Positions 1-64,000 of a DNA stretch of 64,000 nt are shown here, piece by piece. Positions within the stretch are counted from its first letter, which is position 1. Every line of letters starts with the position of its first letter. A program made the position numbers and the translations under genes. The stretch covers positions 1,746,001-1,810,000 of the forward strand of contig NZ_CP049905.1 in assembly GCF_011305535.1 (NCBI RefSeq), written 5' to 3'. The notes below the pieces were generated by a model that saw only the letters and a list, made by a program, of their open reading frames with translations, was not told the DNA's origin and did not search any database. This DNA comes from Diaphorobacter sp. HDW4B. Lineage in GTDB: Bacteria > Pseudomonadota > Gammaproteobacteria > Burkholderiales > Burkholderiaceae_C.

Positions 1-350
1 GTCTGCCACTTCAGCACGGCCTGTGTCTGGTTGGCATTGGCGGTGGTCGCGCTCGCGCGTTGAGCGCCCACTTGCGTGACGCCTTCGCGCTTGACGCTGG
101 CACTCTTTTCAAGCCCGCCCCACTCGCCCAGATGGATGATGGACGGCGCGATCTGCGCAATCGGCGCGGCCGCTGCGCGCTTCAGGCGCACAAACTCCTC
201 GGGCGTATCGGCTGGTTGCACCATGGCTGGTGCACGCAACACATTCGGCGCAGTGGACTGAGCATGGGCCGCGCCCATGGTCGTCAACAAAGCACCCAGA
301 GCCACTGCACGCCCCACCGCGCGCAGTCCATGCATGAGTTCGTTATGCAT
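1..350 (-). CDS. Secreted protease-like protein, N-terminal part only (runs off left edge)
   Basis: An open minus-strand reading frame starts at an ATG at 350 and is still open at base 1, so about 116 residues are visible. Residues 1-31 form a clear signal peptide: basic start, hydrophobic core and an AHA-Q cleavage site. The visible mature part ends in a segment reading VTQVGAQRAS then QAVLKW. This lines up with the segment IGVARDVGQTSTM then AQLKW in the next gene, a trypsin-fold protease. I therefore infer a tandem paralogue of that gene, with the catalytic domain outside the window. Unlike the neighbour it has a signal peptidase I site rather than a lipobox. The function call rests on this short similarity only. 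Confidence 0.6.
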   Translation of the reverse strand, partial: MHNELMHGLRAVGRAVALGALLTTMGAAHAQSTAPNVLRAPAMVQPADTPEEFVRLKRAAAAPIAQIAPSIIHLGEWGGLEKSASVKREGVTQVGAQRASATTANANQTQAVLKWQ

Positions 351-452
351 TTTCTTTTCCTCGTCTTTTTTCTCTTGCAGCAGTTGTCCCAGCCACTGCC
401 GTCCAATCACATGACCCACCAGCCTCGCGCGAAGCTGGCGAGCATCAGGGCA

Positions 453-1991
453 TCACGGGTTCAGCCACTGCTTGAGCTTGGACTGATATGACACGTCGAA
501 TCGGCCATAGAAATCGGTGCCATTGGGGGTCGTGCATGATGCGCGTCCTGCATAGAGCTGGCCGCTCACATAGCGTTGCGAGCCGATGGTGTGGAAGATC
601 GACGAGCCGCTGCTGCCGCCTTCGGTTGTGCCCTGCTGCCACAAGATTTCATAGAAAGCCGCAGCCGCCGAGTTGGAGGACTTGCAGTCATCCGTGTCAC
701 AGATGCCGAAGCCCTTCACCGTGCCCTGGCTCCATTTCTGCAGATCGCCATCTGGATGGTGAATGCCGACCACGCTGGTGCCGCTGCTCAAAGCGCCACC
801 GTAATAGGTCCCGGCATAGACCACGCCCGATGGAGGCGCTTCGTTGAGCTGCAGGAACGACACATCGGTATTGGACGTCGCATACAGCAGCGTTGCGCCC
901 TTGCTCAGTCGCTGCACGCCAGAACTGGCCGTCCCCGAATTGCAGGCAGTCGTGCGATAGAACCAGTCGGTAGTCAGCGACGAGGCCTCCGCCTGGGTCG
1001 AGATGCAGTGGTTGGCCGTGAGGAAGTACGGCGTGCCACTCGATTTGGCATCATTCAACAACGTGCCGGTGCACTGGTAGGTGACACCATTGCTTTTCAC
1101 GAAACGCATGTACGCGACCGAACGTGCCTGATTGAGATAGTCGGGCTGGCACATCATGTCGATATTGCACGAACCAGCAGTGGCCTTGGCTTGCACCGCC
1201 TGATCCAGTTGCTCGACACTCAATGTGAGATGAGAAAGTCGTGGCACGGAAAACTGCACCTGGGCCGCATCGGCGTTGGCAGAGATTTCCACTTCCAGAA
1301 TGGTCTGCGCGCCACCGAATTCCGGGCTCCAGTACGTGTGCGCAGTCACGTCGTCCGCACCGCTGTCCAGCAGTTGCTGTGCCTGAGCCTGCAATTCCTG
1401 AGCCGTCACCTGAACCGCCTCGCCACCCGCCGCACCGTAGAAACGCAGCACAGCATCGACAGGCAATTGACGCACCAGCACCCCCAGACGCACACCCTGC
1501 GCGCTGGGAGAGTCGAACGCCACAGCGGCAATGCGCGAACCGCTGGACGAGGTCTTCCACTTCAATTGCGCGGACATGGTTGCCATCGTGGAGGTCTGCC
1601 CCACATCCCGCGCCACCCCGATCTGCACTGGCGTGCCGGGCTTGGGGTCGAGCGCCGCTGCCAAGGTGCTCTGCTTGAGCGTCGCACCGGGAGCCGTCAG
1701 GCTGATCTTCTGAATGGACTGCGCAGCGGCCTGACCGCGCACGGCGATGTCCGACTTGGATACCTGCACCACACTGCTGCTCTTGGTCAACGGATCGTAA
1801 GGCTCGATGCGCTCGGCCAGATTGGACTGAACCGGCTTGGTCGGATCGGTAGTGCCGGTACCGGTACCCGTGCCGGTCCCGGTGTCCGTTCCACTGCCGC
1901 TGTCGTTGCTGCTGCCGCTTCCGCCACCGCAGCCTGCAATGACCAGCGCCATGCTGCCCGCCAGCCACCATGCCTTGGAATGTTTCCTCAT
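453..1991 (-). CDS. Trypsin-fold serine endopeptidase, lysyl endopeptidase-like lipoprotein
   Basis: The 512-residue product begins with a lipoprotein signal (hydrophobic stretch ending IAGC), then a Gly/Ser/Thr linker with repeated GT pairs at about residues 23-47. A prodomain-like region follows. The C-terminal half carries the S1 protease core: His in the motif LTANHC, Asp in NTDVSFLQL, and the nucleophile Ser in GGSSGSSIF, in the usual H-D-S order. Many cysteines suggest disulfides, as in Achromobacter protease I and related lysyl endopeptidases. Cleavage specificity is inferred from family only. The ATG at 1991 has a good AGGAGT ribosome-binding site. It would be a lipid-anchored or surface protease, and the gene follows the same direction as the partial paralogue downstream. 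Confidence 0.85.
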   Translation of the reverse strand: MRKHSKAWWLAGSMALVIAGCGGGSGSSNDSGSGTDTGTGTGTGTGTTDPTKPVQSNLAERIEPYDPLTKSSSVVQVSKSDIAVRGQAAAQSIQKISLTAPGATLKQSTLAAALDPKPGTPVQIGVARDVGQTSTMATMSAQLKWKTSSSGSRIAAVAFDSPSAQGVRLGVLVRQLPVDAVLRFYGAAGGEAVQVTAQELQAQAQQLLDSGADDVTAHTYWSPEFGGAQTILEVEISANADAAQVQFSVPRLSHLTLSVEQLDQAVQAKATAGSCNIDMMCQPDYLNQARSVAYMRFVKSNGVTYQCTGTLLNDAKSSGTPYFLTANHCISTQAEASSLTTDWFYRTTACNSGTASSGVQRLSKGATLLYATSNTDVSFLQLNEAPPSGVVYAGTYYGGALSSGTSVVGIHHPDGDLQKWSQGTVKGFGICDTDDCKSSNSAAAAFYEILWQQGTTEGGSSGSSIFHTIGSQRYVSGQLYAGRASCTTPNGTDFYGRFDVSYQSKLKQWLNP

Positions 1992-2378
1992 TGCCTACTC
2001 CTATTGGATCGCCAGATTATTTACTAGGCAATCAATCAAAATGTGCCAGTCCAAGCTGTTTCTTCCAGGCAGCGTGTAAAGTTGCGGCTCACGTACATTT
2101 GCCAACATTCGATGGATTTCCTACCCATCCGAAGCAGACAAATCAAGATGCTTTTGCAGCCATCTTGTGAATCAAGGTGAACTTCATTCGGAGCGCATCG
2201 CAAAAACACGCATACAAATAGCATTTACTCGCCACCGATCACAGCAATTTCAAGCGAATCATAGGACAGAAAATCAGGAAACCATGCGGTAAATCAGCAC
2301 CGGATATTCATCTGATGCCACCGCGCGACGACTCAAGTCAAGAAACCTGAGTGTCGCTATTTGTTTCGCCAACAGCGC
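1992..2378. other. Intergenic region, no gene seen
   Basis: This 387-base stretch lies between the protease start and the end of ruvA, which are both on the minus strand. It is visibly richer in A and T than the flanking genes. It should hold the protease promoter close to 1992 and the ruvA 3' untranslated end. I see no strong hairpin-plus-T terminator and no convincing coding frame; short frames in it have no ribosome-binding site. Confidence 0.5.
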
Positions 2379-2951
2379 TTATCGGGCCAGCGATTTGAGC
2401 GCCATCTTGATGCCGTCGCTCACGCCCACATCGGCTGGCAAGGCCTTGAGGGCCAGCGCCGCTTCCTTGTCGTTGTAGCCCAAAGCAAGCAGCGCCTGGA
2501 GAATGTCGGCCTGCGCATCGTTGACCGCGTTGGCCTTGATGCCGATGTCGGCGCCGAGCTTGCCCTTGAGTTCCAGCAGCAGCCGCTCGGCCGTCTTCTT
2601 GCCGATGCCCGGCACTTTCACCAGACGCCCGGCTTCCTGCAGCGTGACCGCCTGCGCCAGATCGCCCACACCCATGCCCGACAGAATCGACAGCGCAGTG
2701 CGCGGGCCGACGCCGGAAATCTTGATCAGTTCGCGAAAAGTCTGGCGTTCCTCCACCGATCCGAAGCCGTAAAGCAACTGCGCATCCTCGCGCACGATGA
2801 ACTGCGTGAGCAGCGCCACGCGCTCGCCCACGGCGGGCAGGTTGTAGAACGTGCTCATGGGAACTTGCACCTCATAACCCACGCCATTGCAGTCCACCAG
2901 GACCTCGGGAGGGTTCTTCTCAAGCAGGGTGCCGGTCAATTTGCCTATCAT
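2379..2951 (-). CDS. ruvA: Holliday junction branch migration protein RuvA
   Basis: The 190-residue protein matches RuvA in length and layout. An N-terminal OB fold begins [12 protein letters not shown]. Two helix-hairpin-helix motifs follow at about residues 78-90 (SGVGPRTAL) and 113-125 ([12 protein letters not shown]). A C-terminal domain of about 45 residues ends the protein and would contact RuvB. RuvA tetramers bind four-way DNA junctions and load the RuvB motor during recombinational repair. Neither ruvB nor ruvC is adjacent, so the complex is encoded at more than one locus. The start codon at 2951 is only about 17 bases from the chosen start of the divergent phoH, so their promoters must overlap or lie inside each other's coding ends. 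Confidence 0.96.
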
Positions 2952-2968
2952 TGGAGTCCTTTGCCGCG

Positions 2969-3955
2969 ATGTGCGGCGTCAATAACCAAATTATCCGCGT
3001 GATCCAACGCCACACCTTCACCCCCCACAACAACACCCGCCTGACCAACCTGTGCGGCCCCGCCGACGCGCATCTGCGCACCATCGAGGCCGCACTGCAG
3101 GTGAAGATCGCCCACCGCCACGAGCAATTCAAGGTCGACGGCCCCAAAGCCAAGGCCACACAAGCCATGGAGCTGCTGCAAGCGCTCTATGAAATGGCGG
3201 ATCGCCCGATCAAGGAAGAGCAACTGCAACTCATGCTGGCCAGCGACAGCGACATGCTGGAGGACGGATCGCCGGACAACGCGATCCTGCTGTCCACCCG
3301 CCGCGCCGACCTGCGTGCCCGCACGCCGACACAGAACACCTATCTGGAAAACATCGCCAGCCACGACATCACCTTCGGCATCGGCCCCGCCGGTACCGGC
3401 AAGACCTATCTGGCCGTGGCCTGCGCGGTCGATGCGCTCGAACGCAGCAACGTGCAGCGCATCGTGCTGACGCGTCCGGCCGTCGAGGCAGGCGAGCGTC
3501 TCGGTTTTCTGCCGGGCGATCTCACGCAGAAGGTAGATCCGTACCTGCGCCCGTTGTACGACGCGCTCTACGAACTGATGGGCTTCGACAAGGTGCAGAA
3601 GGCCTTCGAGCGCAACCAGCTCGAAATCGCCCCGCTCGCTTTCATGCGCGGCCGCACGCTGAACAACGCCTTCGTGATCCTCGACGAAGCGCAGAACACC
3701 ACGCCCGAGCAGATGAAGATGTTCCTCACCCGCATCGGCTTCGGCGCCAAGGCGGTGGTGACCGGCGACGTGAGCCAGGTCGACCTGCCCAAGGGCTCGC
3801 TCAGCGGTCTGGTCGATGCGGAACGCGTGCTCAAGCGCGTCAAGGGCATCGCCGTGTCGCGCTTCACGACCGCCGACGTGGTGCGCCACCCGCTGGTCGC
3901 GCGCATCGTGGATGCATACGATGCACAAAGCAAAAGCCGCAGCCCGCGCAGTTGA
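2969..3955 (+). CDS. ybeZ: PhoH-family ATPase (YbeZ type)
   Basis: This is a PhoH/YbeZ P-loop NTPase. With the chosen start the Walker A motif GPAGTGKT is near residues 139-146 and the Walker B motif VILDEAQN near 236-243; the TRPAVEAGE and [11 protein letters not shown] motifs are typical of the family. The protein is about 328 residues, the usual size. YbeZ works with the endonuclease YbeY in ribosome and RNA maturation, and ybeY follows 27 bases downstream in the same direction. The start is uncertain: ATG at 2969 has GGAG twelve bases upstream, whereas GTG at 2999 gives the [14 protein letters not shown] beginning most like homologues. A TTG at 2951 is less likely. Confidence 0.93.
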
Positions 3956-3982
3956 TTGGCAGAGCAGCACAATTCATTCCTC

Positions 3983-4441
3983 ATGTCACTCAACCAACTC
4001 TCTCTTTCCCTGCAATTCGCCAAATTCGATGGCGTGGCCGAGCACCGCGCCGTGCTTTCGCGCAGCAAGGTCACGCGCTGGATTCGCCATGCGCTGGCCG
4101 TCGATGCCGAGATCACCGTGCGCATCGTCGGCTCCGATGAAGGCCAGCAACTCAACCGCGAGTTCCGCAAGAAGGACTACGCGACCAACGTGCTGACCTT
4201 CGACTACCAGCAGGAGCCGACCGTGATGGCCGATCTGGTGCTGTGCGCCCCCGTCGTGGAGCGCGAAGCCAAGGAGCAGCACAAGTCGCTCGAAGAGCAC
4301 TACGCACATCTGCTGGTGCACGGCACGCTGCACGCACAGGGCTGGGATCACGAGACCAGCACCGAAGACGCCGAAGAAATGGAAGCCTACGAAACCGACA
4401 TCATGCAAGAGCTCGGTTTTGAAGATCCTTACGCCAAGTGA
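3983..4441 (+). CDS. ybeY: Endoribonuclease YbeY (rRNA maturation factor)
   Basis: The 152-residue product carries the YbeY metal-binding signature H-x3-H-x5-H as HGTLHAQGWDH, with histidines near 113, 117 and 123. The upstream NVLTF motif is also typical. YbeY is a metal-dependent RNase needed for 16S rRNA 3' end maturation and 70S quality control. It sits directly after ybeZ, the conserved arrangement in proteobacteria. The ATG at 3983 is preferred over an in-frame TTG at 3956, because the protein then begins with the family-typical short N terminus. In many genomes an lnt/corC-type gene follows; here a TSUP permease follows after a hairpin instead. Confidence 0.95.
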   Translation: MSLNQLSLSLQFAKFDGVAEHRAVLSRSKVTRWIRHALAVDAEITVRIVGSDEGQQLNREFRKKDYATNVLTFDYQQEPTVMADLVLCAPVVEREAKEQHKSLEEHYAHLLVHGTLHAQGWDHETSTEDAEEMEAYETDIMQELGFEDPYAK

Positions 4442-4523
4442 TTGGCCTGCTGTTAAGCAGTATTGCGTTGCGGTTGCATAACGGGCAACCCCAGTCGGCC
4501 TAAGATGCGCCCCAAGGCGCGGT

Positions 4524-4560
4524 GCGGCACGCTCCCTTTGATGAACAAGGGACGTGCCGC
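4524..4560 (+). terminator. Stem-loop after ybeY, possible terminator
   Basis: The arms at 4524-4538 and 4547-4560 pair over 14 base pairs with one bulged C, around an 8-base loop. The stem is GC-rich but no T-run follows, so it could be a rho-assisted terminator or a regulatory hairpin for the permease gene starting at 4622. Its role is inferred from position only. Confidence 0.45.
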
Positions 4561-4621
4561 TCACGCTCACGCTCAAGCCGTCGCTTGCACGACTTAGATA
4601 AAAAATGAGAGACAACAGCGC

Positions 4622-5395
4622 ATGGACTTCTTCGCCCAATGGGGCCATTGGGCCCTTCTTCTGGCCGCCGCGTTCGTGGCAGGCGCACTCAACTCCGTCG
4701 CAGGCGGCGGCAGCTTTCTGACCCTGCCCGCGCTGGTTTTCACCGGCGTTCCGCCCGTGGTGGCCAACGCCACCGGCACCGTCGCCCTGTTCCCCGGCTA
4801 CGTCGCAGGCGCATGGGGCTTTCGCGAAGACATGCAACCACCGCCGGGATTGTCGATGCGCACGGTAGTCATCCCCTCGCTGATCGGCGGCATGGCGGGC
4901 GCTGCGCTGTTGCTGGTCACGCCGGATGCGGTGTTCCGCAAGGTCGTCCCGTGGCTGCTGCTGGCCGCCACGGCCATGTTCGCGTTCGGTCCGCAGATCC
5001 GTGCCTGGGCCGCGAAGGAAGCACATCCTGACCAGGCACCATCCGCCGTCAAGGGCATGCTCGGCATGTTGGCGGTGGCTGTCTACGGTGGGTATTTCAA
5101 CGGTGGCTTGGGCATTTTGCTGCTCGCGCTGTTCGGCTTGCTCGGACAAACCAACCTGCATGCGATGAACGGCATGAAGAATCTGGTGTCTGCGTTGCTC
5201 ACTGCCATTGCCGTTGCGATCTATGCGGTGGGTGGGTTGGTGCAGTGGAAGCAGGCGTTGATCATGATGATTGCTGCGACGCTCGGTGGTTACCTCGGCG
5301 CTCGTGTGGCGCGCCGGCTGCCTGCGTCTTGGCTGCGGTGGGGGATTGTTGCTACGGGGTTGGTGATGGCTTTGTTGTTCTTTTTGCGGGGGTGA
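4622..5395 (+). CDS. TSUP-family permease (TauE/SafE type)
   Basis: This 257-residue protein is almost entirely hydrophobic, with about eight predicted membrane segments in two repeated halves. The first half contains the family hallmark GALNSVAGGGSFLTLPAL and the second contains YGGYFNGGLGILLL. TSUP members export or import small sulfur compounds such as sulfite, sulfoacetate or taurine-derived anions, but the substrate cannot be read from sequence. It is apparently a single-gene unit between two hairpin-containing intergenic regions. No sulfur-metabolism gene lies nearby. The ATG at 4622 is supported by the family-typical short cytoplasmic start. Confidence 0.88.
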   Translation: MDFFAQWGHWALLLAAAFVAGALNSVAGGGSFLTLPALVFTGVPPVVANATGTVALFPGYVAGAWGFREDMQPPPGLSMRTVVIPSLIGGMAGAALLLVTPDAVFRKVVPWLLLAATAMFAFGPQIRAWAAKEAHPDQAPSAVKGMLGMLAVAVYGGYFNGGLGILLLALFGLLGQTNLHAMNGMKNLVSALLTAIAVAIYAVGGLVQWKQALIMMIAATLGGYLGARVARRLPASWLRWGIVATGLVMALLFFLRG

Positions 5396-5426
5396 TTTTT
5401 TCGTTGCTTCTGCTCTGTGGTTGAGT

Positions 5427-5645
5427 GCGGGTGCCGGGTGTTCGCCCCGGCGGGCGAGTAACTTTTTGCTTGCGCCAAAAAGTCACCAAAAAACGCTTGG
5501 AATTCGGGGGCACGCGGCAGAACTCACTTCGAGCCCGTAGGGCTCTCCGTTCGGGCAACCGCCGCGAGTCAGAGGTTTCATAAGAGGTGCTTACGGCACT
5601 TCGCGTTGCTCGTGCGGCATCTCGCGACGTCGCGAGATGCGGGGG
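5427..5645 (+). repeat. Dispersed repeat family 1, copy A
   Basis: This roughly 215-base element recurs at 12493-12703 (same orientation), 12776-12966 and 15600-15807 (opposite orientation). Shared blocks are GGGTGCCGGGTGTTCGCCCC, GCGAGTAACTTTTTGCTTGC, AAAAAGTCACCAAAAA, GGCAGAACTCACTTCG, CTCCGTTCGGGCAACCGC and a terminal palindrome. In this copy the palindrome at 5617-5640 is perfect over 24 bases (GCATCTCGCGAC and its complement), and it abuts the stop codon of the LysR gene at 5646. It carries several hairpins, so it could act as a transcription terminator for both convergent genes. Confidence 0.85.
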
Positions 5646-6548
5646 TCAGCGGCTTTTGTTTGAATGGGGTTGGGCGCATTCTTTGACGGTATCGATCAAT
5701 GCGCTTAGCAGGACGCGGTCATCGTTTTTTCTCCACGCCATGATGGCGGGGGTGAGCATCTTCACTCCTTGGAGCGGCAGGAATTTCACGCCGTTGATTC
5801 CGGCCTTGGCCATGCAGGCGGGCACCAGTGCGACGCCGCATCCTGTGGACACCAGTGCCACCACCGTCAGCCATTGCCGTGCCGCGTGGCTGGTTCGCGG
5901 ATGGATGCCGGCCTGGTGCATGCAGGCAATGACGTTGTCGTAGTTGGCGGGCGAGACGTCTCTGGCGAACATCACGAAGTCTTCGTTGGCCAGTTGTTGG
6001 AGATCCAGACTCGCGCTTTTCGCGAGCGGGTGTCTTGCGGGCAGGCAGGCGACGAGTTCTTCGGATTCGAGTGGCAGCAGCGCCAGTTCATCGGGCGGAA
6101 AGCCGATGTTGAGAAAGCCCACATCGATGTCACCCGATGCCAGTGCGCGCAACTGCTCGCCGGTGGACATTTCGTGCATGCACAGTTCCACGTTGGGGCG
6201 TGCGCGCTCGAAGGCTTTGCAGTACTGCGGCACGTTGCGGTAGACCATGGAGCCGGTGATGCCCACGTCGAGCCGTCCCTCCATGCCCTGCGCGACGCTG
6301 CGCACCACGTCGGCTGCGCGCTGCAGTTGCGCGAGCACCTTGCGGGCTTCGAGCAGAAAGGCTTCGCCTGCGGGCGTGAGCTGCACATGCTTGGCATCGC
6401 GCTCCACCAGCAGCACGCCGAGGTCTTCTTCCAGTGTCTTGAGCGCCGTGGACAGCGGCGGCTGGGTGATGAACAGGCGCTGCGCCGCGCGGCCGAAGTG
6501 GCGCTCTTCGGCCAGCACGACAAAGTAGCGGAGCAGATGGGTTTTCAT
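5646..6548 (-). CDS. LysR-family transcriptional regulator
   Basis: The 300-residue protein has the LysR layout. An N-terminal winged helix-turn-helix covers about residues 3-62 (HFGRAAQRLFITQPPLSTAL then LGVLLVERD), and a periplasmic-binding-protein-like effector domain follows (GRLDVGITGSM, GDIDVGFLNIG, STGCGVALVPA). The ATG at 6548 gives the standard LysR beginning. It is the last gene of a same-strand run after an acyl-CoA dehydrogenase, a cupin and a Bug receptor, so it probably controls that unit. LysR genes are more often divergent from their targets; here it is collinear and downstream. The likely inducer is an intermediate of the unit's unknown substrate. Confidence 0.93.
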   Translation of the reverse strand: MKTHLLRYFVVLAEERHFGRAAQRLFITQPPLSTALKTLEEDLGVLLVERDAKHVQLTPAGEAFLLEARKVLAQLQRAADVVRSVAQGMEGRLDVGITGSMVYRNVPQYCKAFERARPNVELCMHEMSTGEQLRALASGDIDVGFLNIGFPPDELALLPLESEELVACLPARHPLAKSASLDLQQLANEDFVMFARDVSPANYDNVIACMHQAGIHPRTSHAARQWLTVVALVSTGCGVALVPACMAKAGINGVKFLPLQGVKMLTPAIMAWRKNDDRVLLSALIDTVKECAQPHSNKSR

Positions 6549-6631
6549 GAACGCAATATCTTGCATCCATCCGCCGGTTTTGCGTACCGGCATCCAACTG
6601 GCGTTTTCCCGGACGTTCATGTGAACCGGCC

Positions 6632-7795
6632 TCAATACGACTTGGGCAAGCCCAGCACCTTCTCCGCGATGAAGTTCATGATCATCTGCGGGCTGACGGG
6701 TGCAAGGCGCGGAATCCACGATTCGCGCATGTAGCGCTCGACGTGGTATTCCTTCGCGTAGCCCATGCCGCCATGCGTGAAGATCGCTGTTTCGCAGGCC
6801 TTTCCACAAGCCTCCGCGCCGAGGTACTTGGCGGCGTTGGCCTCTGCACCACAAGGCAAATGGCGGTCGTACAGAAAGGCGGCTTTCTGCACCATGAGGT
6901 GCGCGGATTCCAACTGCATCCACGCCTGCGCGAGCGGATGCTGGATGCCCTGATTCTGGCCAATCGGGCGATCGAAGACGACACGCTCGTTGGCGTAGCG
7001 CGTTGCTCTGGCAAGTGCTGCGCGGCCCAAGCCTACGGCTTCTGCAGCGATCAGAATGCGCTCGGGATTGAGGCCATGCAGGATGTAGGAAAAGCCCTTG
7101 TCTTCCTCTCCGATGCGGTCCTCCACGGGAATCTTCAAACCGTCGATGAACACCTGATTGGAGTCCACGCATTTGCGACCGAGCTTGTCGATCTCGCGGA
7201 TTTCCATGGTGCTGCGGTCCACGTCGGTATAGAACAGGCTCAGTCCTTCCGTGCCCTTGCATTCCTCGACCGGCTTGGTGCGCGCGAGCAACAGAATTTT
7301 GTTGGCGACTTGTGCGGTCGAAATCCACACCTTCTGGCCGTGCACGATGTAGTGATCGCCATGGCGCTCGGCGCGGGTCTTGAGCTTCAAGGTGTTGAGT
7401 CCCGTGTTCGGCTCGGTCACGCCGAAGCAGGCCTTGTCCGTGCCTGCAATGAGCGGCGGCAGCCAGCGCTGTTTCTGCTCCTGCGTGCCAAAGACCACCA
7501 CCGGATGCAGGCCGAAGATGTTCATGTGCACCGCCGATGCGCCCGACAGGCCTGCTCCTGTCGCCGCAATCGTGTGCATCATCAATGCCGCTTCGCTGAT
7601 GCCGAGGCCCGCGCCGCCGAACTCTTCGGGCATGGCGATGCCGAGCCATCCCGCATCGGCAAGCGCCTTGTGAAAATCATCAGGGAAGCCGCCTTCGCGG
7701 TCCTTCTTCAGCCAGTAGTCATCATCGAAAGGCGCGCACACGCGTTCGATGGCGTCGCGGATCTGCTCTTGCTCTTCGCTCAGGAGAAAGTCCAT
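6632..7795 (-). CDS. Acyl-CoA dehydrogenase family protein
   Basis: The 387-residue protein has the three-domain acyl-CoA dehydrogenase architecture: N-terminal helices (MDFLLSEEQEQIRDAIE), a middle beta domain with GVTEPNTG and VHGQKVWIST, and a C-terminal helical domain with the FAD-contact FDRPIGQNQGIQHPLA and THGGMGYAKEYHVER. It would oxidise an acyl-CoA at the alpha-beta position and pass electrons to ETF. The substrate is not evident; the catalytic base region near residues 360-370 is of the general short/branched-chain type. It lies 27 bases after the cupin gene and 83 before the LysR gene, consistent with one operon. Confidence 0.92.
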   Translation of the reverse strand: MDFLLSEEQEQIRDAIERVCAPFDDDYWLKKDREGGFPDDFHKALADAGWLGIAMPEEFGGAGLGISEAALMMHTIAATGAGLSGASAVHMNIFGLHPVVVFGTQEQKQRWLPPLIAGTDKACFGVTEPNTGLNTLKLKTRAERHGDHYIVHGQKVWISTAQVANKILLLARTKPVEECKGTEGLSLFYTDVDRSTMEIREIDKLGRKCVDSNQVFIDGLKIPVEDRIGEEDKGFSYILHGLNPERILIAAEAVGLGRAALARATRYANERVVFDRPIGQNQGIQHPLAQAWMQLESAHLMVQKAAFLYDRHLPCGAEANAAKYLGAEACGKACETAIFTHGGMGYAKEYHVERYMRESWIPRLAPVSPQMIMNFIAEKVLGLPKSY

Positions 7796-7822
7796 GTCTC
7801 GTGCTCCATCTGGTTGTCGATA

Positions 7823-8209
7823 TCAGGCCGGACGTCGCACGCGCGCCGGGTTTTCTGCATAGGGCGGGCTGTAGATCACCAGCAGTCGCACGGGTGTCTC
7901 GCTCGTCACGCGAAAGATGTGCATGCGGTCTTCAGGGAAAAAGCAGGTGTCGCCAGGTTGCATGGTGAAGGTCTCTTCGCCTTCCATTTCCACCTCGGCC
8001 GTGCCTGCAAGCAGATAGCAGGCCTGCTCCATGCCCGGATGCGCATGCGGCAGCGCGCCACCACCCTTCTCCAACGTGCCAAGCACCACCTCCATGTGTT
8101 TTGCGCCGACGTTGGCAGCGCTTACCAAGCGCCGGTTCACCGTGCCATGGTGATTGGCCGGGCTGTAGCCTTCCACGTCCTGTTCGCGGATCAGATAATT
8201 GCTGGTCAT
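7823..8209 (-). CDS. Cupin-domain protein
   Basis: A 128-residue single-domain cupin. The first metal motif reads PHAHPGMEQACYLLAGTAEVEMEG and the second PGDTCFFPEDRMHIFRV (each stretch is shown here in short form), with two histidines and a glutamate in motif one and a histidine in motif two. Such small cupins are metal-binding isomerases, dioxygenase-like enzymes or sensor proteins, and the sequence does not separate these. The ATG at 8209 gives the beginning MTSNYLIREQDVEGY; a longer frame to 8263 has no better start. It sits between a Bug receptor and an acyl-CoA dehydrogenase on the same strand, so a role in the same catabolic route is likely. Confidence 0.82.
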   Translation of the reverse strand: MTSNYLIREQDVEGYSPANHHGTVNRRLVSAANVGAKHMEVVLGTLEKGGGALPHAHPGMEQACYLLAGTAEVEMEGEETFTMQPGDTCFFPEDRMHIFRVTSETPVRLLVIYSPPYAENPARVRRPA

Positions 8210-8297
8210 GGGGATGCTTTCTCGATGTCTCGTGCCGTTGTCTGAATGCGTGAAGCGCACCACGTGGGTAGCGTCGCGTCGTCACGTTGTCATTCAC

Positions 8298-9290
8298 TTA
8301 TTCCTTCTCGATGCCCGCCTGCTTGATGAGCTTGCCCCAGTAGGCCAGTTGCTCATTCACGTAGGTGGCGAATTCCTCGGGCGTCTTCGTGGGCCAGACT
8401 TCAAACCCGACGCCTGCCAACTGCTCGCGCACGGCCTTGTCGGCAAGAATCACCTGCAGCTCGGAGTTGATGCGATCGACGACCTCTTTGGGCGTGTTCG
8501 CGGGCGCGAAGATGCCGTTCCACGACGTCAGGTCAAAGCCCGGAATCGTCTTGCCTATGGCCGGCACGTTGGGCAGCAGGTTCGTGCCCTTTGCGGCCGT
8601 CACGCCGAGTGCGCGAACGCGTTCGCTCTTGAGCATGCTCCAGCTCGATCCAAGGTCGGCCACGTACACCTGAATCTGCTCGCCCATCAGATCGGTCAGC
8701 GCCTGCGGGCTGGACTTGTAGGGCACCTTGGCGATCTGCAGTTTGGCGATGTATTTGATGGTCTCCGAGGCCACTTCCGATGTGCTGTTCGGCGTGCCGT
8801 AGGAAAGCTTGTCGGGATGGGCCTTGGCGTAGTCGATCAGCTCCTGAACGGTCTTCACCGGCAGCTTGGGATTGACCACCAATGCAAATGGCAATTCGCC
8901 CACGCGCGCAATCGGAGTGAAGTCCTTGACCGGGTCGTACTTGAGACTTTTGAACAGCCACGGATTCGCCGAGTGCGATGTGTTCGTGGTCATGAACAGC
9001 GTGTAGCCATCGGGCTTGGCCTTGGCCGCAAACTGTGCGCCGATCTGCGCGCTCGCACCCGCACGGTTGTCGACGATGACGGTCTGCTTGAGCCGCTCGC
9101 CGAGCTTGGTGGCCACCACGCGCGCGACGGCATCCGTGCCGCTGCCTGCGGCGAACGGAACGACCAGCGTGATCGGTCCGGCAGAGGGATAGGGCGGCGG
9201 AGTCTGGGCCGATGCCCAGCCCGTGAACGCGACAGCGCCCGCGAGCACGGACGCCTTGATGAGAAAGGCGGAACGCTTCATCTTGAACAT
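8298..9290 (-). CDS. Bug-type tripartite tricarboxylate receptor, periplasmic
   Basis: A 330-residue solute-binding protein of the Bug (TctC) family. A signal peptide ends in WASAQ. The mature protein has family motifs ITLVVPFAAGSGTDAVAR, VDNRAGAS, KPDGYTL and a C-terminal half with FAPANTPKEVVDRIN. Bug proteins capture carboxylates or related small solutes in the periplasm and often have no dedicated permease. No TctA/TctB membrane gene is present here, so it is an orphan receptor. The ATG at 9290 has an AAGGAG site seven to ten bases upstream. As the first gene of the minus-strand run it may deliver the substrate processed by the acyl-CoA dehydrogenase unit. Confidence 0.93.
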   Translation of the reverse strand: MFKMKRSAFLIKASVLAGAVAFTGWASAQTPPPYPSAGPITLVVPFAAGSGTDAVARVVATKLGERLKQTVIVDNRAGASAQIGAQFAAKAKPDGYTLFMTTNTSHSANPWLFKSLKYDPVKDFTPIARVGELPFALVVNPKLPVKTVQELIDYAKAHPDKLSYGTPNSTSEVASETIKYIAKLQIAKVPYKSSPQALTDLMGEQIQVYVADLGSSWSMLKSERVRALGVTAAKGTNLLPNVPAIGKTIPGFDLTSWNGIFAPANTPKEVVDRINSELQVILADKAVREQLAGVGFEVWPTKTPEEFATYVNEQLAYWGKLIKQAGIEKE

Positions 9291-9432
9291 GCTGCTTGTC
9301 TCCTTGAGTCCAGCGCCGTGTGGTTTTTTATTCGGCGATGGACTCATGGTGCGCAGTTCAAGTATTTGCGTCCAATTCCTTTTTACTGGTCAATTATTCG
9401 TTTTGGAAATCACAAGATCGCGAGATCACGCA

Positions 9433-9879
9433 CTACACATCACGCATGGTGATCGGAATCGTCACCGGCCCGTCGTTGACCAGATGCACCTGCATGTCCG
9501 CCGCGAACTGGCCCGTCTGCACGATGGGATGGGCGGCACGTGCCTTCTCGACAAAATACTCATACAGCCGACGACCTTCATCGGGCGCAGCTGCACCCGT
9601 GAAACTCGGGCGATTGCCGCCCTTGGTGTCGGCCGCCAGCGTGAACTGGCTCACCACCAGCAGGCCACCGCCGATGTCCTGCACGCTGCGGTTCATCTTG
9701 CCTGCTTCGTCGCTGAAGATGCGCAGTTTCAGAATCTTCGCGAGCAGTTTGTCGGCGAGCTTGTCGCTGTCGCCCTGCTCGGCGCACAGCAGCACCAGCA
9801 GGCCCTGATCGATCTGGCCGATGATTTCGCCAGCCACTTCCACGCGCGCCTGGCGCACGCGTTGCAATACCGTGATCAC
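9433..9879 (-). CDS. dtd: D-aminoacyl-tRNA deacylase
   Basis: The 148-residue product is a DTD. It has the two active-site motifs SQFTLAADT (-SQxTL-) and NDGPVTIPI (-NxGPVT-) and the [10 protein letters not shown] segment. The enzyme hydrolyses D-amino acids and glycine mischarged on tRNA. I chose the GTG at 9879, which gives the canonical [12 protein letters not shown] beginning and normal length, and has AAGGA nine bases upstream. It follows the CDF transporter gene by only four bases, so the two are probably translationally coupled. A longer in-frame extension to 10083 overlaps that gene and has no family similarity. Confidence 0.95.
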
Positions 9880-9883
9880 TGCT

Positions 9884-10870
9884 TCACTTTCCTTGTTGTT
9901 GTGGGTTGATGGGTTCGTTCTGTGATGCCACGGTCTCGAACACCGTGGCCTGCCCGAGCGGCAATATTTCAATCGTTGCGCGCAGATTGGGCACGGCCTG
10001 CATGAGCGCCGTTTCCACATCAGTGCGCAGTTGTGCGGCGCGGCCCAGAGTCCATTCGGCGGGCACATGCATGTGCACGTCAACGAAGTTACGGCTGCCT
10101 GCGCGGCGCGAGATCAAACTGTCGAAACGTGCCGCTCCACTGCTTTGTGCGCTGTAACGGTCGAGCACCTGCTGCACACTTTGCAGTTGATCCTGCGGCA
10201 AAGCCTCGTCCATCAAGCCTTGCGACGACTCCCAGAGCATCGAACCGCCTTCGCGCAAGATATTGAGTGCCACCAGAATGGCGACCACTGGATCGATCCA
10301 ATGCCAGCCGGTCCATGCAGCCGCAATCAAACCGATCAGCACGCCAGCCGAGGTCCACACGTCGGTGAACAGATGGCGCGCATCGCCTTCCAGCGCCTTG
10401 GAATGATGCACCCGCGCCGCGCGCAACATGTACCACGCCAGCACGCCATTGCAGACGCTGCTGAGCACCAGCAGCACAGAGCCCCAGCCGACCTGCTCGA
10501 TGGGCTGCGGATCCATGAGCCGCGACACACCCGCCCACAGAATCGCCATGGCCGCGCCAATGATGAGAATGCCTTCAAAGCCCGAAGAAAAAAACTCCGC
10601 CTTGTGATGGCCATAAGGATGTTCTTCGTCCGCCGGGCGGCGTGCAATCGTCACCATGGCCAGCGCAAACACCGCACCCGCCAGATTGACGAAGGATTCA
10701 AGCGCATCGGACAGCATGCCCACCGAGCCCGTCACCCACCAGGCCAGTGTCTTCAGAAAAATGGTCAGAATCGCCACGCCCACGGACACGCGCAGCAGCG
10801 TGGCTGGCGTCATCCACGCGGGAACCGTGGCATTTGGCTGAACTGAACTGGGTTCTGGTGCGTTGGGCAT
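9884..10870 (-). CDS. Cation diffusion facilitator (CDF) family transporter
   Basis: About 328 residues with a six-segment CDF membrane domain followed by a cytoplasmic domain of about 100 residues. Metal-site motifs are visible: [12 protein letters not shown] in segment 2, [15 protein letters not shown] in the loop, and [17 protein letters not shown] in segment 5, giving an H/D-rich tetrahedral site. CDF proteins export divalent metals such as zinc, iron, cobalt or manganese in exchange for protons. The D-and-H set does not firmly fix the metal. The C-terminal segment contains [16 protein letters not shown], as in dimerising CDF tails. ATG at 10870 is preferred over one at 10879. It forms a two-gene unit with dtd. 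Confidence 0.92.
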
Positions 10871-10972
10871 ACACCCCATTATCCCCGTGCGCCTTCACCC
10901 CTTGGGGCGACCACCTGTTGGCGAAAATTCACCCATCCATGCAAATGTCACCAAGCCGTGGACAATAGGCCC

Positions 10973-12454
10973 ATGTCATCCATTCCCATGTTCACAGAAC
11001 CGACGCTGCATACCGACCCGGCCGACGCGCTGGCGCAGGTACAACGCATTTATCAACAGCAGATCAACCTCCTGCGCGATGCGATGCAGCGCTTTGTGGC
11101 AGGGGAGACTCCGCCCGAGCATGTGCGCGCTTACTACCCGTTCGTGCGCATGCAGACATCGACCGTGGCGCGCACGCCTTCGCCGTTCGCCTACGGTTTT
11201 GTCGAAGGCCCGGGAAAATATGAAACCACGTTGACCCGCCCCGATCTGTTCGCCAACTACTACCTCGAACAGTTCCGCCTGCTACGCGCCAGCCATAACG
11301 TGGAGCTTGAAGTCGGCCTGAGTTCGCAGCCGATTCCCATCCACTTCTCGTTCGCCGAGCACGACCATATCGAAGGTGCCCTCTCGCCCGAGCGCCGCAT
11401 GCTGATGCGCGACGTGTTCGACCTGCCCGACCTGTCCGCGATGGACGACGGCATCGCCAACGGCACCTGGGAGGCCAGGCCCGGCGAGGCCCAGCCGCTG
11501 TCGCTGTTCACCGCGCCGCGCGTGGACTACTCGCTGCACCGCCTGCGGCACTACACCGGCACACAGCCCGAGTGGTTCCAGAACTTCGTGCTGTTCACCA
11601 ACTACCAGTTCTACATCGACGAATTCGTGCGCCTCGGCCAGGCCGAGATGGCCAGAGAAGACAGCGAATACATCGCCTTCATCGAACCCGGTAACGTCGT
11701 CAAGCGCCGCAAGGGCTTGACCGCCAAGCCCGGCGACGAACTAGGCGTGGCCCCGCCGCGCCTGCCGCAGATGCCCGCGTACCACCTCGTGCGTGCGGAC
11801 GGCAGCGGCATCACCATGGTCAACATCGGCGTCGGCCCCGCCAACGCCAAGACCATCACCGACCACATCGCCGTGCTGCGCCCGCATGCGTGGATGATGC
11901 TCGGCCACTGCGCGGGCCTGCGCAACAGCCAGCAACTGGGCGACTACGTGCTCGCCCACGCCTACGTGCGCGAGGACCATGTGCTCGACGAAGAACTGCC
12001 GCTGTGGGTGCCGATCCCCGCGCTTGCCGAAATCCAGATGGCGTTGCAACAAGCCGTGGCCGACGTGGCGAAGGTGCCCGAAGATCAGCTCAAGCGCATC
12101 ATGCGCACCGGCACGGTCGCCAGCACCGACAACCGCAACTGGGAACTGCTGCCCGACAACAAACCGCAGCGCCGTTTCAGCCAGAGCCGCGCTGTGGCGC
12201 TGGACATGGAAAGCGCGACCATCGCGGCGAACGGGTTCCGTTTTCGCGTTCCTTATGGGACGTTGCTGTGCGTTTCGGACAAGCCGTTGCATGGGGAGAT
12301 CAAGCTGCCCGGGATGGCGAATCATTTTTATCGCGAGCGGGTGGATCAGCATTTGCGCATTGGCATGCGGGCCATCGACATCCTGCGGGATGGGGGGACG
12401 CAACGATTGCATAGTCGCAAGTTGCGTAGTTTTGCTGAAGTGGCGTTTCAGTGA
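10973..12454 (+). CDS. amn: AMP nucleosidase
   Basis: A roughly 493-residue protein with the AMP nucleosidase two-domain layout. The N-terminal AMN domain begins near DALAQVQRIYQQQINLLRDA. The C-terminal part is a phosphorylase-superfamily domain with NIGVGPANAKTITDH, MLGHCAGLRNSQ and ALDMESATIAANGFRF, the last bearing the substrate-binding Met-Glu-Ser. It cleaves AMP to adenine and ribose 5-phosphate, adjusting the adenylate pool. The ATG at 10973 is chosen; an in-frame GTG at 10958 and an ATG at 10988 are alternatives. It is divergent from the CDF gene, about 100 bases apart. A family-1 repeat begins about 40 bases past its stop. Confidence 0.95.
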   Translation: MSSIPMFTEPTLHTDPADALAQVQRIYQQQINLLRDAMQRFVAGETPPEHVRAYYPFVRMQTSTVARTPSPFAYGFVEGPGKYETTLTRPDLFANYYLEQFRLLRASHNVELEVGLSSQPIPIHFSFAEHDHIEGALSPERRMLMRDVFDLPDLSAMDDGIANGTWEARPGEAQPLSLFTAPRVDYSLHRLRHYTGTQPEWFQNFVLFTNYQFYIDEFVRLGQAEMAREDSEYIAFIEPGNVVKRRKGLTAKPGDELGVAPPRLPQMPAYHLVRADGSGITMVNIGVGPANAKTITDHIAVLRPHAWMMLGHCAGLRNSQQLGDYVLAHAYVREDHVLDEELPLWVPIPALAEIQMALQQAVADVAKVPEDQLKRIMRTGTVASTDNRNWELLPDNKPQRRFSQSRAVALDMESATIAANGFRFRVPYGTLLCVSDKPLHGEIKLPGMANHFYRERVDQHLRIGMRAIDILRDGGTQRLHSRKLRSFAEVAFQ

Positions 12455-12492
12455 TTCTTTTGCTTTTTTGGCAGGGGCTAGGTGGTTGATTT

Positions 12493-12703
12493 CGGGTGCC
12501 GGGTGTTCGCCCCGGCGGGCGAGTAACTTTTTGCTTGCGCCAAAAAGTCACCAAAAATCGCTTTTCAATACCCGCGGCAGAACTCACTTCGCGCCAAAGG
12601 CGCTCCGTTCGGGCAACCGCCGCGAGTCAGTGTTTTCATAAGAGGTATGTCACGGCACTTTGCTTCGCTCGTGCTGCATCTCGCGACTGCGCGAGATGCC
12701 CGG
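12493..12703 (+). repeat. Dispersed repeat family 1, copy B
   Basis: This copy has the same orientation and block order as the one at 5427, with long identical stretches in the first 65 bases. The terminal hairpin has arms GCATCTCGCG and CGCGAGATGC around a four-base loop, ending at about 12700. It lies just past the amn stop codon. Together with the inverted copy at 12776-12966 it fills most of the 529-base gap before the GMC oxidoreductase gene. Confidence 0.85.
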
Positions 12704-12775
12704 GTGCAAGCCGCGCGACGAATTGAACTCTCGCGCTAAAACGTCAATTTTTTCCGTCGCGATACTCGCGCCTCC

Positions 12776-12966
12776 GCTGCTGCACCGCAGAGTGCAGCAG
12801 CGCCCTCCCCAGCTTTTGATCTGACTCACGATAGTTGCCCGAACGGCGCGCCTACGGCGCAAAGTGAGTTCTATCGTGTGACCCCGCATTCAAGCGCGCT
12901 TTTGGTGACTTTTCGCGCGCCAGCGAAAAGTTACTCGCCCGCCGGGGCGAACACCCGGCACCCGCA
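12776..12966 (-). repeat. Dispersed repeat family 1, copy C (inverted, diverged end)
   Basis: Read on the minus strand this region repeats the start of copies A and B (GGTGCCGGGTGTTCGCCCC, GCGAGTAACTTTT, AAAAGTCACC, CGTTCGGGCAACTATCG). The palindromic end is replaced by an unrelated but perfect 10-bp hairpin at 12776-12801 (GCTGCTGCAC and its complement, loop CGCAGA). The conserved part spans about 12821-12966. Copies B and C therefore form a large imperfect inverted pair between two convergent genes. The 12707-12775 spacer between them holds nothing I recognise. Confidence 0.75.
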
Positions 12967-12983
12967 ATCAAACAAACGACAAA

Positions 12984-14579
12984 TCAAGAAGCAGCAGAAC
13001 GAATCAAGTCGATGGCCTTCTCAGCCATCATGACCACAGGCGCATTCGTATTCCCACTCACCACCCGAGGCATCACAGAAGCATCCACCACCCGCAGCCC
13101 CTGCACGCCATGCACGCGCAACTGCGCATCCACCACATCCATCGGCCCAGTCCCCATGCGACACGACCCGACAGGGTGGTAAATCGTGTCGGCATAGTTG
13201 CGGATGTACTCGGCAATCTGCTCATCGGTCTGCGCGTTGGCGGAATAGTCCAGCTCCTTGCCGCCCAGATTCTTCAACGCAGGCTGCGCCAGAATCTTCC
13301 GCATGGTCTTCACCGCACCGATCATCTTCTGCATGTCTTCCGGATCGGCAAAGAACGCTGGGTCGATCAACGGAGGAGCCAGTGCATCGGCGCTGGCGAG
13401 CGTCACGCGGCCTCGGCTTTTGGGTTGGAGCAGGCAGACGTGACAGGAGTAGCCGTGGCCCCAGACGGTCTTGCGGCCATGATCGAGCAGTTTGCCGACG
13501 ACGAAGTGCAATTGCAGATCGGGAACGGTTTCGCTGTCGCTGCTTTTGATGAAGCCGCCTGCTTCGGCAAAGTTGGTGGTCAGCATGCCGGTGCGTTTCG
13601 AGTTCCATTCAAAAGCTGCGCGCACCAAACTCGCCGTGCCTTGGAGCGAGAGGCCGAAGGAGTCGGTGAGCTGCGGGCCGTCGACCACGGTCACGACGTC
13701 GGGGTGATCGTGCAGATGCTCGCCCACACCGGGCAGGTCGTGCACGACGTTGATGCCTAGCTTCTGCAGATCCGCGCCGTTGCCAATGCCCGAGAGCATG
13801 AGAATTTGCGGCGACAACAATGCGCCCGCACTGAGCAGCACCTCGCGCGTGGCGCGTTCGGAGTGCAGCGCGCCGCCCTTGAAATACTGCACGCCCACCG
13901 CGCGCTTGCCGTCCATGAGCACGCGCGTGACTTGCGCGCCGGTCACCACATGCAGGTTGGAGCGCGAGGACAGATGCGGCGTGAGATAGGCCTTGGCGGC
14001 GCTGAATCGTTCGCCATTCTTGTGCGTGACCTGGTACAGCCCCACGCCCTCGAACTCAGGGCCGTTGAAGTCGTTGTTGTGCGCATGGCCTGCCTGAATA
14101 CCGGCCTGCACGAACGCATGGCTCAGCGGGTTCGGGCTGCGCAGATCGGCCACGTTGAGCGGCCCGCCCGTGCCGTGCAGATCATCAGCTCCGCGCTCGT
14201 TGTTCTCGGCGCGTTTGAAGTACGGCAGCACATCGCTCCAGCCCCAGCCCGCGTTGCCCTGTTCGGCCCAGTGGTCGTAATCGCTCGCATGGCCGCGCGC
14301 GTAGATCATGGCGTTGACGGAGCTTGATCCGCCCAGCGTCTTGCCGCGCGGCTGATAACCACGCCGCCCGCCCAGACCCGGCTGCGGCGTGGTCGAAAGC
14401 TTCCAGTTGTTGGCACCGGTCTTGGCCATCACGGCAAGGCCCGCCGGGCAGTGGATCAGCACACTGCTGTCCGGCCCGCCCGCCTCGATGAGGCAGACCC
14501 GCACCTGCGGATCCTCGCTCAAACGCCCCGCCAACACAGATCCCGCCGAACCCCCACCCACCACGATGTAGTCGAACAT
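12984..14579 (-). CDS. GMC-family FAD oxidoreductase (choline dehydrogenase-like)
   Basis: A 531-residue GMC flavoenzyme. The N-terminal dinucleotide motif is VVGGGSAGSVLAGRLSE followed by IEAGG. GMC signature 1 appears as GKTLGGSSSVNAMIYARG and signature 2 as VLLSAGALLSPQILMLSGIG. The C-terminal catalytic region has HPVGSCRMG and NTNAPVVMMAEKA, with the expected His and Asn. It oxidises an alcohol to an aldehyde, and possibly beyond, in the cytosol. BetA-type choline oxidation is possible, but no betaine genes are near, so the substrate is open. ATG at 14579 is chosen over an upstream extension to 14684. It is divergent from the 3-hydroxybutyryl-CoA dehydrogenase gene. Confidence 0.92.
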   Translation of the reverse strand: MFDYIVVGGGSAGSVLAGRLSEDPQVRVCLIEAGGPDSSVLIHCPAGLAVMAKTGANNWKLSTTPQPGLGGRRGYQPRGKTLGGSSSVNAMIYARGHASDYDHWAEQGNAGWGWSDVLPYFKRAENNERGADDLHGTGGPLNVADLRSPNPLSHAFVQAGIQAGHAHNNDFNGPEFEGVGLYQVTHKNGERFSAAKAYLTPHLSSRSNLHVVTGAQVTRVLMDGKRAVGVQYFKGGALHSERATREVLLSAGALLSPQILMLSGIGNGADLQKLGINVVHDLPGVGEHLHDHPDVVTVVDGPQLTDSFGLSLQGTASLVRAAFEWNSKRTGMLTTNFAEAGGFIKSSDSETVPDLQLHFVVGKLLDHGRKTVWGHGYSCHVCLLQPKSRGRVTLASADALAPPLIDPAFFADPEDMQKMIGAVKTMRKILAQPALKNLGGKELDYSANAQTDEQIAEYIRNYADTIYHPVGSCRMGTGPMDVVDAQLRVHGVQGLRVVDASVMPRVVSGNTNAPVVMMAEKAIDLIRSAAS

Positions 14580-14720
14580 GTGACACCCGTCTCCGTTGAA
14601 AAAGCGTATCCGCGCGTTTTTGCCGATACCATGTATGGTTGCGCTGCAGCAATGATGGAAAAGATCCCTGCGGCCACCTACCAACCCATTTTTTGTTTTT
14701 CTCTACAAGGCAGACTTTAT

Positions 14721-15569
14721 ATGACGATTTCTACCGTGGGCATCATTGGCGCTGGCACGATGGGCAATGGCATTGCGCAAGCGTGTGCAGTTTCCGGCAT
14801 CAACGTGGTGATGGTGGACATCTCCGACGCAGCCGTGCAAAAGGGCATCGCGACAGTGAGCGGCAGCCTCGACCGACTGATCAAGAAGGAAAAAATTTCC
14901 GAAGCCGACAAGGCTGCAGCGCTGGCACGCATCAAGGGCTCGACCAACTACGACGACCTGAAGGCCACGCAGATCGTGATCGAAGCCGCAACCGAAAACT
15001 TCGATCTCAAGGTCAAGATCCTCAAGCAAGTCGACGCCCTGCTCGCGCCCGAAGTGATCCTGGCATCGAACACCTCGTCGATCTCCATCACCAAGCTGGC
15101 AGCCGTCACCAGCCGCGCCGACCGCTTCATCGGCATGCATTTCTTCAACCCCGTGCCGATGATGGCGCTGGTGGAAATCATCCGTGGCCTGCAGACTTCC
15201 GACGACACGCACGCAGCGGTGAAGACCCTGTCCGAGCGCCTCGGCAAGAGCCCCATCACCGTGAAGAACGCCCCCGGTTTTGTGGTCAACCGCATTCTGG
15301 TGCCGATGATCAACGAAGCCTTCTTCGTGCTGGCCGAAGGCTCCGCCACCGCCGAAGACATCGACGCCGGCATGAAGCTCGGCTGCAACCAGCCCATCGG
15401 CCCACTGGCGCTGGCCGACATGATCGGCCTGGACGTGTGCCTGGCCGTGATGGACGTGTACCTGGAAGAGTTCGGCGACAGCAAGTACCGCCCCTGCCCG
15501 CTGCTCAAGGAAATGGTGGCCGCAGGCCGCCTGGGCCGCAAGACCGGTCAGGGCGTGTACAAGTACTGA
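14721..15569 (+). CDS. 3-hydroxybutyryl-CoA dehydrogenase
   Basis: A 282-residue enzyme of the PaaH/Hbd family. The Rossmann motif VGIIGAGTMGNGIAQ is at residues 6-20. The catalytic His is in MHFFNPVPMMALVEI, the Glu is in VIEAATEN, and the C-terminal domain begins near PGFVVNRILVPMINEA. It interconverts 3-hydroxyacyl-CoA and acetoacyl-CoA with NAD(P)H, in short-chain fatty acid or PHB-linked metabolism. It stands alone, with no thiolase or crotonase next to it. The ATG at 14721 gives the standard N terminus. Its stop is followed within 31 bases by an inverted copy of repeat family 1. Confidence 0.95.
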   Translation: MTISTVGIIGAGTMGNGIAQACAVSGINVVMVDISDAAVQKGIATVSGSLDRLIKKEKISEADKAAALARIKGSTNYDDLKATQIVIEAATENFDLKVKILKQVDALLAPEVILASNTSSISITKLAAVTSRADRFIGMHFFNPVPMMALVEIIRGLQTSDDTHAAVKTLSERLGKSPITVKNAPGFVVNRILVPMINEAFFVLAEGSATAEDIDAGMKLGCNQPIGPLALADMIGLDVCLAVMDVYLEEFGDSKYRPCPLLKEMVAAGRLGRKTGQGVYKY

Positions 15570-15599
15570 CAGGAACAGGAAGAGGAAAAGGCGCAACCA

Positions 15600-15807
15600 C
15601 ATCTCGCGAAGTCGCGAGATGAACCCGGCACGAGCGAAGCAAAGTGCCGTAACGCACCTCTTCCAGACTGACTTGCGGCAAGCTGTCTGAACGGAGCGCC
15701 TTCGGCGCGCAGAGAGTTTTGCCGCAGGTATTCCAAGCGCATTTTTGGTTCCTTATTGTGCGCAAGCAAAAAGGGACTCCGCCGCCGGGCGGAACTCCCG
15801 GCCTCCG
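15600..15807 (-). repeat. Dispersed repeat family 1, copy D
   Basis: This copy is inverted relative to copy A, so the palindrome comes first: arms CATCTCGCGA and TCGCGAGATG around AG at 15600-15621. It is followed by blocks matching the complement of copy A (CGGAGCGCC, TTGCCGCAGG, GCGCAAGCAAAAAGGGACTC, GCCGCCGGGCGGAACTCCCGG). It is more diverged than A and B in the last 60 bases. It lies in the gap between two plus-strand genes, so it could separate their transcripts. Confidence 0.78.
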
Positions 15808-15878
15808 TAAACAAAGACACAGCAGCAAAAGAAAAAGAAGCACAGCCAGAGGGACCCTCAGTCAAAGGAGAAAAGCAA

Positions 15879-16688
15879 ATGCCCGCTCCCAACCCCTTCA
15901 AAGCCGCCCTCCAATCCGGCCAGCCACAGATAGGCATCTGGTCCACCCTCACCTCCCCGCTGGTGGCAGAACTCCTCGCAGGCTCAGGCTACGACTGGAT
16001 CCTGCTCGACACCGAGCACGCCCCCAACGACGTCCCGTTGATGGTCCCCCATCTGCAAGCAGTGGCTGCAACAGGCAAGCCCACCCACCCCGTTGTCCGC
16101 CCCGCGTGGAACGACCACGTCCTCATCAAGCGATACCTCGACATCGGCGCGCAAACGCTGCTGATCCCCTTCGTGCAAAACAAAGAGGAAGCGCAAGCGG
16201 CAGTGAACGCCATCCGCTACGCGCCCCACGGCGTGCGCGGTCTCGGCGGATCGGTGCGGGCTTCCAACTTCGGCCGTGACGCCCACTACATCCGCGACGC
16301 CGAAAAGGAGCTGTGTCTGCTTGTGCAGGTCGAGACCAAGGAAGCCCTCGCGCAGATCGAAGCCATTGCTGCGGTCGATGGTGTGGACGGCATCTTCATC
16401 GGCCCATCCGATCTGTCGGCCAGCATGGGGCATCCCGGCCAACCGAACCACCCCGAAGTGCGCGCCGCCATTGACGACGCCATCGTCCGCATTCGCGCGA
16501 CGGGCAAGGCGCCGGGCATTCTGCAGGTCAACGAGGAACGCGCCCGCGAATGCCTTGCGCTCGGCGCGCAGTTCGTCGCCGTGGCGCTCGACATGGTGCT
16601 GCTGCGCGAGGCTGCCGATGCCTGCGCCGCGCGATTCAAAAAACAAGGCGACGACGGCGCTGCGCCGATCGCACGCAGCACCTACTGA
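15879..16688 (+). CDS. HpcH/HpaI aldolase family protein
   Basis: The 269-residue protein is a class II pyruvate aldolase of the HpcH/HpaI family. Visible motifs are IGIWSTLTSPLVAELLAG, WILLDTEHAPND (with the Asp/Glu pair), VRPAWNDH, QVETKEAL and FIGPSDLSASMG. These supply the divalent metal ligands Glu and Asp and the substrate-binding Arg. Family members cleave 4-hydroxy-2-oxo acids, for example 2,4-dihydroxyhept-2-enedioate from homoprotocatechuate. The rest of that meta-cleavage pathway is not here, so the true substrate is uncertain. ATG at 15879 has a perfect AAAGGAG site eight bases upstream; a longer frame to 15756 runs through the repeat and is rejected. Confidence 0.93.
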   Translation: MPAPNPFKAALQSGQPQIGIWSTLTSPLVAELLAGSGYDWILLDTEHAPNDVPLMVPHLQAVAATGKPTHPVVRPAWNDHVLIKRYLDIGAQTLLIPFVQNKEEAQAAVNAIRYAPHGVRGLGGSVRASNFGRDAHYIRDAEKELCLLVQVETKEALAQIEAIAAVDGVDGIFIGPSDLSASMGHPGQPNHPEVRAAIDDAIVRIRATGKAPGILQVNEERARECLALGAQFVAVALDMVLLREAADACAARFKKQGDDGAAPIARSTY

Positions 16689-16778
16689 CGCCCGCAAAGC
16701 ACCACTAAACCACTGGGGATTGCAAGCCTGGAATCAGCTAGTGCCCTCATCATGTATGGATAGCCACTCGCATACCGC

Positions 16779-17540
16779 ATGAAATACGCCCTCCTCGCTG
16801 ATCTGCACTCCAACCTGCATGCGCTGGACGCGTGTCTCGAACACGCGCGCGCCCACGATGCGCAGCAGTTTGCGTTTCTCGGCGATCTGGTCGGCTACGG
16901 CGGCAGCCCCGCGCAGGTGCTTGATCGCGTGATGGCGCTGGTCTCCTGCGGCGCGCTGTGCGTGCGCGGCAATCACGAGCACATGGCGCTCAACCCACCC
17001 ACCGTCATTCGCCAGATGCAGGACGAAGGCGCGGCCTGGACGCACGAGCAACTGCAGCCGCTGCACCGCAGTTTTCTGGAGAATCTGCCGCTCACCACCA
17101 AGCTGGAGCAGGACGTGCTGCTCGCCCACGCCAGCGCCGATTCACCCGGCAACTGGCATTACGTGAGCGACAGCGGTGCGGCCGAGCGCTGCATGCGTGC
17201 GGCGTCCGCGCAGGACGAGTCCATCCGCTATGTCTTCGTCGGCCATGTGCACACGCAGTCGCTGTATTTTCTGACGCCCACGGCCAAGCTCATGCGCTTC
17301 AACCCCGAGCCCGGCGTGCCCGTGCCCGTGCCGCCGCATCGGCAGTGGCTGGCGGTAGTCGGCTCCTGCGGCCAGCCGCGCGACCGCGATCCGCGCGCCA
17401 TGTACGCCATGTACGACAGTGACGCGGCCACGCTCACGTTTCACCGCGTGGTCTATGACCACATGGCTGCGGCGACGGCAGTGCGCCAGACGCACGCCTT
17501 GCCGCCGCACTTTGCCGATCGGCTGGAATGGGGGCTTTGA
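16779..17540 (+). CDS. Metallophosphoesterase (YfcE-like calcineurin fold)
   Basis: A 253-residue calcineurin-like phosphoesterase. The dimetal site is spelled out by ALLADLHSNLHAL (D-x-H), FLGDLVGYGGSP (GD), VRGNHEHMAL (GNHE), LLAHAS and VFVGHVHTQ (GHxH). Related enzymes act as phosphodiesterases or protein phosphatases in the cytosol. It starts just upstream of a protein kinase/stress fusion and an SrkA-type kinase on the same strand (130-base gap), which suggests a reversible phosphorylation group. That pairing is inference from position. The start at 16779 gives the compact family N terminus MKYALLADLHSN. Confidence 0.9.
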   Translation: MKYALLADLHSNLHALDACLEHARAHDAQQFAFLGDLVGYGGSPAQVLDRVMALVSCGALCVRGNHEHMALNPPTVIRQMQDEGAAWTHEQLQPLHRSFLENLPLTTKLEQDVLLAHASADSPGNWHYVSDSGAAERCMRAASAQDESIRYVFVGHVHTQSLYFLTPTAKLMRFNPEPGVPVPVPPHRQWLAVVGSCGQPRDRDPRAMYAMYDSDAATLTFHRVVYDHMAAATAVRQTHALPPHFADRLEWGL

Positions 17541-17669
17541 AAAAAACACGCTTGCTGGATTGAAGACAAAAAAACAAAAAGCGCAGAGGCACAAAAGAAC
17601 GCCTCGCCGCATGGTTGATGGATTGAATAGTTTCGCCCGCTCCTTCACGTCCTCGTTCGTTCGCTCGAC

Positions 17670-19142
17670 ATGAAAATGCTGACTCCGGGAACCGAGATCG
17701 ATGGTTTCATCGTTCATGAATGCGTGCATGCGGGGGGCATGGCGCATATTTATCACGTGACCTTCGCGCAGACTTCGCGCGATCCGGGCTTTCCGCTGGT
17801 CATGAAAATTCCGCGCATGGCCACGGGCGATGGCGCGGAGAACATCGTGAGCTTCGAGGTGGAGCTGCTGATCCACCCCGCGCTCTCGGGCCCGCATGTG
17901 CCGCGCTTCGTGGCGGCAGGCGATCTCACGCGGCTGCCCTACATCGTCATGGAATACCTCGAAGGCCAGACGCTGCAGCACTGGATCGATGCCAACCCGC
18001 GCGCCGCCTTCGACGAGATCACGCTGATCGCCAACGCCACGGCGCTTGCGGTGCATAGCCTGCATCAGCAGAACTGCTGCCATCTCGATCTCAAGCCCGC
18101 CAACGTGCTGCTCAAGCCCGATGGCACGGCGGCGCTGCTCGACTTCGGCCTGTCGTGTCACGCGCACTATCCCGATCTGCTGGCTGAGGAAATGCGCAAC
18201 GCCGTGGGCTCGCCCGCGTGGATTGCGCCCGAGCAGATCGTGGGCGTGCGTGGTGATGTGCGCAGCGACATCTTCGCCATCGGCGTGATGCTCTACGAAA
18301 TGCTGACCGGCGAGCTGCCCTTCGGCGCGCCGACCACGCAAGGCGGCCTGCGCCAGCGCCTGTGGATGACGCCGACACCGCCACGCCAGTTGCGCGAGGA
18401 TGTGCCTTCGTGGCTGCAGGAAATCATTCTGCGTTGCCTCGAACCCGAGGCCGCACAGCGCTACCCCTCGGCCGCGCATCTGGCCTTCGATCTGGCGCAC
18501 CCCGAGCATGTGCCCGTCACCGAACGCGGCGAGCGCAAGAGTGCGCCCGGTGCGCGCTCGCAGTTCAAGCGCTGGATCAAGGCCGCAGGCATGCACTACC
18601 AGCCCAGCCCGTTGCCCAAGGAGCAGTTGCAGGAAGTGCCGATTCTCATGGTCGCCGTGCCGCACCAGGACGTGAGCGACGCGACCATGTATTCGCTCAG
18701 GCAGGCAGTGAATCGCTCACTCGGCATCCGGCCCGGCGCGCGGCTGGCGTGCGTGACGGTGATCTCGCCATCGGCCAGCAACACCAGCCAGCACGAACGC
18801 AGCGAAACCACGCTGCATCGCACGCATCTTGCGCGGCTCAAGCAATGGGCGGCCACGCTCGATCTGGTCGGTCACAGCGCGAGCTGTCACGTGCTCGAAT
18901 CGGGCGACGTGGCGAGCGCGCTGATCCGCTACGCGCGCGGCAACCAGGTCACGATGATCATCATGGGCGCGGCCACGCACGGCCTGCAGATGCAGCGTTT
19001 TGTCGACACCGTGCCGATCCGCGTGGCGCGCGATGCGCCGTGCACGGTGATTCTCGTGAAGCAGCAACTGCCGTTTCATGCGCTGGCCGCAGCGCCCGCC
19101 GCCGACGAAGCAAGCTACACCGAAAGCCGCTCCGCCATGTGA
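17670..19142 (+). CDS. Ser/Thr protein kinase fused to universal stress protein domain
   Basis: The 490-residue protein joins two domains. Residues about 10-280 are a Hanks-type kinase: glycine loop HAGGMAHIYHV, Lys46 in VMKIPR, catalytic loop HLDLKPANV (138-146), DFG (158-160) and APE (186-188), so it should be active. HLD replaces the usual HRD, making it a non-RD kinase. After a basic linker, residues about 322-464 form a UspA-type domain (VPILMVAVPHQD to RDAPCTVILVK). Its nucleotide loop starts IMGAATHG, but the usual second GS/GT glycine is missing. There is no transmembrane segment, so it is cytosolic. The targets are unknown. This fused arrangement is annotated in Burkholderiales, but its physiology is little described. 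Confidence 0.93.
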   Translation: MKMLTPGTEIDGFIVHECVHAGGMAHIYHVTFAQTSRDPGFPLVMKIPRMATGDGAENIVSFEVELLIHPALSGPHVPRFVAAGDLTRLPYIVMEYLEGQTLQHWIDANPRAAFDEITLIANATALAVHSLHQQNCCHLDLKPANVLLKPDGTAALLDFGLSCHAHYPDLLAEEMRNAVGSPAWIAPEQIVGVRGDVRSDIFAIGVMLYEMLTGELPFGAPTTQGGLRQRLWMTPTPPRQLREDVPSWLQEIILRCLEPEAAQRYPSAAHLAFDLAHPEHVPVTERGERKSAPGARSQFKRWIKAAGMHYQPSPLPKEQLQEVPILMVAVPHQDVSDATMYSLRQAVNRSLGIRPGARLACVTVISPSASNTSQHERSETTLHRTHLARLKQWAATLDLVGHSASCHVLESGDVASALIRYARGNQVTMIIMGAATHGLQMQRFVDTVPIRVARDAPCTVILVKQQLPFHALAAAPAADEASYTESRSAM

Positions 19143-19178
19143 TCGCGAGGGCCATCGTCGGCTGCGACAATAGGCCGC

Positions 19179-20216
19179 ATGCACAACGACGACCACGATG
19201 ACGCTTCCTCCGCAAGCAGCGCGCAACATGCTTATTCGGCCCTCACGCCTGACTTGGTGCTGGACGCACTGGCCGGGCTCGGCATGTATGGCGATGGTCG
19301 CCTGATGGCACTGGGCTCGTACGAGAACCGCGTGTATCAGGTCTCGCTCGAAGACGGCGCGCGCGTGGTCGCCAAGTTCTACCGACCCGAGCGCTGGAGC
19401 GACGCGCAGATTCTTGAAGAGCATGCCTTCGCCCTCGAACTTGCGACTGCCGAAGTGCCGATGGTGGCACCGCTCATCATCAACGACAGGACGCTGCACC
19501 ATCACGCCGGATTCGCCTTTTCGGTGAGCCCATGGCGCGGCGGACGCACGCCGGAGCTCGATGATTTCGAGACGCTGGAATGGATTGGCCGCTTTCTCGC
19601 GCGCATCCACACCGTGGGCAGCAAGCACCCGTTTGTGCTGCGCCCGACGCTCGATGTGCAGAGCTTCGGCATCGACAGCCGCGACTGGTTGCTCTCCAAC
19701 CAGTGCATTCCGCTCGATCAGGAAAGCGGCTGGCGCAAGGCCTGCAACGAGGCGCTGGCGATCATCACCGAGAAGATGAACGCGCACCGCTTCACGCAGT
19801 TGCGCCTGCATGGCGACTGCCATCCGGGCAATGTGCTGTGGACGCCGGTCGACGACAACGGCCACGGCCACGGCGGCCCGCACTTTGTCGATCTGGACGA
19901 CGCACGCATGGGGCCTGCCGTGCAGGATCTGTGGATGCTGCTGTCGGGCGAACGCGCGCAGCGCAGCATGCAGCTATCCACGCTGCTCGAAGGTTATGAA
20001 CAGTTCCGCGACTTCGACCGCCGCGAACTCGCGCTGATCGAGCCGCTGCGCACGCTGCGCCTGATCCACTACAGCGCATGGCTGGCGCGGCGCTACAGCG
20101 ATCCGATCTTTCCGATCAACTTCCCGTGGTTCGGTTCGAGCGACTACTGGCGCGGCCAGACCGACATGCTCATCGAGCAAATCGAGGCCATGCAGGAAGA
20201 GCCGCTGATGGTGTGA
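19179..20216 (+). CDS. srkA: Stress response kinase A (SrkA/YihE/RdoA family)
   Basis: A 345-residue aminoglycoside-phosphotransferase-fold kinase of the YihE type. Motifs are GSYENRVYQV, VVAKFYRPERWSD (Lys), RLHGDCHPGNVLW (catalytic Asp and Asn), FVDLDDARMGPAVQDLWMLL (metal Asp) and FPWFGSSDYW near the C terminus. In E. coli SrkA phosphorylates Ser/Thr targets and protects against stress-induced death. It is 36 bases after the kinase/USP fusion and likely co-transcribed with it. Its N-terminal 18 residues are low-complexity and His/Asp/Ser-rich. In E. coli dsbA lies downstream; here the following gene is convergent. Confidence 0.93.
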   Translation: MHNDDHDDASSASSAQHAYSALTPDLVLDALAGLGMYGDGRLMALGSYENRVYQVSLEDGARVVAKFYRPERWSDAQILEEHAFALELATAEVPMVAPLIINDRTLHHHAGFAFSVSPWRGGRTPELDDFETLEWIGRFLARIHTVGSKHPFVLRPTLDVQSFGIDSRDWLLSNQCIPLDQESGWRKACNEALAIITEKMNAHRFTQLRLHGDCHPGNVLWTPVDDNGHGHGGPHFVDLDDARMGPAVQDLWMLLSGERAQRSMQLSTLLEGYEQFRDFDRRELALIEPLRTLRLIHYSAWLARRYSDPIFPINFPWFGSSDYWRGQTDMLIEQIEAMQEEPLMV

Positions 20217-20237
20217 GCGCAGACGAGTGCGCGTGAT

Positions 20238-20948
20238 TCAGCGCGCGCCGGCTGCAGTCAGAATCTCGACCATCGCCTGCTGTTTGCGCTGGCGCGCATG
20301 CGCCAGCGGCGTGACACCATCCTTGTCCGCCAGATTCACATCGGCACCGGCGGCGATCACGTCGCGCACGATCTGTTGGTGCGGCGCTCCGCCATCGCTC
20401 AGCAAAATGGCTTCGAGCAGACAGGTCCAGCCGAGGCGGTTCACATGGTTCACGTTGACACCCGCGTCCATCAGCGTCTTGGCGGTCGCCACATGTCCGC
20501 GTTCACAGGCCGGAATCAGCGCCGTGCCACCGTAGCGGTTGGTGCTCTTCAAATCTGCGCCGCGCGAGAGCGTCATGCGCAGGATTTCGAGGTTTCCACG
20601 CGCACCGGCGAGCAGATAGGCGCTGTCCTGCTGCGCGTTCTGAATGTTCACGTCCGCACCATGCAAGATGAGCGAGCGCGCCACCTCGATGTGATTGCCC
20701 GCAGTCGCCAGCAACAGCGGCGTGTTGCCTTGCGCGTCCTGCGCATTCACGGGCGCGTCCTTGGCCAGCAGTTTTCGCACGGCCTGTACGTCACCCGCGC
20801 GTGAGGCTTGGAGCAGTTGCTCGCTCATCCAAGCCTTGTCGGCAGAACCCTGGGCCGCAGCTGCCATCGCGCTCAGTGTCAACAAACCGGCCATCAGAAT
20901 TCGCGCAGCCAATGTCGATCCGGCTGGCGATTTCGCTTGGGCGTGCAT
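20238..20948 (-). CDS. Secreted ankyrin-repeat protein
   Basis: A 236-residue protein with a signal peptide (hydrophobic core MAGLLTLSAMAAAAQG) followed by five or more ankyrin repeats of about 33 residues: for example AQGNTPLLLATAGNHIEVA, RYGGTALIPACERGHVATA and RLGWTCLLEAILL. It is probably periplasmic, with a protein-binding role. The GTG at 20951 and ATG at 20948 are alternatives; the GTG abuts the TAA of the upstream exosortase-associated gene. This suggests coupled translation and one transcript with the exosortase H genes. Whether it takes part in sorting is unknown. Its last repeat reads DKDGVTPLAHARQRKQQAMVEIL. Confidence 0.88.
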   Translation of the reverse strand: MHAQAKSPAGSTLAARILMAGLLTLSAMAAAAQGSADKAWMSEQLLQASRAGDVQAVRKLLAKDAPVNAQDAQGNTPLLLATAGNHIEVARSLILHGADVNIQNAQQDSAYLLAGARGNLEILRMTLSRGADLKSTNRYGGTALIPACERGHVATAKTLMDAGVNVNHVNRLGWTCLLEAILLSDGGAPHQQIVRDVIAAGADVNLADKDGVTPLAHARQRKQQAMVEILTAAGAR

Positions 20949-20951
20949 CAC

Positions 20952-21668
20952 TTATTTCTTGCCGCTCGCGGCTGGCTTGGCCTTGAGCGAGCGCTTCCAG
21001 CCATTGACGATCACATCGCCAAAAAACTTGCGGTCCAGCAGCAACCACACCAGCACCGGAGCCAGCGTGGGCAACACCAGCACGCCGACCTGATAACCGA
21101 ACACGATGGCTTCGACCTGCCACTGATCGACGCGCAGCGTACGAATGTCGAGCTTGGCGGCGACCAGCACCTGCATGAGCAGATACATCACGAGACTGAA
21201 GCTCTGAATCGGCAGCAGGATCAGATATCCGCCAATCGCCTTGGACAAACGCCCCGGCGCACGGTTGGCCGCATAGGCAGCCAGCACCAGCGCCAGAAAG
21301 ATCGGCAAGCCAAACGCATAGCGCCCGGGATCGGCATCCACGACCAGATCGGCGATCTGCCCGCCCGCATTCGGCACAGCCACGCCGACACTGGTATCCA
21401 CCTCGATCTGCCCCGGCTTCTTGTGCACTTCGCGCACCCACATCGGAGCGACTTCATGCAGAGCCACTTCGGACAGCACGGCGATCGGATAAGAGACCCA
21501 CGGCGTGAGCTTGGTCCACAGCAACGTGATCAGCACGATGCCCGCAAAGGCGAAGATCGCAAAACGCGGAAGCACCTTGCTCTTGGTGGCGGGCACGTCC
21601 TCGTTGCTGGCTTGCTGCGCTGTCGTTGCTGCTGTCGCTGCGGTTGTCGTCGTTGCCTGATCAGTCAT
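20952..21668 (-). CDS. Exosortase H-associated membrane protein
   Basis: This 238-residue protein has an N-terminal Ala/Thr-rich cytosolic tail, one membrane segment near residues 37-54 and three more in the second half, with a periplasmic stretch between (about 55-118). I recognise it as the membrane partner regularly encoded beside exosortase H, from its position 44 bases after xrtH and its layout; no catalytic motif is visible. It could be an assembly or substrate-presenting factor. Downstream it abuts the ankyrin gene without any spacer. The C terminus is short and Lys-rich (SLKAKPAASGKK). Confidence 0.85.
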   Translation of the reverse strand: MTDQATTTTAATAATTAQQASNEDVPATKSKVLPRFAIFAFAGIVLITLLWTKLTPWVSYPIAVLSEVALHEVAPMWVREVHKKPGQIEVDTSVGVAVPNAGGQIADLVVDADPGRYAFGLPIFLALVLAAYAANRAPGRLSKAIGGYLILLPIQSFSLVMYLLMQVLVAAKLDIRTLRVDQWQVEAIVFGYQVGVLVLPTLAPVLVWLLLDRKFFGDVIVNGWKRSLKAKPAASGKK

Positions 21669-21712
21669 GTTGTCAATACTCCCACTCCATCCCTCTCGTT
21701 GACATCAACGCG

Positions 21713-22333
21713 TCAGACCGATGGCCGTGGCCGTGCGTGCGGCGACAGGTCCAGCGAATGGCTGACGGTACCTTCTCCATGGCCCATGCGCGGAGCCGTC
21801 GACACCACGGGCGGGGCGGGTGGCTCGTCCGGTGGAGGGGGTTCGTTGGCCGCGCGCTCCTTGGAGCCCGCGCGCACCCACAGCAGCCAGACGATCAGCA
21901 CGTCCAGCATGATGAGCGCTTGCCAGAGGAATTCGTGTGCGAAGTTGAACACCGCCATGTTCCACTGACCGAGGTAGAACAGGCTGATCACACGCACCAC
22001 ATTGAGTGCCTGAATGGCGAGAAAGCCGACGAAGAATCCCACAATTTTGTGACGCCAGCTTGACGGAAAAGCGATGATGGCCGCGAACAACACGATGCAG
22101 GCCTCGATGCCGTTGCAGCCCGCCTCGATGGACACGCCAAAGCCGGTCGCGCTGTTCCACAGCACCTTGCCCTGCGCGGTGGCCGTGTCGTCAAACCAGA
22201 CCACGAGTTCGGAACAGATCTTGGCCAGCAACGCCGTCCACGGCAGCACGATGTGCTGCTGCACCCAGTTCAGCATGTTCAGGCCGAACAGCGACAGCTG
22301 GATCGAAAGGAATAACAGGAAAAAGCGCAACAT
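21713..22333 (-). CDS. xrtH: Exosortase H (transpeptidase-like sorting enzyme)
   Basis: A 206-residue integral membrane protein with the exosortase catalytic triad in order: Cys73 in EAGCNGIEA, Arg114 in NVVRVISLF and His133 in FAHEFLWQ. About five membrane segments surround these, and a Pro-rich cytosolic tail follows residue 160. Exosortases recognise C-terminal sorting tags on exported proteins, cleave them and probably link the protein to a surface polymer. The H type is associated with IPTLxWG-type tags. No protein in this window ends in such a tag, so the substrates must be encoded elsewhere. It heads a three-gene minus-strand unit with the associated membrane protein and an ankyrin protein. 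Confidence 0.93.
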   Translation of the reverse strand: MLRFFLLFLSIQLSLFGLNMLNWVQQHIVLPWTALLAKICSELVVWFDDTATAQGKVLWNSATGFGVSIEAGCNGIEACIVLFAAIIAFPSSWRHKIVGFFVGFLAIQALNVVRVISLFYLGQWNMAVFNFAHEFLWQALIMLDVLIVWLLWVRAGSKERAANEPPPPDEPPAPPVVSTAPRMGHGEGTVSHSLDLSPHARPRPSV

Positions 22334-22362
22334 AGTTGTGTATGGCTCTCAAATTTCATCAG

Positions 22363-22402
22363 GCAAAAAAATGCCGTGCAACCCAAGGTTACACGGCATT
22401 TT
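22363..22402 (-). terminator. Intrinsic terminator after htpG
   Basis: On the minus strand the stem AATGCCGTG pairs with CACGGCATT and is followed by a run of seven T. It lies about 55 bases past the htpG stop and just before the exosortase H start at 22333, so it should separate the two transcripts. Arms are near 22370-22378 and 22392-22400. Confidence 0.85.
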
Positions 22403-22455
22403 CGTCCAAACGGCAATTTCAGGCCATCACTGACGTTTGTTCAGGGTTTTGCCCC

Positions 22456-24405
22456 TCACACCAGCAACGCGTTCACACGCTTCACATACGCGGCAGGGTC
22501 TTCCGGCATGCCGCCTTCGGCGAGCAGGGCCTGGTCGAACAGGATGTGCGCCAGATCATTGAAGTGCACCGAGCCGTCAAGCTTCTTGACCAGCGGGTGC
22601 TCGGGGTTCACTTCCAGCACGGGCTTGGACTGCGGAACCGGCTGACCGGCCTGCTTGAGCATGCGGGCGAGTTGGGCGCTCATGCCACCGTCCTGCACCA
22701 CGATGCAGGCGGGTGAATCGACCAGACGCGTGGTCGAGCGCACGTCTTCGACCTGATTCTTGAGCGCTTCCTTGAGCTTGGCGAGCAGCGGCTTGAAGGC
22801 TTCGGCGGCCTCTTCGGCAGCCTTCTTCTCGGCGTCGTCCTGCAGCTTGCCCAGATCGACCGCGCCCTTGGCGACGGACTGCAGCGGCGTGCCATCGAAT
22901 TCGGTCAGGTAGTTCAGCGCCCACTCGTCCACGCGGTCGGTCATGAGCAGGACTTCGATGCCCTTCTTCTTGAACACTTCGAGTTGCGGGCTGTTCTTGG
23001 CAGCGGCCAGTGTGTCGGCGGTGATGTAGTAGATGGCGTCCTGGCCGTCCTTCATGCGCGCCTTGTAGTCGGCGAACGAAACGCTCACGGAGTCGCTCGT
23101 CGTCGATGCGAAACGCAGCAGCTTGGCAAGGCGCTCGGCATTGCCGAAGTCTTCGCCCAGACCTTCCTTGAGCACGGCACCGAATTCGCTGTAGAACTGG
23201 GTGTACTTGCCTTCCTTGGCCTTGTCAGCCTCGTCGATCACATCCGTCACGCCGTCGGCGTTGGCCGTGACTTCATGCTTGTCGTGCTTGGCCAGGTCTT
23301 CCAGCATCGAGAGCACGCGGCGCGTGTTGCCGTCGCGGATCAGGCGCACGTCGCGGCTTTCCTGCAGCAGTTCGCGGCTCACGTTCAGCGGCAGATCGGC
23401 GGAGTCGATCACACCCTTCACGAAGCGCAGGTAGGTGGGCATCAGCGCTTCGGCGTCGTCCATGATGAACACGCGCTTCACATACAGCTTCACGCCCGCC
23501 TTCTTGTCGCGGTTCCACAGATCCATGGGCGCGTGCGAGGGGATGTACAGCAGCTGCGTGTACTCGGTGTTGCCTTCGACGCGGTTGTGGCTCCAGGTCA
23601 GCGGCGCTTCGTGGTCGTGGCTGATGGCTTGGTAGAAGTCGACGTACTGCTCTTCGGTGATGTCCTTCTTGGGGCGTGTCCACAGCGCGCTCGCCTGGTT
23701 CACGGTTTCCCATTCGCCGGTCTTCACCATGTCGCCGGGCTGGTCGTTCTCGCCTTCCTTCCACTCTTCCTTTTCCATCATGATGGGCAGGCTGATGTGG
23801 TCGGAATATTTGCTGATCAGGCCCTTGAGCTTCCAGTTGTTGAGGAACTCTTCGGCGTCTTCGCGCAGGTGCAGCGTGATGGAGGTGCCGCGTTCGGCGC
23901 GCTCGATCTGCTCGACCTCGAAGTCGCCCGAGCCGCCGCTGATCCAGCGCACGCCGTCCGCCGCTGGCAGGCCCGCACGGCGCGACTCCACGGTGATCTT
24001 GTCGGCCACGATGAAGCCCGAATAAAAGCCCACGCCGAACTGGCCGATGAGTTGCGAATCCGACTTCTGATCGCCCGAGAGCTTGCTCATGAAGTCCTTG
24101 GTGCCGCTCTTGGCGATGGTGCCCAGGTTGTCGATGGCTTCCTGCTCGCTCATGCCGATGCCGGTGTCGGCGATGGTGATGGTGCGGGCCTTCTGATCGA
24201 AGGACACACGCACTTCCAGATTCGGCTGGCCTTCGTACAGATCGGGCTGGTTCAGCGCCTCGAAACGCAGCTTGTCGCAGGCGTCCGACGCGTTGGAGAT
24301 CAGCTCGCGCAGGAAGATTTCCTTGTTGGAATACAGCGAATGGGTGACCAGATGCAGCAGCTGCGCCACTTCGGCCTGGAAGGAATGGGTGTGTTTGTTG
24401 CTCAT
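22456..24405 (-). CDS. htpG: Molecular chaperone HtpG (Hsp90 family)
   Basis: The 649-residue protein is bacterial Hsp90. The N-terminal GHKL ATPase domain shows [18 protein letters not shown] (Glu and Asn for ATP), [12 protein letters not shown] and [11 protein letters not shown]. The middle domain has the catalytic Arg region [13 protein letters not shown], and a C-terminal dimerisation domain follows. It remodels client proteins together with DnaK, especially after heat. The ATG at 24405 gives the standard start [17 protein letters not shown]; a TTG extension to 24501 is not family-like. A near-perfect sigma-32 promoter lies at 24527-24554 and an intrinsic terminator at 22363-22402, so it forms a one-gene heat-shock unit. 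Confidence 0.97.
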
Positions 24406-24526
24406 GTGATGGTGGAAAAGAAAGAACTTTTCATGCTGCGCGCCGCCTCCGGAGCGCGCACCAGCGCTTGTTTTCGTCTTCGCGCTCGGTCCGGAAGACA
24501 AGTCGGTGCGCGAAGTGCTGGCAATC

Positions 24527-24554
24527 AGATGGGGCCCGGGCCTTGGCTTTCAAG
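24527..24554 (-). promoter_or_regulatory. Sigma-32 heat-shock promoter of htpG
   Basis: Read on the minus strand, the -35 element CTTGAAA (24554-24548) and the -10 element CCCCATCT (24534-24527) match the sigma-32 consensus at every fixed position, with a 13-base spacer inside the allowed 11-15. Transcription would start near 24519, giving a leader of about 115 bases before the htpG ATG. The site lies wholly in the gap after the pseudouridine synthase gene. Confidence 0.85.
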
Positions 24555-24566
24555 ACCCGAACGGTT

Positions 24567-25622
24567 TCACTCGAAGCGCTCGTTTGGCCCCAGATAGCGC
24601 CACTGCCCCACCGGCAGGTTGCCCAGCGTGATCTTGCCGATGCGGATGCGCTTCAAGCCCACAACCTTCAGGCCCACCTGTTCGCACATGCGGCGAATCT
24701 GGCGCTTCTTGCCTTCGACCAGCACAAAGCGCAGTTGCTCGGGGTTCTGCCAATCGACCTTGGCGGGCTTGAGCGGCTGGCCATCGAGCGACAGACCGTG
24801 GTTGAGCAGCGCGAGCTTGTCCTCGGGGAACACCGAGCGCACATCCTTTTCGCGGTCCTCGTAGATCACGCGGACCAGATATTCCTTGTCGACCGAAGAA
24901 CTTTCGCCGATGAGCTGGCGCGCGATGCGGCCGTCCTGCGTGAGCACGAGCAGGCCGACGGAGTCGATATCCAGCCGCCCGCAAGGCGCAATGCCGCGCA
25001 GTTGCGTGGGCGTGAAGCGGTTGCGGCTGGTGTCGTCGCGCCAGTGGGTGCGCGGATTGATCAGCGCCACCGCAGGCGTGTGGCCGTCTTCGGCCTGACC
25101 GCTCACATAGCCCATGGGCTTGTGCAGCAGGATGGTGACCTGCTGCTCCTGCTTGCCCTGCGCGGCGCGGTCGACCTCGATGCGATCTTCCGGACCGACC
25201 TGCAGCCCCATTTCAGCCACCATGCCATTCACACGCACCCAGCCGTTGGCGATCCAGTCGTCGGCTTCGCGGCGCGAGCACATGCCCTGATCGGCCATGC
25301 GCTTGTTCAGGCGGATCTTGTCGGTGGGCTCCTTGCGGATCACGGGCGGGGCCTGACGCGCGGCGGAGGCGCCGTTGGCGGGCGCGGTCCAGGTGTTGGC
25401 GCGCGGCTTGGGCTCGAAAGCGGGTTTGCCGCCGAAACCGGCAGGCTTGGGGCGAGCATTGTCGGCGGGCGCACGGGCAGGAGCGCGGGTCGGCGCAGCG
25501 GCTGCGGGCGCAGGCGCGGCCTTGGCCGCCGGGCGCTTGAGCGCCAGACGTGGGCGAGCTGCATCAGCAGGCGCGTTGGCGCTGTCTGCTGCTGGTTTTT
25601 GTGAGGATGGCTTATCGGGCAT
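24567..25622 (-). CDS. rRNA pseudouridine synthase, RsuA/RluB/RluF family
   Basis: The 351-residue protein has an unusual Ala/Pro/Arg/Lys-rich disordered extension of about 100 residues. An S4 RNA-binding domain follows (IRLNKRMADQGMCSRREAD), then the RsuA-type catalytic domain with GRLDIDSVGLLVLTQDG (catalytic Asp), KEYLVRV and VEGKKRQIRRMCEQVG. It isomerises a uridine in rRNA to pseudouridine. The subfamily cannot be settled by eye: the KRQIRRM element and the LHKPMGYVSG segment fit RluF or RluB. The extended basic tail probably aids RNA contact. Upstream lies the divergent-free gap at 25623-25712 with a small hairpin. Confidence 0.92.
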   Translation of the reverse strand: MPDKPSSQKPAADSANAPADAARPRLALKRPAAKAAPAPAAAAPTRAPARAPADNARPKPAGFGGKPAFEPKPRANTWTAPANGASAARQAPPVIRKEPTDKIRLNKRMADQGMCSRREADDWIANGWVRVNGMVAEMGLQVGPEDRIEVDRAAQGKQEQQVTILLHKPMGYVSGQAEDGHTPAVALINPRTHWRDDTSRNRFTPTQLRGIAPCGRLDIDSVGLLVLTQDGRIARQLIGESSSVDKEYLVRVIYEDREKDVRSVFPEDKLALLNHGLSLDGQPLKPAKVDWQNPEQLRFVLVEGKKRQIRRMCEQVGLKVVGLKRIRIGKITLGNLPVGQWRYLGPNERFE

Positions 25623-25680
25623 GGCCCGTATTGTCTCAAGCTCGGGGCAGGCGCGTTGCCGACTCGGGCTTAGCGGGCCG

Positions 25681-25704
25681 AAATCAGCTGACTTCGGCTG
25701 ATTT
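25681..25704 (-). terminator. Stem-loop after the Crp/Fnr gene
   Basis: Arms AAATCAGC (25681-25688) and GCTGATTT (25697-25704) form an 8-bp perfect stem with an 8-base loop, nine bases past the stop of the minus-strand Crp/Fnr gene. No long T-run follows, so it is a weak or rho-assisted terminator candidate. Confidence 0.45.
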
Positions 25705-25712
25705 CAGCCCCT

Positions 25713-26534
25713 TCAGGCGATCTGGACGGACGCGCCCGACGCATCGACCACATCGCTGCGCATGGCCGACGGATGCGCGCTGCGCTTGATGCGACGGCCC
25801 CCCACGCCACTCGTGGCGAGGTCCTGCGTGAACATGCCGGTGCGCAGCGCCTGCAGATCGAGCACGCGCACGCCGCCATATTCCACGCTGATGGCGCGGT
25901 GTTCTTCGAGCGCCGAAAGCGCCTCGTTCACGCGCTGGCGCGACAGGCCGACGATGTAGGCCAGCTCCTGCTGGGTGATGCGCAGAATCTCGCCCACGGC
26001 CGGGTACAGCACCGGGTTGAACAGCGCCGCCAGACTGCGCGCCACGCGCACATCGGGGTTGGCCATGCGGTCGATTTCGCGTGCGGCGATGAACTGGGCC
26101 AGCCGCTCGTTGAGCTGGTTCATCACGAAGCGGTTGAAACCGATCGAGTGATCGAGCAGCCAATGGAACGTGTCGATGGGCAGCCCCGCCACCAGACTCT
26201 TGCGCAGCGCCTGGATGTTGTAGCGATAGGGCTCGCGCTTCATCGCCGTGCCCTCGCCGAACCAGCCGCCAGGAGGCACGCCAGTGAAGGTCATGGTGAG
26301 GCCATCGGCGTTGTCGGCGCTCATCTTGAGCAGCCCTTCGACCACGCCGAACCAGTAGGTCACAGGCCGACCGACGCGGCAGACATAGTCTCCGCGCAGG
26401 GCGTCGCCCACGACCAGCGAGGCGACGGCGCGCTCACGTTCGTTGGAATTGAGAGGACGCAGCCATGGAATCCCGTCCAGCTCATGCATGGAGGGAAGGC
26501 GACGACGTTGATGCAGCGAGAGCTCTTGACTCAT
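25713..26534 (-). CDS. Crp/Fnr-family transcriptional regulator
   Basis: About 273 residues. An N-terminal cyclic-nucleotide-binding-like beta roll covers about 35-135 (GDYVCRVGRPVTYWFGVVEG, GGWFGEGTAM). A long dimer helix follows, then a winged helix-turn-helix near 185-240 (ITQQELAYIVGLSRQRVNEAL). No Fnr-type cysteine cluster is visible at the N terminus, and the classic cAMP-binding Arg/Ser/Thr set is not intact, so its signal is unknown. The ATG at 26534 gives MSQELSLHQRRRLPSM; an extension to 26588 is less likely. The C-terminal tail of about 35 residues after the HTH is unusual. Targets are not evident from neighbours. Confidence 0.9.
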   Translation of the reverse strand: MSQELSLHQRRRLPSMHELDGIPWLRPLNSNERERAVASLVVGDALRGDYVCRVGRPVTYWFGVVEGLLKMSADNADGLTMTFTGVPPGGWFGEGTAMKREPYRYNIQALRKSLVAGLPIDTFHWLLDHSIGFNRFVMNQLNERLAQFIAAREIDRMANPDVRVARSLAALFNPVLYPAVGEILRITQQELAYIVGLSRQRVNEALSALEEHRAISVEYGGVRVLDLQALRTGMFTQDLATSGVGGRRIKRSAHPSAMRSDVVDASGASVQIA

Positions 26535-26587
26535 AGCGCGAGAGCATGGCTCAGGAAGCCCACTTATAGGAAGGGGGGATAACCCCA

Positions 26588-26620
26588 TCGCGTTGCGAGC
26601 GTGCTGCGCTCACAACGCGA
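26588..26620 (-). terminator. Long GC-rich hairpin after the gspB-like gene
   Basis: TCGCGTTG (26588-26595) pairs with CAACGCGA (26613-26620), and GAGCG with CGCTC inside it, giving about 13 base pairs with single unpaired bases between the two stems. It lies between the gspB-like stop (26636) and the Crp/Fnr start (26534), so it could end the ExeA-GspB transcript or act in the regulator's leader. Confidence 0.5.
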
Positions 26621-26635
26621 GCCGAACGCCGGGAA

Positions 26636-27421
26636 TCAAGGCAGCGCGTAGCGATAGCCGCGAAACGCCCAGATCGTGCGCGCGTTTTCGATGCGCTCCA
26701 GCACGAGGCCCGGCCCCGCCGAATCGCCTTCATGCAACACCTGGCCGTTGACGATCACCATGCGGTACTTGGGATTGGTCGAATAAGTGATGCCTGCGAG
26801 CTGCAAGCTGGGCAGTTGCTCGCGCACGGCGGGCGGCAAGTTGGCGACGTTGTAGACAGGCGCTGCGGGAGCCGCAGCCACGGGAGCCGGTGCGGGTGCT
26901 GGCGCAGCGTTGTTGAATGACGCAGCGTCGGCAGGCGCAGCCATCTTGGCCTGACGCGCTGCTGCCTCTTCACGCTTGGCAGCAGCGGGCGTGGGAGTTG
27001 GCGTTGGCTGCGCCACAGGCTTGGGCGGCGCGGGCGGCGGTGGGGGCGGCGGCGTCACATCGATTTCGATGGGTGCGGGAGCGTCGCTCTTCACCACCAC
27101 CGGAGCAGGCGCAGGAGTGGGCACTGGCTCAGGAATTGCCACCGGTGCAGGTGTGGGCGCGGGAGCAGGCACCGCGGCTGGCACCTGCGCCACCACCACC
27201 GGCTGATGCGTTGCACCCTTGGGCCCGAACTGCAACCACGCAAGCGCGAGTGCTGCGACACCGGCTGCACCGGCAATCAGCCATGCGCCGCGATGGCCGC
27301 TGCGGGGCTCGGGCGTTTCCTTGGCCGAAGGCACGGTGACGGACTGCGTGTGCAGACCCGGCACGCTACCCCTGCCCCGTTCAGCTTGTGCGCGCTTGAG
27401 CGCATCGAGGATGTATGACAT
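26636..27421 (-). CDS. GspB-domain protein (ExeB-like)
   Basis: A 261-residue protein beginning MSYILDALKRAQAERGRG, the standard opening of GspB/ExeB proteins. One membrane segment lies near residues 46-63, followed by a long Pro/Ala-rich periplasmic linker of about 120 residues. It ends in the GspB C-terminal domain (PSLQLAGITYSTNPKYRMVIVNG to TIWAFRGYRYALP). ExeB partners the ATPase ExeA to insert the type II secretin through peptidoglycan. The two genes are separated by seven bases. No other gsp gene is visible here, so the rest of the secretion system, if present, is elsewhere. Confidence 0.9.
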   Translation of the reverse strand: MSYILDALKRAQAERGRGSVPGLHTQSVTVPSAKETPEPRSGHRGAWLIAGAAGVAALALAWLQFGPKGATHQPVVVAQVPAAVPAPAPTPAPVAIPEPVPTPAPAPVVVKSDAPAPIEIDVTPPPPPPPAPPKPVAQPTPTPTPAAAKREEAAARQAKMAAPADAASFNNAAPAPAPAPVAAAPAAPVYNVANLPPAVREQLPSLQLAGITYSTNPKYRMVIVNGQVLHEGDSAGPGLVLERIENARTIWAFRGYRYALP

Positions 27422-27428
27422 GGGTAAC

Positions 27429-29192
27429 TCAGGCTCCAGTACGCAGACGCGGTTCCGTCACACCGGCCGCACGATTCAACAACATCAAGGTCAGCGGTCC
27501 GGGCTGGCCGTCGGGCGTGATGCCCTGCGCCAGCTGGAACTGCCGAATGCGCTCGCGGCGCACGGTCGCAGGCTTGCCCGAAACGGCCTTGGCCTTCGAC
27601 CCGAGCGAACGCGCCAACTGCTCATCCAGCCATTCCTGCGCGGCAGGATTGGTCATCGGATCAGCACCTTCCGCAAGCGCTTTGGGCGCACGCCAGAACG
27701 TCGTGATCTCGCCATGCCACAGCGACGCCAGTTCGCTCACCGGAATCACCAGTTGCGAGCCGTTGGCCCCTTCGAGCCACGCATCTTCCTCGTTCAAACC
27801 TTCGAGCACCGCGCTCACTTTGACGGGCTGGCCATCGCGATTGGCCACCAGTGTGAGCAGCACCGGCCGGTTGAGCTGACGCACCAGCGCCAAGCCCGCC
27901 TTGCGATTGCGATAGCACTGCACGCCGCCGCGTGCGAGCGCTGGACAAGGGTCGGCGCTCTTGCCCGTGAGCTTGAGATTCCAGTTGGACGCCAGCACCT
28001 TCCACGCGGCAAAGCCGTCGTCGGCCGATTGCGCGTTCAGGAATTGTTCCAGCTCCATTGCCGATGAAGCCGACGAGATGGACGAGGCGGACGAAGCACT
28101 GCTTGCAGGCGCTTGCGCAGGTGTGGCTTGCGATGCTTCGGACGCAGCCGCTGAAGCCGTCACCTTGGGTGCGCTCGCGACACTGGCAGGCACGGCAGAT
28201 TCAGCAGCCGATGGCTTCGCCACAGCAGCCGCGCCTGGCCCGGATTCACCACGCAATGCCCAGCCCGCACCACCGGCGACCAAGGCCAGCGCCAATGCGC
28301 CCACCGGCCACCAAATGCGCGAAACAGCGGATTCGCGACGCGCATGCTGCGCATTCGCCAACGCCTTGCTTTTCGCGTCGAACACCTCGCGCGCAGCTTG
28401 CTTGACCACGGTTTCCGACACCTCGCGCGAGCCCGATGAATACGCGCCGAGCAGCGACCGATCACACAGCAGATTGATGCGGCGCGGCACGCCACCCGCG
28501 AGCGTATGCACGCGCTGCAAGGCCTTTTCACCGAACGGCGAAGGCCCCTTCAAACCCGCGACATTCAGGCGATGCGCCACGTATTGGCGCGTCTCGTCGA
28601 GGCTCAGCGCATCGAGGTGATAACGCGCAATCACGCGCTGCGCGAGCTGCTCCATCGACGGCTCGGCCACCATGGTGCGCAGCTCCGGTTGGCCGATCAG
28701 AATGATCTGCAGCAGCTTGCGCTCGCTGGTTTCAAGATTGGTGAGCAGGCGCAGTTGTTCGAGCACATCGGGGGCAAGGTTCTGCGCCTCGTCGATGATC
28801 AGCACGTTGTTGCGACCGCGTGCGTGCGACTCCAGCAGAAAGGCATTCAGCGGATCGATGCAGTCCTTGACGGTCTCCGAACCCGGCACCGAGGCCGCAT
28901 GCACCACGCCGAACTCGTCGCAGATCGAGCGCAGCAGCTCCAGCACCGTGAGCTTGGGATTGAAGATGTAGGCCACGTTGCAGTGCGCCGGAATCTGCTC
29001 CAGAAAACAGCGACAGACCGTGGTCTTGCCGGTGCCGACTTCACCCGTGAGCAGCACGAAACCGCCACCGGCATCGAGCCCGTAAAGCAGATGCGCCAAC
29101 GCCTCGCGATGGCGGTCGCTCATGAACAGGTAACGCGGGTCGGGCGCAATGGAAAAGGGCTGGTGCTCCAACCCGAAAAACGAGGCGTACAT
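27429..29192 (-). CDS. ExeA/GspA-type AAA ATPase with peptidoglycan-binding domain
   Basis: About 587 residues. The cytosolic AAA domain has Walker A GEVGTGKT (50-57), Walker B VLIIDEAQN (130-138) and sensor GGVPRRIN. A membrane segment at about 293-313 follows, then an Ala/Ser-rich linker. The periplasmic part has a papain-like/C39-like region (FAAWKVLASNWNLKL, VQCYRNRKAGLALVRQLNRP) and a C-terminal peptidoglycan-binding repeat (RIRQFQLAQGITPDGQPGPLT). This matches ExeA of type II secretion, which couples ATP use to remodelling peptidoglycan for secretin insertion. The ATG at 29192 is chosen, as MYASFFGLEHQPFSIAPDP is the family start. The GspB-like gene follows seven bases later. Confidence 0.92.
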   Translation of the reverse strand: MYASFFGLEHQPFSIAPDPRYLFMSDRHREALAHLLYGLDAGGGFVLLTGEVGTGKTTVCRCFLEQIPAHCNVAYIFNPKLTVLELLRSICDEFGVVHAASVPGSETVKDCIDPLNAFLLESHARGRNNVLIIDEAQNLAPDVLEQLRLLTNLETSERKLLQIILIGQPELRTMVAEPSMEQLAQRVIARYHLDALSLDETRQYVAHRLNVAGLKGPSPFGEKALQRVHTLAGGVPRRINLLCDRSLLGAYSSGSREVSETVVKQAAREVFDAKSKALANAQHARRESAVSRIWWPVGALALALVAGGAGWALRGESGPGAAAVAKPSAAESAVPASVASAPKVTASAAASEASQATPAQAPASSASSASSISSASSAMELEQFLNAQSADDGFAAWKVLASNWNLKLTGKSADPCPALARGGVQCYRNRKAGLALVRQLNRPVLLTLVANRDGQPVKVSAVLEGLNEEDAWLEGANGSQLVIPVSELASLWHGEITTFWRAPKALAEGADPMTNPAAQEWLDEQLARSLGSKAKAVSGKPATVRRERIRQFQLAQGITPDGQPGPLTLMLLNRAAGVTEPRLRTGA

Positions 29193-29509
29193 GGTGTCGA
29201 GGATACCGCCAGAGTGAATCAATACCGTGAAGGCGCCAAAGCGCGCTTCGGGCCGAGCGACGTGCGCACGGAAATAATCTGAAAAATGCGAGCAAACATC
29301 ATCGAAAACCCTTGATCAACCGTCATTTCTTGATATTTATCATCCAATTCACCACAGCAGGGTTACACCCGTGAGGACTAACCCGCAAATTGTCAGCGGC
29401 AAGACATATTGACGTCAAAGTTATTCCTACCATTCGCAACATCTTGATGGACACGCCCTTGGCTTTTGGCAACGGGCCCATCTGTTCACCCACCGGATTA
29501 GGTACAGGA
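29193..29509. other. Divergent promoter region between exeA-like and acyl-CoA synthetase genes
   Basis: This 317-base gap separates the minus-strand exeA-like gene and the plus-strand synthetase operon, so it should hold both promoters. The 29270-29420 part is A/T-richer. An in-frame ATG at 29447 could extend the synthetase by 21 residues. I see no clear operator or attenuator structure. Confidence 0.5.
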
Positions 29510-31435
29510 ATGAAGACAACGTTCCCCCATTTGCTGCTGCGACACGCCGCTGAGAGACCGGACGCCGCAGCCTTGCGCGAAAAAGAGTATGGCATCTGGC
29601 AGACCTGGAGCTGGAAGCACGCCGCGTCGGAAGTGCGCCAGATGGCCTGCGGTCTGCTGGCGCTGGGTTTCGAGCGCGGCCAGAACCTGGCTTTCGTGAG
29701 CGACAACCGCCCTCACCTGTACCTCGGCTTCGTGGCCGTGCAGAGCATCGGCGGCGTGCCGATTCCGTTGTACCAGGACGCGGTCGCCAGCGAAATGAAC
29801 TTCGTGATGAAGGACGCGGAAATCGCGTTCGCCTTCGCGGAAAACCAGGAACAGGTCGACAAGCTGCTCGAAGTGCGCGAGACCGTTGATTCGATCCGCC
29901 ACATCATCTATGACGACCCACGCGGTCTGCGCAAGTACGACGCCCCCGGCCTCATCAGCACCGAAGACCTGATGAAGAAAGGCGCGGAGTGGGACAAGGC
30001 GCATCCCGGCGAATGGGAAAAGCTGGTCGATCGCATCGAACCCACCGACGTCTCCGTCATCCTCTACACATCGGGCACCACCGGCACTCCCAAGGGCGTG
30101 TGCCAGACGCACGCGAGCTTCGCGGGCTCGGCCAAGGGCGCGATCGAAGTCGACAACCTGAACCCGAACGACAACGTCATCTCCTACCTGCCGCCAGCGT
30201 GGGTGGGCGACCACCTGTTCTCGCTCGCGCAGTGGTTGACTGCGGGCTTCACCATCAACTGCCCCGAGTCGGCCGCCACGATCAACATCGACCTGCGCGA
30301 AATCGGCCCCACGTATTACTTCGCACCACCGCGCGTGTTCGAAGGCATGCTGACCTCGGTGTCGATCCGCATGGAAGACGCGGCCAAGCCCAAGCGCTGG
30401 CTGTTCGAAAAGTGCATGGATCTGGCACGCCGCGTGGGCTCGGACATTCTCGATGGCAAGCCTGTCGGTGCCATGGATCGCTTCAAGTACAAGCTCGGCG
30501 ATCTGTTCATCTATGGCCCGCTGCGCAACGTGATGGGTCTGTCGGAAATTCGCGTGGCCTACACCGCTGGTGCCGCCATCGGCCCGGATCTGTTCCGCTT
30601 CTTCCGCTCCATCGGCATCAACCTGAAGCAGCTCTACGGCCAGACCGAAACCTGCGCCTACGTCTGCATTCAGCGCGACAAGGCCGTCAAGCTCAACAGC
30701 GTGGGCCGCGCCGCGCCCGGCATTGAACTGAAGATCGCCGACAACGGCGAAGTGCTGGTCAAGGGCGTGTCGGTTCTGAAGGAATACTACAAGCGCCCCG
30801 ACGCCACTGCCGAAGTGATCGACGCCAACGGCTACTTTCACACCGGCGATGCGGGCGTGCTCGATGCCGACGGCGACCTGCGCATCATCGATCGCGCCAA
30901 GGACGTGGGCAAGACGAACACGGGTGCGATGTTCGCGCCCAACTACATCGAGAACAAGCTCAAGTTCTTCCCGCAGATCAAGGAAGCCGTGTGCTTCGGC
31001 AACAAGCGCGATCAGGTCTGCGCGTTCATCAACATCGACTACGAAGCCGTGGGCAACTGGGCCGAGCGTCAAGGCATGCCGTACGGTGGTTATGTCGATC
31101 TGGCCACCAAGGAAAAGGTGATTGCACTGATCGCCGACTGCATCGGTCAGGTCAACAAGGACCTGGCGGGCGAGCCCGGCATGGCCGACACACAGATCGC
31201 GCGCTTCCTCGTGCTGCACAAGGAACTCGATCCCGATGACGACGAGCTGACACGCACACGCAAGGTGCGCCGCAACTTCATCGCGGACAAATATGGCGTG
31301 CTGGTCGATGCGCTCTACGCGGGCAAAACCGAGCAGTTCATCGAAACGCAAGTGAAGTTTGAAGATGGTCGCAAGGGCAGCGTGAGCGCCACCCTGAAGA
31401 TCAGCGACGCCAAGCTCCACAAGGCCACCGCCTGA
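29510..31435 (+). CDS. AMP-binding acyl-CoA synthetase (long-chain/aryl type)
   Basis: A 641-residue ANL-family ligase. AMP-binding motif I is YTSGTTGTPKGVCQTH near residue 185. Motif GQTETCAYVC lies in the A-domain and YFHTGDAGVLDADGDLRIIDR near 445, then the hinge and C-terminal Lys region. The long length fits the FACL group. It activates a carboxylate to its CoA thioester through an adenylate. It starts the plus-strand cluster with LivG, LivH, LivM, a binding protein, LivF and a PaaK-like ligase, so the acid is probably imported by that transporter; this is inferred. The start is ambiguous between 29447 and 29510; I chose 29510 because MKTTFPHLLLRHAAERP is the family opening. Confidence 0.92.
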   Translation: MKTTFPHLLLRHAAERPDAAALREKEYGIWQTWSWKHAASEVRQMACGLLALGFERGQNLAFVSDNRPHLYLGFVAVQSIGGVPIPLYQDAVASEMNFVMKDAEIAFAFAENQEQVDKLLEVRETVDSIRHIIYDDPRGLRKYDAPGLISTEDLMKKGAEWDKAHPGEWEKLVDRIEPTDVSVILYTSGTTGTPKGVCQTHASFAGSAKGAIEVDNLNPNDNVISYLPPAWVGDHLFSLAQWLTAGFTINCPESAATINIDLREIGPTYYFAPPRVFEGMLTSVSIRMEDAAKPKRWLFEKCMDLARRVGSDILDGKPVGAMDRFKYKLGDLFIYGPLRNVMGLSEIRVAYTAGAAIGPDLFRFFRSIGINLKQLYGQTETCAYVCIQRDKAVKLNSVGRAAPGIELKIADNGEVLVKGVSVLKEYYKRPDATAEVIDANGYFHTGDAGVLDADGDLRIIDRAKDVGKTNTGAMFAPNYIENKLKFFPQIKEAVCFGNKRDQVCAFINIDYEAVGNWAERQGMPYGGYVDLATKEKVIALIADCIGQVNKDLAGEPGMADTQIARFLVLHKELDPDDDELTRTRKVRRNFIADKYGVLVDALYAGKTEQFIETQVKFEDGRKGSVSATLKISDAKLHKATA

Positions 31436-31461
31436 GCCGCAACGAGAGGCAAGCACCCATC

Positions 31462-32250
31462 ATGAGTACTGACAAGAAGATTGGCGATGTCATTCTGGAC
31501 ATCAAGAACATCAGCCTCAGATTCGGCGGCGTGAAGGCGCTGACCGACATCTCGTTCAACGTGAAGGAGCACGAGATCCGCTCCATCATCGGCCCGAACG
31601 GCGCTGGCAAGAGCTCCATGCTCAACTGCATCAACGGCGTGTACACACCGAGCGAAGGCTCGATCACGTTCCGCGGAAAGACCTTCGATCACATGAACAG
31701 CCGCCAGGTCGCCGAGATGGGCGTGGCGCGCACGTTCCAGAACCTGGCGCTGTTCAAGGGCATGAGCGTGATCGACAACATCATGACCGGCCGCAACCTG
31801 AAGATCAAAAGCAATCTGCTCATGCAGGCGCTGCGCATCGGGCCGTCGGAGCGCGAAGAAATCAAGCACCGCGAGTTCGTCGAACACATCATCGACTTTC
31901 TGGAAATTCAAGCCTTCCGCAAGACGCCCGTGGGCCAGTTGCCCTACGGCCTGCAAAAGCGTGTGGACCTCGGACGCGCGTTGGCGATGGAGCCGCAAGT
32001 GCTGCTGCTCGACGAGCCGATGGCCGGCATGAACGTGGAAGAAAAGCAGGACATGTGCCGCTTCATTCTCGACGTGAATGACGAGTTCGGCACGACCATC
32101 GTGCTGATCGAACACGACATGGGCGTGGTGATGGACATCTCGGACCGCGTCGTGGTGCTCGACTACGGCAAGAAGATCGGCGACGGCGCGCCCGATGAAG
32201 TGCGCAACAACGAAGACGTGATCCGCGCCTATCTGGGCACGAGCCACTGA
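31462..32250 (+). CDS. livG: Branched-chain amino acid-type ABC transporter ATP-binding protein
   Basis: A 262-residue ABC ATPase of the LivG type: Walker A GPNGAGKSS near residues 44-52, Q-loop FQNLALFKGM, signature LPYGLQKRVDLGRALAMEP, Walker B VLLLDEPMAGM and switch His in LIEHDMG. It pairs with LivF to power import through LivH/LivM. It follows the CoA synthetase by 26 bases and precedes livH by 16, so it is part of one operon. Given the flanking CoA ligases, the imported solute may be an organic or aromatic acid rather than an amino acid. The signature lacks the usual LSGGQ, as is common in LivG. Confidence 0.93.
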   Translation: MSTDKKIGDVILDIKNISLRFGGVKALTDISFNVKEHEIRSIIGPNGAGKSSMLNCINGVYTPSEGSITFRGKTFDHMNSRQVAEMGVARTFQNLALFKGMSVIDNIMTGRNLKIKSNLLMQALRIGPSEREEIKHREFVEHIIDFLEIQAFRKTPVGQLPYGLQKRVDLGRALAMEPQVLLLDEPMAGMNVEEKQDMCRFILDVNDEFGTTIVLIEHDMGVVMDISDRVVVLDYGKKIGDGAPDEVRNNEDVIRAYLGTSH

Positions 32251-32266
32251 ACCGGGAGACAACGAA

Positions 32267-33196
32267 ATGGCATTCTTTCTGGAAACCCTGTTCGGCGGCC
32301 TGATGGCAGGCATGCTGTACGCGCTGGTGGCCCTCGGCTTCGTGCTGATCTTCAAGGCATCGGGCGTGTTCAACTTCGCGCAAGGCGCGATGGTGCTGTT
32401 CGCGGCGCTTGCGATGGCGCGCTTTGCGGAATGGATTCCGCAGTGGACCGGCATCGACAACAAGATCGTCACCGCCACGGCGGCGTTCATCCTCGCAGCC
32501 ATTGTGATGTTCATCGTCGCGTGGGTGATCGAGCGCCTCGTGCTGCGCCACCTCGTGAATCAGGAAGCCGCAACGCTGCTGATGGCGACGCTCGGCATCA
32601 CCTACTTCCTTGAAGGCGTGGGCCAGACCATCTTCGGCAGCGAGATCTACAAGATCGACATCGGCATGCCCAAGGATCCCGTGTTCCTGCTGGAATCGAT
32701 CTTCGAGGGCGGCGTGATGGTGAATCAGGAAGACATGATCGCCGCCGTGATCGCCGCCGTGCTGGTGGTGCTGCTGTCGGTGTTCTTCCAGAAGACCAAG
32801 ACCGGCCGTGCGCTGCGCGCCGTGGCGGACGACCATCAGGCCGCGCAATCGATCGGCATTCCGCTGAACCGCATCTGGGTGATCGTGTGGTGCGTGGCCG
32901 GCATCGTGGCGCTGGTCGCCGGGATGATCTGGGGCTCCAAGCTCGGCGTGCAGTTCTCGCTGACCACCGTGGCGCTGCGTGCTCTGCCGGTGGTGATTCT
33001 GGGCGGCCTGACTTCGGTGCCCGGCGCCATCATCGGCGGCCTGATCATCGGCGTGGGCGAGAAACTCTCCGAGGTCTACCTCGGCCCATTCGTGGGTGGC
33101 GGCATTGAAATCTGGTTCGCCTACGTGCTTGCGCTTGCATTCCTTCTGGTTCGCCCACAAGGTCTGTTCGGTGAAAAAATCATTGATCGCGTTTGA
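32267..33196 (+). CDS. livH: Branched-chain amino acid-type ABC transporter permease
   Basis: A 309-residue membrane protein with eight or so segments. Family motifs include the opening GGLMAGMLYALVALGFVLIF, the FNFAQGAM segment, and the cytosolic coupling region KTGRALRAVADDHQAAQSIGI with GG-rich VILGGLTSVPGAIIGG. This is the LivH-type permease. It would form the channel with LivM. The ATG at 32267 has a GGGAG site seven bases upstream. Near the end it carries the usual LVRPQGLFGEK. It is sandwiched between livG and livM with short gaps. Confidence 0.93.
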   Translation: MAFFLETLFGGLMAGMLYALVALGFVLIFKASGVFNFAQGAMVLFAALAMARFAEWIPQWTGIDNKIVTATAAFILAAIVMFIVAWVIERLVLRHLVNQEAATLLMATLGITYFLEGVGQTIFGSEIYKIDIGMPKDPVFLLESIFEGGVMVNQEDMIAAVIAAVLVVLLSVFFQKTKTGRALRAVADDHQAAQSIGIPLNRIWVIVWCVAGIVALVAGMIWGSKLGVQFSLTTVALRALPVVILGGLTSVPGAIIGGLIIGVGEKLSEVYLGPFVGGGIEIWFAYVLALAFLLVRPQGLFGEKIIDRV

Positions 33197-33222
33197 ACTG
33201 AGAACGACAAGGAGAAAGACAA

Positions 33223-34299
33223 ATGTTCTATCGTGAAAACGGCCAGTTCAAGACGAGCTACAAAGCCGACCAGCAAGTGTTCCCGATTCGTCAGGACAAG
33301 ATCGGCGTGTGGCTGCTGATTGCAGCGGCCTTCATCGTCGTGCCGATGTTCGCTGGCGACTATTTCTACCAGGCCATTCTGATTCCGCTGACCATCATGT
33401 GCCTGGCCGCACTCGGCGTGAACATTCTGGTGGGCTACTGCGGTCAGATCTCGCTGGGCTCCGGCGCGTTCATGGCGGTGGGCGCGTATGGCGCGTTCAA
33501 CTTCATGGTGCGCATTCCCGGCATGCCGCTGGTTCTGGCGCTGATTCTGGGCGGCCTGTGCGCCACGTTCTTCGGCATTCTGTTCGGTCTGCCAAGCCTG
33601 CGCGTGAAGGGTCTGTACCTTGCGGTTGCCACACTGGCCGCGCAGTTCTTCTCCGACTGGATGTTCCTGCGCATCAAGTGGTTCACCAACGATTCGCCAT
33701 CGGGCTCGGTGTCGGTCTCGCACCTGAACTTCTTCGGCATTCCCATCGAATCCGCGATGTCCGAATACCTGTTCTGCCTGGCCGTTCTGGTGGTGATCGC
33801 GATCCTTGCCAAGAACCTCGTTCGCGGCGCGATTGGCCGTGAATGGATGGCGATCCGCGACATGGACGTGGCCGCTTCGGTGATCGGCATTCGCCCGATG
33901 TACGCCAAGCTGTCGGCCTTCGCGGTCAGCTCCTTCATCATCGGCGTGGCCGGTGCGCTGTGGGCCTTCGTTCACCTGGGTGCGTGGGAACCTGCTGCGT
34001 TCTCGGTCGACGTGTCGTTCAAGCTGCTGTTCATGGTGATCATCGGCGGCATGGGCTCGATCATGGGCAGCTTCTTCGGCGCGGCCTTCATCGTGGTGCT
34101 GCCGATTGTGCTGAGCCTTGTGCTGCCAGCCATCGCCAACCTGTTCGGCTTCCAGATTTCCACGGCTGGCGTGTCGCACGCCGAGTTCATCATCTTCGGC
34201 GCGCTGATCGTCTGGTTCCTGATCGTGGAGCCGCATGGTCTGGCCAAGCTGTGGTCCATCGGCAAGCAGAAGATGCGTGTCTGGCCGTTCCCACATTAA
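33223..34299 (+). CDS. livM: Branched-chain amino acid-type ABC transporter permease
   Basis: A 358-residue LivM-type permease: about eight membrane segments, the motif GYCGQISLGSGAFMAVGAYG, PSLRVKGLYLAVATLAAQ, the coupling loop EWMAIRDMDVAASVIGIRP and GGMGSIMGSFFGAAFI. The N-terminal 30 residues are hydrophilic. The ATG at 33223 follows AAGGAG by eight bases. It is downstream of livH by 26 bases and ahead of the binding protein by 87, and the complex would lie in the inner membrane. Confidence 0.93.
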   Translation: MFYRENGQFKTSYKADQQVFPIRQDKIGVWLLIAAAFIVVPMFAGDYFYQAILIPLTIMCLAALGVNILVGYCGQISLGSGAFMAVGAYGAFNFMVRIPGMPLVLALILGGLCATFFGILFGLPSLRVKGLYLAVATLAAQFFSDWMFLRIKWFTNDSPSGSVSVSHLNFFGIPIESAMSEYLFCLAVLVVIAILAKNLVRGAIGREWMAIRDMDVAASVIGIRPMYAKLSAFAVSSFIIGVAGALWAFVHLGAWEPAAFSVDVSFKLLFMVIIGGMGSIMGSFFGAAFIVVLPIVLSLVLPAIANLFGFQISTAGVSHAEFIIFGALIVWFLIVEPHGLAKLWSIGKQKMRVWPFPH

Positions 34300-34386
34300 A
34301 TTGATTTCGTGTGTGCAAGTAATGCGCGTGCTGCGCAGAGAAGTTAGCTGAGTTAGTTGTTCGTTTACTCACCAAGGAGACAAACC

Positions 34387-35697
34387 ATGAAGTTCACCCG
34401 TCTGGCATTGGCCGCTACCCTGGTCGCCGCAAGCGCTGGCTTCGCCGGCAGCGCGTTCGCTCAGGAGCAGTTCATTCCGCTGCTGTCCTACCGCACCGGT
34501 GCCTATGCACCCAATGGCATTCCATGGGCCAACGGCAAGCAGGATTACCTCAAGCTCATCAACGAGCGCGACGGCGGCATCAACGGCGTGAAGATCGCCT
34601 TTGAAGAATGCGAAACCGGCTACGCCACCGACCGCGGCGTGGAGTGCTACGAACGCCTGAAGAGCAAGCCCTTCGTCGCTGCCGTGGACCCACAGGCCAC
34701 CGGCATCACCTTCGCGCTGACCGAAAAAGCGCCCGTCGACAAGATCCCGCTGATCACACTGGGCTACGGTCTGTCGATCGCCAAGGACGGCAATGCCTTC
34801 CAGTGGAACTTCCCCTTCATGGGCAGCTACTGGACGGGTGCCGACATCCTGATCCAGCACATCGGCAAGAAGGCCGGCGGCCTCGACAAGCTCAAGGGCA
34901 AGAAGGTCGCGCTGATCTATCACGACAGCCCGTTCGGCAAGGAGCCTATCCCGGTGCTGCAGGAACGCGCCAAGATGCACGGCTTCGAGCTGCAACTGCT
35001 GCCCGTGACCGCACCAGGCGTGGAACAGAAAGCCACCTGGCTGCAACTGCGCCAGAGCAAGCCTGACTACGCGCTGCTGTGGGGCTGGGGCGTGATGAAC
35101 TCCACCGCGCTGAAGGAAGCGCAAGCCACCGGCTTCCCGCGCGACAAGCTGTACGGCGTGTGGTGGGCTGGTGCCGAGCCTGATGTCCGCGACGTGGGCG
35201 AAGGCGCCAAGGGTTATCAGACACTGGCTCTGAACGGTTACGGTCAGAACACCAAGGTGTCGCAGGACGTGCTGAAGTTCGTGCACGACAAGAAGGCCGG
35301 TACCGGTCCTCGTGATGAAGTCGGCTCCGTGCTGTACACCCGCGGCATGATCATCTCGATGCTGACTGTGGAAGCCATCCGCACCGCGCAGGAAAAGTTC
35401 GGCAAGGGCAAGCCCATGACCGGCGAGCAAGTGCGCTGGGGTTATGAAAACCTGAATCTGACGGAAGCACGCCTGAAGGAACTGGGCTTCGACCAGGTGA
35501 TGCGTCCGGTGAAGACGGCTTGCAACGACCACATGGGCTCCACCTGGGCACGTATCCACACCTGGGACGGCAAGAAGTGGAACATGGGCAGCGACTGGTA
35601 TCAGTCCGACGACAAGGTCATCGAGCCGCTGATCAAGGAACAGGCCGACAAGTACCTGGCCGACAAGAAGCTGACACGTCGCACTGAGTGCAAGTGA
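34387..35697 (+). CDS. Periplasmic ABC transporter substrate-binding protein (Liv type)
   Basis: A 436-residue binding protein with a signal peptide (MKFTRLALAATLVAAS core, cleavage near AFAQ) and the type I periplasmic-binding fold opening FIPLLSYRTGAYAPNGIPWANG. It has YATDRGVECYERL and a later GYGQNTKVSQDVL region. It should feed the LivH/LivM/LivG/LivF transporter. Ligand residues cannot be read without a structure. The ATG at 34387 has AAGGAG ten bases upstream; an ATG at 34357 is weaker. It is the third of a four-part transporter set; the ligase genes on both sides hint that the ligand is an acid to be CoA-activated. Confidence 0.92.
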   Translation: MKFTRLALAATLVAASAGFAGSAFAQEQFIPLLSYRTGAYAPNGIPWANGKQDYLKLINERDGGINGVKIAFEECETGYATDRGVECYERLKSKPFVAAVDPQATGITFALTEKAPVDKIPLITLGYGLSIAKDGNAFQWNFPFMGSYWTGADILIQHIGKKAGGLDKLKGKKVALIYHDSPFGKEPIPVLQERAKMHGFELQLLPVTAPGVEQKATWLQLRQSKPDYALLWGWGVMNSTALKEAQATGFPRDKLYGVWWAGAEPDVRDVGEGAKGYQTLALNGYGQNTKVSQDVLKFVHDKKAGTGPRDEVGSVLYTRGMIISMLTVEAIRTAQEKFGKGKPMTGEQVRWGYENLNLTEARLKELGFDQVMRPVKTACNDHMGSTWARIHTWDGKKWNMGSDWYQSDDKVIEPLIKEQADKYLADKKLTRRTECK

Positions 35698-35700
35698 CAT

Positions 35701-35820
35701 CCCCCTGAGGCGCTTTGCGCCTTCCCCCTTCTCTCTGCGCGCTTTGCGCTCCGGGAAGGGGGACACCGCCATCGCCGCGTGGCGGCTCTTGCTTGGCGGT
35801 TGCTGGCTTCGGCCACGCCA
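35701..35820 (+). repeat. Dispersed repeat family 2, copy 1 (after binding-protein stop)
   Basis: The element starts three bases past the TGA of the binding protein: CCCCCTGAGGCGCTTTGCGC, then CTTCCCCC opposite GGAAGGGGGACACCGCC, then a CGCCGCGTGGCGG stem. Copy 2 at 39289 shares the same start, GGCGC-TTCGCGCC hairpin, CCTTCCCCCT and GGGGGACACCGCC. Multiple hairpins, with no long T-run, suggest transcript-end processing or attenuation, which would lower livF expression relative to the binding protein. Confidence 0.75.
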
Positions 35821-35910
35821 AGTTGAAAGATTGCGTCCCGCACGCAACCGAAAGCCACTCCGCAAGGTGGCTTCCGATTGGGTGAATGACTGGCTTGTAA
35901 AGGCATGAAT

Positions 35911-36720
35911 ATGGAAGCGAAAAACATCGTTCTCAACGTCAACGGCATCGAGGTGATCTACAACCACGTGATCCTCGTGCTCAAGGGCGTGTCGCTGCAA
36001 CTGCCTGAAAAGGGCATTGTTGCGCTGCTGGGCGGCAATGGCGCGGGCAAGACCACGACGCTGCGCGCGATCTCCAATCTGCTCAAGGGCGAACGCGGTG
36101 AAGTCACCAAGGGCACGATCGAGCTGCGCGGCGAGCGCATCGAAAATCTCTCGCCCGCAGACCTCGTGCGTCGCGGTGTGGTGCAGGTGATGGAAGGCCG
36201 TCACTGCTTTGCCCACCTGACCATCGAAGAGAACCTGCTCACTGGCTCCTACACCCGCACCAGCAAGGGCGAAATCTCGGCCAATCTGGAGAAGGTCTAC
36301 AACTACTTTCCGCGCCTGAAAACGCGCCGCACCTCGCAGGCCGCGTACACGTCGGGCGGCGAGCAGCAGATGTGCGCGATCGGCCGCGCCATCATGTCGA
36401 ACCCCAACATCATTTTGCTCGACGAGCCATCGATGGGTCTGGCCCCACAGATCGTCGAAGAGGTGTTCAACATCGTCAAGGACCTCAACAGCAAGGAAGG
36501 CACGACCTTCCTGCTGGCCGAGCAGAACACCAACATGGCGCTGAAGTACGCCGACTACGGCTACATCATGGAGAGCGGCCGCGTCGTGATGGACGGCGCT
36601 GCCAGCGACCTGGCCAACAACGAAGACGTCAAGGAGTTCTACCTTGGCGTGGGCGGCGGCGAGCGCAAGAGCTTCAAGGATGTGAAGAGCTACAAGCGCC
36701 GCAAGCGCTGGCTGGCATAA
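35911..36720 (+). CDS. livF: Branched-chain amino acid-type ABC transporter ATP-binding protein
   Basis: A 269-residue LivF-type ATPase: Walker A GGNGAGKTTTL, signature YTSGGEQQMCAIGRAIMSNP, Walker B IILLDEPSMGLAPQ and LLAEQNTNMALKYADYGYIM. The ATG at 35911 has AAAGG seven bases upstream, whereas an in-frame ATG at 35905 sits one base from it and is unlikely. It completes the transporter with livG, livH, livM and the binding protein. The 213-base gap before it holds repeat family 2. Confidence 0.94.
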   Translation: MEAKNIVLNVNGIEVIYNHVILVLKGVSLQLPEKGIVALLGGNGAGKTTTLRAISNLLKGERGEVTKGTIELRGERIENLSPADLVRRGVVQVMEGRHCFAHLTIEENLLTGSYTRTSKGEISANLEKVYNYFPRLKTRRTSQAAYTSGGEQQMCAIGRAIMSNPNIILLDEPSMGLAPQIVEEVFNIVKDLNSKEGTTFLLAEQNTNMALKYADYGYIMESGRVVMDGAASDLANNEDVKEFYLGVGGGERKSFKDVKSYKRRKRWLA

Positions 36721-36828
36721 CAACGCTCCCGAAAGCGTCTCCGTCAGTCTTTCAGTTCGCAGATCCCGAAAAAATCATTATTCAACTCGGGCGGCTCTTA
36801 CACGCCCGCAAAGCCCCAGGAACCTGTC

Positions 36829-38088
36829 ATGACGTCCTTCTACGATGCACTGGAAACCCGCGCCCCCAAGGACCGCGAAGCGGCGTTGATGGCCGCGCTG
36901 CCCGCACAGATCGCCAACGCGCAGAAGAACTCGAAGGCGTTTGCAGAGATCCTCGCGGGCGTGGATGCCGCCTCGGTGACCAGTCGCGAAGCGCTCTCCA
37001 AGCTGCCGGTCACACGCAAATATGAACTGCTGGAGCGCCAACAAAAAGAGCGCGCGAGCAATGCCAACGGTGACCCCATCGGCGGTTTTTCCACACTGCA
37101 ATTCGGCGCAAAAATGCCCCGCGTGTTCGCCAGCCCCGGCACCATCTACGAACCCGAAGGCACGAGAAAAGATTACTGGCGCATGGCGCGTGCGATGTAC
37201 GCGGCGGGCTTCCGCTCGGGCGAACTGATCCACAACAGCTTCAGCTACCACTTCGTGCCTGCCGGTTCGATGATGGAAACCGGCGCGCACGCGCTCGGCT
37301 GCACCGTATTCCCCGGAGGCACGGGCCAGACCGAGCAGCAGGTGCAAGCCATGGCCGAACTCAAACCGGCGGGCTACATCGGCACTCCAAGCTTTCTGAA
37401 GATCATCATCGAAAAAGCGGGCGAGCAAGGCGTTCAACTGGCGAGCGTCACCAAGGCGCTGGTGTCGGGCGAAGCCTTCCCGCCATCGCTGCGCGACTGG
37501 ATGGCCGAGCGCGGCGTGGCAGGCTACCAGTGCTATGCCACAGCTGATCTGGGCCTGATCGCCTACGAAACCTCGGCACGCGAAGGTCTGGTGCTCGATG
37601 AAGGCGTGATCGTCGAGATCGTGCGCCCCGGCACGGGCGACCCGGTGGCCGAGGGCGAAGTCGGCGAGTTGGTGATCACCACGCTGAATGCCGACTACCC
37701 GCTGATCCGCTTCGGCACCGGCGACCTCTCCGCCGTGCTGCCCGGCCAATGCCCCACAGGCCGCACCAACACCCGCATCAAGGGCTGGCTGGGCCGCGCC
37801 GATCAGACCACCAAAGTGCGTGGCATGTTCGTGCATCCGGGCCAGATCGCGGCAGTGGCCAAGCGCTTTCCGCAGATCACCAAGGCGCGTCTGGTGGTCA
37901 GCGGCGAAATGGCCAACGACCAGATGAAACTGTTCGTGGAAACCGCAGAAACCGCCCCCGGTTTTGCCGATCAGGTGGCCGAGGTGCTGCGCGAGGTGAC
38001 CAAGCTGCGCGGCGAGATCCAGATGGTCACGCCGGGAAGCCTGCCCAACGACGGCAAGGTGATCGAGGACGCGCGCAGCTACAAGTGA
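36829..38088 (+). CDS. PaaK-like phenylacetate-CoA ligase family protein
   Basis: A 419-residue ANL ligase related to phenylacetate-CoA ligase. The N-terminal part contains SREALSKLPVTRKYEL, and the adenylation part has SFSYHFVPAGSMMETGAHALG, PGGTGQTEQQVQAM, TPSFLKIIIEKA and LVSGEAFPPSLRDWM. The C-terminal hinge region has IKGWLGRADQTTKVRGMFVHPGQ. It forms aryl- or acyl-CoA from the free acid with ATP. It is shorter than some PaaK proteins, but the core is whole. It is downstream of livF by 108 bases on the same strand. Together with the first synthetase it suggests CoA activation of the imported acid; phenylacetate itself is not proven. Confidence 0.9.
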   Translation: MTSFYDALETRAPKDREAALMAALPAQIANAQKNSKAFAEILAGVDAASVTSREALSKLPVTRKYELLERQQKERASNANGDPIGGFSTLQFGAKMPRVFASPGTIYEPEGTRKDYWRMARAMYAAGFRSGELIHNSFSYHFVPAGSMMETGAHALGCTVFPGGTGQTEQQVQAMAELKPAGYIGTPSFLKIIIEKAGEQGVQLASVTKALVSGEAFPPSLRDWMAERGVAGYQCYATADLGLIAYETSAREGLVLDEGVIVEIVRPGTGDPVAEGEVGELVITTLNADYPLIRFGTGDLSAVLPGQCPTGRTNTRIKGWLGRADQTTKVRGMFVHPGQIAAVAKRFPQITKARLVVSGEMANDQMKLFVETAETAPGFADQVAEVLREVTKLRGEIQMVTPGSLPNDGKVIEDARSYK

Positions 38089-38299
38089 CGCATTGGCAGC
38101 ACATGGAGGAGCGCCAAACTCGATAGCACATTTTGCTTGCGTGAAATTGACATCCAAGCTTATCAATGTAAAGCTGGACTCTCATTAACCGCATCAACCG
38201 TGTGCCGTCAAGAAAATAGGCGCTTACTTCTCGGTGGTTTCCTTGATGCAATTTGGCTCATTCTTTTTTACCATTGCGCCCTCTTTCATCAGGATCATC

Positions 38300-39289
38300 A
38301 TGAAGACAACATTCAAATTCGCCGTAGCCGCTGCCGCCGTGTTCGCCGCCTTTGGCGCATCCGCCGACGGCTACCCCGAAAAGGGCAAGACCATCACCAT
38401 CGTGGTTCCGTTCACGGCTGGTGGCCCTACTGACCGTGTTGCCCGTGATCTGGCCGAAGCGCTGCGCAAGCCGCTGAATGGCGCCACCATCGTCATCGAC
38501 AACACCGCTGGCGCGGGCAGCTCCATCGGCATGGCCAAGGTGGCCCGTGCCAATCCCGATGGCTACACCCTGCTGCTGAACCACATCGGCATGGCCACCG
38601 TGCCCGGCCTGTACCGCAAGCTGCCGTTCAACGTGGAGAAGGATTTCGAGTACATGGGCATCATCAACGATGTGCCCATGACCCTGATCGGCAAGCCCAC
38701 GCTGCCCGCCAACAACTACAAGGAACTGAGCGCCTGGATCACTGCCAACAAGGGCAAGATCAATCTGGCCAACGCCGGTGTGGGCTCCGCCTCGCACCTG
38801 TGCGGTCTGCTGTTCCAAAGCCAGCTGCAAACCGACATGACACCCGTGCCTTACAAGGGTGCGGCTCCTGCGATTGCCGATCTGATGGGCAATCAGGTCG
38901 ACCTGCTGTGCGACCAGACCACCAACACCACCCAGCAGATCGCCGGCAAGAAGGTCAAGGCCTACGCCGTGACCACGCCCAAGCGCCTGACCACGCCTGA
39001 TCTGAAGGACCTGCCGACGCTGCAGGAATCGGGCCTCAAGGGCTTTGAAGTGACGATCTGGCACGGCCTGTACGCGCCCAAGGGCACACCAGCCGCCGTG
39101 ATCAGGACCGTGAACGACGCGCTGAAGGTCGCCCTGAAGGACCCCACCTTCGTGAAGAACGAAGAGGCCCTCGGCGCCGTGATCGCCAACGACGACCGCC
39201 TGACACCCGAAGGCCACAAGAAGTTTGTGATCTCGGAAATCAACAAGTGGGGTCCGATCATCAAGGCTGCTGGCGCATACGCAGACTAA
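38300..39289 (+). CDS. Bug-type tripartite tricarboxylate receptor, periplasmic
   Basis: A 329-residue Bug protein: signal peptide ending ASADG, motifs ITIVVPFTAGGPTDRVARDL, VIDNTAGAGSSIGM, NPDGYTLLLNH and a C-terminal YAPKGTPAAVIRTVNDALK. It has no adjacent TctAB permease. It is 211 bases after the PaaK-like gene, so it could be part of the same regulon for organic-acid capture. ATG at 38300 is chosen; an upstream ATG at 38234 adds a non-signal stretch. A family-2 repeat starts at its stop codon. Confidence 0.93.
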   Translation: MKTTFKFAVAAAAVFAAFGASADGYPEKGKTITIVVPFTAGGPTDRVARDLAEALRKPLNGATIVIDNTAGAGSSIGMAKVARANPDGYTLLLNHIGMATVPGLYRKLPFNVEKDFEYMGIINDVPMTLIGKPTLPANNYKELSAWITANKGKINLANAGVGSASHLCGLLFQSQLQTDMTPVPYKGAAPAIADLMGNQVDLLCDQTTNTTQQIAGKKVKAYAVTTPKRLTTPDLKDLPTLQESGLKGFEVTIWHGLYAPKGTPAAVIRTVNDALKVALKDPTFVKNEEALGAVIANDDRLTPEGHKKFVISEINKWGPIIKAAGAYAD

Positions 39290-39400
39290 CCCCCTGAGGC
39301 GCTTCGCGCCTTCCCCCTCTCTCGCTGCGCGGGAGGGGGACACCGCCGGTGCGGCGGGGCGGCCCTTGCACGGCGGTCGCTCGCTTGGGGACAGCGCGGG
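39289..39400 (+). repeat. Dispersed repeat family 2, copy 2
   Basis: The element begins at the last base of the Bug stop codon (CCCCCTGAGGCGCTTCGCGC) and repeats the order of copy 1: GGCGC-TTCG-CGCC hairpin, CCTTCCCCCT against GGGAGGGGGACACCGCC, then GCGGCGGGGCGGCCCTTGCACGG. Both copies are in the same orientation, immediately behind a periplasmic solute-binding gene. Confidence 0.75.
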
Positions 39401-39518
39401 TTTTGAGCGCGCAAGCGTCGCATGGGCCGCGCGCGATTGAAGATCGTCATTCGTTTGTCTCGGCGGTTGTCTGAATGACCTGGCCTGGTGTGGTCATTCA
39501 GGTTGGCAACCAGCCAAG

Positions 39519-39560
39519 AAAAAAACCGGTGGGATCGTTCGAGTCCACCGGTTTTTTATT
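39519..39560 (+). terminator. Bidirectional intrinsic terminator
   Basis: AAAAAACCGGTGG (from 39520) pairs with CCACCGGTTTTTT (39545-39557) around a 12-base loop, giving a 13-bp stem with T-runs on both strands. It ends the transport/Bug region on the plus strand and could also stop minus-strand transcripts coming from the DUF1840 gene. Confidence 0.88.
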
Positions 39561-39661
39561 TTGATTCGTCGCGCGATGTGACAGGGAGTGCCCGCTTTCA
39601 AGGCTCCCCAAACAGCAGGCCTACGAAGCGCACGCGGGGTTCGAACCCAACACCACAATGC

Positions 39662-39756
39662 TGAGATAGGCCCGCAGGCGCGACGCAAAGCCGCAGACAG
39701 TACTCGTGTACGGCAAGGCTTTGCAACAAAGCATGCGGGCCTATATCGGCATCTCA
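39662..39756. repeat. Hairpin repeat family 3, copy 1
   Basis: Outer arms TGAGATAGGCCCGCA (39662-39676) and TGCGGGCCT then ATCTCA (39734-39742, 39751-39756) pair, and inside lies a core with GCAAAGCCGCAGACAGTACT, GTACGGCAAGGCTTTGCAAC. The core recurs at 43972-44063 with a different but equally paired outer stem. It is a palindromic element of REP type. The 200-base rest of this gap up to the DUF1840 gene holds nothing else I recognise. Confidence 0.75.
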
Positions 39757-39809
39757 AAACGATCGACCCATCGAAGCCGCAGGCTTCGTCACACACAAAT
39801 CAAACGGAC

Positions 39810-40154
39810 TTACCAGACCACTTCGTGGTTTTCGGCGGCGCTGCGGCGGAGCATGTCTATGAAGGGAACTGCGCGCTGGCGCAGCTCGATGACTTCACCC
39901 TCATCCACCTTCTGATCGGCCTCATTGGTGCTCGCGTAGTCGGGGTTCTGCTGCTTTTCCTTTTCCGGGCGACCCAGGTTTTCCTCGGCGTCCACGGCTT
40001 CTTCGAGCTTGGCGATGGCGCCGGGAATCTGCTCCGCAGTCACGATGCCGTGCTGGTCATCGGGATTCTTGCCGATGATCTTGAGGATCTGGCGCGCCGT
40101 GGGCTCCAGCATGATGAGATCGGCGGTCGAACGGGATTTGAATTTGTAGAGCAT
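39810..40154 (-). CDS. DUF1840 protein of unknown function
   Basis: A 114-residue small acidic protein that starts MLYKFKSRSTADLIMLEP, the standard DUF1840 beginning, then PTARQILKIIGKNPDDQ and a charged middle. It ends with IDMLRRSAAENHEVVW. Its function is unknown; the family is widespread in Betaproteobacteria. No signal peptide or membrane segment is seen, so it is likely cytosolic. It sits 51 bases after the CFA-type methyltransferase gene on the same strand, but the family also occurs in other contexts. Confidence 0.85.
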   Translation of the reverse strand: MLYKFKSRSTADLIMLEPTARQILKIIGKNPDDQHGIVTAEQIPGAIAKLEEAVDAEENLGRPEKEKQQNPDYASTNEADQKVDEGEVIELRQRAVPFIDMLRRSAAENHEVVW

Positions 40155-40205
40155 CGCAGCTTCGCTTCGTTCAGATTGAATGGTGGTTGTCGATGATGAT
40201 GATGC

Positions 40206-41504
40206 CTAGGACGCGATTGGCGTCTTCAGCTTGCTCGGCGCATACATGTAGTCGCGGGTGAAAGGATAAACCGATTGAGCCCCCGACATCGTTCCGGTCT
40301 GTAAATCGCCATCGGGACGCGCGGCCAACATCTGGTGCAGGGCGATCCAGCCACGCTCGAAACCGATCGCGCTGCCCGCCAGATACAGCCGATAGGCCCG
40401 CAGCGCCTTGCCGCCTTGGTCCTCGCCGTACTGCTCGTTGAGGATGCGCGACGCCTCGCCCAACCGCGCCTCCAGCGCATCGGACCAGGCCCACAGCGTC
40501 TTGGCGTAGTGCGGTCGCAGATTCTCCGTATCCACCATCTCCAGACCGGCCAGCGCCATGTCGCGCTGAACGATGCTCACATGCAGCAGCTCGCCGCCGG
40601 GGAAGATGTAGCGCTCGATGAAGTCACCCATGCCCGCGCCGAGCTGCGCGTTGTCCACGCCGCCCGAGGTGATGCCGTGGTTCATCAGCAAGCCGCCGGG
40701 TCGCAGCAGGTTGCGCACGGTCTGGAAATAACGCACCATCTGCGCGTGCCCCACATGCTCGAACATGCCGACCGAGGCGATCTTGTCGAAGGGCTGATCG
40801 ACGTGCAGCTCGCGGTAATCCACCAGCTTCATGCGCACGCGAGCACCGAGACCGCGCTCCTCGATGAGCCGCTGCACATGCGCGTACTGATTCTGGGAGA
40901 GCGTGATGCCGGTCGCATCTACGCCGTAGTTTTCGGCCGCCCAGAGCAGCAGGCCGCCCCAGCCCGCGCCGATGTCGAGAAAGCGCTCGCCGCTCTGCAG
41001 GTTCAGCTTGCGGCAGATGAGATCGAGCTTGGCTTCCTGCGCCTTGGCCAGACTCCAATCCGGCGTGCGGTAGTACGCGCAGGAATACACGCGGCGCGGA
41101 TCCAGCCACAGCGCGTAGAAATCATCGGAGAGGTCGTAGTGGAACTGGATGTTGCGTGCGTCATGCAAGAGCGTGTGTGCCGCCATCGAGCGCGTGCGCT
41201 GGATCACGCGGTGCCACCAGCCGCCGCCCGAGTCGCTGGTGGTCGGATCGCGCTTGAGTAGCGAGGTCGCCACCCGCATCAACTGCCGCATATTGCCTTC
41301 GATGGCCACACGGCCTTCGACGATGGCCGCACCCACGTTGCCGATCTCGCCCATGGCCAGCGCCACCATGGACAACCGATCCTTGAACCCCAGACGCACC
41401 TCGGGGTCCTTGGCCCCCAGGCGCTTTCCATCCGGAAGCTGCACCTGCACGCTGACTGGCGACGCTGCAAGACTGAGCTCCAGCGACTTCATCAAGTCTT
41501 TCAC
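40206..41504 (-). CDS. Cyclopropane-fatty-acyl-phospholipid synthase family methyltransferase
   Basis: About 432 residues. An N-terminal sterol-carrier-like/CFA N domain is followed by a SAM-dependent methyltransferase core: FLDIGAGWGGLL (motif I), VDATGITLSQNQYAHVQ, SVGMFEHVGHAQM and YIFPGGELLHVS. This is the CFA synthase architecture, which adds a methylene bridge to unsaturated phospholipid chains. A paralogous role on another lipid is possible. I take the GTG at 41504, which has GAGGAG five bases upstream; TTG 41528 and ATG 41492 are alternatives. DUF1840 follows. A dispersed upstream gap of 259 bases leads to the small gene at 41764. Confidence 0.92.
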   Translation of the reverse strand: MKDLMKSLELSLAASPVSVQVQLPDGKRLGAKDPEVRLGFKDRLSMVALAMGEIGNVGAAIVEGRVAIEGNMRQLMRVATSLLKRDPTTSDSGGGWWHRVIQRTRSMAAHTLLHDARNIQFHYDLSDDFYALWLDPRRVYSCAYYRTPDWSLAKAQEAKLDLICRKLNLQSGERFLDIGAGWGGLLLWAAENYGVDATGITLSQNQYAHVQRLIEERGLGARVRMKLVDYRELHVDQPFDKIASVGMFEHVGHAQMVRYFQTVRNLLRPGGLLMNHGITSGGVDNAQLGAGMGDFIERYIFPGGELLHVSIVQRDMALAGLEMVDTENLRPHYAKTLWAWSDALEARLGEASRILNEQYGEDQGGKALRAYRLYLAGSAIGFERGWIALHQMLAARPDGDLQTGTMSGAQSVYPFTRDYMYAPSKLKTPIAS

Positions 41505-41763
41505 ACTGGCTCCTCGCAAAATGTTCAACCTTGTTGATTCTTGGCCCTCGGGTGTTCAATAGTCAATGGATGTTGTCTTACAGACCGCCCGCATCTTCCG
41601 GTGGGCTTGGCACGGCCCGGTCACGCCAAAGCGTGCGCTTCACACGTCATCCGGATCCGAAATCGCACCAGAACCACGGCAGAAAAGCCCGTTTTAGACC
41701 ACAGTGCTCGCAAATATGGCCTAATAGCGGGTTTAGTGGATTTTTTCTCTAGAGGAGCCAATC

Positions 41764-41931
41764 ATGGGCAACAAGATCGTTACCGAAGCAGACCGCAAGC
41801 GCGCACCCCGTCCAACCCCTATGCCCGGCATGCCTTTGGCAACCGCCGGCCGCGGCCAACGCGTGAGCCTGGAGCGTGGTGTTTCGACTCGCAGCAAGAA
41901 GAACCCTGGCAAGCGTCCGCACCAAGGTTGA
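41764..41931 (+). CDS. Conserved-looking 55-residue basic protein of unknown function
   Basis: This short frame begins at ATG 41764 with AGAGGAG seven to nine bases upstream and ends at a TGA at 41931. The product starts MGNKIVTEADRKRAPRPTPM and ends RSKKNPGKRPHQG; it has about 15 Lys/Arg and no hydrophobic segment. It looks like a real gene because of the strong ribosome-binding site, the intact frame and the codon choice. The function is unknown; its basic composition and size would fit an RNA- or DNA-associated or ribosome-linked protein. It is divergent from the CFA-type gene and no obvious partner follows. Confidence 0.7.
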   Translation: MGNKIVTEADRKRAPRPTPMPGMPLATAGRGQRVSLERGVSTRSKKNPGKRPHQG

Positions 41932-42084
41932 TCCGCAAGGGTCTCTTTCATTCGCTTTGCGACCCGCACTTCACCCGTTGAACTGCGGCGCATTGCGGAT
42001 GGATCTGCTGTAGATTTTCAGTAGCTTTCCGGCTTTTTTTGCTAGCTCGCCTCACTGCACACGCATGCATGCAGTTTCTGAAGC

Positions 42085-42750
42085 CTAGCTGCGCTGCGGC
42101 ACCTTGAACCGACTGCGCGCATCCGTCGCCGCCTGGCGCACGTGACATCCCTCGATATGGTCGTTGACCAGCCCCATGGCCTGCATGAAGGCGTACATTG
42201 TGGTCGGCCCGACAAAACTCCAGCCCCGCTTCTTCAAGTCCTTGGACAACGCCTGTGACGCCGCCGTCGCCGTGATCGCGCGCGCCGCCTCGTAGGTGAG
42301 CTTCTTCGGCCGGTCCTGCCCTGCATGCGGCTCGTAGCCCCAGACATAGGCACCGAGCGAGCCAAATTCACGGCGCAATTCCAGCACCCGCTTGGCGTTG
42401 TTGATGGTCGACTCGATCTTGCCGCGATGTCGCACGATGCCCGCATCGGCGAGCAGACGCGCAATGTCCTTCTCGCCAAACCGCGACAGCTCCTCGGCCT
42501 CGAAATGGGCGAACCCCGCACGGAACGCCTCGCGCTTGTTCAGGATGGTGATCCAGCTCAGTCCCGCCTGGAACCCTTCAAGACAAAGCTTCTCGAACAG
42601 ACGCCGCTCGTCATCCACGGGAAAGCCCCATTCGTGATCGTGATAATGCTTGTACAAAGGCGAAGCCTCGCACCAGAAACAGCGCGGATGGCCGCTGTCA
42701 TCGGTGAAGAGTCCTGCCACTGGTTCAGATGATTGCTTTTTTTCGGCCAT
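42085..42750 (-). CDS. tag: DNA-3-methyladenine glycosylase I
   Basis: The 221-residue product is Tag: the opening region RCFWCEASPLYKHYHDHEWG supplies a zinc-site Cys and the His, and the glycosylase motifs YHDHEWGFPVDDERRLFEKL, GLSWITILNKREAF and SFVGPTTMYAFMQAMGLVNDH follow. The C-terminal zinc-site residues are in HIEGC. It removes 3-methyladenine from alkylated DNA in base excision repair. The ATG at 42750 gives the usual short N terminus. It overlaps no gene, and the aminopeptidase gene is divergent 45 bases away. Confidence 0.95.
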   Translation of the reverse strand: MAEKKQSSEPVAGLFTDDSGHPRCFWCEASPLYKHYHDHEWGFPVDDERRLFEKLCLEGFQAGLSWITILNKREAFRAGFAHFEAEELSRFGEKDIARLLADAGIVRHRGKIESTINNAKRVLELRREFGSLGAYVWGYEPHAGQDRPKKLTYEAARAITATAASQALSKDLKKRGWSFVGPTTMYAFMQAMGLVNDHIEGCHVRQAATDARSRFKVPQRS

Positions 42751-42794
42751 GCGAACATTGTGCCGCGAAACCGGAAAATACTGTATATCCATCC

Positions 42795-43958
42795 ATGAAA
42801 AATGCTTTCCGCTACACGCTGTCCGCACTGGCTCTGGTGGCTCTGAGCGGCTGTGCGTCCTCGTCGGGCGACAGCACCATCGGCTACTACTGGCAATCGT
42901 TGCGCGGCCACATGGGCATCATGGGCTCGGCCAAGCCCCTTCAGGACTGGATCGACGACGCGAGCCAAAAACCCGCTCTGCGCGAACGACTGGAACTCGC
43001 CCAACGCGCCCGCCAATTTGCCATCGACGAACTCGGTCTGCCCGACAACGCAAGCTATCGCCGCTACGCCCAACTCGGCCGCACGGCAGCGGTCTGGAAC
43101 GTGGTGGGCGCACCGCCGTATTCGCTCAAGCTGCACACCTGGTGCTTCCCGGTGACCGGCTGCATCGGCTATCGCGGCTACTTCGCCGAAGCCGACGCCA
43201 AGGCCGAATCCGAACGCCTCGCCCAAGCAGGGCTCGAAGTCAGCGTCTACCCCGTGCCCGCGTATTCCACGCTGGGCTATTCCAACTGGCTGGGCGGCGA
43301 CCCGCTGCTCAACACCTTCATCGGCTGGCCCGAAGGCGACTTCGTGCGCCTGCTGTTCCACGAACTCGCGCACCAGGTCGTCTATGCCGAAGGCGACACG
43401 GCGTTCAACGAGTCCTACGCCACCGCCGTCGAACGCCTCGGCGTGGACCAATGGCTGGCCGAACACTCCACCCCCCAGGCCCGGGTCGAATTCACCACCA
43501 GCGAAAAACGCCGCACCGAATTCCGCATCCTCACCCGCGACGCCCGCGCACAGCTCGCCAAGGTCTACGCATCAGGCGACAGCAGCACGCCCGAAGGCAA
43601 GGCGCAACTCGAATCAGCAAAGCAACACGCCATGCAAGCCTTCCATGAGGCCTACGCACAGCAACGCGAACGCTGGATTACGGAGGACAAGGTCAAGCCA
43701 GAGCAGCTCACCAACCTCGACCGCTGGATCAAGGAAGCCAACAACGCCAGCTTCGGCGCGCAAGGTGCATACGACGATCTGGTGCCAGCGTTTCTCGCGC
43801 TGTTCGAGCAGCAAGGGAAAGACTGGACAAAGTTTCACGCCGCGGTGAAGCAGCTTTCAAATGAGCCAAAGGACAAGCGCCAAGCAGCACTGAATCAACT
43901 CATGAAGCCGGAACAGGACACCCAGACAGCAGCCTCAGAAGAAACGACGCGCCCCTGA
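42795..43958 (+). CDS. Putative aminopeptidase, zinc metalloprotease lipoprotein
   Basis: A 387-residue lipoprotein (lipobox LSGC at the N terminus) that matches the predicted aminopeptidase family (COG4324). The zinc motif HELAHQ is in LLFHELAHQVVYAEGD, followed by the third-ligand region NESYATAVERLG. The start IGYYWQSLRGHMGIMGSAKP is family typical. It would sit in the outer or inner membrane facing the periplasm. Proteolytic activity has not been shown for most members. It is divergent from tag, with about 45 bases between starts. A family-3 hairpin repeat begins 14 bases past its stop. Confidence 0.88.
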   Translation: MKNAFRYTLSALALVALSGCASSSGDSTIGYYWQSLRGHMGIMGSAKPLQDWIDDASQKPALRERLELAQRARQFAIDELGLPDNASYRRYAQLGRTAAVWNVVGAPPYSLKLHTWCFPVTGCIGYRGYFAEADAKAESERLAQAGLEVSVYPVPAYSTLGYSNWLGGDPLLNTFIGWPEGDFVRLLFHELAHQVVYAEGDTAFNESYATAVERLGVDQWLAEHSTPQARVEFTTSEKRRTEFRILTRDARAQLAKVYASGDSSTPEGKAQLESAKQHAMQAFHEAYAQQRERWITEDKVKPEQLTNLDRWIKEANNASFGAQGAYDDLVPAFLALFEQQGKDWTKFHAAVKQLSNEPKDKRQAALNQLMKPEQDTQTAASEETTRP

Positions 43959-43971
43959 TCCACCCCCACAA

Positions 43972-44063
43972 CGGCAAGACAGCCCCTTAGCCGCGGCGCG
44001 AAGGCGCAGACAGTACTCTCGTACGGCAAGGCTTCGCAACAAAGGATAAGGGGCTGTATTGCC
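43972..44063. repeat. Hairpin repeat family 3, copy 2
   Basis: Outer arms CGGCAAGACAGCCCCTTA (from about 43972) and TAAGGGGCTGTATTGCCG (to about 44063) pair, and the core GCGCAGACAGTACTC then GTACGGCAAGGCTTCGCAAC matches copy 1 at 39662. The outer stem has no sequence similarity to copy 1, yet pairing is kept. It sits between two convergent genes and may act as a shared transcript end. Confidence 0.75.
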
Positions 44064-44110
44064 GCGCTAGCTGGGGTAGCCGACAAAGCACCCCAAACAA
44101 AAACAAAAAC

Positions 44111-44368
44111 TCAACCGCGCAGGGATTCGATCAGATCGATGTATTGCTGCTTGGCTTCGTCGTTCGTGGTGTCCTTGAGCTTCTCCCACGCATCCCACTT
44201 CGCGCGTCCCACGATGTCGGAAAAGCTCGGCTTCTTCTCTTCGTTGTCGCCCACCGTCGCCTGCTTGTACAGCGCGTAGATCTTCAGCAGCGTCGGATTG
44301 TCGGGGCGCTCGGTCAGCAGCTTGGAGTTGGCAACGGCGGTTTCGAAAGTGGCGGTCAGGTCGGACAT
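44111..44368 (-). CDS. Acyl-CoA-binding protein
   Basis: An 85-residue protein of the ACBP fold: KSKLLTERP-like first helix (SKLLTERPDNPTLLKIYAL), the YKQATVGD motif and KWDAWEKLKDTTNDEAKQQYI. The Tyr/Lys/Trp residues that grip the CoA head group are present. It buffers acyl-CoA esters in the cytosol. ACBP is mostly a eukaryotic family but occurs in Burkholderiales. The start at 44368 gives MSDLTATFETAV; an upstream frame to 44422 is not family-like. It is a solitary minus-strand gene. Confidence 0.93.
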   Translation of the reverse strand: MSDLTATFETAVANSKLLTERPDNPTLLKIYALYKQATVGDNEEKKPSFSDIVGRAKWDAWEKLKDTTNDEAKQQYIDLIESLRG

Positions 44369-44460
44369 GTCTTGTCTCCGGAAAAATAAAAAGTACGTAC
44401 CAGTGTAGCCAAAATTTCGCAAAATGCGAACGGTCGTGCTATTTTTATTTCATCCGTCTA

Positions 44461-45567
44461 TCAAGAGCCCGTCGCCAGCCCATCCACCGCCTGAAACATC
44501 GCCTGCCGTGCCTGGCTGATGACCAAGCCTTTCCAGCCATCCGATTCGTCGTAGAACGCGGCGCGCATCTGCGACTGGATCTGCTGCGCCAGGGCGTCGT
44601 CGGCTGCGTCTTCATGCAGATGCCGCCAGTGGTCGCCGCGCAAAGCCTGCAGCACTTGAACGGCGGGAATCGTGCCGAATTCGAGCGCCAGCCCGGTGAA
44701 TTGCGCATGCGGGCATTCTTCGTAGATCGCACTGTGCATCTGGCCCGTGAGTTCGGCCGAGGCGGAATCGCCATCGCCCGCCACCGTCACCGGCGTAGCG
44801 CCGTTGCCGCCCCACCAATCGATGGCGCGTTGCATGCTCGCGGCCTCATTGCGCCCCAAGTAGATGCGCTCGCAGAATCCAAACGGGCCGAGCCCGGTGT
44901 GCAGATCCAGCCAGGCCATCCGCTTGGCCTTGCGGCCGTAGCTTTGCAGAATGGCGCGCAGTGTTTTGTGGCTCCATGTCGGCGCTTGGCCGCCGTAGAA
45001 CAAACCATCAGGACGCTGGTACTGCCCCCGGCTGATGACGGCCTGCAATGCGGCCTCGCCGCGTTCCGAGACCAGCTTGCCGAGCGCCATCTCATTCTGC
45101 AGCGTGGGCGGCCATTGCTCGGGCAGCAGGATGGGGTGCAGCTCGTCGTACTCGGCATTCACGGGCAGAGGTTTGCCGAAGTCGATGAAGTTGCGATTGA
45201 GATCGACATTCTCCTCGGTCACGCGCCGCAGAAACGAAAAGCCGTGCGGGTTGAGCGCATGCACGTACAGCACTGCGACGCCCTGCTGGCGCGCCTTCTC
45301 GCGCCATTCATCGTCATGCAGCGCGAACACCTGCACGCCGCTGCCGCACAGTCCTTCCACGCCGTGGCAGCCACTGCTCACGATCAGCAGGTGCTCGGCA
45401 TCGACGGGGCCGTCGAGCGCCACATCGACCGCCAACTCTTCGCCCTCCATGCCATTGAGTGGATGCCGATATTGCTGCAGCGAGATGCCCGCCGTCGCCA
45501 CACCTGCAATGAAGCGGGCACGGGCAAGCGCGTAGCGACCGGCAAAGGCGTCGGGGATGGCGATCAT
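44461..45567 (-). CDS. M14-like zinc carboxypeptidase family protein (DUF2817)
   Basis: A 368-residue protein of the DUF2817 carboxypeptidase-like family. The metal ligands lie in SSGCHGVEGLCGSG (H-x2-E), with the third His in WLDLHTGLGPFG, and the catalytic Glu region near GLALEFGTIPAVQ. A substrate-binding NRNFIDF is typical of M14 folds. It has no signal peptide, so it is cytosolic. The substrate is unknown. It is downstream of the M20 gene by 134 bases but separated from it by an intrinsic terminator at 45649-45672. Confidence 0.88.
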   Translation of the reverse strand: MIAIPDAFAGRYALARARFIAGVATAGISLQQYRHPLNGMEGEELAVDVALDGPVDAEHLLIVSSGCHGVEGLCGSGVQVFALHDDEWREKARQQGVAVLYVHALNPHGFSFLRRVTEENVDLNRNFIDFGKPLPVNAEYDELHPILLPEQWPPTLQNEMALGKLVSERGEAALQAVISRGQYQRPDGLFYGGQAPTWSHKTLRAILQSYGRKAKRMAWLDLHTGLGPFGFCERIYLGRNEAASMQRAIDWWGGNGATPVTVAGDGDSASAELTGQMHSAIYEECPHAQFTGLALEFGTIPAVQVLQALRGDHWRHLHEDAADDALAQQIQSQMRAAFYDESDGWKGLVISQARQAMFQAVDGLATGS

Positions 45568-45648
45568 GTCTGTCAGCTCCAGTTCAACTCAAATGCGAGG
45601 CCATGTTGACGCGCAACGATGAAAGCACCGTGGCAGCGGCGCACCAAC

Positions 45649-45672
45649 AAAAAAGCATCTCGTGAAAGATGC
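45649..45672 (-). terminator. Intrinsic terminator after the M20 amidohydrolase gene
   Basis: Read on the minus strand, GCATCT pairs with AGATGC around a six-base loop and is followed at once by TTTTTTGTT, a textbook intrinsic terminator. It lies 30 bases past the stop of the amidohydrolase gene (45702). Confidence 0.88.
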
Positions 45673-45701
45673 TGTTTCGTGGGACTGCGCGTGCCGCGGC
45701 T

Positions 45702-46910
45702 TCACTCTACGGAAGGGTTGGCCAGCCACTGCTGGGCGAGTTCGACCCAGTAGGTCGCACCCAGCGGGATCAGGTCATCGTTGAAGTCATAGCTCGGGTT
45801 GTGCAGCGTGCACGGACCTTCGCCGTGGCCCATCGCGCGGTGCGTGCCGTCGCCGTTGGCAATGAAGCAGTAGGCGCCGGGCTTTTCCATGAGCATGAAG
45901 GAAAAGTCTTCCGCGCCCATGGTCGGCTCCTGATCGCGCACGTTGGTCTCGCCCACGATGCCCTGCATCACCTTGCGGGCAAAGTCGGCCTCGGCGGGCG
46001 AGTTGATCGTGGGCGGATAGTTGCGGTTGAGCTCGAATTCGCAGGTCGCGTCGAAGGCCGCGCAGATGTTCTCTGCCACCTGGCGCATGCGGGATTCGAG
46101 CAGGTCGAGCACGTCGATGCTGAAGGTGCGCACCGTGCCCTGCAGTTCGCACGAGTCGGGCACGACGTTGTTGGCCTCGCCCGCGTGGATCATGGTGACC
46201 GAGATGACGCCCGCTTCGATGGGCTTCTTGTTGCGGCTGATGATGTTCTGGAAGGCCTGCACCATCTGCGCCGCAATCGGCACCGGATCGACGCCCATGT
46301 GCGGCATGGCGGCATGGCTGCCCTTGCCGTGGATGGTGATGGTGAAGTCGTTGCTCGACGCCATGACCGGGCCGGGGCTCACCGCAAAGCAACCCGCCGG
46401 CATGCCGGGCCAGTTGTGCATGCCGAACACCGCCTGCATGGGGAATTGCTCGAACAGACCATCGTTGATCATCTCGCGTGCACCACCGCCGCCTTCTTCG
46501 GCGGGCTGGAAGATCAGATAGACCGTGCCATCGAAATGGCGGTGCTGCGAGAAATATTGCGCTGCAGCGAGCAGCATGGCCGTGTGGCCGTCGTGGCCGC
46601 AGGCGTGCATCTTGCCCGCGTGCTTGCTGGCGTGCTCGAAGGTGTTGTACTCCTGCATGGGCAGCGCGTCGATGTCGGCACGCAACCCGATGGCGCGGCC
46701 GTTCGCGCCGCCGTCGCGGCCCTTGACGATGCCGACCACGCCGGTTTTGCCCATGCCGCGGTGAATGGGAATGCCCCATTCGGTGAGCTTGGCAGCAACC
46801 AGATCGGCCGTGCGGACTTCTTCAAAACACAGCTCGGGGTGAGCATGGATGTCGCGGCGCACGGCCGCGATGGACGCCGCCTGGGCGACGATCGAATCGA
46901 TGACTTTCAT
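45702..46910 (-). CDS. M20-family amidohydrolase (hippurate/aminoacyl type)
   Basis: A 402-residue M20D enzyme: GRAIGLRADIDALPMQE, the metal-binding HACGHDGHTAMLLAAA (Cys104, His106), PAEEGGGGAREMI (catalytic Glu pair), and the dimerisation/lid region with HMGVDPVPIAAQMVQAFQ. A final His is in GAEDFSFMLMEKPG. Such enzymes hydrolyse N-acyl amino acids (hippurate, N-acetyl amino acids) in the cytosol. It is followed by an intrinsic terminator. The start is ATG 46910; an upstream ATG at 46940 is unlikely. It is likely a single-gene unit; the neighbour upstream is a binding protein on the same strand. Confidence 0.93.
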   Translation of the reverse strand: MKVIDSIVAQAASIAAVRRDIHAHPELCFEEVRTADLVAAKLTEWGIPIHRGMGKTGVVGIVKGRDGGANGRAIGLRADIDALPMQEYNTFEHASKHAGKMHACGHDGHTAMLLAAAQYFSQHRHFDGTVYLIFQPAEEGGGGAREMINDGLFEQFPMQAVFGMHNWPGMPAGCFAVSPGPVMASSNDFTITIHGKGSHAAMPHMGVDPVPIAAQMVQAFQNIISRNKKPIEAGVISVTMIHAGEANNVVPDSCELQGTVRTFSIDVLDLLESRMRQVAENICAAFDATCEFELNRNYPPTINSPAEADFARKVMQGIVGETNVRDQEPTMGAEDFSFMLMEKPGAYCFIANGDGTHRAMGHGEGPCTLHNPSYDFNDDLIPLGATYWVELAQQWLANPSVE

Positions 46911-46954
46911 TTGCTGGCTTCCTTTGGGCCTGATCCACAAAGTCTGCCAAGGGT

Positions 46955-46976
46955 GCGGCGCGGTCTGTCGCGCCGC
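46955..46976. terminator. Perfect GC-rich hairpin between the M20 and ABC binding-protein genes
   Basis: GCGGCGCG (46955-46962) and CGCGCCGC (46969-46976) form an 8-bp all-GC stem with a 6-base loop. It lies in the 182-base gap after the ABC binding-protein gene and upstream of the M20 gene. No T-run follows, so terminator function is uncertain. Confidence 0.4.
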
Positions 46977-47092
46977 CCGACGGACAAGGGTTCAGGCGCT
47001 GCTCGAATGGGCAGTCTAGCCCGATAGCAAAACTCGCGCCATCGGGTTCCTACCGCCCTTCAACTCGTCCGGGATTGGGCCCTCGGACCCGC

Positions 47093-48283
47093 TCAGACGC
47101 GCACCTTGCCGTCGCCGGTCAGCATCGAAAGTTCGACAAATCGCGTCTTGGTTGCCTGCGACTGGAAGGCCACCGGAAAGCCCGCCACCTGCTGGCCGTT
47201 GAGCGCGTCGAGCGCCGTCACCAGCGAATCACGCGTGAGCTTGCCGCCGCTGGATGCGCGGCGCAGACCTTCCGAGAACACGCGCGCGGCCAGGAAACCT
47301 TCCATGGCCGAATAGTTCGGCTGCAGGCTCTTGCCGCTCTTGGCCAGCACCGCCAGAAACTCGCGGGTGACCGGGTGCGTGGTCTTGAACGGCGATGGAA
47401 CGACCTGCGTCACCACCACGCCTTCGGCGTCCTTGCCCAGCGCGCTCGACAGTGCCGACGTGCCGACGAACGACACGTTGTAGAACTGGCCACCGTAGCC
47501 CGCAGCGCGTGCCTCGCGCACAAAACCGGCGCTGGCGGCATAGGTGGTCACCTGCACGATCACGTCGGGCTTGTGCGCAACCAGCTTCTGCACGGCACCC
47601 TTCACATCGGCAGAATTGCGCTCGACTGTGGCCGACGCCACCGGCGTCAGGCCATGCTCCGCCAAGGCTTGCGTCACGCCTTCCAGACCGGACTGGCCGT
47701 AGCCGTCATTCTGGTAGAACACGGCGATCTTCTTGAGCCCCAAACCGGTGAGCTGACGCACCATCAGCGCCGTTTCATCGGCATAGGATGCACGCACATT
47801 GAACACCAGCTGACGCAGATTCTGCTGACGCAGCGCCTGTGCACCCGTGAGCGGCGCAAACAGCGGAATGCGTTCCTGCTGCACCAGCGGCAGCGCGGCC
47901 ACGCTGGTCGGCGTGCCCAAGTAGCCAAACAGCGCGAACACGTCATCCTTGATGAAGCGCTGGGTGTTGGCCACGCAGCGCTCGGGTTCATAGCCATCGT
48001 CGAGCACGCGGATGCGCACCTCGCGGCCATTGATGCCGCCGCGCGCATTCAGATCGTCGAAGAACAGTTGTGCGCCCTGGTGGTACTGCACGCCCAGTTC
48101 GCCGGAAAAACCGGTCAGCGCACAGGACTGCCCGAGCACGATCGCACCCGCATCCTGCGCTCGCGCCAGCGGCAAGAATCCCGCCACAGCGGTTGCCGCA
48201 ACAGATGCCACAAACTGCCTGCGGCCCACACGGGCCGCACCGGCCACAGACTTCATCGAAGTCGCCAATTCGCTGTGATTCAT
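47093..48283 (-). CDS. ABC transporter substrate-binding protein (branched-chain amino acid type)
   Basis: A 396-residue periplasmic protein with a Tat-like twin-arginine start (GRRQFVASVAATAVAG) and a cleavage site near ARAQ. The fold is a type I PBP: LGQSCALTGFSGELGVQYH, FALFGYLGTPTSVAALPL and NDGYGQSGLEGVTQALAEHG. It would bind an amino acid or other solute; no permease or ATPase gene is next to it, so it is an orphan. The start at 48283 has AGAGGAAG upstream. The 300-base region upstream is shared with the divergent molybdoenzyme gene. Confidence 0.9.
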   Translation of the reverse strand: MNHSELATSMKSVAGAARVGRRQFVASVAATAVAGFLPLARAQDAGAIVLGQSCALTGFSGELGVQYHQGAQLFFDDLNARGGINGREVRIRVLDDGYEPERCVANTQRFIKDDVFALFGYLGTPTSVAALPLVQQERIPLFAPLTGAQALRQQNLRQLVFNVRASYADETALMVRQLTGLGLKKIAVFYQNDGYGQSGLEGVTQALAEHGLTPVASATVERNSADVKGAVQKLVAHKPDVIVQVTTYAASAGFVREARAAGYGGQFYNVSFVGTSALSSALGKDAEGVVVTQVVPSPFKTTHPVTREFLAVLAKSGKSLQPNYSAMEGFLAARVFSEGLRRASSGGKLTRDSLVTALDALNGQQVAGFPVAFQSQATKTRFVELSMLTGDGKVRV

Positions 48284-48582
48284 CGTCTTCCTCTGCTTGA
48301 AAACCACGTTAAAGCCACGTCCAAACCGACAACGCCTGCAAGACACATGCCCGCCCATCGAACCACTGGATTGCACCAGACGCCATGCACGAACCAAGGG
48401 AAACACGCTAGAGTGTTTCGTCAGTCAATATGCCCAGCCCAAGGACAAAAGACCACTGGCGTCAATCCCCGATTTGCTTGCCGTCAGAAAACGTGTAGAT
48501 ATTTAACAATTGCGGCAAATTTATACAAATTTGGTTAATTTGGTAAGTAATTGCCTACTATTTTTGCAACGAACGGAAACAC
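48284..48582. promoter_or_regulatory. AT-rich divergent promoter region
   Basis: This 299-base region separates the minus-strand binding protein and the plus-strand molybdopterin enzyme. The 48490-48560 segment is strongly A/T-rich for this genome, with repeated CAAATTT and AATTTGG blocks. One plausible sigma-70 promoter toward the plus strand is TTGCCG then TATTTA with 16 bases between, around 48479-48506; I am not sure of it. Confidence 0.4.
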
Positions 48583-50670
48583 ATGCTGCACAACAACAAC
48601 GCTGTAAGCACCGTGAAGGGCGCATGCCCCCACGACTGCCCTGACACCTGTGCGTTAGTCACCACAGTGATCGACGGCGTCGCCACCAAGGTGAGCGGCA
48701 ATTCCGATCACCAGTTCACCGGCGGCGTGCTCTGCGCCAAGGTCAGCAAGTACACCGAACGCACCTATCACGCCGAGCGCGTGCTGCAACCGCTCAAGCG
48801 CGTGGGCCCCAAGGGCAGCGGGCAGTTCGTTCCCGTTTCGTGGGACGAAGCGCTTTCCGACATCGCCACTCGCCTGCATCACATCGCACAGCGCAACCCC
48901 GAAGCCGTGCTGCCCTACAGCTACGCAGGCACCATGGGCATGGTGCAAGGCGAGAGCATGGACCGGCGCTTTTTTCACCAGCTCGGCGCATCGTTTCTGG
49001 ACCGCACGATCTGCTCATCCGCAGGCGGCGAAGCGCTCACGCACACCTATGGCGGCAAGCTCGGCATGCGCGTGGAGTTCTATGCCGAAAGCAAGTTGAT
49101 CCTCATCTGGGGCAGCAACAGCATCGGCAGCAACCTGCATTTCTGGCGCTTTGCGCAAGAGGCCAAGCGCAACGGCGCGCGGCTCATTTGCATCGACCCG
49201 CGCAAGAGCGAAACCGCCGACAAGTGCCACGAACATCTGCAACTGCTGCCCGGCACCGACGCCGCACTCGCGTTGGCCTTGATGCATGAACTCATCGCCC
49301 ACGACTGGCTGGACCACGACTACATCGCGCGCCACACGCTCGGCTGGGATGCGCTGAAAGAACGCGCTCTGCAATGGCCGCCCGAGCGCGCAGCGGAAGT
49401 CTGCGGCCTGCCCGTCGAGCAGATCAGACAACTCGCCCGCGACTACGGCACCACGCCGCAAGCCGCCATCCGCGTGAACTACGGCGTGCAGCGTGCACGC
49501 GGCGGCGGCAATGCCATCCGCGCCATCGCCTGCCTGCCCGCGCTCGTGGGCGCATGGAAGCACCGCGCTGGCGGGCTGCTGCTGTCCTCGTCCGGCGTCT
49601 ACCCATTCAAGCGCGCAGCATTGCAACGCCCCGATCTGCTCGGCGAGCGCCGCCCGCGCACCATCAACATGAGCATCATCGGCGATGCGCTGCTGCGTCC
49701 CGGCGACGCCAACTTCGGCCCCAAGGTCGAAGCCCTCGTGGTCTACAACAGCAACCCGGTCGCCGTCGCGCCGGAGTCGCTGAAAGTCGCCCAAGGCTTT
49801 GCGCGCGAAGACTTGTTCACCGTCGTGCTCGAACATTTCATGACCGACACGGCAGACCTCGCCGACTACGTGCTGCCCGCCACCACGCAGCTCGAGCACT
49901 GGGACATCCACGGCAGCTACGGCCACACCGACGTGCTGCTCAACCGCCCCGCCATCGCACCCGAGGGCGAGGCCCGCAGCAACGCGCAAATCTTCCGCGA
50001 ACTGGCCGCACAGATGGCGAAGCTCGACCCCGTCTTTGCCGCAGCGCATTTCCACGACAGCGACGAAACCCTGTGCCGCACTGCCGTGGCGGGAACCAAC
50101 GTCGATTTCGACCAACTGCTGAGCGACGGCTACGCCAGCCTGAAACTGCCCGAAGCGCCGTTCGCGGAGGGCGGCTTTCAAACCCCATCCGGCAAATGCG
50201 AATTCGTGAGCGAGCGGCTTGCCAAACAAGGCATCAGCGCCTTGCCCGACCACGTCCCCAACTACGAACTGCCTGACGCAAACGCCGCTTTCCCGCTCGC
50301 GATGATCTCCCCGCCCGCGCGCAATTTTCTGAACTCCACGTTCGTGAACGTCAAATCCCTGCGCAACAGCGAAGGCCGCCCGCTGCTGGAAATGCACCCC
50401 GCCGATGCCGCATCACGCGCGATTGCCGACGGCGACCTGATCCGCGTGCACAACCCGCGCGGCGAACATGTCTGCCACGCAGCCATCAACGGCCGCGCAC
50501 GCAAAGGTGTGGTCGTCGGCCTCGGCATCTGGTGGCGCAAGAACGGTGAGAACGGCACGAACGTGAACGAGCTCACCCACCAACACCTCACCGACATGGG
50601 ACGCGGGCCTTGTTTTTATGACTGTGTGGTGGAGGTGGAGAAGATGCAGCAGGTCGCTCACCCGTCATAA
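48583..50670 (+). CDS. Molybdopterin-dependent oxidoreductase
   Basis: A 695-residue Mo-bisMGD enzyme of the DMSO-reductase family. The N-terminal 4Fe-4S motif is CPHDCPDTCALV with the fourth Cys in GGVLCAKV. Further motifs are ICSSAGGEALTHTYGG, LILIWGSNSIGSNLHFWRF, CIDPRKSETADKC and a C-terminal dinucleotide-binding domain with LLEMHPADAASRAIADGD. There is no Tat signal peptide, so it is probably cytosolic. The catalytic substrate is unknown and no partner electron-transfer or membrane subunit is adjacent. A family-typical start is ATG 48583. An intrinsic terminator follows at 50699. Confidence 0.9.
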   Translation: MLHNNNAVSTVKGACPHDCPDTCALVTTVIDGVATKVSGNSDHQFTGGVLCAKVSKYTERTYHAERVLQPLKRVGPKGSGQFVPVSWDEALSDIATRLHHIAQRNPEAVLPYSYAGTMGMVQGESMDRRFFHQLGASFLDRTICSSAGGEALTHTYGGKLGMRVEFYAESKLILIWGSNSIGSNLHFWRFAQEAKRNGARLICIDPRKSETADKCHEHLQLLPGTDAALALALMHELIAHDWLDHDYIARHTLGWDALKERALQWPPERAAEVCGLPVEQIRQLARDYGTTPQAAIRVNYGVQRARGGGNAIRAIACLPALVGAWKHRAGGLLLSSSGVYPFKRAALQRPDLLGERRPRTINMSIIGDALLRPGDANFGPKVEALVVYNSNPVAVAPESLKVAQGFAREDLFTVVLEHFMTDTADLADYVLPATTQLEHWDIHGSYGHTDVLLNRPAIAPEGEARSNAQIFRELAAQMAKLDPVFAAAHFHDSDETLCRTAVAGTNVDFDQLLSDGYASLKLPEAPFAEGGFQTPSGKCEFVSERLAKQGISALPDHVPNYELPDANAAFPLAMISPPARNFLNSTFVNVKSLRNSEGRPLLEMHPADAASRAIADGDLIRVHNPRGEHVCHAAINGRARKGVVVGLGIWWRKNGENGTNVNELTHQHLTDMGRGPCFYDCVVEVEKMQQVAHPS

Positions 50671-50698
50671 GCAGCAAGCACCGACCGGGGTGCACTGA

Positions 50699-50726
50699 AA
50701 TGATGCAAATGCATCATTTTGTTTTT
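50699..50726 (+). terminator. Intrinsic terminator after the molybdoenzyme gene
   Basis: AATGATGC pairs with GCATCATT around AAAT (50699-50718) and is followed by TTGTTTTT. It lies about 30 bases past the stop of the oxidoreductase gene and isolates it from the downstream gene pair. Confidence 0.8.
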
Positions 50727-50740
50727 CTCATGGTTTTTTT

Positions 50741-50779
50741 ATGGTTCTGTCCATCACTGATTTGAGAGGACAGAACCAT
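50741..50779 (+). promoter_or_regulatory. Perfect 12-bp inverted repeat covering a start codon
   Basis: ATGGTTCTGTCC (50741-50752) and GGACAGAACCAT (50768-50779) are exact complements with a 15-base spacer. The right arm includes most of the ribosome-binding site (AGAGGACA) and the first two bases of the ATG at 50778. In RNA this hairpin would hide both. The left arm also contains an ATG. It could equally be a DNA operator half-site pair. Confidence 0.6.
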
Positions 50780-51413
50780 GCCCCATTCCATTTCCGCGCA
50801 GACGCGCACCTTCACCCTCGCTGCGGCTGTGCTGCTCACATTGGGGCTGGCCGGCTGCGGGGGCGGCTCCGGCAGTTCGAGTAGTTCCAGCAGCGGCAGC
50901 GGTAGCTCCAGTGGAAGTGGAAGTGGCAGCGGTGGGAGCGGCAGTTCTGGCAGCGGAAGCTCATCGTCTGGCTCATGCAATTACCAGGACCTGATCACGG
51001 CCTCCGAGCGCGCCCAGGCCAACGCTTGTGGCATTCAGGTGTCCGGCGCCTTCGGCAACGCGGACTCCTATCTGAACCAGGCCATCGAGGCATGCCAGAA
51101 GGGCCACAAGACGGAAGCCGACACCTACTACAACAACACCTACAAAAAGGCTGTGGAATATGCGCGCAGCGTTGCCAAGACGCTCAATTGCGGCGGCGAC
51201 AATGGCCCGGCGCTGCCCAACCCGTCCACGCAGACCTACTACAACATGTGCGCCAAGACCGCCAACAGCACGCGCAGCACCTATTGCTACGGCCCGATGT
51301 TCAAGGACGAAGGCGGCTGCGGCTCCGGGCAGGATGGATTCGTCTACATGGCGCAGTATTCCAGCTTGAACGCCTGCACCGCCGCTGCGACGACATGGCG
51401 CACTTCCAAGTAA
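50778..51413 (+). CDS. Lipoprotein of unknown function with Ser/Gly linker
   Basis: A 211-residue lipoprotein: hydrophobic signal ending LAGCGGG, then a Ser/Gly-only linker of about 40 residues, then a Cys-rich globular part of about 145 residues (CNYQDLITASERAQANACG to the end). The later part has six or more Cys and repeats of aromatic YY pairs (TYYNNTYKKAVEYA). I do not recognise the domain. The linker resembles the one in the protease lipoprotein at 453-1991. The gene's 3' end overlaps the next one by 19 bases, so the pair is translationally coupled. Confidence 0.75.
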   Translation: MPHSISAQTRTFTLAAAVLLTLGLAGCGGGSGSSSSSSSGSGSSSGSGSGSGGSGSSGSGSSSSGSCNYQDLITASERAQANACGIQVSGAFGNADSYLNQAIEACQKGHKTEADTYYNNTYKKAVEYARSVAKTLNCGGDNGPALPNPSTQTYYNMCAKTANSTRSTYCYGPMFKDEGGCGSGQDGFVYMAQYSSLNACTAAATTWRTSK

Positions 51414-52159
51414 CGCAAGTAACGCATCGCCTCGCCTGGACGGCAACCGCTGCGGGTGTCCTATGGATGGTCGCAGCGCTCGTCTCTCTGGATTCCGAGT
51501 CGCACCCGGCTGGCTTCAACCAAGGCCATTCGACGACCGCTTCGCACGCCACGAATGCGCCGACCTTTGCACGGTCGGGCGTGGAGGCTAGCTCGTTCGA
51601 CGCATCCAGTCGGCGAGATGTTTCGTCGGATCCCAACGAGCGCTCTCTGGAGCGGTGGAACGACTTGCTGCGGCAAACGGGACTGGATCCGCTGTGGTTG
51701 AAATCGCATGGATTCACCCCCGGCAGCGAGGCATTGCAGCGTCTGCACGGATTGCTCGACGGGAATGCCTCGGTGCTCAGCGCCAACGCCATGCAGATTG
51801 CGTTCGGACCTCAGGGCGGCGGCGCGCGCTCCATCACGGGCGAGACGCCTTCGCTGTCGACCCATGAGCGCTATGTGGACGCAACACTGTCCATTCCTGG
51901 CCAAGGCACGGATTCCGTTCTCGTCCGGTGGCGCAACGTGAGCGACAACTCCGTGCTCGACTTGTCAGTGCAAGCACTGCCATCCGGTTCAGGCGGCTCG
52001 GTCCCTCTCTGGATGTATTCCCCGGTGGACTGGCCCCCCGGACGCTACCGGGTGGAAGTGCTGAGCCCTGACACCGGACTCGGCCTGCTGGCGGCTGGTG
52101 AGTTCGAGGTTGCCCCCACCGGAGCCACCGTGACGCCTTTCGCGCACGAAATGCACTGA
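51395..52159 (+). CDS. Membrane-anchored protein of unknown function
   Basis: A 254-residue protein with one N-terminal membrane segment (HRLAWTATAAGVLWMVAALV) and a soluble remainder. The C-terminal half ends in GRYRVEVLSPDTGLGLLAAGEFEV, which looks like an Ig-like beta-sandwich. No family is recognised. The ATG at 51395 overlaps the end of the upstream gene by 19 bases; a longer frame back to 50975 only shadows that gene. It would lie in the inner membrane with its bulk in the periplasm. It is convergent with a LuxR-type regulator starting 1.0 kb downstream. Confidence 0.65.
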   Translation: MAHFQVTQVTHRLAWTATAAGVLWMVAALVSLDSESHPAGFNQGHSTTASHATNAPTFARSGVEASSFDASSRRDVSSDPNERSLERWNDLLRQTGLDPLWLKSHGFTPGSEALQRLHGLLDGNASVLSANAMQIAFGPQGGGARSITGETPSLSTHERYVDATLSIPGQGTDSVLVRWRNVSDNSVLDLSVQALPSGSGGSVPLWMYSPVDWPPGRYRVEVLSPDTGLGLLAAGEFEVAPTGATVTPFAHEMH

Positions 52160-52208
52160 ATGCACATGCAGGAGCAACGCTTCCAATGAGCCATGATGGA
52201 CTCAGTCG

Positions 52209-53180
52209 TCACTCCACAAGACGAAGCGCCTCGATCAGTTCCGCGACATTGCCCACGCCAAGTTTGTCGTAGATCGAACGGATCTGGTTGCGCACGGTCG
52301 TGGGTGCGCGCTCCAACGCCCGTGCAATTTCCTTGTGCGTGAGTCCCTTCGCCGTCATCTGCGCCACCACGAACTCTCTGGGTGCCAGATCATCGGCTGC
52401 GCATCGCGGGCGGCATCTCAACCACAGCAGGCCATGCTCGGCCCGCAGACTGATGACCACGGCATGACCCGTGAATCGCGGCAAGCCTTGCTGCACCGCC
52501 TTCATCAAGCTGCCCGGCAAACGGGGCCCAAGCCATCCGCTCCACTCCGCGCGCATGGCCTCTGAAAAGACCGCATCCATGTGGTAGATGACCCCGCGTG
52601 GATCGGACATGGCCGTTCCAACGCCGTAGCCACTCTGCTGATGCACCCGTTGGTTCAAATGCGTCAACCGGTTCAGCGACAACGCCTGATGCACATGTGG
52701 AGCAAACCCGCCCAGCGCCACTCGCTCACGCTCCATGCAGTGGGCCGACGTGTCGGAGCGAAACAGCGTGACCCAATGGGTGATGTTTGTCCCCTGATCC
52801 AGGGTTCCGCTGATGAAGAAATGCGCCTGCTCGAAGCGTTTTCCGTACTCTCGCACCGATTGCTGGTGCTTGGCGGAAAACCACGCATCCCGATCAAACG
52901 CCAGCGCCTGATTGACGCGCCTGGCCGCCTCCTGTCCGGCGGTGTCCAGATGCTTGACCTCTTCGTAGGCAGACAGCATTTCGACGGACTGCTTGTGCAA
53001 GTGGATGGCGTGAATGTCGATGCCGTGGCCTGTCATGGTCGCCGAGCCCCACATCGCAGAGTCAAATGGCAGCACCTGCTTGAGCAGCTCCAGAGCCGAG
53101 TCCTGAAACTGGTCTATGGGCTGCTCGTGCGACAGCCGGTACAGGCGCAACAGCAGGTCGTTGTAGTCTGCAGAGGGCAT
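52209..53180 (-). CDS. LuxR-family transcriptional regulator
   Basis: A 323-residue protein with a LuxR-type HTH at about residues 266-320: DLAPREFVVAQMTAKGLTHK followed by EIARALERAPTTVRNQIRSIYDKLGVGN. The N-terminal about 250 residues are an unrecognised sensory region with many Trp/Phe; there is no clear receiver aspartate, so it is probably not a response regulator. It may sense a ligand. The ATG at 53180 gives MPSADYNDLLLRLYR. It is convergent with the unknown gene pair, so it may or may not control them. Confidence 0.85.
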   Translation of the reverse strand: MPSADYNDLLLRLYRLSHEQPIDQFQDSALELLKQVLPFDSAMWGSATMTGHGIDIHAIHLHKQSVEMLSAYEEVKHLDTAGQEAARRVNQALAFDRDAWFSAKHQQSVREYGKRFEQAHFFISGTLDQGTNITHWVTLFRSDTSAHCMERERVALGGFAPHVHQALSLNRLTHLNQRVHQQSGYGVGTAMSDPRGVIYHMDAVFSEAMRAEWSGWLGPRLPGSLMKAVQQGLPRFTGHAVVISLRAEHGLLWLRCRPRCAADDLAPREFVVAQMTAKGLTHKEIARALERAPTTVRNQIRSIYDKLGVGNVAELIEALRLVE

Positions 53181-53294
53181 GCTTTGCGCAAGGGTTGTGA
53201 GTGGGGCAAGTGCTCATTGTCACGCATTCCCGAATGATCCGGTTCACTCGAAAATCGCCGACTCACTCACTTGCACAGATCCACTCACACAACG

Positions 53295-54278
53295 TCAATC
53301 CAGCTTCACCCCGGTCGCCTTGATGATCGGCCCCCAGCGTTTGGCCTCGGCGCGGGCCATGGCGTGAAATTGTTCGGGCGTGCCGGCCAACGATTCCATG
53401 CCGAAGTCCTGCATGCGCTTGACCACCTCGGGCGAGGCCAGGGCCTTGTTGAGTTCGGTGTTCAGCCGCTTGGTGATGTCGGCTGGCAGACCGGCCGGGG
53501 CGAGCATGCCCTGGAAGGCGTAGACCTCGCTGTCTTTCACACCGACTTCGGAGAGGGTCGGCACATCGGGCAACAGCGGCGCGCGCTTGGCAGACCCAAT
53601 CGCCAATGCCTTCACCTTGCCGGACTGGATGACCGACAGCCCCGCCGCCAGATCGAGGAACATGCAGGGCACCTGACCGCCCATGACGTCCTGCACCGCT
53701 GGCGCTGCGCCGCGATATGGGATGTGCGTGAGAAAGGTCTTGGTGCGGAACTTGAACATCTCCATCGCGAGGTGATGCGGCGATCCGTTGCCGGGTGATG
53801 CGTAGTTCACCTTGCCCGGATTGGCGCGCACGTAGGCGAGGAAATCGGCAAAGGTCTGGCCTTCCTTGAAGTGGGGATTCACCACCAGCACGAGCGGAAA
53901 GCGCGTCAGCCCGCCGACGTAGGTGAAGTCCTTTTCCGGATGGAACGGCAGCTTGGTGAACAGGTATTCGTTGTAGGCCAGAACGGCATTGTCGGCCGAG
54001 AGCACGGTGTAGCCGTCGGGCTTGGCCGTGGCCACGAGTTGCGCGCCGATGTTGGTCGATGCGCCGGGCCGATTGTCCACGATGATCTGCTGGCCGAGCG
54101 CCGGGCGCATGGCTTCGGCGACAGTGCGCGCCAGCACATCCGTGCCGCCGCCCGCGGGATAGGGAACAACCCAGCGGATGGGCTGATGCGGATAGGCCGC
54201 CTGTGCATGCACCCACGGCGCGGCCATGGATGCGCCCGCGAGGGCGAGGGTTTGTTGGAGCAGGTTTCTGCGCTGCAT
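53295..54278 (-). CDS. Bug-type tripartite tricarboxylate receptor, periplasmic
   Basis: A 327-residue Bug protein: a signal sequence with twin Arg (MQRRNLLQQTLALAGAS) and cleavage near VHAQ, motifs IRWVVPYPAGGGTDVLARTV, IVDNRPGASTNIG, KPDGYTVLSADN and a C-terminal LAPAGLPADITKRLNTELN. Orphan receptor with no TctAB genes. ATG at 54278 has an AAGGAG site; an upstream frame to 54341 is not signal-like. It is the third Bug gene of the window. Its neighbours are a TraB/GumN gene and the LuxR gene. Confidence 0.93.
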   Translation of the reverse strand: MQRRNLLQQTLALAGASMAAPWVHAQAAYPHQPIRWVVPYPAGGGTDVLARTVAEAMRPALGQQIIVDNRPGASTNIGAQLVATAKPDGYTVLSADNAVLAYNEYLFTKLPFHPEKDFTYVGGLTRFPLVLVVNPHFKEGQTFADFLAYVRANPGKVNYASPGNGSPHHLAMEMFKFRTKTFLTHIPYRGAAPAVQDVMGGQVPCMFLDLAAGLSVIQSGKVKALAIGSAKRAPLLPDVPTLSEVGVKDSEVYAFQGMLAPAGLPADITKRLNTELNKALASPEVVKRMQDFGMESLAGTPEQFHAMARAEAKRWGPIIKATGVKLD

Positions 54279-54366
54279 TTGTCTTGTCTCCTTGTTGTGA
54301 ATATCTATTTTTTTTCGTTGCACGATACCACCGCCTGTCATGTCGCTCAGACGGCGTGGTTGGGAC

Positions 54367-55356
54367 TCACGGCTTGCTTATGCCATCCTCCGCGAATTCC
54401 ACTCGGGTCACTTCAAAACCCTGCTTGCGCAGCAATGCGGGCAAGCCTTTTTCGCCGATCATGTGCAGTGCGCCGACTGCCGCAAACAGCTTTTTCCCGG
54501 ATGCGATTTCCTTGACCATCGCCCGCGCGATGCCCGGATTGCGGCCTTCGATCATGCGTTCGTATTCGCGTCGCTCGGTGGGCGTTGTCACGCACTCGCA
54601 CCAGTCGGGATAGCTCTCAAGCAAACGCATGCGGCCATCGGACCAGGCACGCGCCAAAGCGGTCAGGATGGCAGGCGCATCCTTGCGTTCGAGCTGATCG
54701 AGGCCCGTGGTGACCGTCTCCAGCACCTTCTCCGGATCGTCGGAAACCAGCTCCTTGATCTGCGTTTCCACGGACTCCAAACCGATCACCGGTTTGCGCA
54801 TGCCGGTCGCCACGCCGGCCAACGAGAGGTCGATTCCGTACGAAGGATCGAGCCCCTCACGTCGCGCCATCAGCGTGGCCAGCGTGAGCACTTGCGCGTC
54901 GGCTCGCATCGCGCCGACCTCATCGCCAATGCACTCGCGCTGCTTCAACCGGGTCAAGCGCTCCATCAGCGGCTGCGGCAATGGCTTGGTGTCCGGCGCG
55001 GCGAGCATGGCGGACATGATCGCGCCCTGCACTTTCGGATCGAGCATATTGAGTTCCAGCGCCAGCGTGTCCGATTCGCGCAGCGCCTTCATCACCGTGG
55101 GGCCAGGCACCATCCAGCCCTGCTCGGCCACATGGATCGTGCCGTAAAGCCAGCTCGTGCGGCCCTTCTTTTCCACGCGCCAGAGCATGCCGCGATCGCG
55201 CGCGGTGCGCACCAGCGACTGCAGCGTGGCCGCGTCGGGCATCTGCGCGACTGGAGGACAGCTGACGGCCTCCTGCGCATGGACGGAGGCCGCTGCCCAC
55301 GGAAACAGCGCGGCGATCAGCAGCGCTTTGAAATGTCTTCTGATCGATGTGCGCAT
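54367..55356 (-). CDS. TraB/GumN family protein, secreted
   Basis: A 329-residue protein with a signal peptide (LLIAALFPWAAASVHAQ). Motifs of the TraB/GumN (Tiki-like) fold are present: SWLYGTIHVAEQGW, YGIDLSLAGVATGMRKPV and FAAVGALHMIGEKGLPALL. Eukaryotic Tiki members are metalloproteases; the Gly-x-His and Glu motifs are partly visible here, but activity is unproven. It is likely periplasmic. It is 22 bases downstream of the FAH-family gene and may be co-transcribed with it. The ATG at 55356 gives the clean signal peptide. Confidence 0.88.
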   Translation of the reverse strand: MRTSIRRHFKALLIAALFPWAAASVHAQEAVSCPPVAQMPDAATLQSLVRTARDRGMLWRVEKKGRTSWLYGTIHVAEQGWMVPGPTVMKALRESDTLALELNMLDPKVQGAIMSAMLAAPDTKPLPQPLMERLTRLKQRECIGDEVGAMRADAQVLTLATLMARREGLDPSYGIDLSLAGVATGMRKPVIGLESVETQIKELVSDDPEKVLETVTTGLDQLERKDAPAILTALARAWSDGRMRLLESYPDWCECVTTPTERREYERMIEGRNPGIARAMVKEIASGKKLFAAVGALHMIGEKGLPALLRKQGFEVTRVEFAEDGISKP

Positions 55357-55378
55357 GTGTCTGGTTCTTTTCTTCGGA

Positions 55379-56368
55379 TCAGGTGGCGGCGGGGTCGGCA
55401 ATCGCCTGCTCGATCGCACCGAACAGGCTCTGGCCTGCCTTGTTCTTCATCTCGATGCGGATGGTGTCGCCGAACTTCATGAACTCGGTCTTGGGCTGGC
55501 CATCCTGAATGGTTTCGATGCAGCGCTTTTCAGCGATGCACGAGTAGCCTTTGGACCAGTCCTTGTTGCTCACCGTGCCGCTGCCGACGACGCTGCCCGC
55601 GCGCACATTGCGCGTCTTGCAGATGTGCGCGATGAGTTGGCCGAAATGGAACGTCATCTCCGGCCCCGCCTCGCACATACCCACGCGGCGACCGTTCCAG
55701 GTCGATTGCAGCGTGAGGTTCACGCGGCCCTTGTCCCATGCATCGCCCAGTTCGTCGAGCGTGATGGCGACCGGGCTGAACGCGGTCGCAGGCTTGCTCT
55801 GGAAGAAGCCGAAGCCCTTGGCCAGTTCCGCCGGAATCAGGTTGCGCAGACTCACGTCGTTGGCCAGCATCATCAGGCGGATGCCTTCGAGCGCCTGCTC
55901 GGGCGTCGCGCCCATCTTCACATCGCCCGTGATCACCGCGATCTCGGCTTCGAAATCAATGCCCATGGCTTCGCTCGGCACCACCACGTCATCGCACGGA
56001 CCGATGAAATCGTCGCTGCCGCCCTGGTACATCAGCGGGTCGATGTAGAAGCTCTCGGGCACCTCGGCATTGCGCGCCTTGCGCACCAGTTCCACGTGGT
56101 TGATGTAGGCCGAACCATCGGCCCACTGGTACGCACGCGGCAGCGGTGCCATGCACTGCATGGGATCGAACGGAAACGAATGCCGGGCACGTCCCGAGTT
56201 GAGCTGCACCGACAGATCCTGCAACTGCGGCGAGAGAAAATTCCAGTCGTCCAGCACCTGCTGCATGCGGTCCGCAATGCCGGTCGCATAATGCGCCGTG
56301 CTCAGGTCGCGAGAGACCACGACGAGCTGTCCGTCACGGGAACCATCTTTGTAGGTGGCGAGTTTCAT
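55379..56368 (-). CDS. Fumarylacetoacetase (FAH) family hydrolase
   Basis: A 329-residue FAH-superfamily enzyme. It begins MKLATYKDGSRDGQLVVVSR; metal-ligand motifs are near GIDFEAEIAVITGDV (Glu/Glu) and EGIRLMMLANDVSLRN, with GSGTVSNKD late in the chain. FAH-family proteins hydrolyse acylpyruvates or decarboxylate oxo acids in aromatic catabolism. The type is close to plant/bacterial fumarylacetoacetase-like enzymes, but no HGA-pathway genes are near. It is divergent from the IclR gene over about 107 bases, which suggests IclR control. Confidence 0.88.
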   Translation of the reverse strand: MKLATYKDGSRDGQLVVVSRDLSTAHYATGIADRMQQVLDDWNFLSPQLQDLSVQLNSGRARHSFPFDPMQCMAPLPRAYQWADGSAYINHVELVRKARNAEVPESFYIDPLMYQGGSDDFIGPCDDVVVPSEAMGIDFEAEIAVITGDVKMGATPEQALEGIRLMMLANDVSLRNLIPAELAKGFGFFQSKPATAFSPVAITLDELGDAWDKGRVNLTLQSTWNGRRVGMCEAGPEMTFHFGQLIAHICKTRNVRAGSVVGSGTVSNKDWSKGYSCIAEKRCIETIQDGQPKTEFMKFGDTIRIEMKNKAGQSLFGAIEQAIADPAAT

Positions 56369-56395
56369 CGCGGCAAATCTCCTCGGTGCGCTGCG

Positions 56396-56440
56396 AATTT
56401 CAGTCGAATCGCGCAAACATGAATTACGATTCGTGAAATT
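56396..56440. promoter_or_regulatory. Inverted repeat in the FAH/IclR intergenic region, candidate operator
   Basis: AATTTCAGTCGAATCG (56396-56411) and CGATTCGTGAAATT (56427-56440) are nearly exact complements, differing by a two-base GT insertion in the left arm. The repeat lies between the divergent FAH gene and IclR gene, which is the usual place for an IclR-family operator. Binding is inferred only. Confidence 0.5.
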
Positions 56441-56476
56441 GATTCAACAAAAATTAATCTCAAAATTCTAGTGCAG

Positions 56477-57262
56477 ATGGACAAGGAACGCGCCGGCATT
56501 CAATCCGTGGAAGTAGGCTTTGCGCTGCTCGAAGCGCTGACGCGCTCGCACGGCCCGTTGATGCTCAAGGACATCGCCGCCGCCGCCGGCATGAGCGCGG
56601 CCAAGGCGCACCGATATCTGGTGAGCTATCAGCGGCTCGGCCTGGTCGTGCAGGATGCGCGCAGCAGCCGCTACGACCTCGGCCCCGCAGCGCTCAAGCT
56701 CGGGCTGGCATCGCTGTCGCGGCTCGATGCGATTCGCTTGGCGCGCGAGCAAGTGCCTCAATTCATGGAGCAGATCGGCCATACGATGGCCCTGGCCGTC
56801 TGGGGCAATCGGGGCGCGACGCTGGTGCATTGGGAAGAATCGCCGCGCCAGAGCATCACCGCCAATCTGCGACTGGGCGATGTGATGCCGCTGCTCTCGT
56901 CCGCCACCGGACGCTGCTTCGGTGCCTATTTGCCGCGCGAGAAAACGGCGCAGCTTCTCGACGAAGAACTGCATCTCGCCCAGCGCCAGAAACGCACCGA
57001 TCTGCCCCACACGCAGAAGGCCGTGGACGCGCTGTTCAACGTGGTTCGCGAGCACCGCTGCGCCCGCGTGGTGAACATTTTGCTGCCCGGCATTGCGGCG
57101 TTCTGCGCGCCGGTATTCGATTCCGATGGGCGGCTGGTCATGGGCATCATGACGCTCGGCTCCGTCGCCACGTTCGACGCCGAATGGAACGGAGCCATCG
57201 ACACACCGCTGCGCGCCATGGCTGAGCGACTGTCCAGCGATCTGGGCTGGGCCGCGCCGTAG
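56477..57262 (+). CDS. IclR-family transcriptional regulator
   Basis: A 261-residue IclR protein. An N-terminal winged HTH covers about residues 12-72 (MLKDIAAAAGMSAAKAHRYL), and an IclR effector domain follows, with PLLSSATGRCFGAYLPRE, VVNILLPGIAAFCAPVFD and VMGIMTLGSV. It would sense a small organic acid and control the divergent FAH-family gene. ATG at 56477 is taken over a GTG at 56471; neither has a strong ribosome-binding site. It is separated from the FAH gene by a 107-base region carrying an inverted repeat at 56396-56440. Confidence 0.93.
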   Translation: MDKERAGIQSVEVGFALLEALTRSHGPLMLKDIAAAAGMSAAKAHRYLVSYQRLGLVVQDARSSRYDLGPAALKLGLASLSRLDAIRLAREQVPQFMEQIGHTMALAVWGNRGATLVHWEESPRQSITANLRLGDVMPLLSSATGRCFGAYLPREKTAQLLDEELHLAQRQKRTDLPHTQKAVDALFNVVREHRCARVVNILLPGIAAFCAPVFDSDGRLVMGIMTLGSVATFDAEWNGAIDTPLRAMAERLSSDLGWAAP

Positions 57263-57324
57263 GCCTGCACTTGAGCCCGGCACAGGCTGCAACTTTGCAA
57301 CTGCGCGAGAATCCACCCAGTTCC

Positions 57325-58515
57325 ATGCCCCGCCGCGCCCTCCTCCTGATCACCGTCGTCGTTCTCGCCCTGCACTGGTTTGTGCTGGGCGGAATGCCGC
57401 TGGGCGGGACCGATGAAGGCAGCGCCGAACGCTTGGCCTTTCATACGCGGATGGTGACGCCACCGCCGGAACCCGAGCCAGCGCCACTCGCACCGCCAGC
57501 GGAACCGCCTCCAGCAGCCAAGCCCGCTCCGAAGCCCCAGCCAAAACCCAAACCACGCGCGCAGTCTACAGACGGCGAACCAGCCATCGTGACGCAAGAA
57601 AGGCGCAGGCCCGCGCCCGAACCTACGGACAACGGACCCAGCGAACCCGATCTCACGCCCGAAGAGGCGACCGCGCCGGATACATCCACGCAAGTCGCCC
57701 AATCGTCCGAATCGACAGCATCCGCGCCAGTGGGGACTGCCGAATCGCCCCCTGCGCAACCCGTGTCAGCGGCGAGCGCTCCGCTGAATACGGCTTCCGT
57801 CCCAGCCCATCCTGACGATGAATTGAGTGCAGGCGTGGACATCCGCCCGCCCGGAGCCGCAGGAGCCAAGCCCAGCACCGAGCCGCCGCCCATACAGTTG
57901 CCTCCCAGCACCACGCTGAAATACGCGGTGCACGGCGAGGTCAAGAAGATGGCCTACAACGTCAACGGCCAGCTCGTCTGGCGCAATGACGGCGGCAGCT
58001 ACGAGGCGCGACAGGAGGTCAGCGCGTTCTTGCTGGGCACGCGCAGCCAGAACAGCACCGGCAAGATCACGCCGAACGGCCTTGCGCCCACGCGATTCGG
58101 CGACATCGGCAAGCGCGAGATCGCCGCGCACCTGGACTTCGACAGCAAGATCGTCACCTTCAGCGCCAACACCAACCGCTACACCATCAGCGCCGGGGCG
58201 CAGGACCGGGTCAGCGTGCTCATCCAGCTCGGTGCCATGCTGGCGGCCGCGCCGGACCGCTATCCACCCGGCACGCAGATCTCGTTCACCACGATCGGCC
58301 CGCGCAATGCCGACCGCTGGACCTTCACCGTGGGCGAAACCGAAACGCTGGACCTCCCCACCGGCCCGACCCGCGCCGTGCGACTGCAGAAACTCCCCCG
58401 CCACGACCGCGATCTGCGCGCCGACCTCTGGCTGGGTCTGGACAAGCAGTATCTGCCCGTACGCCTGCGGATCACGCAATCGAATGGCGACTTTGCCGAG
58501 TTGGCGTTGAAATAA
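57325..58515 (+). CDS. DUF3108 protein with Pro-rich linker
   Basis: A 396-residue protein: an N-terminal membrane segment (ALLLITVVVLALHWFVLG), a long Pro/Ala/Glu-rich periplasmic linker of about 150 residues, and a C-terminal DUF3108 domain (TLKYAVHGEVKKMAYNVNGQ, DLPTGPTRAVRLQKLPRHDR). DUF3108 members are beta-rich periplasmic proteins of unknown function, often with a role in cell-envelope or lipid handling proposed. ATG 57325 is chosen; a TTG at 57271 extends with no signal. It follows IclR by 62 bases on the same strand. Confidence 0.85.
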   Translation: MPRRALLLITVVVLALHWFVLGGMPLGGTDEGSAERLAFHTRMVTPPPEPEPAPLAPPAEPPPAAKPAPKPQPKPKPRAQSTDGEPAIVTQERRRPAPEPTDNGPSEPDLTPEEATAPDTSTQVAQSSESTASAPVGTAESPPAQPVSAASAPLNTASVPAHPDDELSAGVDIRPPGAAGAKPSTEPPPIQLPPSTTLKYAVHGEVKKMAYNVNGQLVWRNDGGSYEARQEVSAFLLGTRSQNSTGKITPNGLAPTRFGDIGKREIAAHLDFDSKIVTFSANTNRYTISAGAQDRVSVLIQLGAMLAAAPDRYPPGTQISFTTIGPRNADRWTFTVGETETLDLPTGPTRAVRLQKLPRHDRDLRADLWLGLDKQYLPVRLRITQSNGDFAELALK

Positions 58516-59409
58516 AGAAAATCGGGTTGATTATTTGAAAAAGCCTTGAATATCGTCCGCCATTTCAAAAACCCATTTGAATTCAATATGCTTCAAGGCG
58601 AAATTCATCTAATCCTTGAGAAAAATAAAGCGTATTTGACTTTATTCAGCTTGTTTTTTCACAGTAGTTCACCAAATGCTGATTAACAAATCGATTGGCG
58701 AGGACTAGGATGAACCCATCAGGACACTGTCTTTGCTCCAGTAACCCGAATCAGGCAAAGCCCGACAGACTGTTACCTTGAGGTTTTGACTCAAGGCAGT
58801 TTGCACAGGGGCTGGGTTGCCGAGGTGATTGACAGACTCTTGGGTTAAGAAGTATTTTTGATCTGCGCTTGGTCGATTGGTTTTATCGGTAGAGGCTGGT
58901 ATCCAGGAAATGGAGCCAATCTTCCAAGGCTGCAATGCGCTGAAGAGGAATTTCAGCTGATTTGCAGGTTTCGTCCCGGAGGGAATCGAAATGCAGCGAT
59001 CCGGCACTGCACAGCACGACAAGTCAAGAAATCCAAAAGACTTGCACAGGGGACAGCCCGGATCTGCGACCGTTTTTTCATGCGAGCTCCTGTTGATTTC
59101 CGCGTTGCATCTGCCCTCACCAGGCCGATCAACGCGGTTTCTTTTTGGGCTTGCGGATCGCGCATCGGTCCTTGCGCTGCGGGCCGGACGCCAAGGCGCT
59201 CCACTCAGCCCAATCCTCTACTATCCCAGAAAATTAGCCCATATAAATATAAAAATTGTTTTTTTCACCAGATTCACACAAGTCTCCAATCACTGATCAA
59301 AACCATGGAATACTGTTCAGCAGATGGTCGTGCAAACGCCTCGCTCCGACCCCTTGAAAAGGCGGCCTGCGCACCCATCTATCCCTGCAGTGAAAGGAGG
59401 AACTTGACC
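58516..59409. other. Low-GC intergenic region without a confident gene
   Basis: This 894-base region is clearly A/T-richer than its neighbours up to about 58900 and again near 59220-59300. It contains a weak inverted repeat (GCCTTGAA at about 58551 and TTCAAGGC near 58592). A minus-strand open frame at 58705-59022 (105 residues, no clear family, no good ribosome-binding site) might be a gene fragment; I do not annotate it as a gene. The last part before 59410 should hold the promoter of the DUF3567 gene; a strong AAAGGAGG site is at about 59393. Confidence 0.5.
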
Positions 59410-59709
59410 ATGCACATGCTCTACGACTCAGATTCTTTTGTTGTCGTCCACATGCAGCCTGATGCCGACCTGAGCGGCACAGAAAAGTCTGCCGAGGTGA
59501 AGAAATCCACGGTTCCTCAACTGCCGCGCCACGGCTTCGAGATCGTGGACAAGCGTTCCGGCAAAGAGGTCTATCTGGATGGTTCCTGGGCAGAAATGTT
59601 CCAGCTCCAGATTCTGGAATGGCAGCGCAACACCCCGACGCAGGAAGAAGTGGAAGACACGCTCGACGGCTATGTAGGCCTGGCACAGAACCCGGTTCTG
59701 GTGCACTGA
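59410..59709 (+). CDS. DUF3567 protein of unknown function
   Basis: A 99-residue protein starting MHMLYDSDSFVVVHMQPDAD, with the conserved GFEIVDKRSGKEVYLDGSWAEMFQ core and a TPTQEEVEDTLDGYVGLAQ tail. This matches DUF3567, a small family of Betaproteobacteria with no known function. It has a strong AAAGGAGG ribosome-binding site ten bases upstream and an intrinsic terminator downstream, so it is a well-expressed single gene. No membrane segment is seen. Confidence 0.9.
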   Translation: MHMLYDSDSFVVVHMQPDADLSGTEKSAEVKKSTVPQLPRHGFEIVDKRSGKEVYLDGSWAEMFQLQILEWQRNTPTQEEVEDTLDGYVGLAQNPVLVH

Positions 59710-59748
59710 GCATCGATCCGCATCGACACCATCATCAACCCGACCCAG

Positions 59749-59786
59749 ACGCCGTTTGCAGACCACTGCAAGCGGCGTTTGCTTTT
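59749..59786 (+). terminator. Intrinsic terminator after the DUF3567 gene
   Basis: ACGCCG-T-TTGCAG (59749-59761) pairs with CTGCAA-G-CGGCGT (59766-59778) around ACCA, with one T-G wobble, followed by TTGCTTTT. It lies 40 bases past the stop and before the convergent AbrB-type gene. Confidence 0.85.
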
Positions 59787-59804
59787 GGCTTCCGAGATTT
59801 CCGG

Positions 59805-60878
59805 CTAGGCTGTTTTGCCACCGTACAGGCGGTGATACATCGGCGCGACCAGCAACAGCACCGCCACCAGTCGGCAGACCTGGAACGCCGTCACCACCGG
59901 AACGCCCAACTGCAACACCTTGGCGGTGATCGACATCTCGGCAATGCCGCCGGGCGACGTGCTGAGCACCAGCGTCACCCAATGCTGCCCGGTCAGCCAT
60001 GACAGGCCCACGGCAAACAACGCGCACACCGCCATCAGCGCAAACGTGCCCAGCGCGACCATGCCCATCCAACGCGGTGCGGTATGCAGGAACTCGCGGC
60101 TGAAGCGCACGCCCAGACTCACGCCAATCGCGAGTTGCGCCGCGTTCACCATGAACTGCGGAATCGCCGACAAGGTGTGGCCGCTCACCGTGATCACCAG
60201 CGTGACCAGCAAGGCACCGAGAAACCATGGGTTCGCGCGCCCAAGCTTTTGCATGATGAGCGCGCCCACGCCCGCTGCCGCCATCAGGATCAGCAGGCCT
60301 TGCACATCGACCACGCGCGTGGCGGGCGGCAGGTTGTCGAGTCCATGCAGCCCGCTCCATTGCAGAGCAAACGGAATCGTCACCGTCACGATCAACAAGC
60401 GCAGACTGTGCGCTGCGGCCACCAGTTCGGAGCGCGCACCTTCGCGCTCGGACAGCAGCGTCATCTCCGACGCCCCGCCGATCGCACCAGCGAAATAGCA
60501 GGTCGCGCGCATCGCCTTCTTCGAGACGTTCGGCAGGCGCGGAGCCGTCACGCGATACAGCCACGCGCCGAACCCCCAGCCCAGCAGCAGCGCCCATGCG
60601 ATGGCCAGCGCAATCGCCCACCAGAGACCGCTTACCAGATGCGCCACCTCGGGCGTGAAATACAGACCCAGCGCCGTCGCAATCGTCCACTGTCCGGCGT
60701 TGCGGCAGGCAATCGAGCTTTTGGTCGGGGCACCCGCCATGGTCAGCAAAGCGGTGATCAGCAAGGGGCCGATCATCCACGGCAGCGGCGTGTGCAGCGC
60801 GACACACAGTTCGGCTGCAAGCCAGGCGGCCAGCAAGGTGAGCGCAATGTGCAGAAAAGACTTGGAATCCAGAGACAT
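59805..60878 (-). CDS. AbrB-family membrane protein (putative transporter)
   Basis: A 357-residue protein with about ten membrane segments in two repeated halves, of the AbrB duplication family (Pfam AmoA-like transporter group). Motifs include PWMIGPLLITALLT, FAGAIGGASEMTLLSEREGAR in the first half and LSTSPGGIAEMSITAKVLQ in the second; the GG-x-(S/A)-EM repeats mark the duplication. Proposed roles are export or regulation of transport; not proven. It is downstream of the hemerythrin gene by 190 bases on the same strand. The start at 60878 gives MSLDSKSFLHIALTLL. Confidence 0.85.
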   Translation of the reverse strand: MSLDSKSFLHIALTLLAAWLAAELCVALHTPLPWMIGPLLITALLTMAGAPTKSSIACRNAGQWTIATALGLYFTPEVAHLVSGLWWAIALAIAWALLLGWGFGAWLYRVTAPRLPNVSKKAMRATCYFAGAIGGASEMTLLSEREGARSELVAAAHSLRLLIVTVTIPFALQWSGLHGLDNLPPATRVVDVQGLLILMAAAGVGALIMQKLGRANPWFLGALLVTLVITVSGHTLSAIPQFMVNAAQLAIGVSLGVRFSREFLHTAPRWMGMVALGTFALMAVCALFAVGLSWLTGQHWVTLVLSTSPGGIAEMSITAKVLQLGVPVVTAFQVCRLVAVLLLVAPMYHRLYGGKTA

Positions 60879-61068
60879 GGGCGGTGGGGAGCGAAGACTT
60901 CGGCAGTGCGCGAGCGCGCGCTGAACTCTTCCACGGATCGGACAGCGCAGCGCGACGTTGCCGCAAATTGTCCTTCAATCCACTCGCCCGGACACGCACG
61001 CCGCGCAGCCCACTCCGCTCCACTCGCGAAGTCTGCGTTCGCAAACCACGCAGCCTTGCCCGACCGAA

Positions 61069-61623
61069 TCAGCCCTGTTGCCTGCGCGCGGCCATTTCCT
61101 GGCCCATCGCTTGCTGCTCGGCCTCGTCCACCACGCTTCTGGCTTGCGGATAAGCGACCTCGTCTTCCATCGTCAGATGGCGTGCGTAGTACTGCGCGAA
61201 GGTGTCGAAGGCGGCTTCCTGCGCTTCGGTGAACTGGCTTTGCTCGCCGCTGGTCAGCGCTTGCAACGCGTTGCGCACCTCGCCGCTCCACAGCACATGC
61301 ATGTCCTCATGATCCTGCTGCAGTTGCGCCACCAGCGACTGGATGCGCGCATCGTCCGCACAGCGCTGCTTGAGCGCAGGAAAAATATGCAGTTCTTCAT
61401 CCTGATGATGCAGCGGCGCGGCGATGTCGAAATAGCGCTGCACGTCGCGCGCAGCCTGGCGTGCAGAATCGTCACAGCCCTTGGTTTGAAGGTACTTGCG
61501 CAAATCGACCAGCAGTTGCAGCGAGCGCTTCACGCGGTCATGGCAGGCATCGAGCATCTCGAACGGTTGCTCGAAACCCACGCCCGGACTGCGCACGCCG
61601 GGCAGCGAAATTCTGGTGTTCAT
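61069..61623 (-). CDS. Hemerythrin-domain protein
   Basis: A 184-residue protein of four helices with hemerythrin His/Glu ligands: HDRVKRSLQLLVDLRKYL, LHHQDEELHIFPAL, DHEDMHVLW and YYARHLTMEDEVAYPQA. It would bind a non-haem diiron centre for oxygen, iron or nitric oxide handling. It ends the carbonic anhydrase-NnrS-nitroreductase row by a 21-base gap, consistent with nitrosative stress defence. ATG 61623 gives a 25-residue lead. Confidence 0.9.
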   Translation of the reverse strand: MNTRISLPGVRSPGVGFEQPFEMLDACHDRVKRSLQLLVDLRKYLQTKGCDDSARQAARDVQRYFDIAAPLHHQDEELHIFPALKQRCADDARIQSLVAQLQQDHEDMHVLWSGEVRNALQALTSGEQSQFTEAQEAAFDTFAQYYARHLTMEDEVAYPQARSVVDEAEQQAMGQEMAARRQQG

Positions 61624-61644
61624 GCCGCATTCTCCTTGGGCACA

Positions 61645-62310
61645 TCAAGCAGCACAGCCGACCGGGATATCCACCGAATTCAGCACCGTCAGATATTCAC
61701 TGATGCAGGGCCGCTCGCCGCGCATCTTCTGCCCACGCTCGGCCAAGGTTCCGAGGCTCAGAAAGCAGATCGCCTGCTCGCTCTCGGCCAGCTTGAAGAA
61801 GCGCCGAAGACTTGCGCTCTGCAACGATCCACCGCTCGTCAAGCCCGAAGCAAAACCCAGCGCCGTGGCCGCCAGCAGCATGTTCTGCAACGCGCAGCCC
61901 GCTGCGGTGCAGCTTTCCGCAAACGTCGCTTCGGCGTTCACATCGTCGGCACGCTTCACCACCATCAACAACAACTCGGGTGAGCGGTGGGCCTTCTCGC
62001 GGGCGCGCTGTAATTGCTCTTCGGACGCAACAGGCTCGCGCTCGAGCAATGCATCGACGAAGGTCTGAGCAAGCGCATGGCGTGCGACCGCTGGCACTTG
62101 AATCATGCGCCATGGTTGCACACGTCCATGGTCTGGCGCATGTGCGGCGGCGCTCAGAATCAACTCCAGTTGCTCCGCATCCGGCCCCGGTCCGGTCATG
62201 TTCTTGGGGCGCACCGTGCGCCGTGTCTGCATCAGGCCCAGTGCCTGTTCGGCCGACACCTGCGGCGCAAGAAACGTGGAAAGAGTGGTGTTCAAAGAAT
62301 CATGCAGCAT
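61645..62310 (-). CDS. Nitroreductase family protein
   Basis: A 221-residue FMN-dependent nitroreductase fold. LMQTRRTVRPKNMTGPGPD carries the FMN-binding Arg; PDHGRVQPWRM and ALQNMLLAATALGFASGLTSG are typical. It would reduce nitro or quinone compounds with NAD(P)H in the cytosol. A YdjA-like or similar subtype is likely by length. The ATG at 62310 gives MLHDSLNTTLSTFLAP; frames reaching 62466 overlap the NnrS gene. It lies 19 bases past the NnrS stop. Confidence 0.88.
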   Translation of the reverse strand: MLHDSLNTTLSTFLAPQVSAEQALGLMQTRRTVRPKNMTGPGPDAEQLELILSAAAHAPDHGRVQPWRMIQVPAVARHALAQTFVDALLEREPVASEEQLQRAREKAHRSPELLLMVVKRADDVNAEATFAESCTAAGCALQNMLLAATALGFASGLTSGGSLQSASLRRFFKLAESEQAICFLSLGTLAERGQKMRGERPCISEYLTVLNSVDIPVGCAA

Positions 62311-62329
62311 GTCGCCAACCTCGCTTTCA

Positions 62330-63619
62330 TCATCCCGCCCGCCCATCGGGGCGCGGCTTTCCATACCAAGTACACAGTCGGCCGCCCCAGACGGTGACGA
62401 CCACCGCCCACAGCAACGCAGCCAACGCGAGTGCATGCACCGCCCACCCACCGCCGAATGCCGCAACCACGCGCAGCACCACGGTCACCTGCAGCAGACA
62501 GAACAATCCCCAGACCAGTTGGTCGGCATGCAGCATGCGCCCGCTGTGCCCGCACGACACGCGCGTCACCATCGCGAGCAGCAACGACCCGAGTGCGCCC
62601 ATGGTGAAGGCATGCAGCACGGCGAGATCTCCACCGGCCACAGGTGCGAACAGCGACATCCACTGCACCGCACCCGCCAGAACGAAGGCAATGCCGATCC
62701 ACGAAAAACCGATGTGCAGCATCACCAGCAAGCGGTTCTTGAGGCTTTGCACCAAGCCCCAGCGATACGCCAGCCACAGCAACGCAACACCTGCAATCAG
62801 CTCCAGCGTGCCCGTCACAACCGCCCATGTGACCTGCACGAATGACGGCAACACCACCAGCGCCAACCACACATCGACCACCTTGAGCGCCATGCAGCCG
62901 AGCAGCAGCCACAGCACCCAGAACGGCCTCCATGCGTCAATGAACGGCAGCGCGCTCGACGTGAAAAACGGAATCATGCGGTGAGCGACCACGACGTACA
63001 CCACACCCACAAATCCCCAGATGGCGCTGAGCACGAACGCACGGCTCAGATCGACGCGTCCGAACGCCACACTCAACGCAGCGCCGCCCAGACAGACGCA
63101 ACCGACCGCACAAGCGATGGCAATGGCCGTCGCGTGAATGCGATCTTCGAGGCGGCTTTTCAGCACCAGCCGCCAGTAGATGCTGCACATCCAGGTGAAG
63201 CCGATCCAGGCCACGAAGATGCCTGCCAGCGCCAGAATTTCCGCTGCCATCGACCCCAGCAGCCAGAGCATCCAACCCGTGGCCTGCAGCAGCAATGGAG
63301 GTGCAATCGCCTTCATCGTGGGCGCTTCCACGTGCAGCCATTTCGGGCCTGCGGTGAACAGAAATCCCGCGAAGAACAGCGGCAAAAATCCAAAGCACAT
63401 CACCACCGAATGCGTGAGCATGGCGGGCATGGCGTAGACGAGTGCAGACGATGCGAACAGGCTTCTGTCCATCTGCACCAGCGCCCACCAGATGCCCGAC
63501 GCCATGAGCACCAGCATCGCCAGAAAAAAGCTCAGCCGATGCGGCGCATGCGCGAGCAGGCTCACATGCCAGCGCGGATCGGGAACGGACTCGGTGCGGA
63601 CTCCAGACGGCTTGTGCAT
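62330..63619 (-). CDS. nnrS: NnrS family protein
   Basis: A 429-residue membrane protein with about twelve segments, matching NnrS: RLSFFLAMLVLMASGIWWAL, MPAMLTHSVVMCFGFLPLFFAGFLFTA-type region, LHAFTMGALGSLLLAMVTRVSCGHSGR. NnrS is a haem- and copper-containing membrane protein that protects against nitric oxide. The carbonic anhydrase gene precedes it by nine bases and the nitroreductase follows by 19, so they form an operon. Confidence 0.93.
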   Translation of the reverse strand: MHKPSGVRTESVPDPRWHVSLLAHAPHRLSFFLAMLVLMASGIWWALVQMDRSLFASSALVYAMPAMLTHSVVMCFGFLPLFFAGFLFTAGPKWLHVEAPTMKAIAPPLLLQATGWMLWLLGSMAAEILALAGIFVAWIGFTWMCSIYWRLVLKSRLEDRIHATAIAIACAVGCVCLGGAALSVAFGRVDLSRAFVLSAIWGFVGVVYVVVAHRMIPFFTSSALPFIDAWRPFWVLWLLLGCMALKVVDVWLALVVLPSFVQVTWAVVTGTLELIAGVALLWLAYRWGLVQSLKNRLLVMLHIGFSWIGIAFVLAGAVQWMSLFAPVAGGDLAVLHAFTMGALGSLLLAMVTRVSCGHSGRMLHADQLVWGLFCLLQVTVVLRVVAAFGGGWAVHALALAALLWAVVVTVWGGRLCTWYGKPRPDGRAG

Positions 63620-63628
63620 GGCGTTGCC

Positions 63629-64000
63629 TCAGTGGCCTCCGATGGCTTCGTGCGCAAGCCGCTGGGTGTCGGGCCCTGTGCTGCTGCTCAATGCGATCGA
63701 TGCAGGCGTGAACGATCCATCGGTCACATCGAACACGTACACCTGCCCTTCCTCGATCACGTAATGCCAGCCATGCAGCGTGATGCGGCCATCCTCCACC
63801 GCGCGCTTGACCATCGGATAACCCATGAGCCGCTCCAGCTGCAGCACGACCGCGCGCTGCTCGGTGCGGCGCAGAGCTTCAGGCGTGGGCTGCACGGGCA
63901 GCACCGCGTCGCGGCCCAGATCGAGCCAGCGCTTGAGGTTCTGCGCCTCGGGCGAGATCTCTCCGTACATCGCCTTGATGCCGCCGCAGTGGCTGTGCCC
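63629..64000 (-). CDS. Beta-carbonic anhydrase, C-terminal part (runs off right edge)
   Basis: The minus-strand frame is open to base 64000, so the N-terminal half is missing. The visible part begins GHSHCGGIKAMYGEI, the GHxxCGG zinc site of beta-carbonic anhydrases (His and Cys ligands), and ends after about 123 residues with VFDVTDGSFTPASIAL. It interconverts CO2 and bicarbonate. It sits nine bases upstream of NnrS in the same direction, so it is likely co-transcribed. Confidence 0.9.
   Translation of the reverse strand, partial: GHSHCGGIKAMYGEISPEAQNLKRWLDLGRDAVLPVQPTPEALRRTEQRAVVLQLERLMGYPMVKRAVEDGRITLHGWHYVIEEGQVYVFDVTDGSFTPASIALSSSTGPDTQRLAHEAIGGH

Follow-up and report, generated by a model that had tools for sequence, protein, structure and literature searches.

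The window, a 64,000-nt stretch of the Diaphorobacter sp. HDW4B genome, contains a small gene at positions 41764-41931 of the forward strand that encodes a strongly basic, 55-residue protein. Judged by comparison with its relatives, this frame is a real protein-coding gene under purifying selection, because a match was found in 128 of 200 genomes of the bacterial family to which HDW4B belongs and because the changes among copies are mostly synonymous. The frame consists of 55 codons whose translation, MGNKIVTEADRKRAPRPTPMPGMPLATAGRGQRVSLERGVSTRSKKNPGKRPHQG, is followed by a stop; coordinates, strand, and product were all exact, and the intact frame described in the initial annotation was thus confirmed. 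Common gene callers work with a lower limit of ~90 nt, so the gene may well already be present in public records as a hypothetical protein.

For detailed comparison, 122 loci were submitted, of which one (L124) did not align, leaving 121; L002-L008 (noise in the HDW4B genome), L130-L144, and L145 were excluded from this set. Counts of 118 omit L125, L128, and L129, which have no ATG at the aligned position. The counts of 118, 115, and 94 used below are not counts of independent genomes, as two collections overlap (e.g., L012 and L040 come from the same genome), and the 118 loci correspond to 91 distinct proteins. None of the 121 loci was frameshifted, an outcome that would have told against the initial annotation, and the intact frame was accompanied in the relatives by a synonymous bias. 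Relative to the closest relative (L009), pS was 0.215 and pN 0.008; the corresponding values were 0.275 and 0.028 against L049, and 0.404 and 0.080 against L010. Among 94 sequences of equal length, 4353 pairs (after exclusion of 18 with pS ≤0.05) had a mean pS of 0.48 and a mean pN of 0.14, and diversity at codon positions 1, 2, and 3 of these sequences was 0.165, 0.117, and 0.389, respectively. The conservation proposed in the initial annotation was therefore strongly supported. It is scarcely credible that the frame is conserved as the by-product of a conserved RNA or an antisense gene: the opposite strand is stop-free, in register, in 107 of 118 loci, but this is taken as a side effect of codon structure, as the variable position is the third of the sense frame, pN lies far below pS, the sole nearby Rfam match is mir-4864 (E 0.99, far under its gathering score), and both the upstream element and the Shine-Dalgarno (SD) sequence point along the sense frame.

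A strong ribosome-binding site at the right distance had also been proposed and is present: the SD sequence AGAGGAG (41751-41757, forward strand) ends six bases 5′ of the ATG at 41764. Among the 118 loci, AGGAG or GGAGG preceded the ATG in 33, and a looser SD-like word, counted without a chance control, was found in 111. The ATG occupied the aligned position in 118 of 121 loci, and L125, L128, and L129 have an upstream ATG of their own.

The predicted protein is basic, proline-rich, and devoid of hydrophobic stretches, as was first described, with 13 K/R against 3 D/E, 7 Pro, 7 Gly, a GRAVY of -1.18, and a pI of 12.0. Its net charge is +10, and values of +9 to +13 were obtained across the 118 homologs. 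Two conserved segments were recognized in alignments. An N-terminal block, MGNKIVTEADR (41764-41796, forward strand), is kept by most members and is altered or lost in divergent ones, and a C-terminal core of approximately GQ[RK]xSxxRGxxTxxKKNPGKR (residues 31-51; 41854-41916, forward strand) was defined from an alignment of 29 members. In that alignment M1, G31, Q32, S35, R38, G39, K45, K46, G49, K50, and R51 are invariant, which makes 10 invariant residues in the core; the rest of the core varies in at least one member. Departures from the core at a single place were observed in L125 (M at 33), L118 (K at 47), and L077 (A at 48). As far as these alignments indicate, MGNKIVTEADR is a feature of the main branch and the C-terminal core is the signature of the family, because the divergent members L128 and L129 differ at the N-terminus yet retain GQ[RK]xSxxRGxxT...KKNPGKR, approximately.

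When the structure was modeled with AlphaFold2 from 40 sequences, mean pLDDT was 63, pTM was 0.20, and the only secondary structure was one short helix at residues 8-13; no fold is predicted, and the protein is predicted to be intrinsically disordered. Searches of Pfam, NCBIfam, and PDB sequences returned no credible match, with E 0.037 for one member against a vertebrate repeat family in Pfam and E 0.11 in NCBIfam. In the 5.39 million papers searched, the peptide words MGNKIVTEAD and RSKKNPGKR were not found, nor was any study pairing Comamonadaceae with ribosome profiling or Acidovorax with small proteins and sORF. A search for conserved, unannotated small proteins of Comamonadaceae gave one Cupriavidus genome paper.

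The 128 matching genomes (E ≤1e-3), HDW4B among them, span 89 of 141 genera, with one match per genome and no internal stops; in about one-third of the sampled family genomes, which are a draw of 200 from a larger group, the search gave no match. Twenty family genomes, consisting of 14 without a match in the first search and six weak positives, were rechecked with a profile. Five of the six weak positives were upheld (G192 was not), and nothing below E 0.03 was found in the other 14. The HDW4B genome itself has a single copy, as its eight other matches all had E-values above 0.09. Among contigs with species names, the best 80 of 231 relatives, which were the ones retained, include Diaphorobacter, Acidovorax, Paracidovorax, Hydrogenophaga, Rhodoferax, Limnohabitans, Curvibacter, Simplicispira, Comamonas, and Pseudorhodoferax.

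Outside the family the gene was nearly absent. In a class-wide search of 369 genomes, the sole matches were three genomes of the family, including HDW4B. An order-wide search of 300 genomes with a narrower profile found eight family genomes and one genome of another family (G707, E 3.7e-4). With a profile that included divergent members, 11 family genomes, again including HDW4B, stood out among 399 genomes of the order, of which at least 12 belong to HDW4B's own family. A single clear out-of-family case was found among these 399 (G881, E 3.1e-29), and the 36 remaining out-of-family matches all had E-values above 0.001, with G707 at 0.00146. Six of these 36 were inspected (L124, L153, L154, L155, L158, and L164) and do not resemble members. 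For G707, which is one of these genomes, the match lies in an open frame of 345 residues with a different sequence that does not look like a member. The G881 copy (L150) is full-length and single, and among the loci compared its nearest counterpart is L111, the Comamonas kerstersii copy (82% of bases). Since this Comamonas-like copy lies ~1 kb from a contig end, transfer and a mixed assembly are both possible. Taken together, the searches indicate a lineage-restricted gene, strongly conserved in one family and found almost nowhere else in the sampled genomes.

That the gene might be mobile or phage-borne was considered and rejected, as plasmid and phage records gave no match at E ≤1, and the window protein had no match in PHROGs. 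Four IMG/VR viral contigs (L170, L171, L172, and L173) encode the protein with 63-71% identity; these may be provirus contigs that include flanking host DNA; alternatively, the gene could lie near prophage sites.

The gene is alone on its strand, because both of its neighbors lie on the opposite one: a cyclopropane-synthase-type methyltransferase gene (PF02353) on the left and a methyladenine glycosylase gene (PF03352) on the right. A DUF1840 gene (PF08895; 39810-40154, reverse strand) is situated to the left of the synthase gene. The synthase gene is directly to the left in only 15 of the 121 loci, and the strands of the left and right neighbors were mixed across the 121 (39, 31, 25, and 21 loci, with 5 undetermined), although neighbors were taken from a simple, composition-based choice of ORFs that may be wrong at single loci. 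A short-gene cluster (L108_1) whose sequence looks like that of the DUF1840 gene was seen upstream of the small gene in seven of the 121. On the 3′ side, 82 of 115 loci have a terminator-like hairpin within 200 nt, vs. five of 115 after one shuffle of each. By the same hairpin test the window copy has no canonical terminator, and another scan gave only two weak, 5-pair candidates on the gene's strand. Its 3′ region nevertheless folds better than its own shuffles (z -2.98), with an imperfect hairpin at 41947-42003 (forward strand) that is not a canonical terminator. The gene also carries a promoter-like element of its own that, by sequence alone, is independent of the neighbors, and the best reading of the arrangement is that of a putative single-gene transcription unit.

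The upstream element, TATGGCCTAATAGCGGGTTT, is located at 41715-41734 on the forward strand. Its conserved part, TRTGGYYTAAT, was found in 58 of 97 upstream regions that had been filtered for this count at an ungapped identity of ≤75% over 130 nt, with related sequences remaining, compared with a mean of 0.02 in shuffled regions. The motif ended 30-60 nt (median, 34) 5′ of the ATG. Bases 3′ of it are also kept, namely an A, a GC-rich stretch, and TTT, and sequence further upstream is hardly kept at all. We read the element as a putative extended -10 consisting of TGG and a hexamer ending in AAT, with no shared -35 and with a GC-rich discriminator. By eye, many of the other 39 regions show a -10-like word in about the same position. 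Against a promoter, no site on the gene's strand was reported by a two-hexamer sigma-70 scan, and the hexamer CCTAAT lacks the A found at the second place of the usual -10 consensus; the element may instead be a protein-binding site. On the -10 reading, the predicted 5′ leader would be ~32 nt (41732-41763, forward strand), and the segment at 41732-41800 has no more stable a fold than its shuffles (z 0.80). Another recurring variant of the element, with TGTTCAAATA in place of TRTGGCCTAATA, was noted by eye in L046, L054, L057, L062, L065, L069, L072, L089, and L095, usually after a run of A and at a similar position.

Genome-wide matches gave no sign of a regulon marked by the element, because exact TRTGGCYTAAT occurs once in the 6.2-Mb genome and its backwards-read control twice; diverged sites would be missed by such a search. 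When up to three mismatches to the 20-base form were allowed, three genome matches were obtained (the site itself, an adjacent inverted near-copy, and one other), against one for the control. The inverted near-copy (41684-41703, reverse strand) lies 11 bases from the element and faces the cyclopropane-synthase gene, for which it could be a divergent promoter. An inverted repeat was discarded as a shared feature, because only one of 58 loci (the window's own) had one at p ≤0.05, which is no more than chance.

Codon usage was scored against 13 ribosomal-protein and elongation-factor genes of the HDW4B genome (in L175), named from their N-termini, and compared with 59 ORFs of the window picked by length and composition, with the amino acids taken as given. 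The small gene had a log-likelihood ratio of 0.181 per codon, which falls inside the leave-one-out range of the reference genes (0.033-0.294) and above the best of the 59 window ORFs (0.018); none of 313 equal-sized (54-codon) pieces of these ORFs reached it. In an earlier codon index, built on a contaminated reference, the small gene stood above only 45 of the 59. In 102 of 118 loci, it scored higher than every flanking ORF of at least 150 aa, and the mean score over the 118 loci was -0.05 vs. -0.21 for the flanks, with a reference drawn from one genome. With the same one-genome reference, 212 of 2435 equal-sized flank pieces from the 118 loci reached the median small gene, and 63 of the 118 small genes were under the 95th percentile of flank pieces. 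Outside HDW4B the codon signal is weaker, and those genomes may have codon preferences of their own. The ribosomal-protein-like codon usage supports, without proving, high expression of the gene in the HDW4B genome.

These results suggest, with slightly less than an even chance by our own estimate, that the gene encodes an abundant, lineage-restricted peptide that binds RNA or the ribosome. In such a scheme, the single-gene unit would yield large amounts of an intrinsically disordered, strongly basic, 55-residue protein whose conserved C-terminal core would be laid onto a structured RNA, most plausibly that of the ribosome, and the protein would serve, within a single bacterial family, either as an accessory ribosome-bound protein or as a factor for assembly or stability. 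Expression would be linked to growth, which we infer from the GC-rich discriminator; discriminators of this type are associated with control by growth rate and ppGpp. By analogy, a very basic, apparently disordered, and probably abundant peptide resembles accessory ribosome-bound proteins. The initial annotation had likewise suggested that the product is nucleic-acid-associated or ribosome-linked. Positive charge, predicted disorder, and codon usage fit that proposal, but neither homology, structure, nor neighborhood shows it: the protein has no homology to ribosomal or RNA-binding families, and no neighbor ties the gene to translation. Moreover, high charge and disorder would be just as compatible with DNA binding or with a protective role, and codon bias reflects the demand for expression and not the location of a protein. 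The lack of a match in about one-third of the sampled family genomes also speaks against the proposal.

Two other roles were weighed on the same features. It is somewhat unlikely that the product is a stress-protective or regulatory protein that binds a protein partner (e.g., RNA polymerase) and not nucleic acid. Disordered small proteins often act via protein partners, and non-basic residues are among the invariant ones (G31, Q32, S35, G39, and G49), but the sequence offers no hydrophobic stretch and no predicted docking helix beyond residues 8-13. A DNA- or nucleoid-associated protein that coats or condenses DNA, to which the net charge, predicted disorder, Gly- and Pro-rich composition, and apparently high expression would all be suited, is unlikely as well; no DNA-binding family was matched, and the lysine-rich repeats carried by known histone-like tails are missing from the sequence. 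Returning to the RNA- or ribosome-binding peptide, a more far-reaching version, in which the Comamonadaceae have in this product a near-stoichiometric ribosomal protein specific to their lineage, with a promoter element that is kept through genome rearrangement and tied to growth rate, is decidedly unlikely.

None of the family libraries searched describes the protein, yet most sampled genomes of one family keep the gene. If it does sit on the ribosome, even the ribosome would carry family-specific parts; if it does not, it would still be a seemingly abundant small protein. The highly conserved upstream element, kept while the neighbors change, would offer a clean promoter for study.

Among known systems, one of the closest in appearance is SRA of E. 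coli (RpsV, formerly S22; PF08136, SRA_like; sra, b1480), which is likewise small (45 aa) and basic (11 K/R, 4 D/E) and, like the window protein, contains KIVTE[AG]D[RK]. In three reports, SRA is described as a basic, 45-residue protein that is tightly bound to the 30S subunit, rises in stationary phase, and has an exact function that is not known (PMC10502375, PMC9959377, PMC10746276). The two differ in that no bdm-like partner was seen alongside the window gene and in that the KIVTE motif is absent from the divergent members L125, L128, and L129, which retain the C-terminal core. A relationship to SRA recognizable only by shared short motifs is very improbable. In its favor, six of the eight motif positions are identical (BLAST single-comparison E 0.006), hhalign gave E 0.00099, albeit with a probability of 21.6 over 11 columns, and an approximate family consensus scored with cheap gaps was matched by only 48 of 20000 shuffles. 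With normal gaps, however, 675 of 20000 SRA shuffles did as well as that consensus, and shuffles of SRA reached the score of the window protein in 1222 of 20000 cases (1001 with cheap gaps), which is not significant. Four divergent members were at chance level against SRA (296, 248, 1162, and 810 of 2000). All of these values are uncorrected for the choice of SRA as the comparison. PF08136 had no match in the HDW4B genome at E ≤10 and none in 339 genomes of the class, and it matched neither any of 40 members (A2) nor any of 29 (A3) at a cut-off of 25 bits, whereas E. coli SRA scored 108.2 bits. Membership in the SRA family was dropped on the basis of the missing PF08136 match, the weak hhalign result, the shuffles, and the divergent members that lack the motif. 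A similar short and very basic peptide is the small-subunit protein bTHX (TIGR04560, 26 positions), which is rich in Gly, Arg, and Lys; it was rejected, as TIGR04560 matched none of 20 genomes at E ≤0.01, HDW4B included, and did match the Thermus control. In being short, conserved, and easily overlooked, the window gene is like the uncharacterized bacterial small-protein families of sORFdb (PMC11796252).
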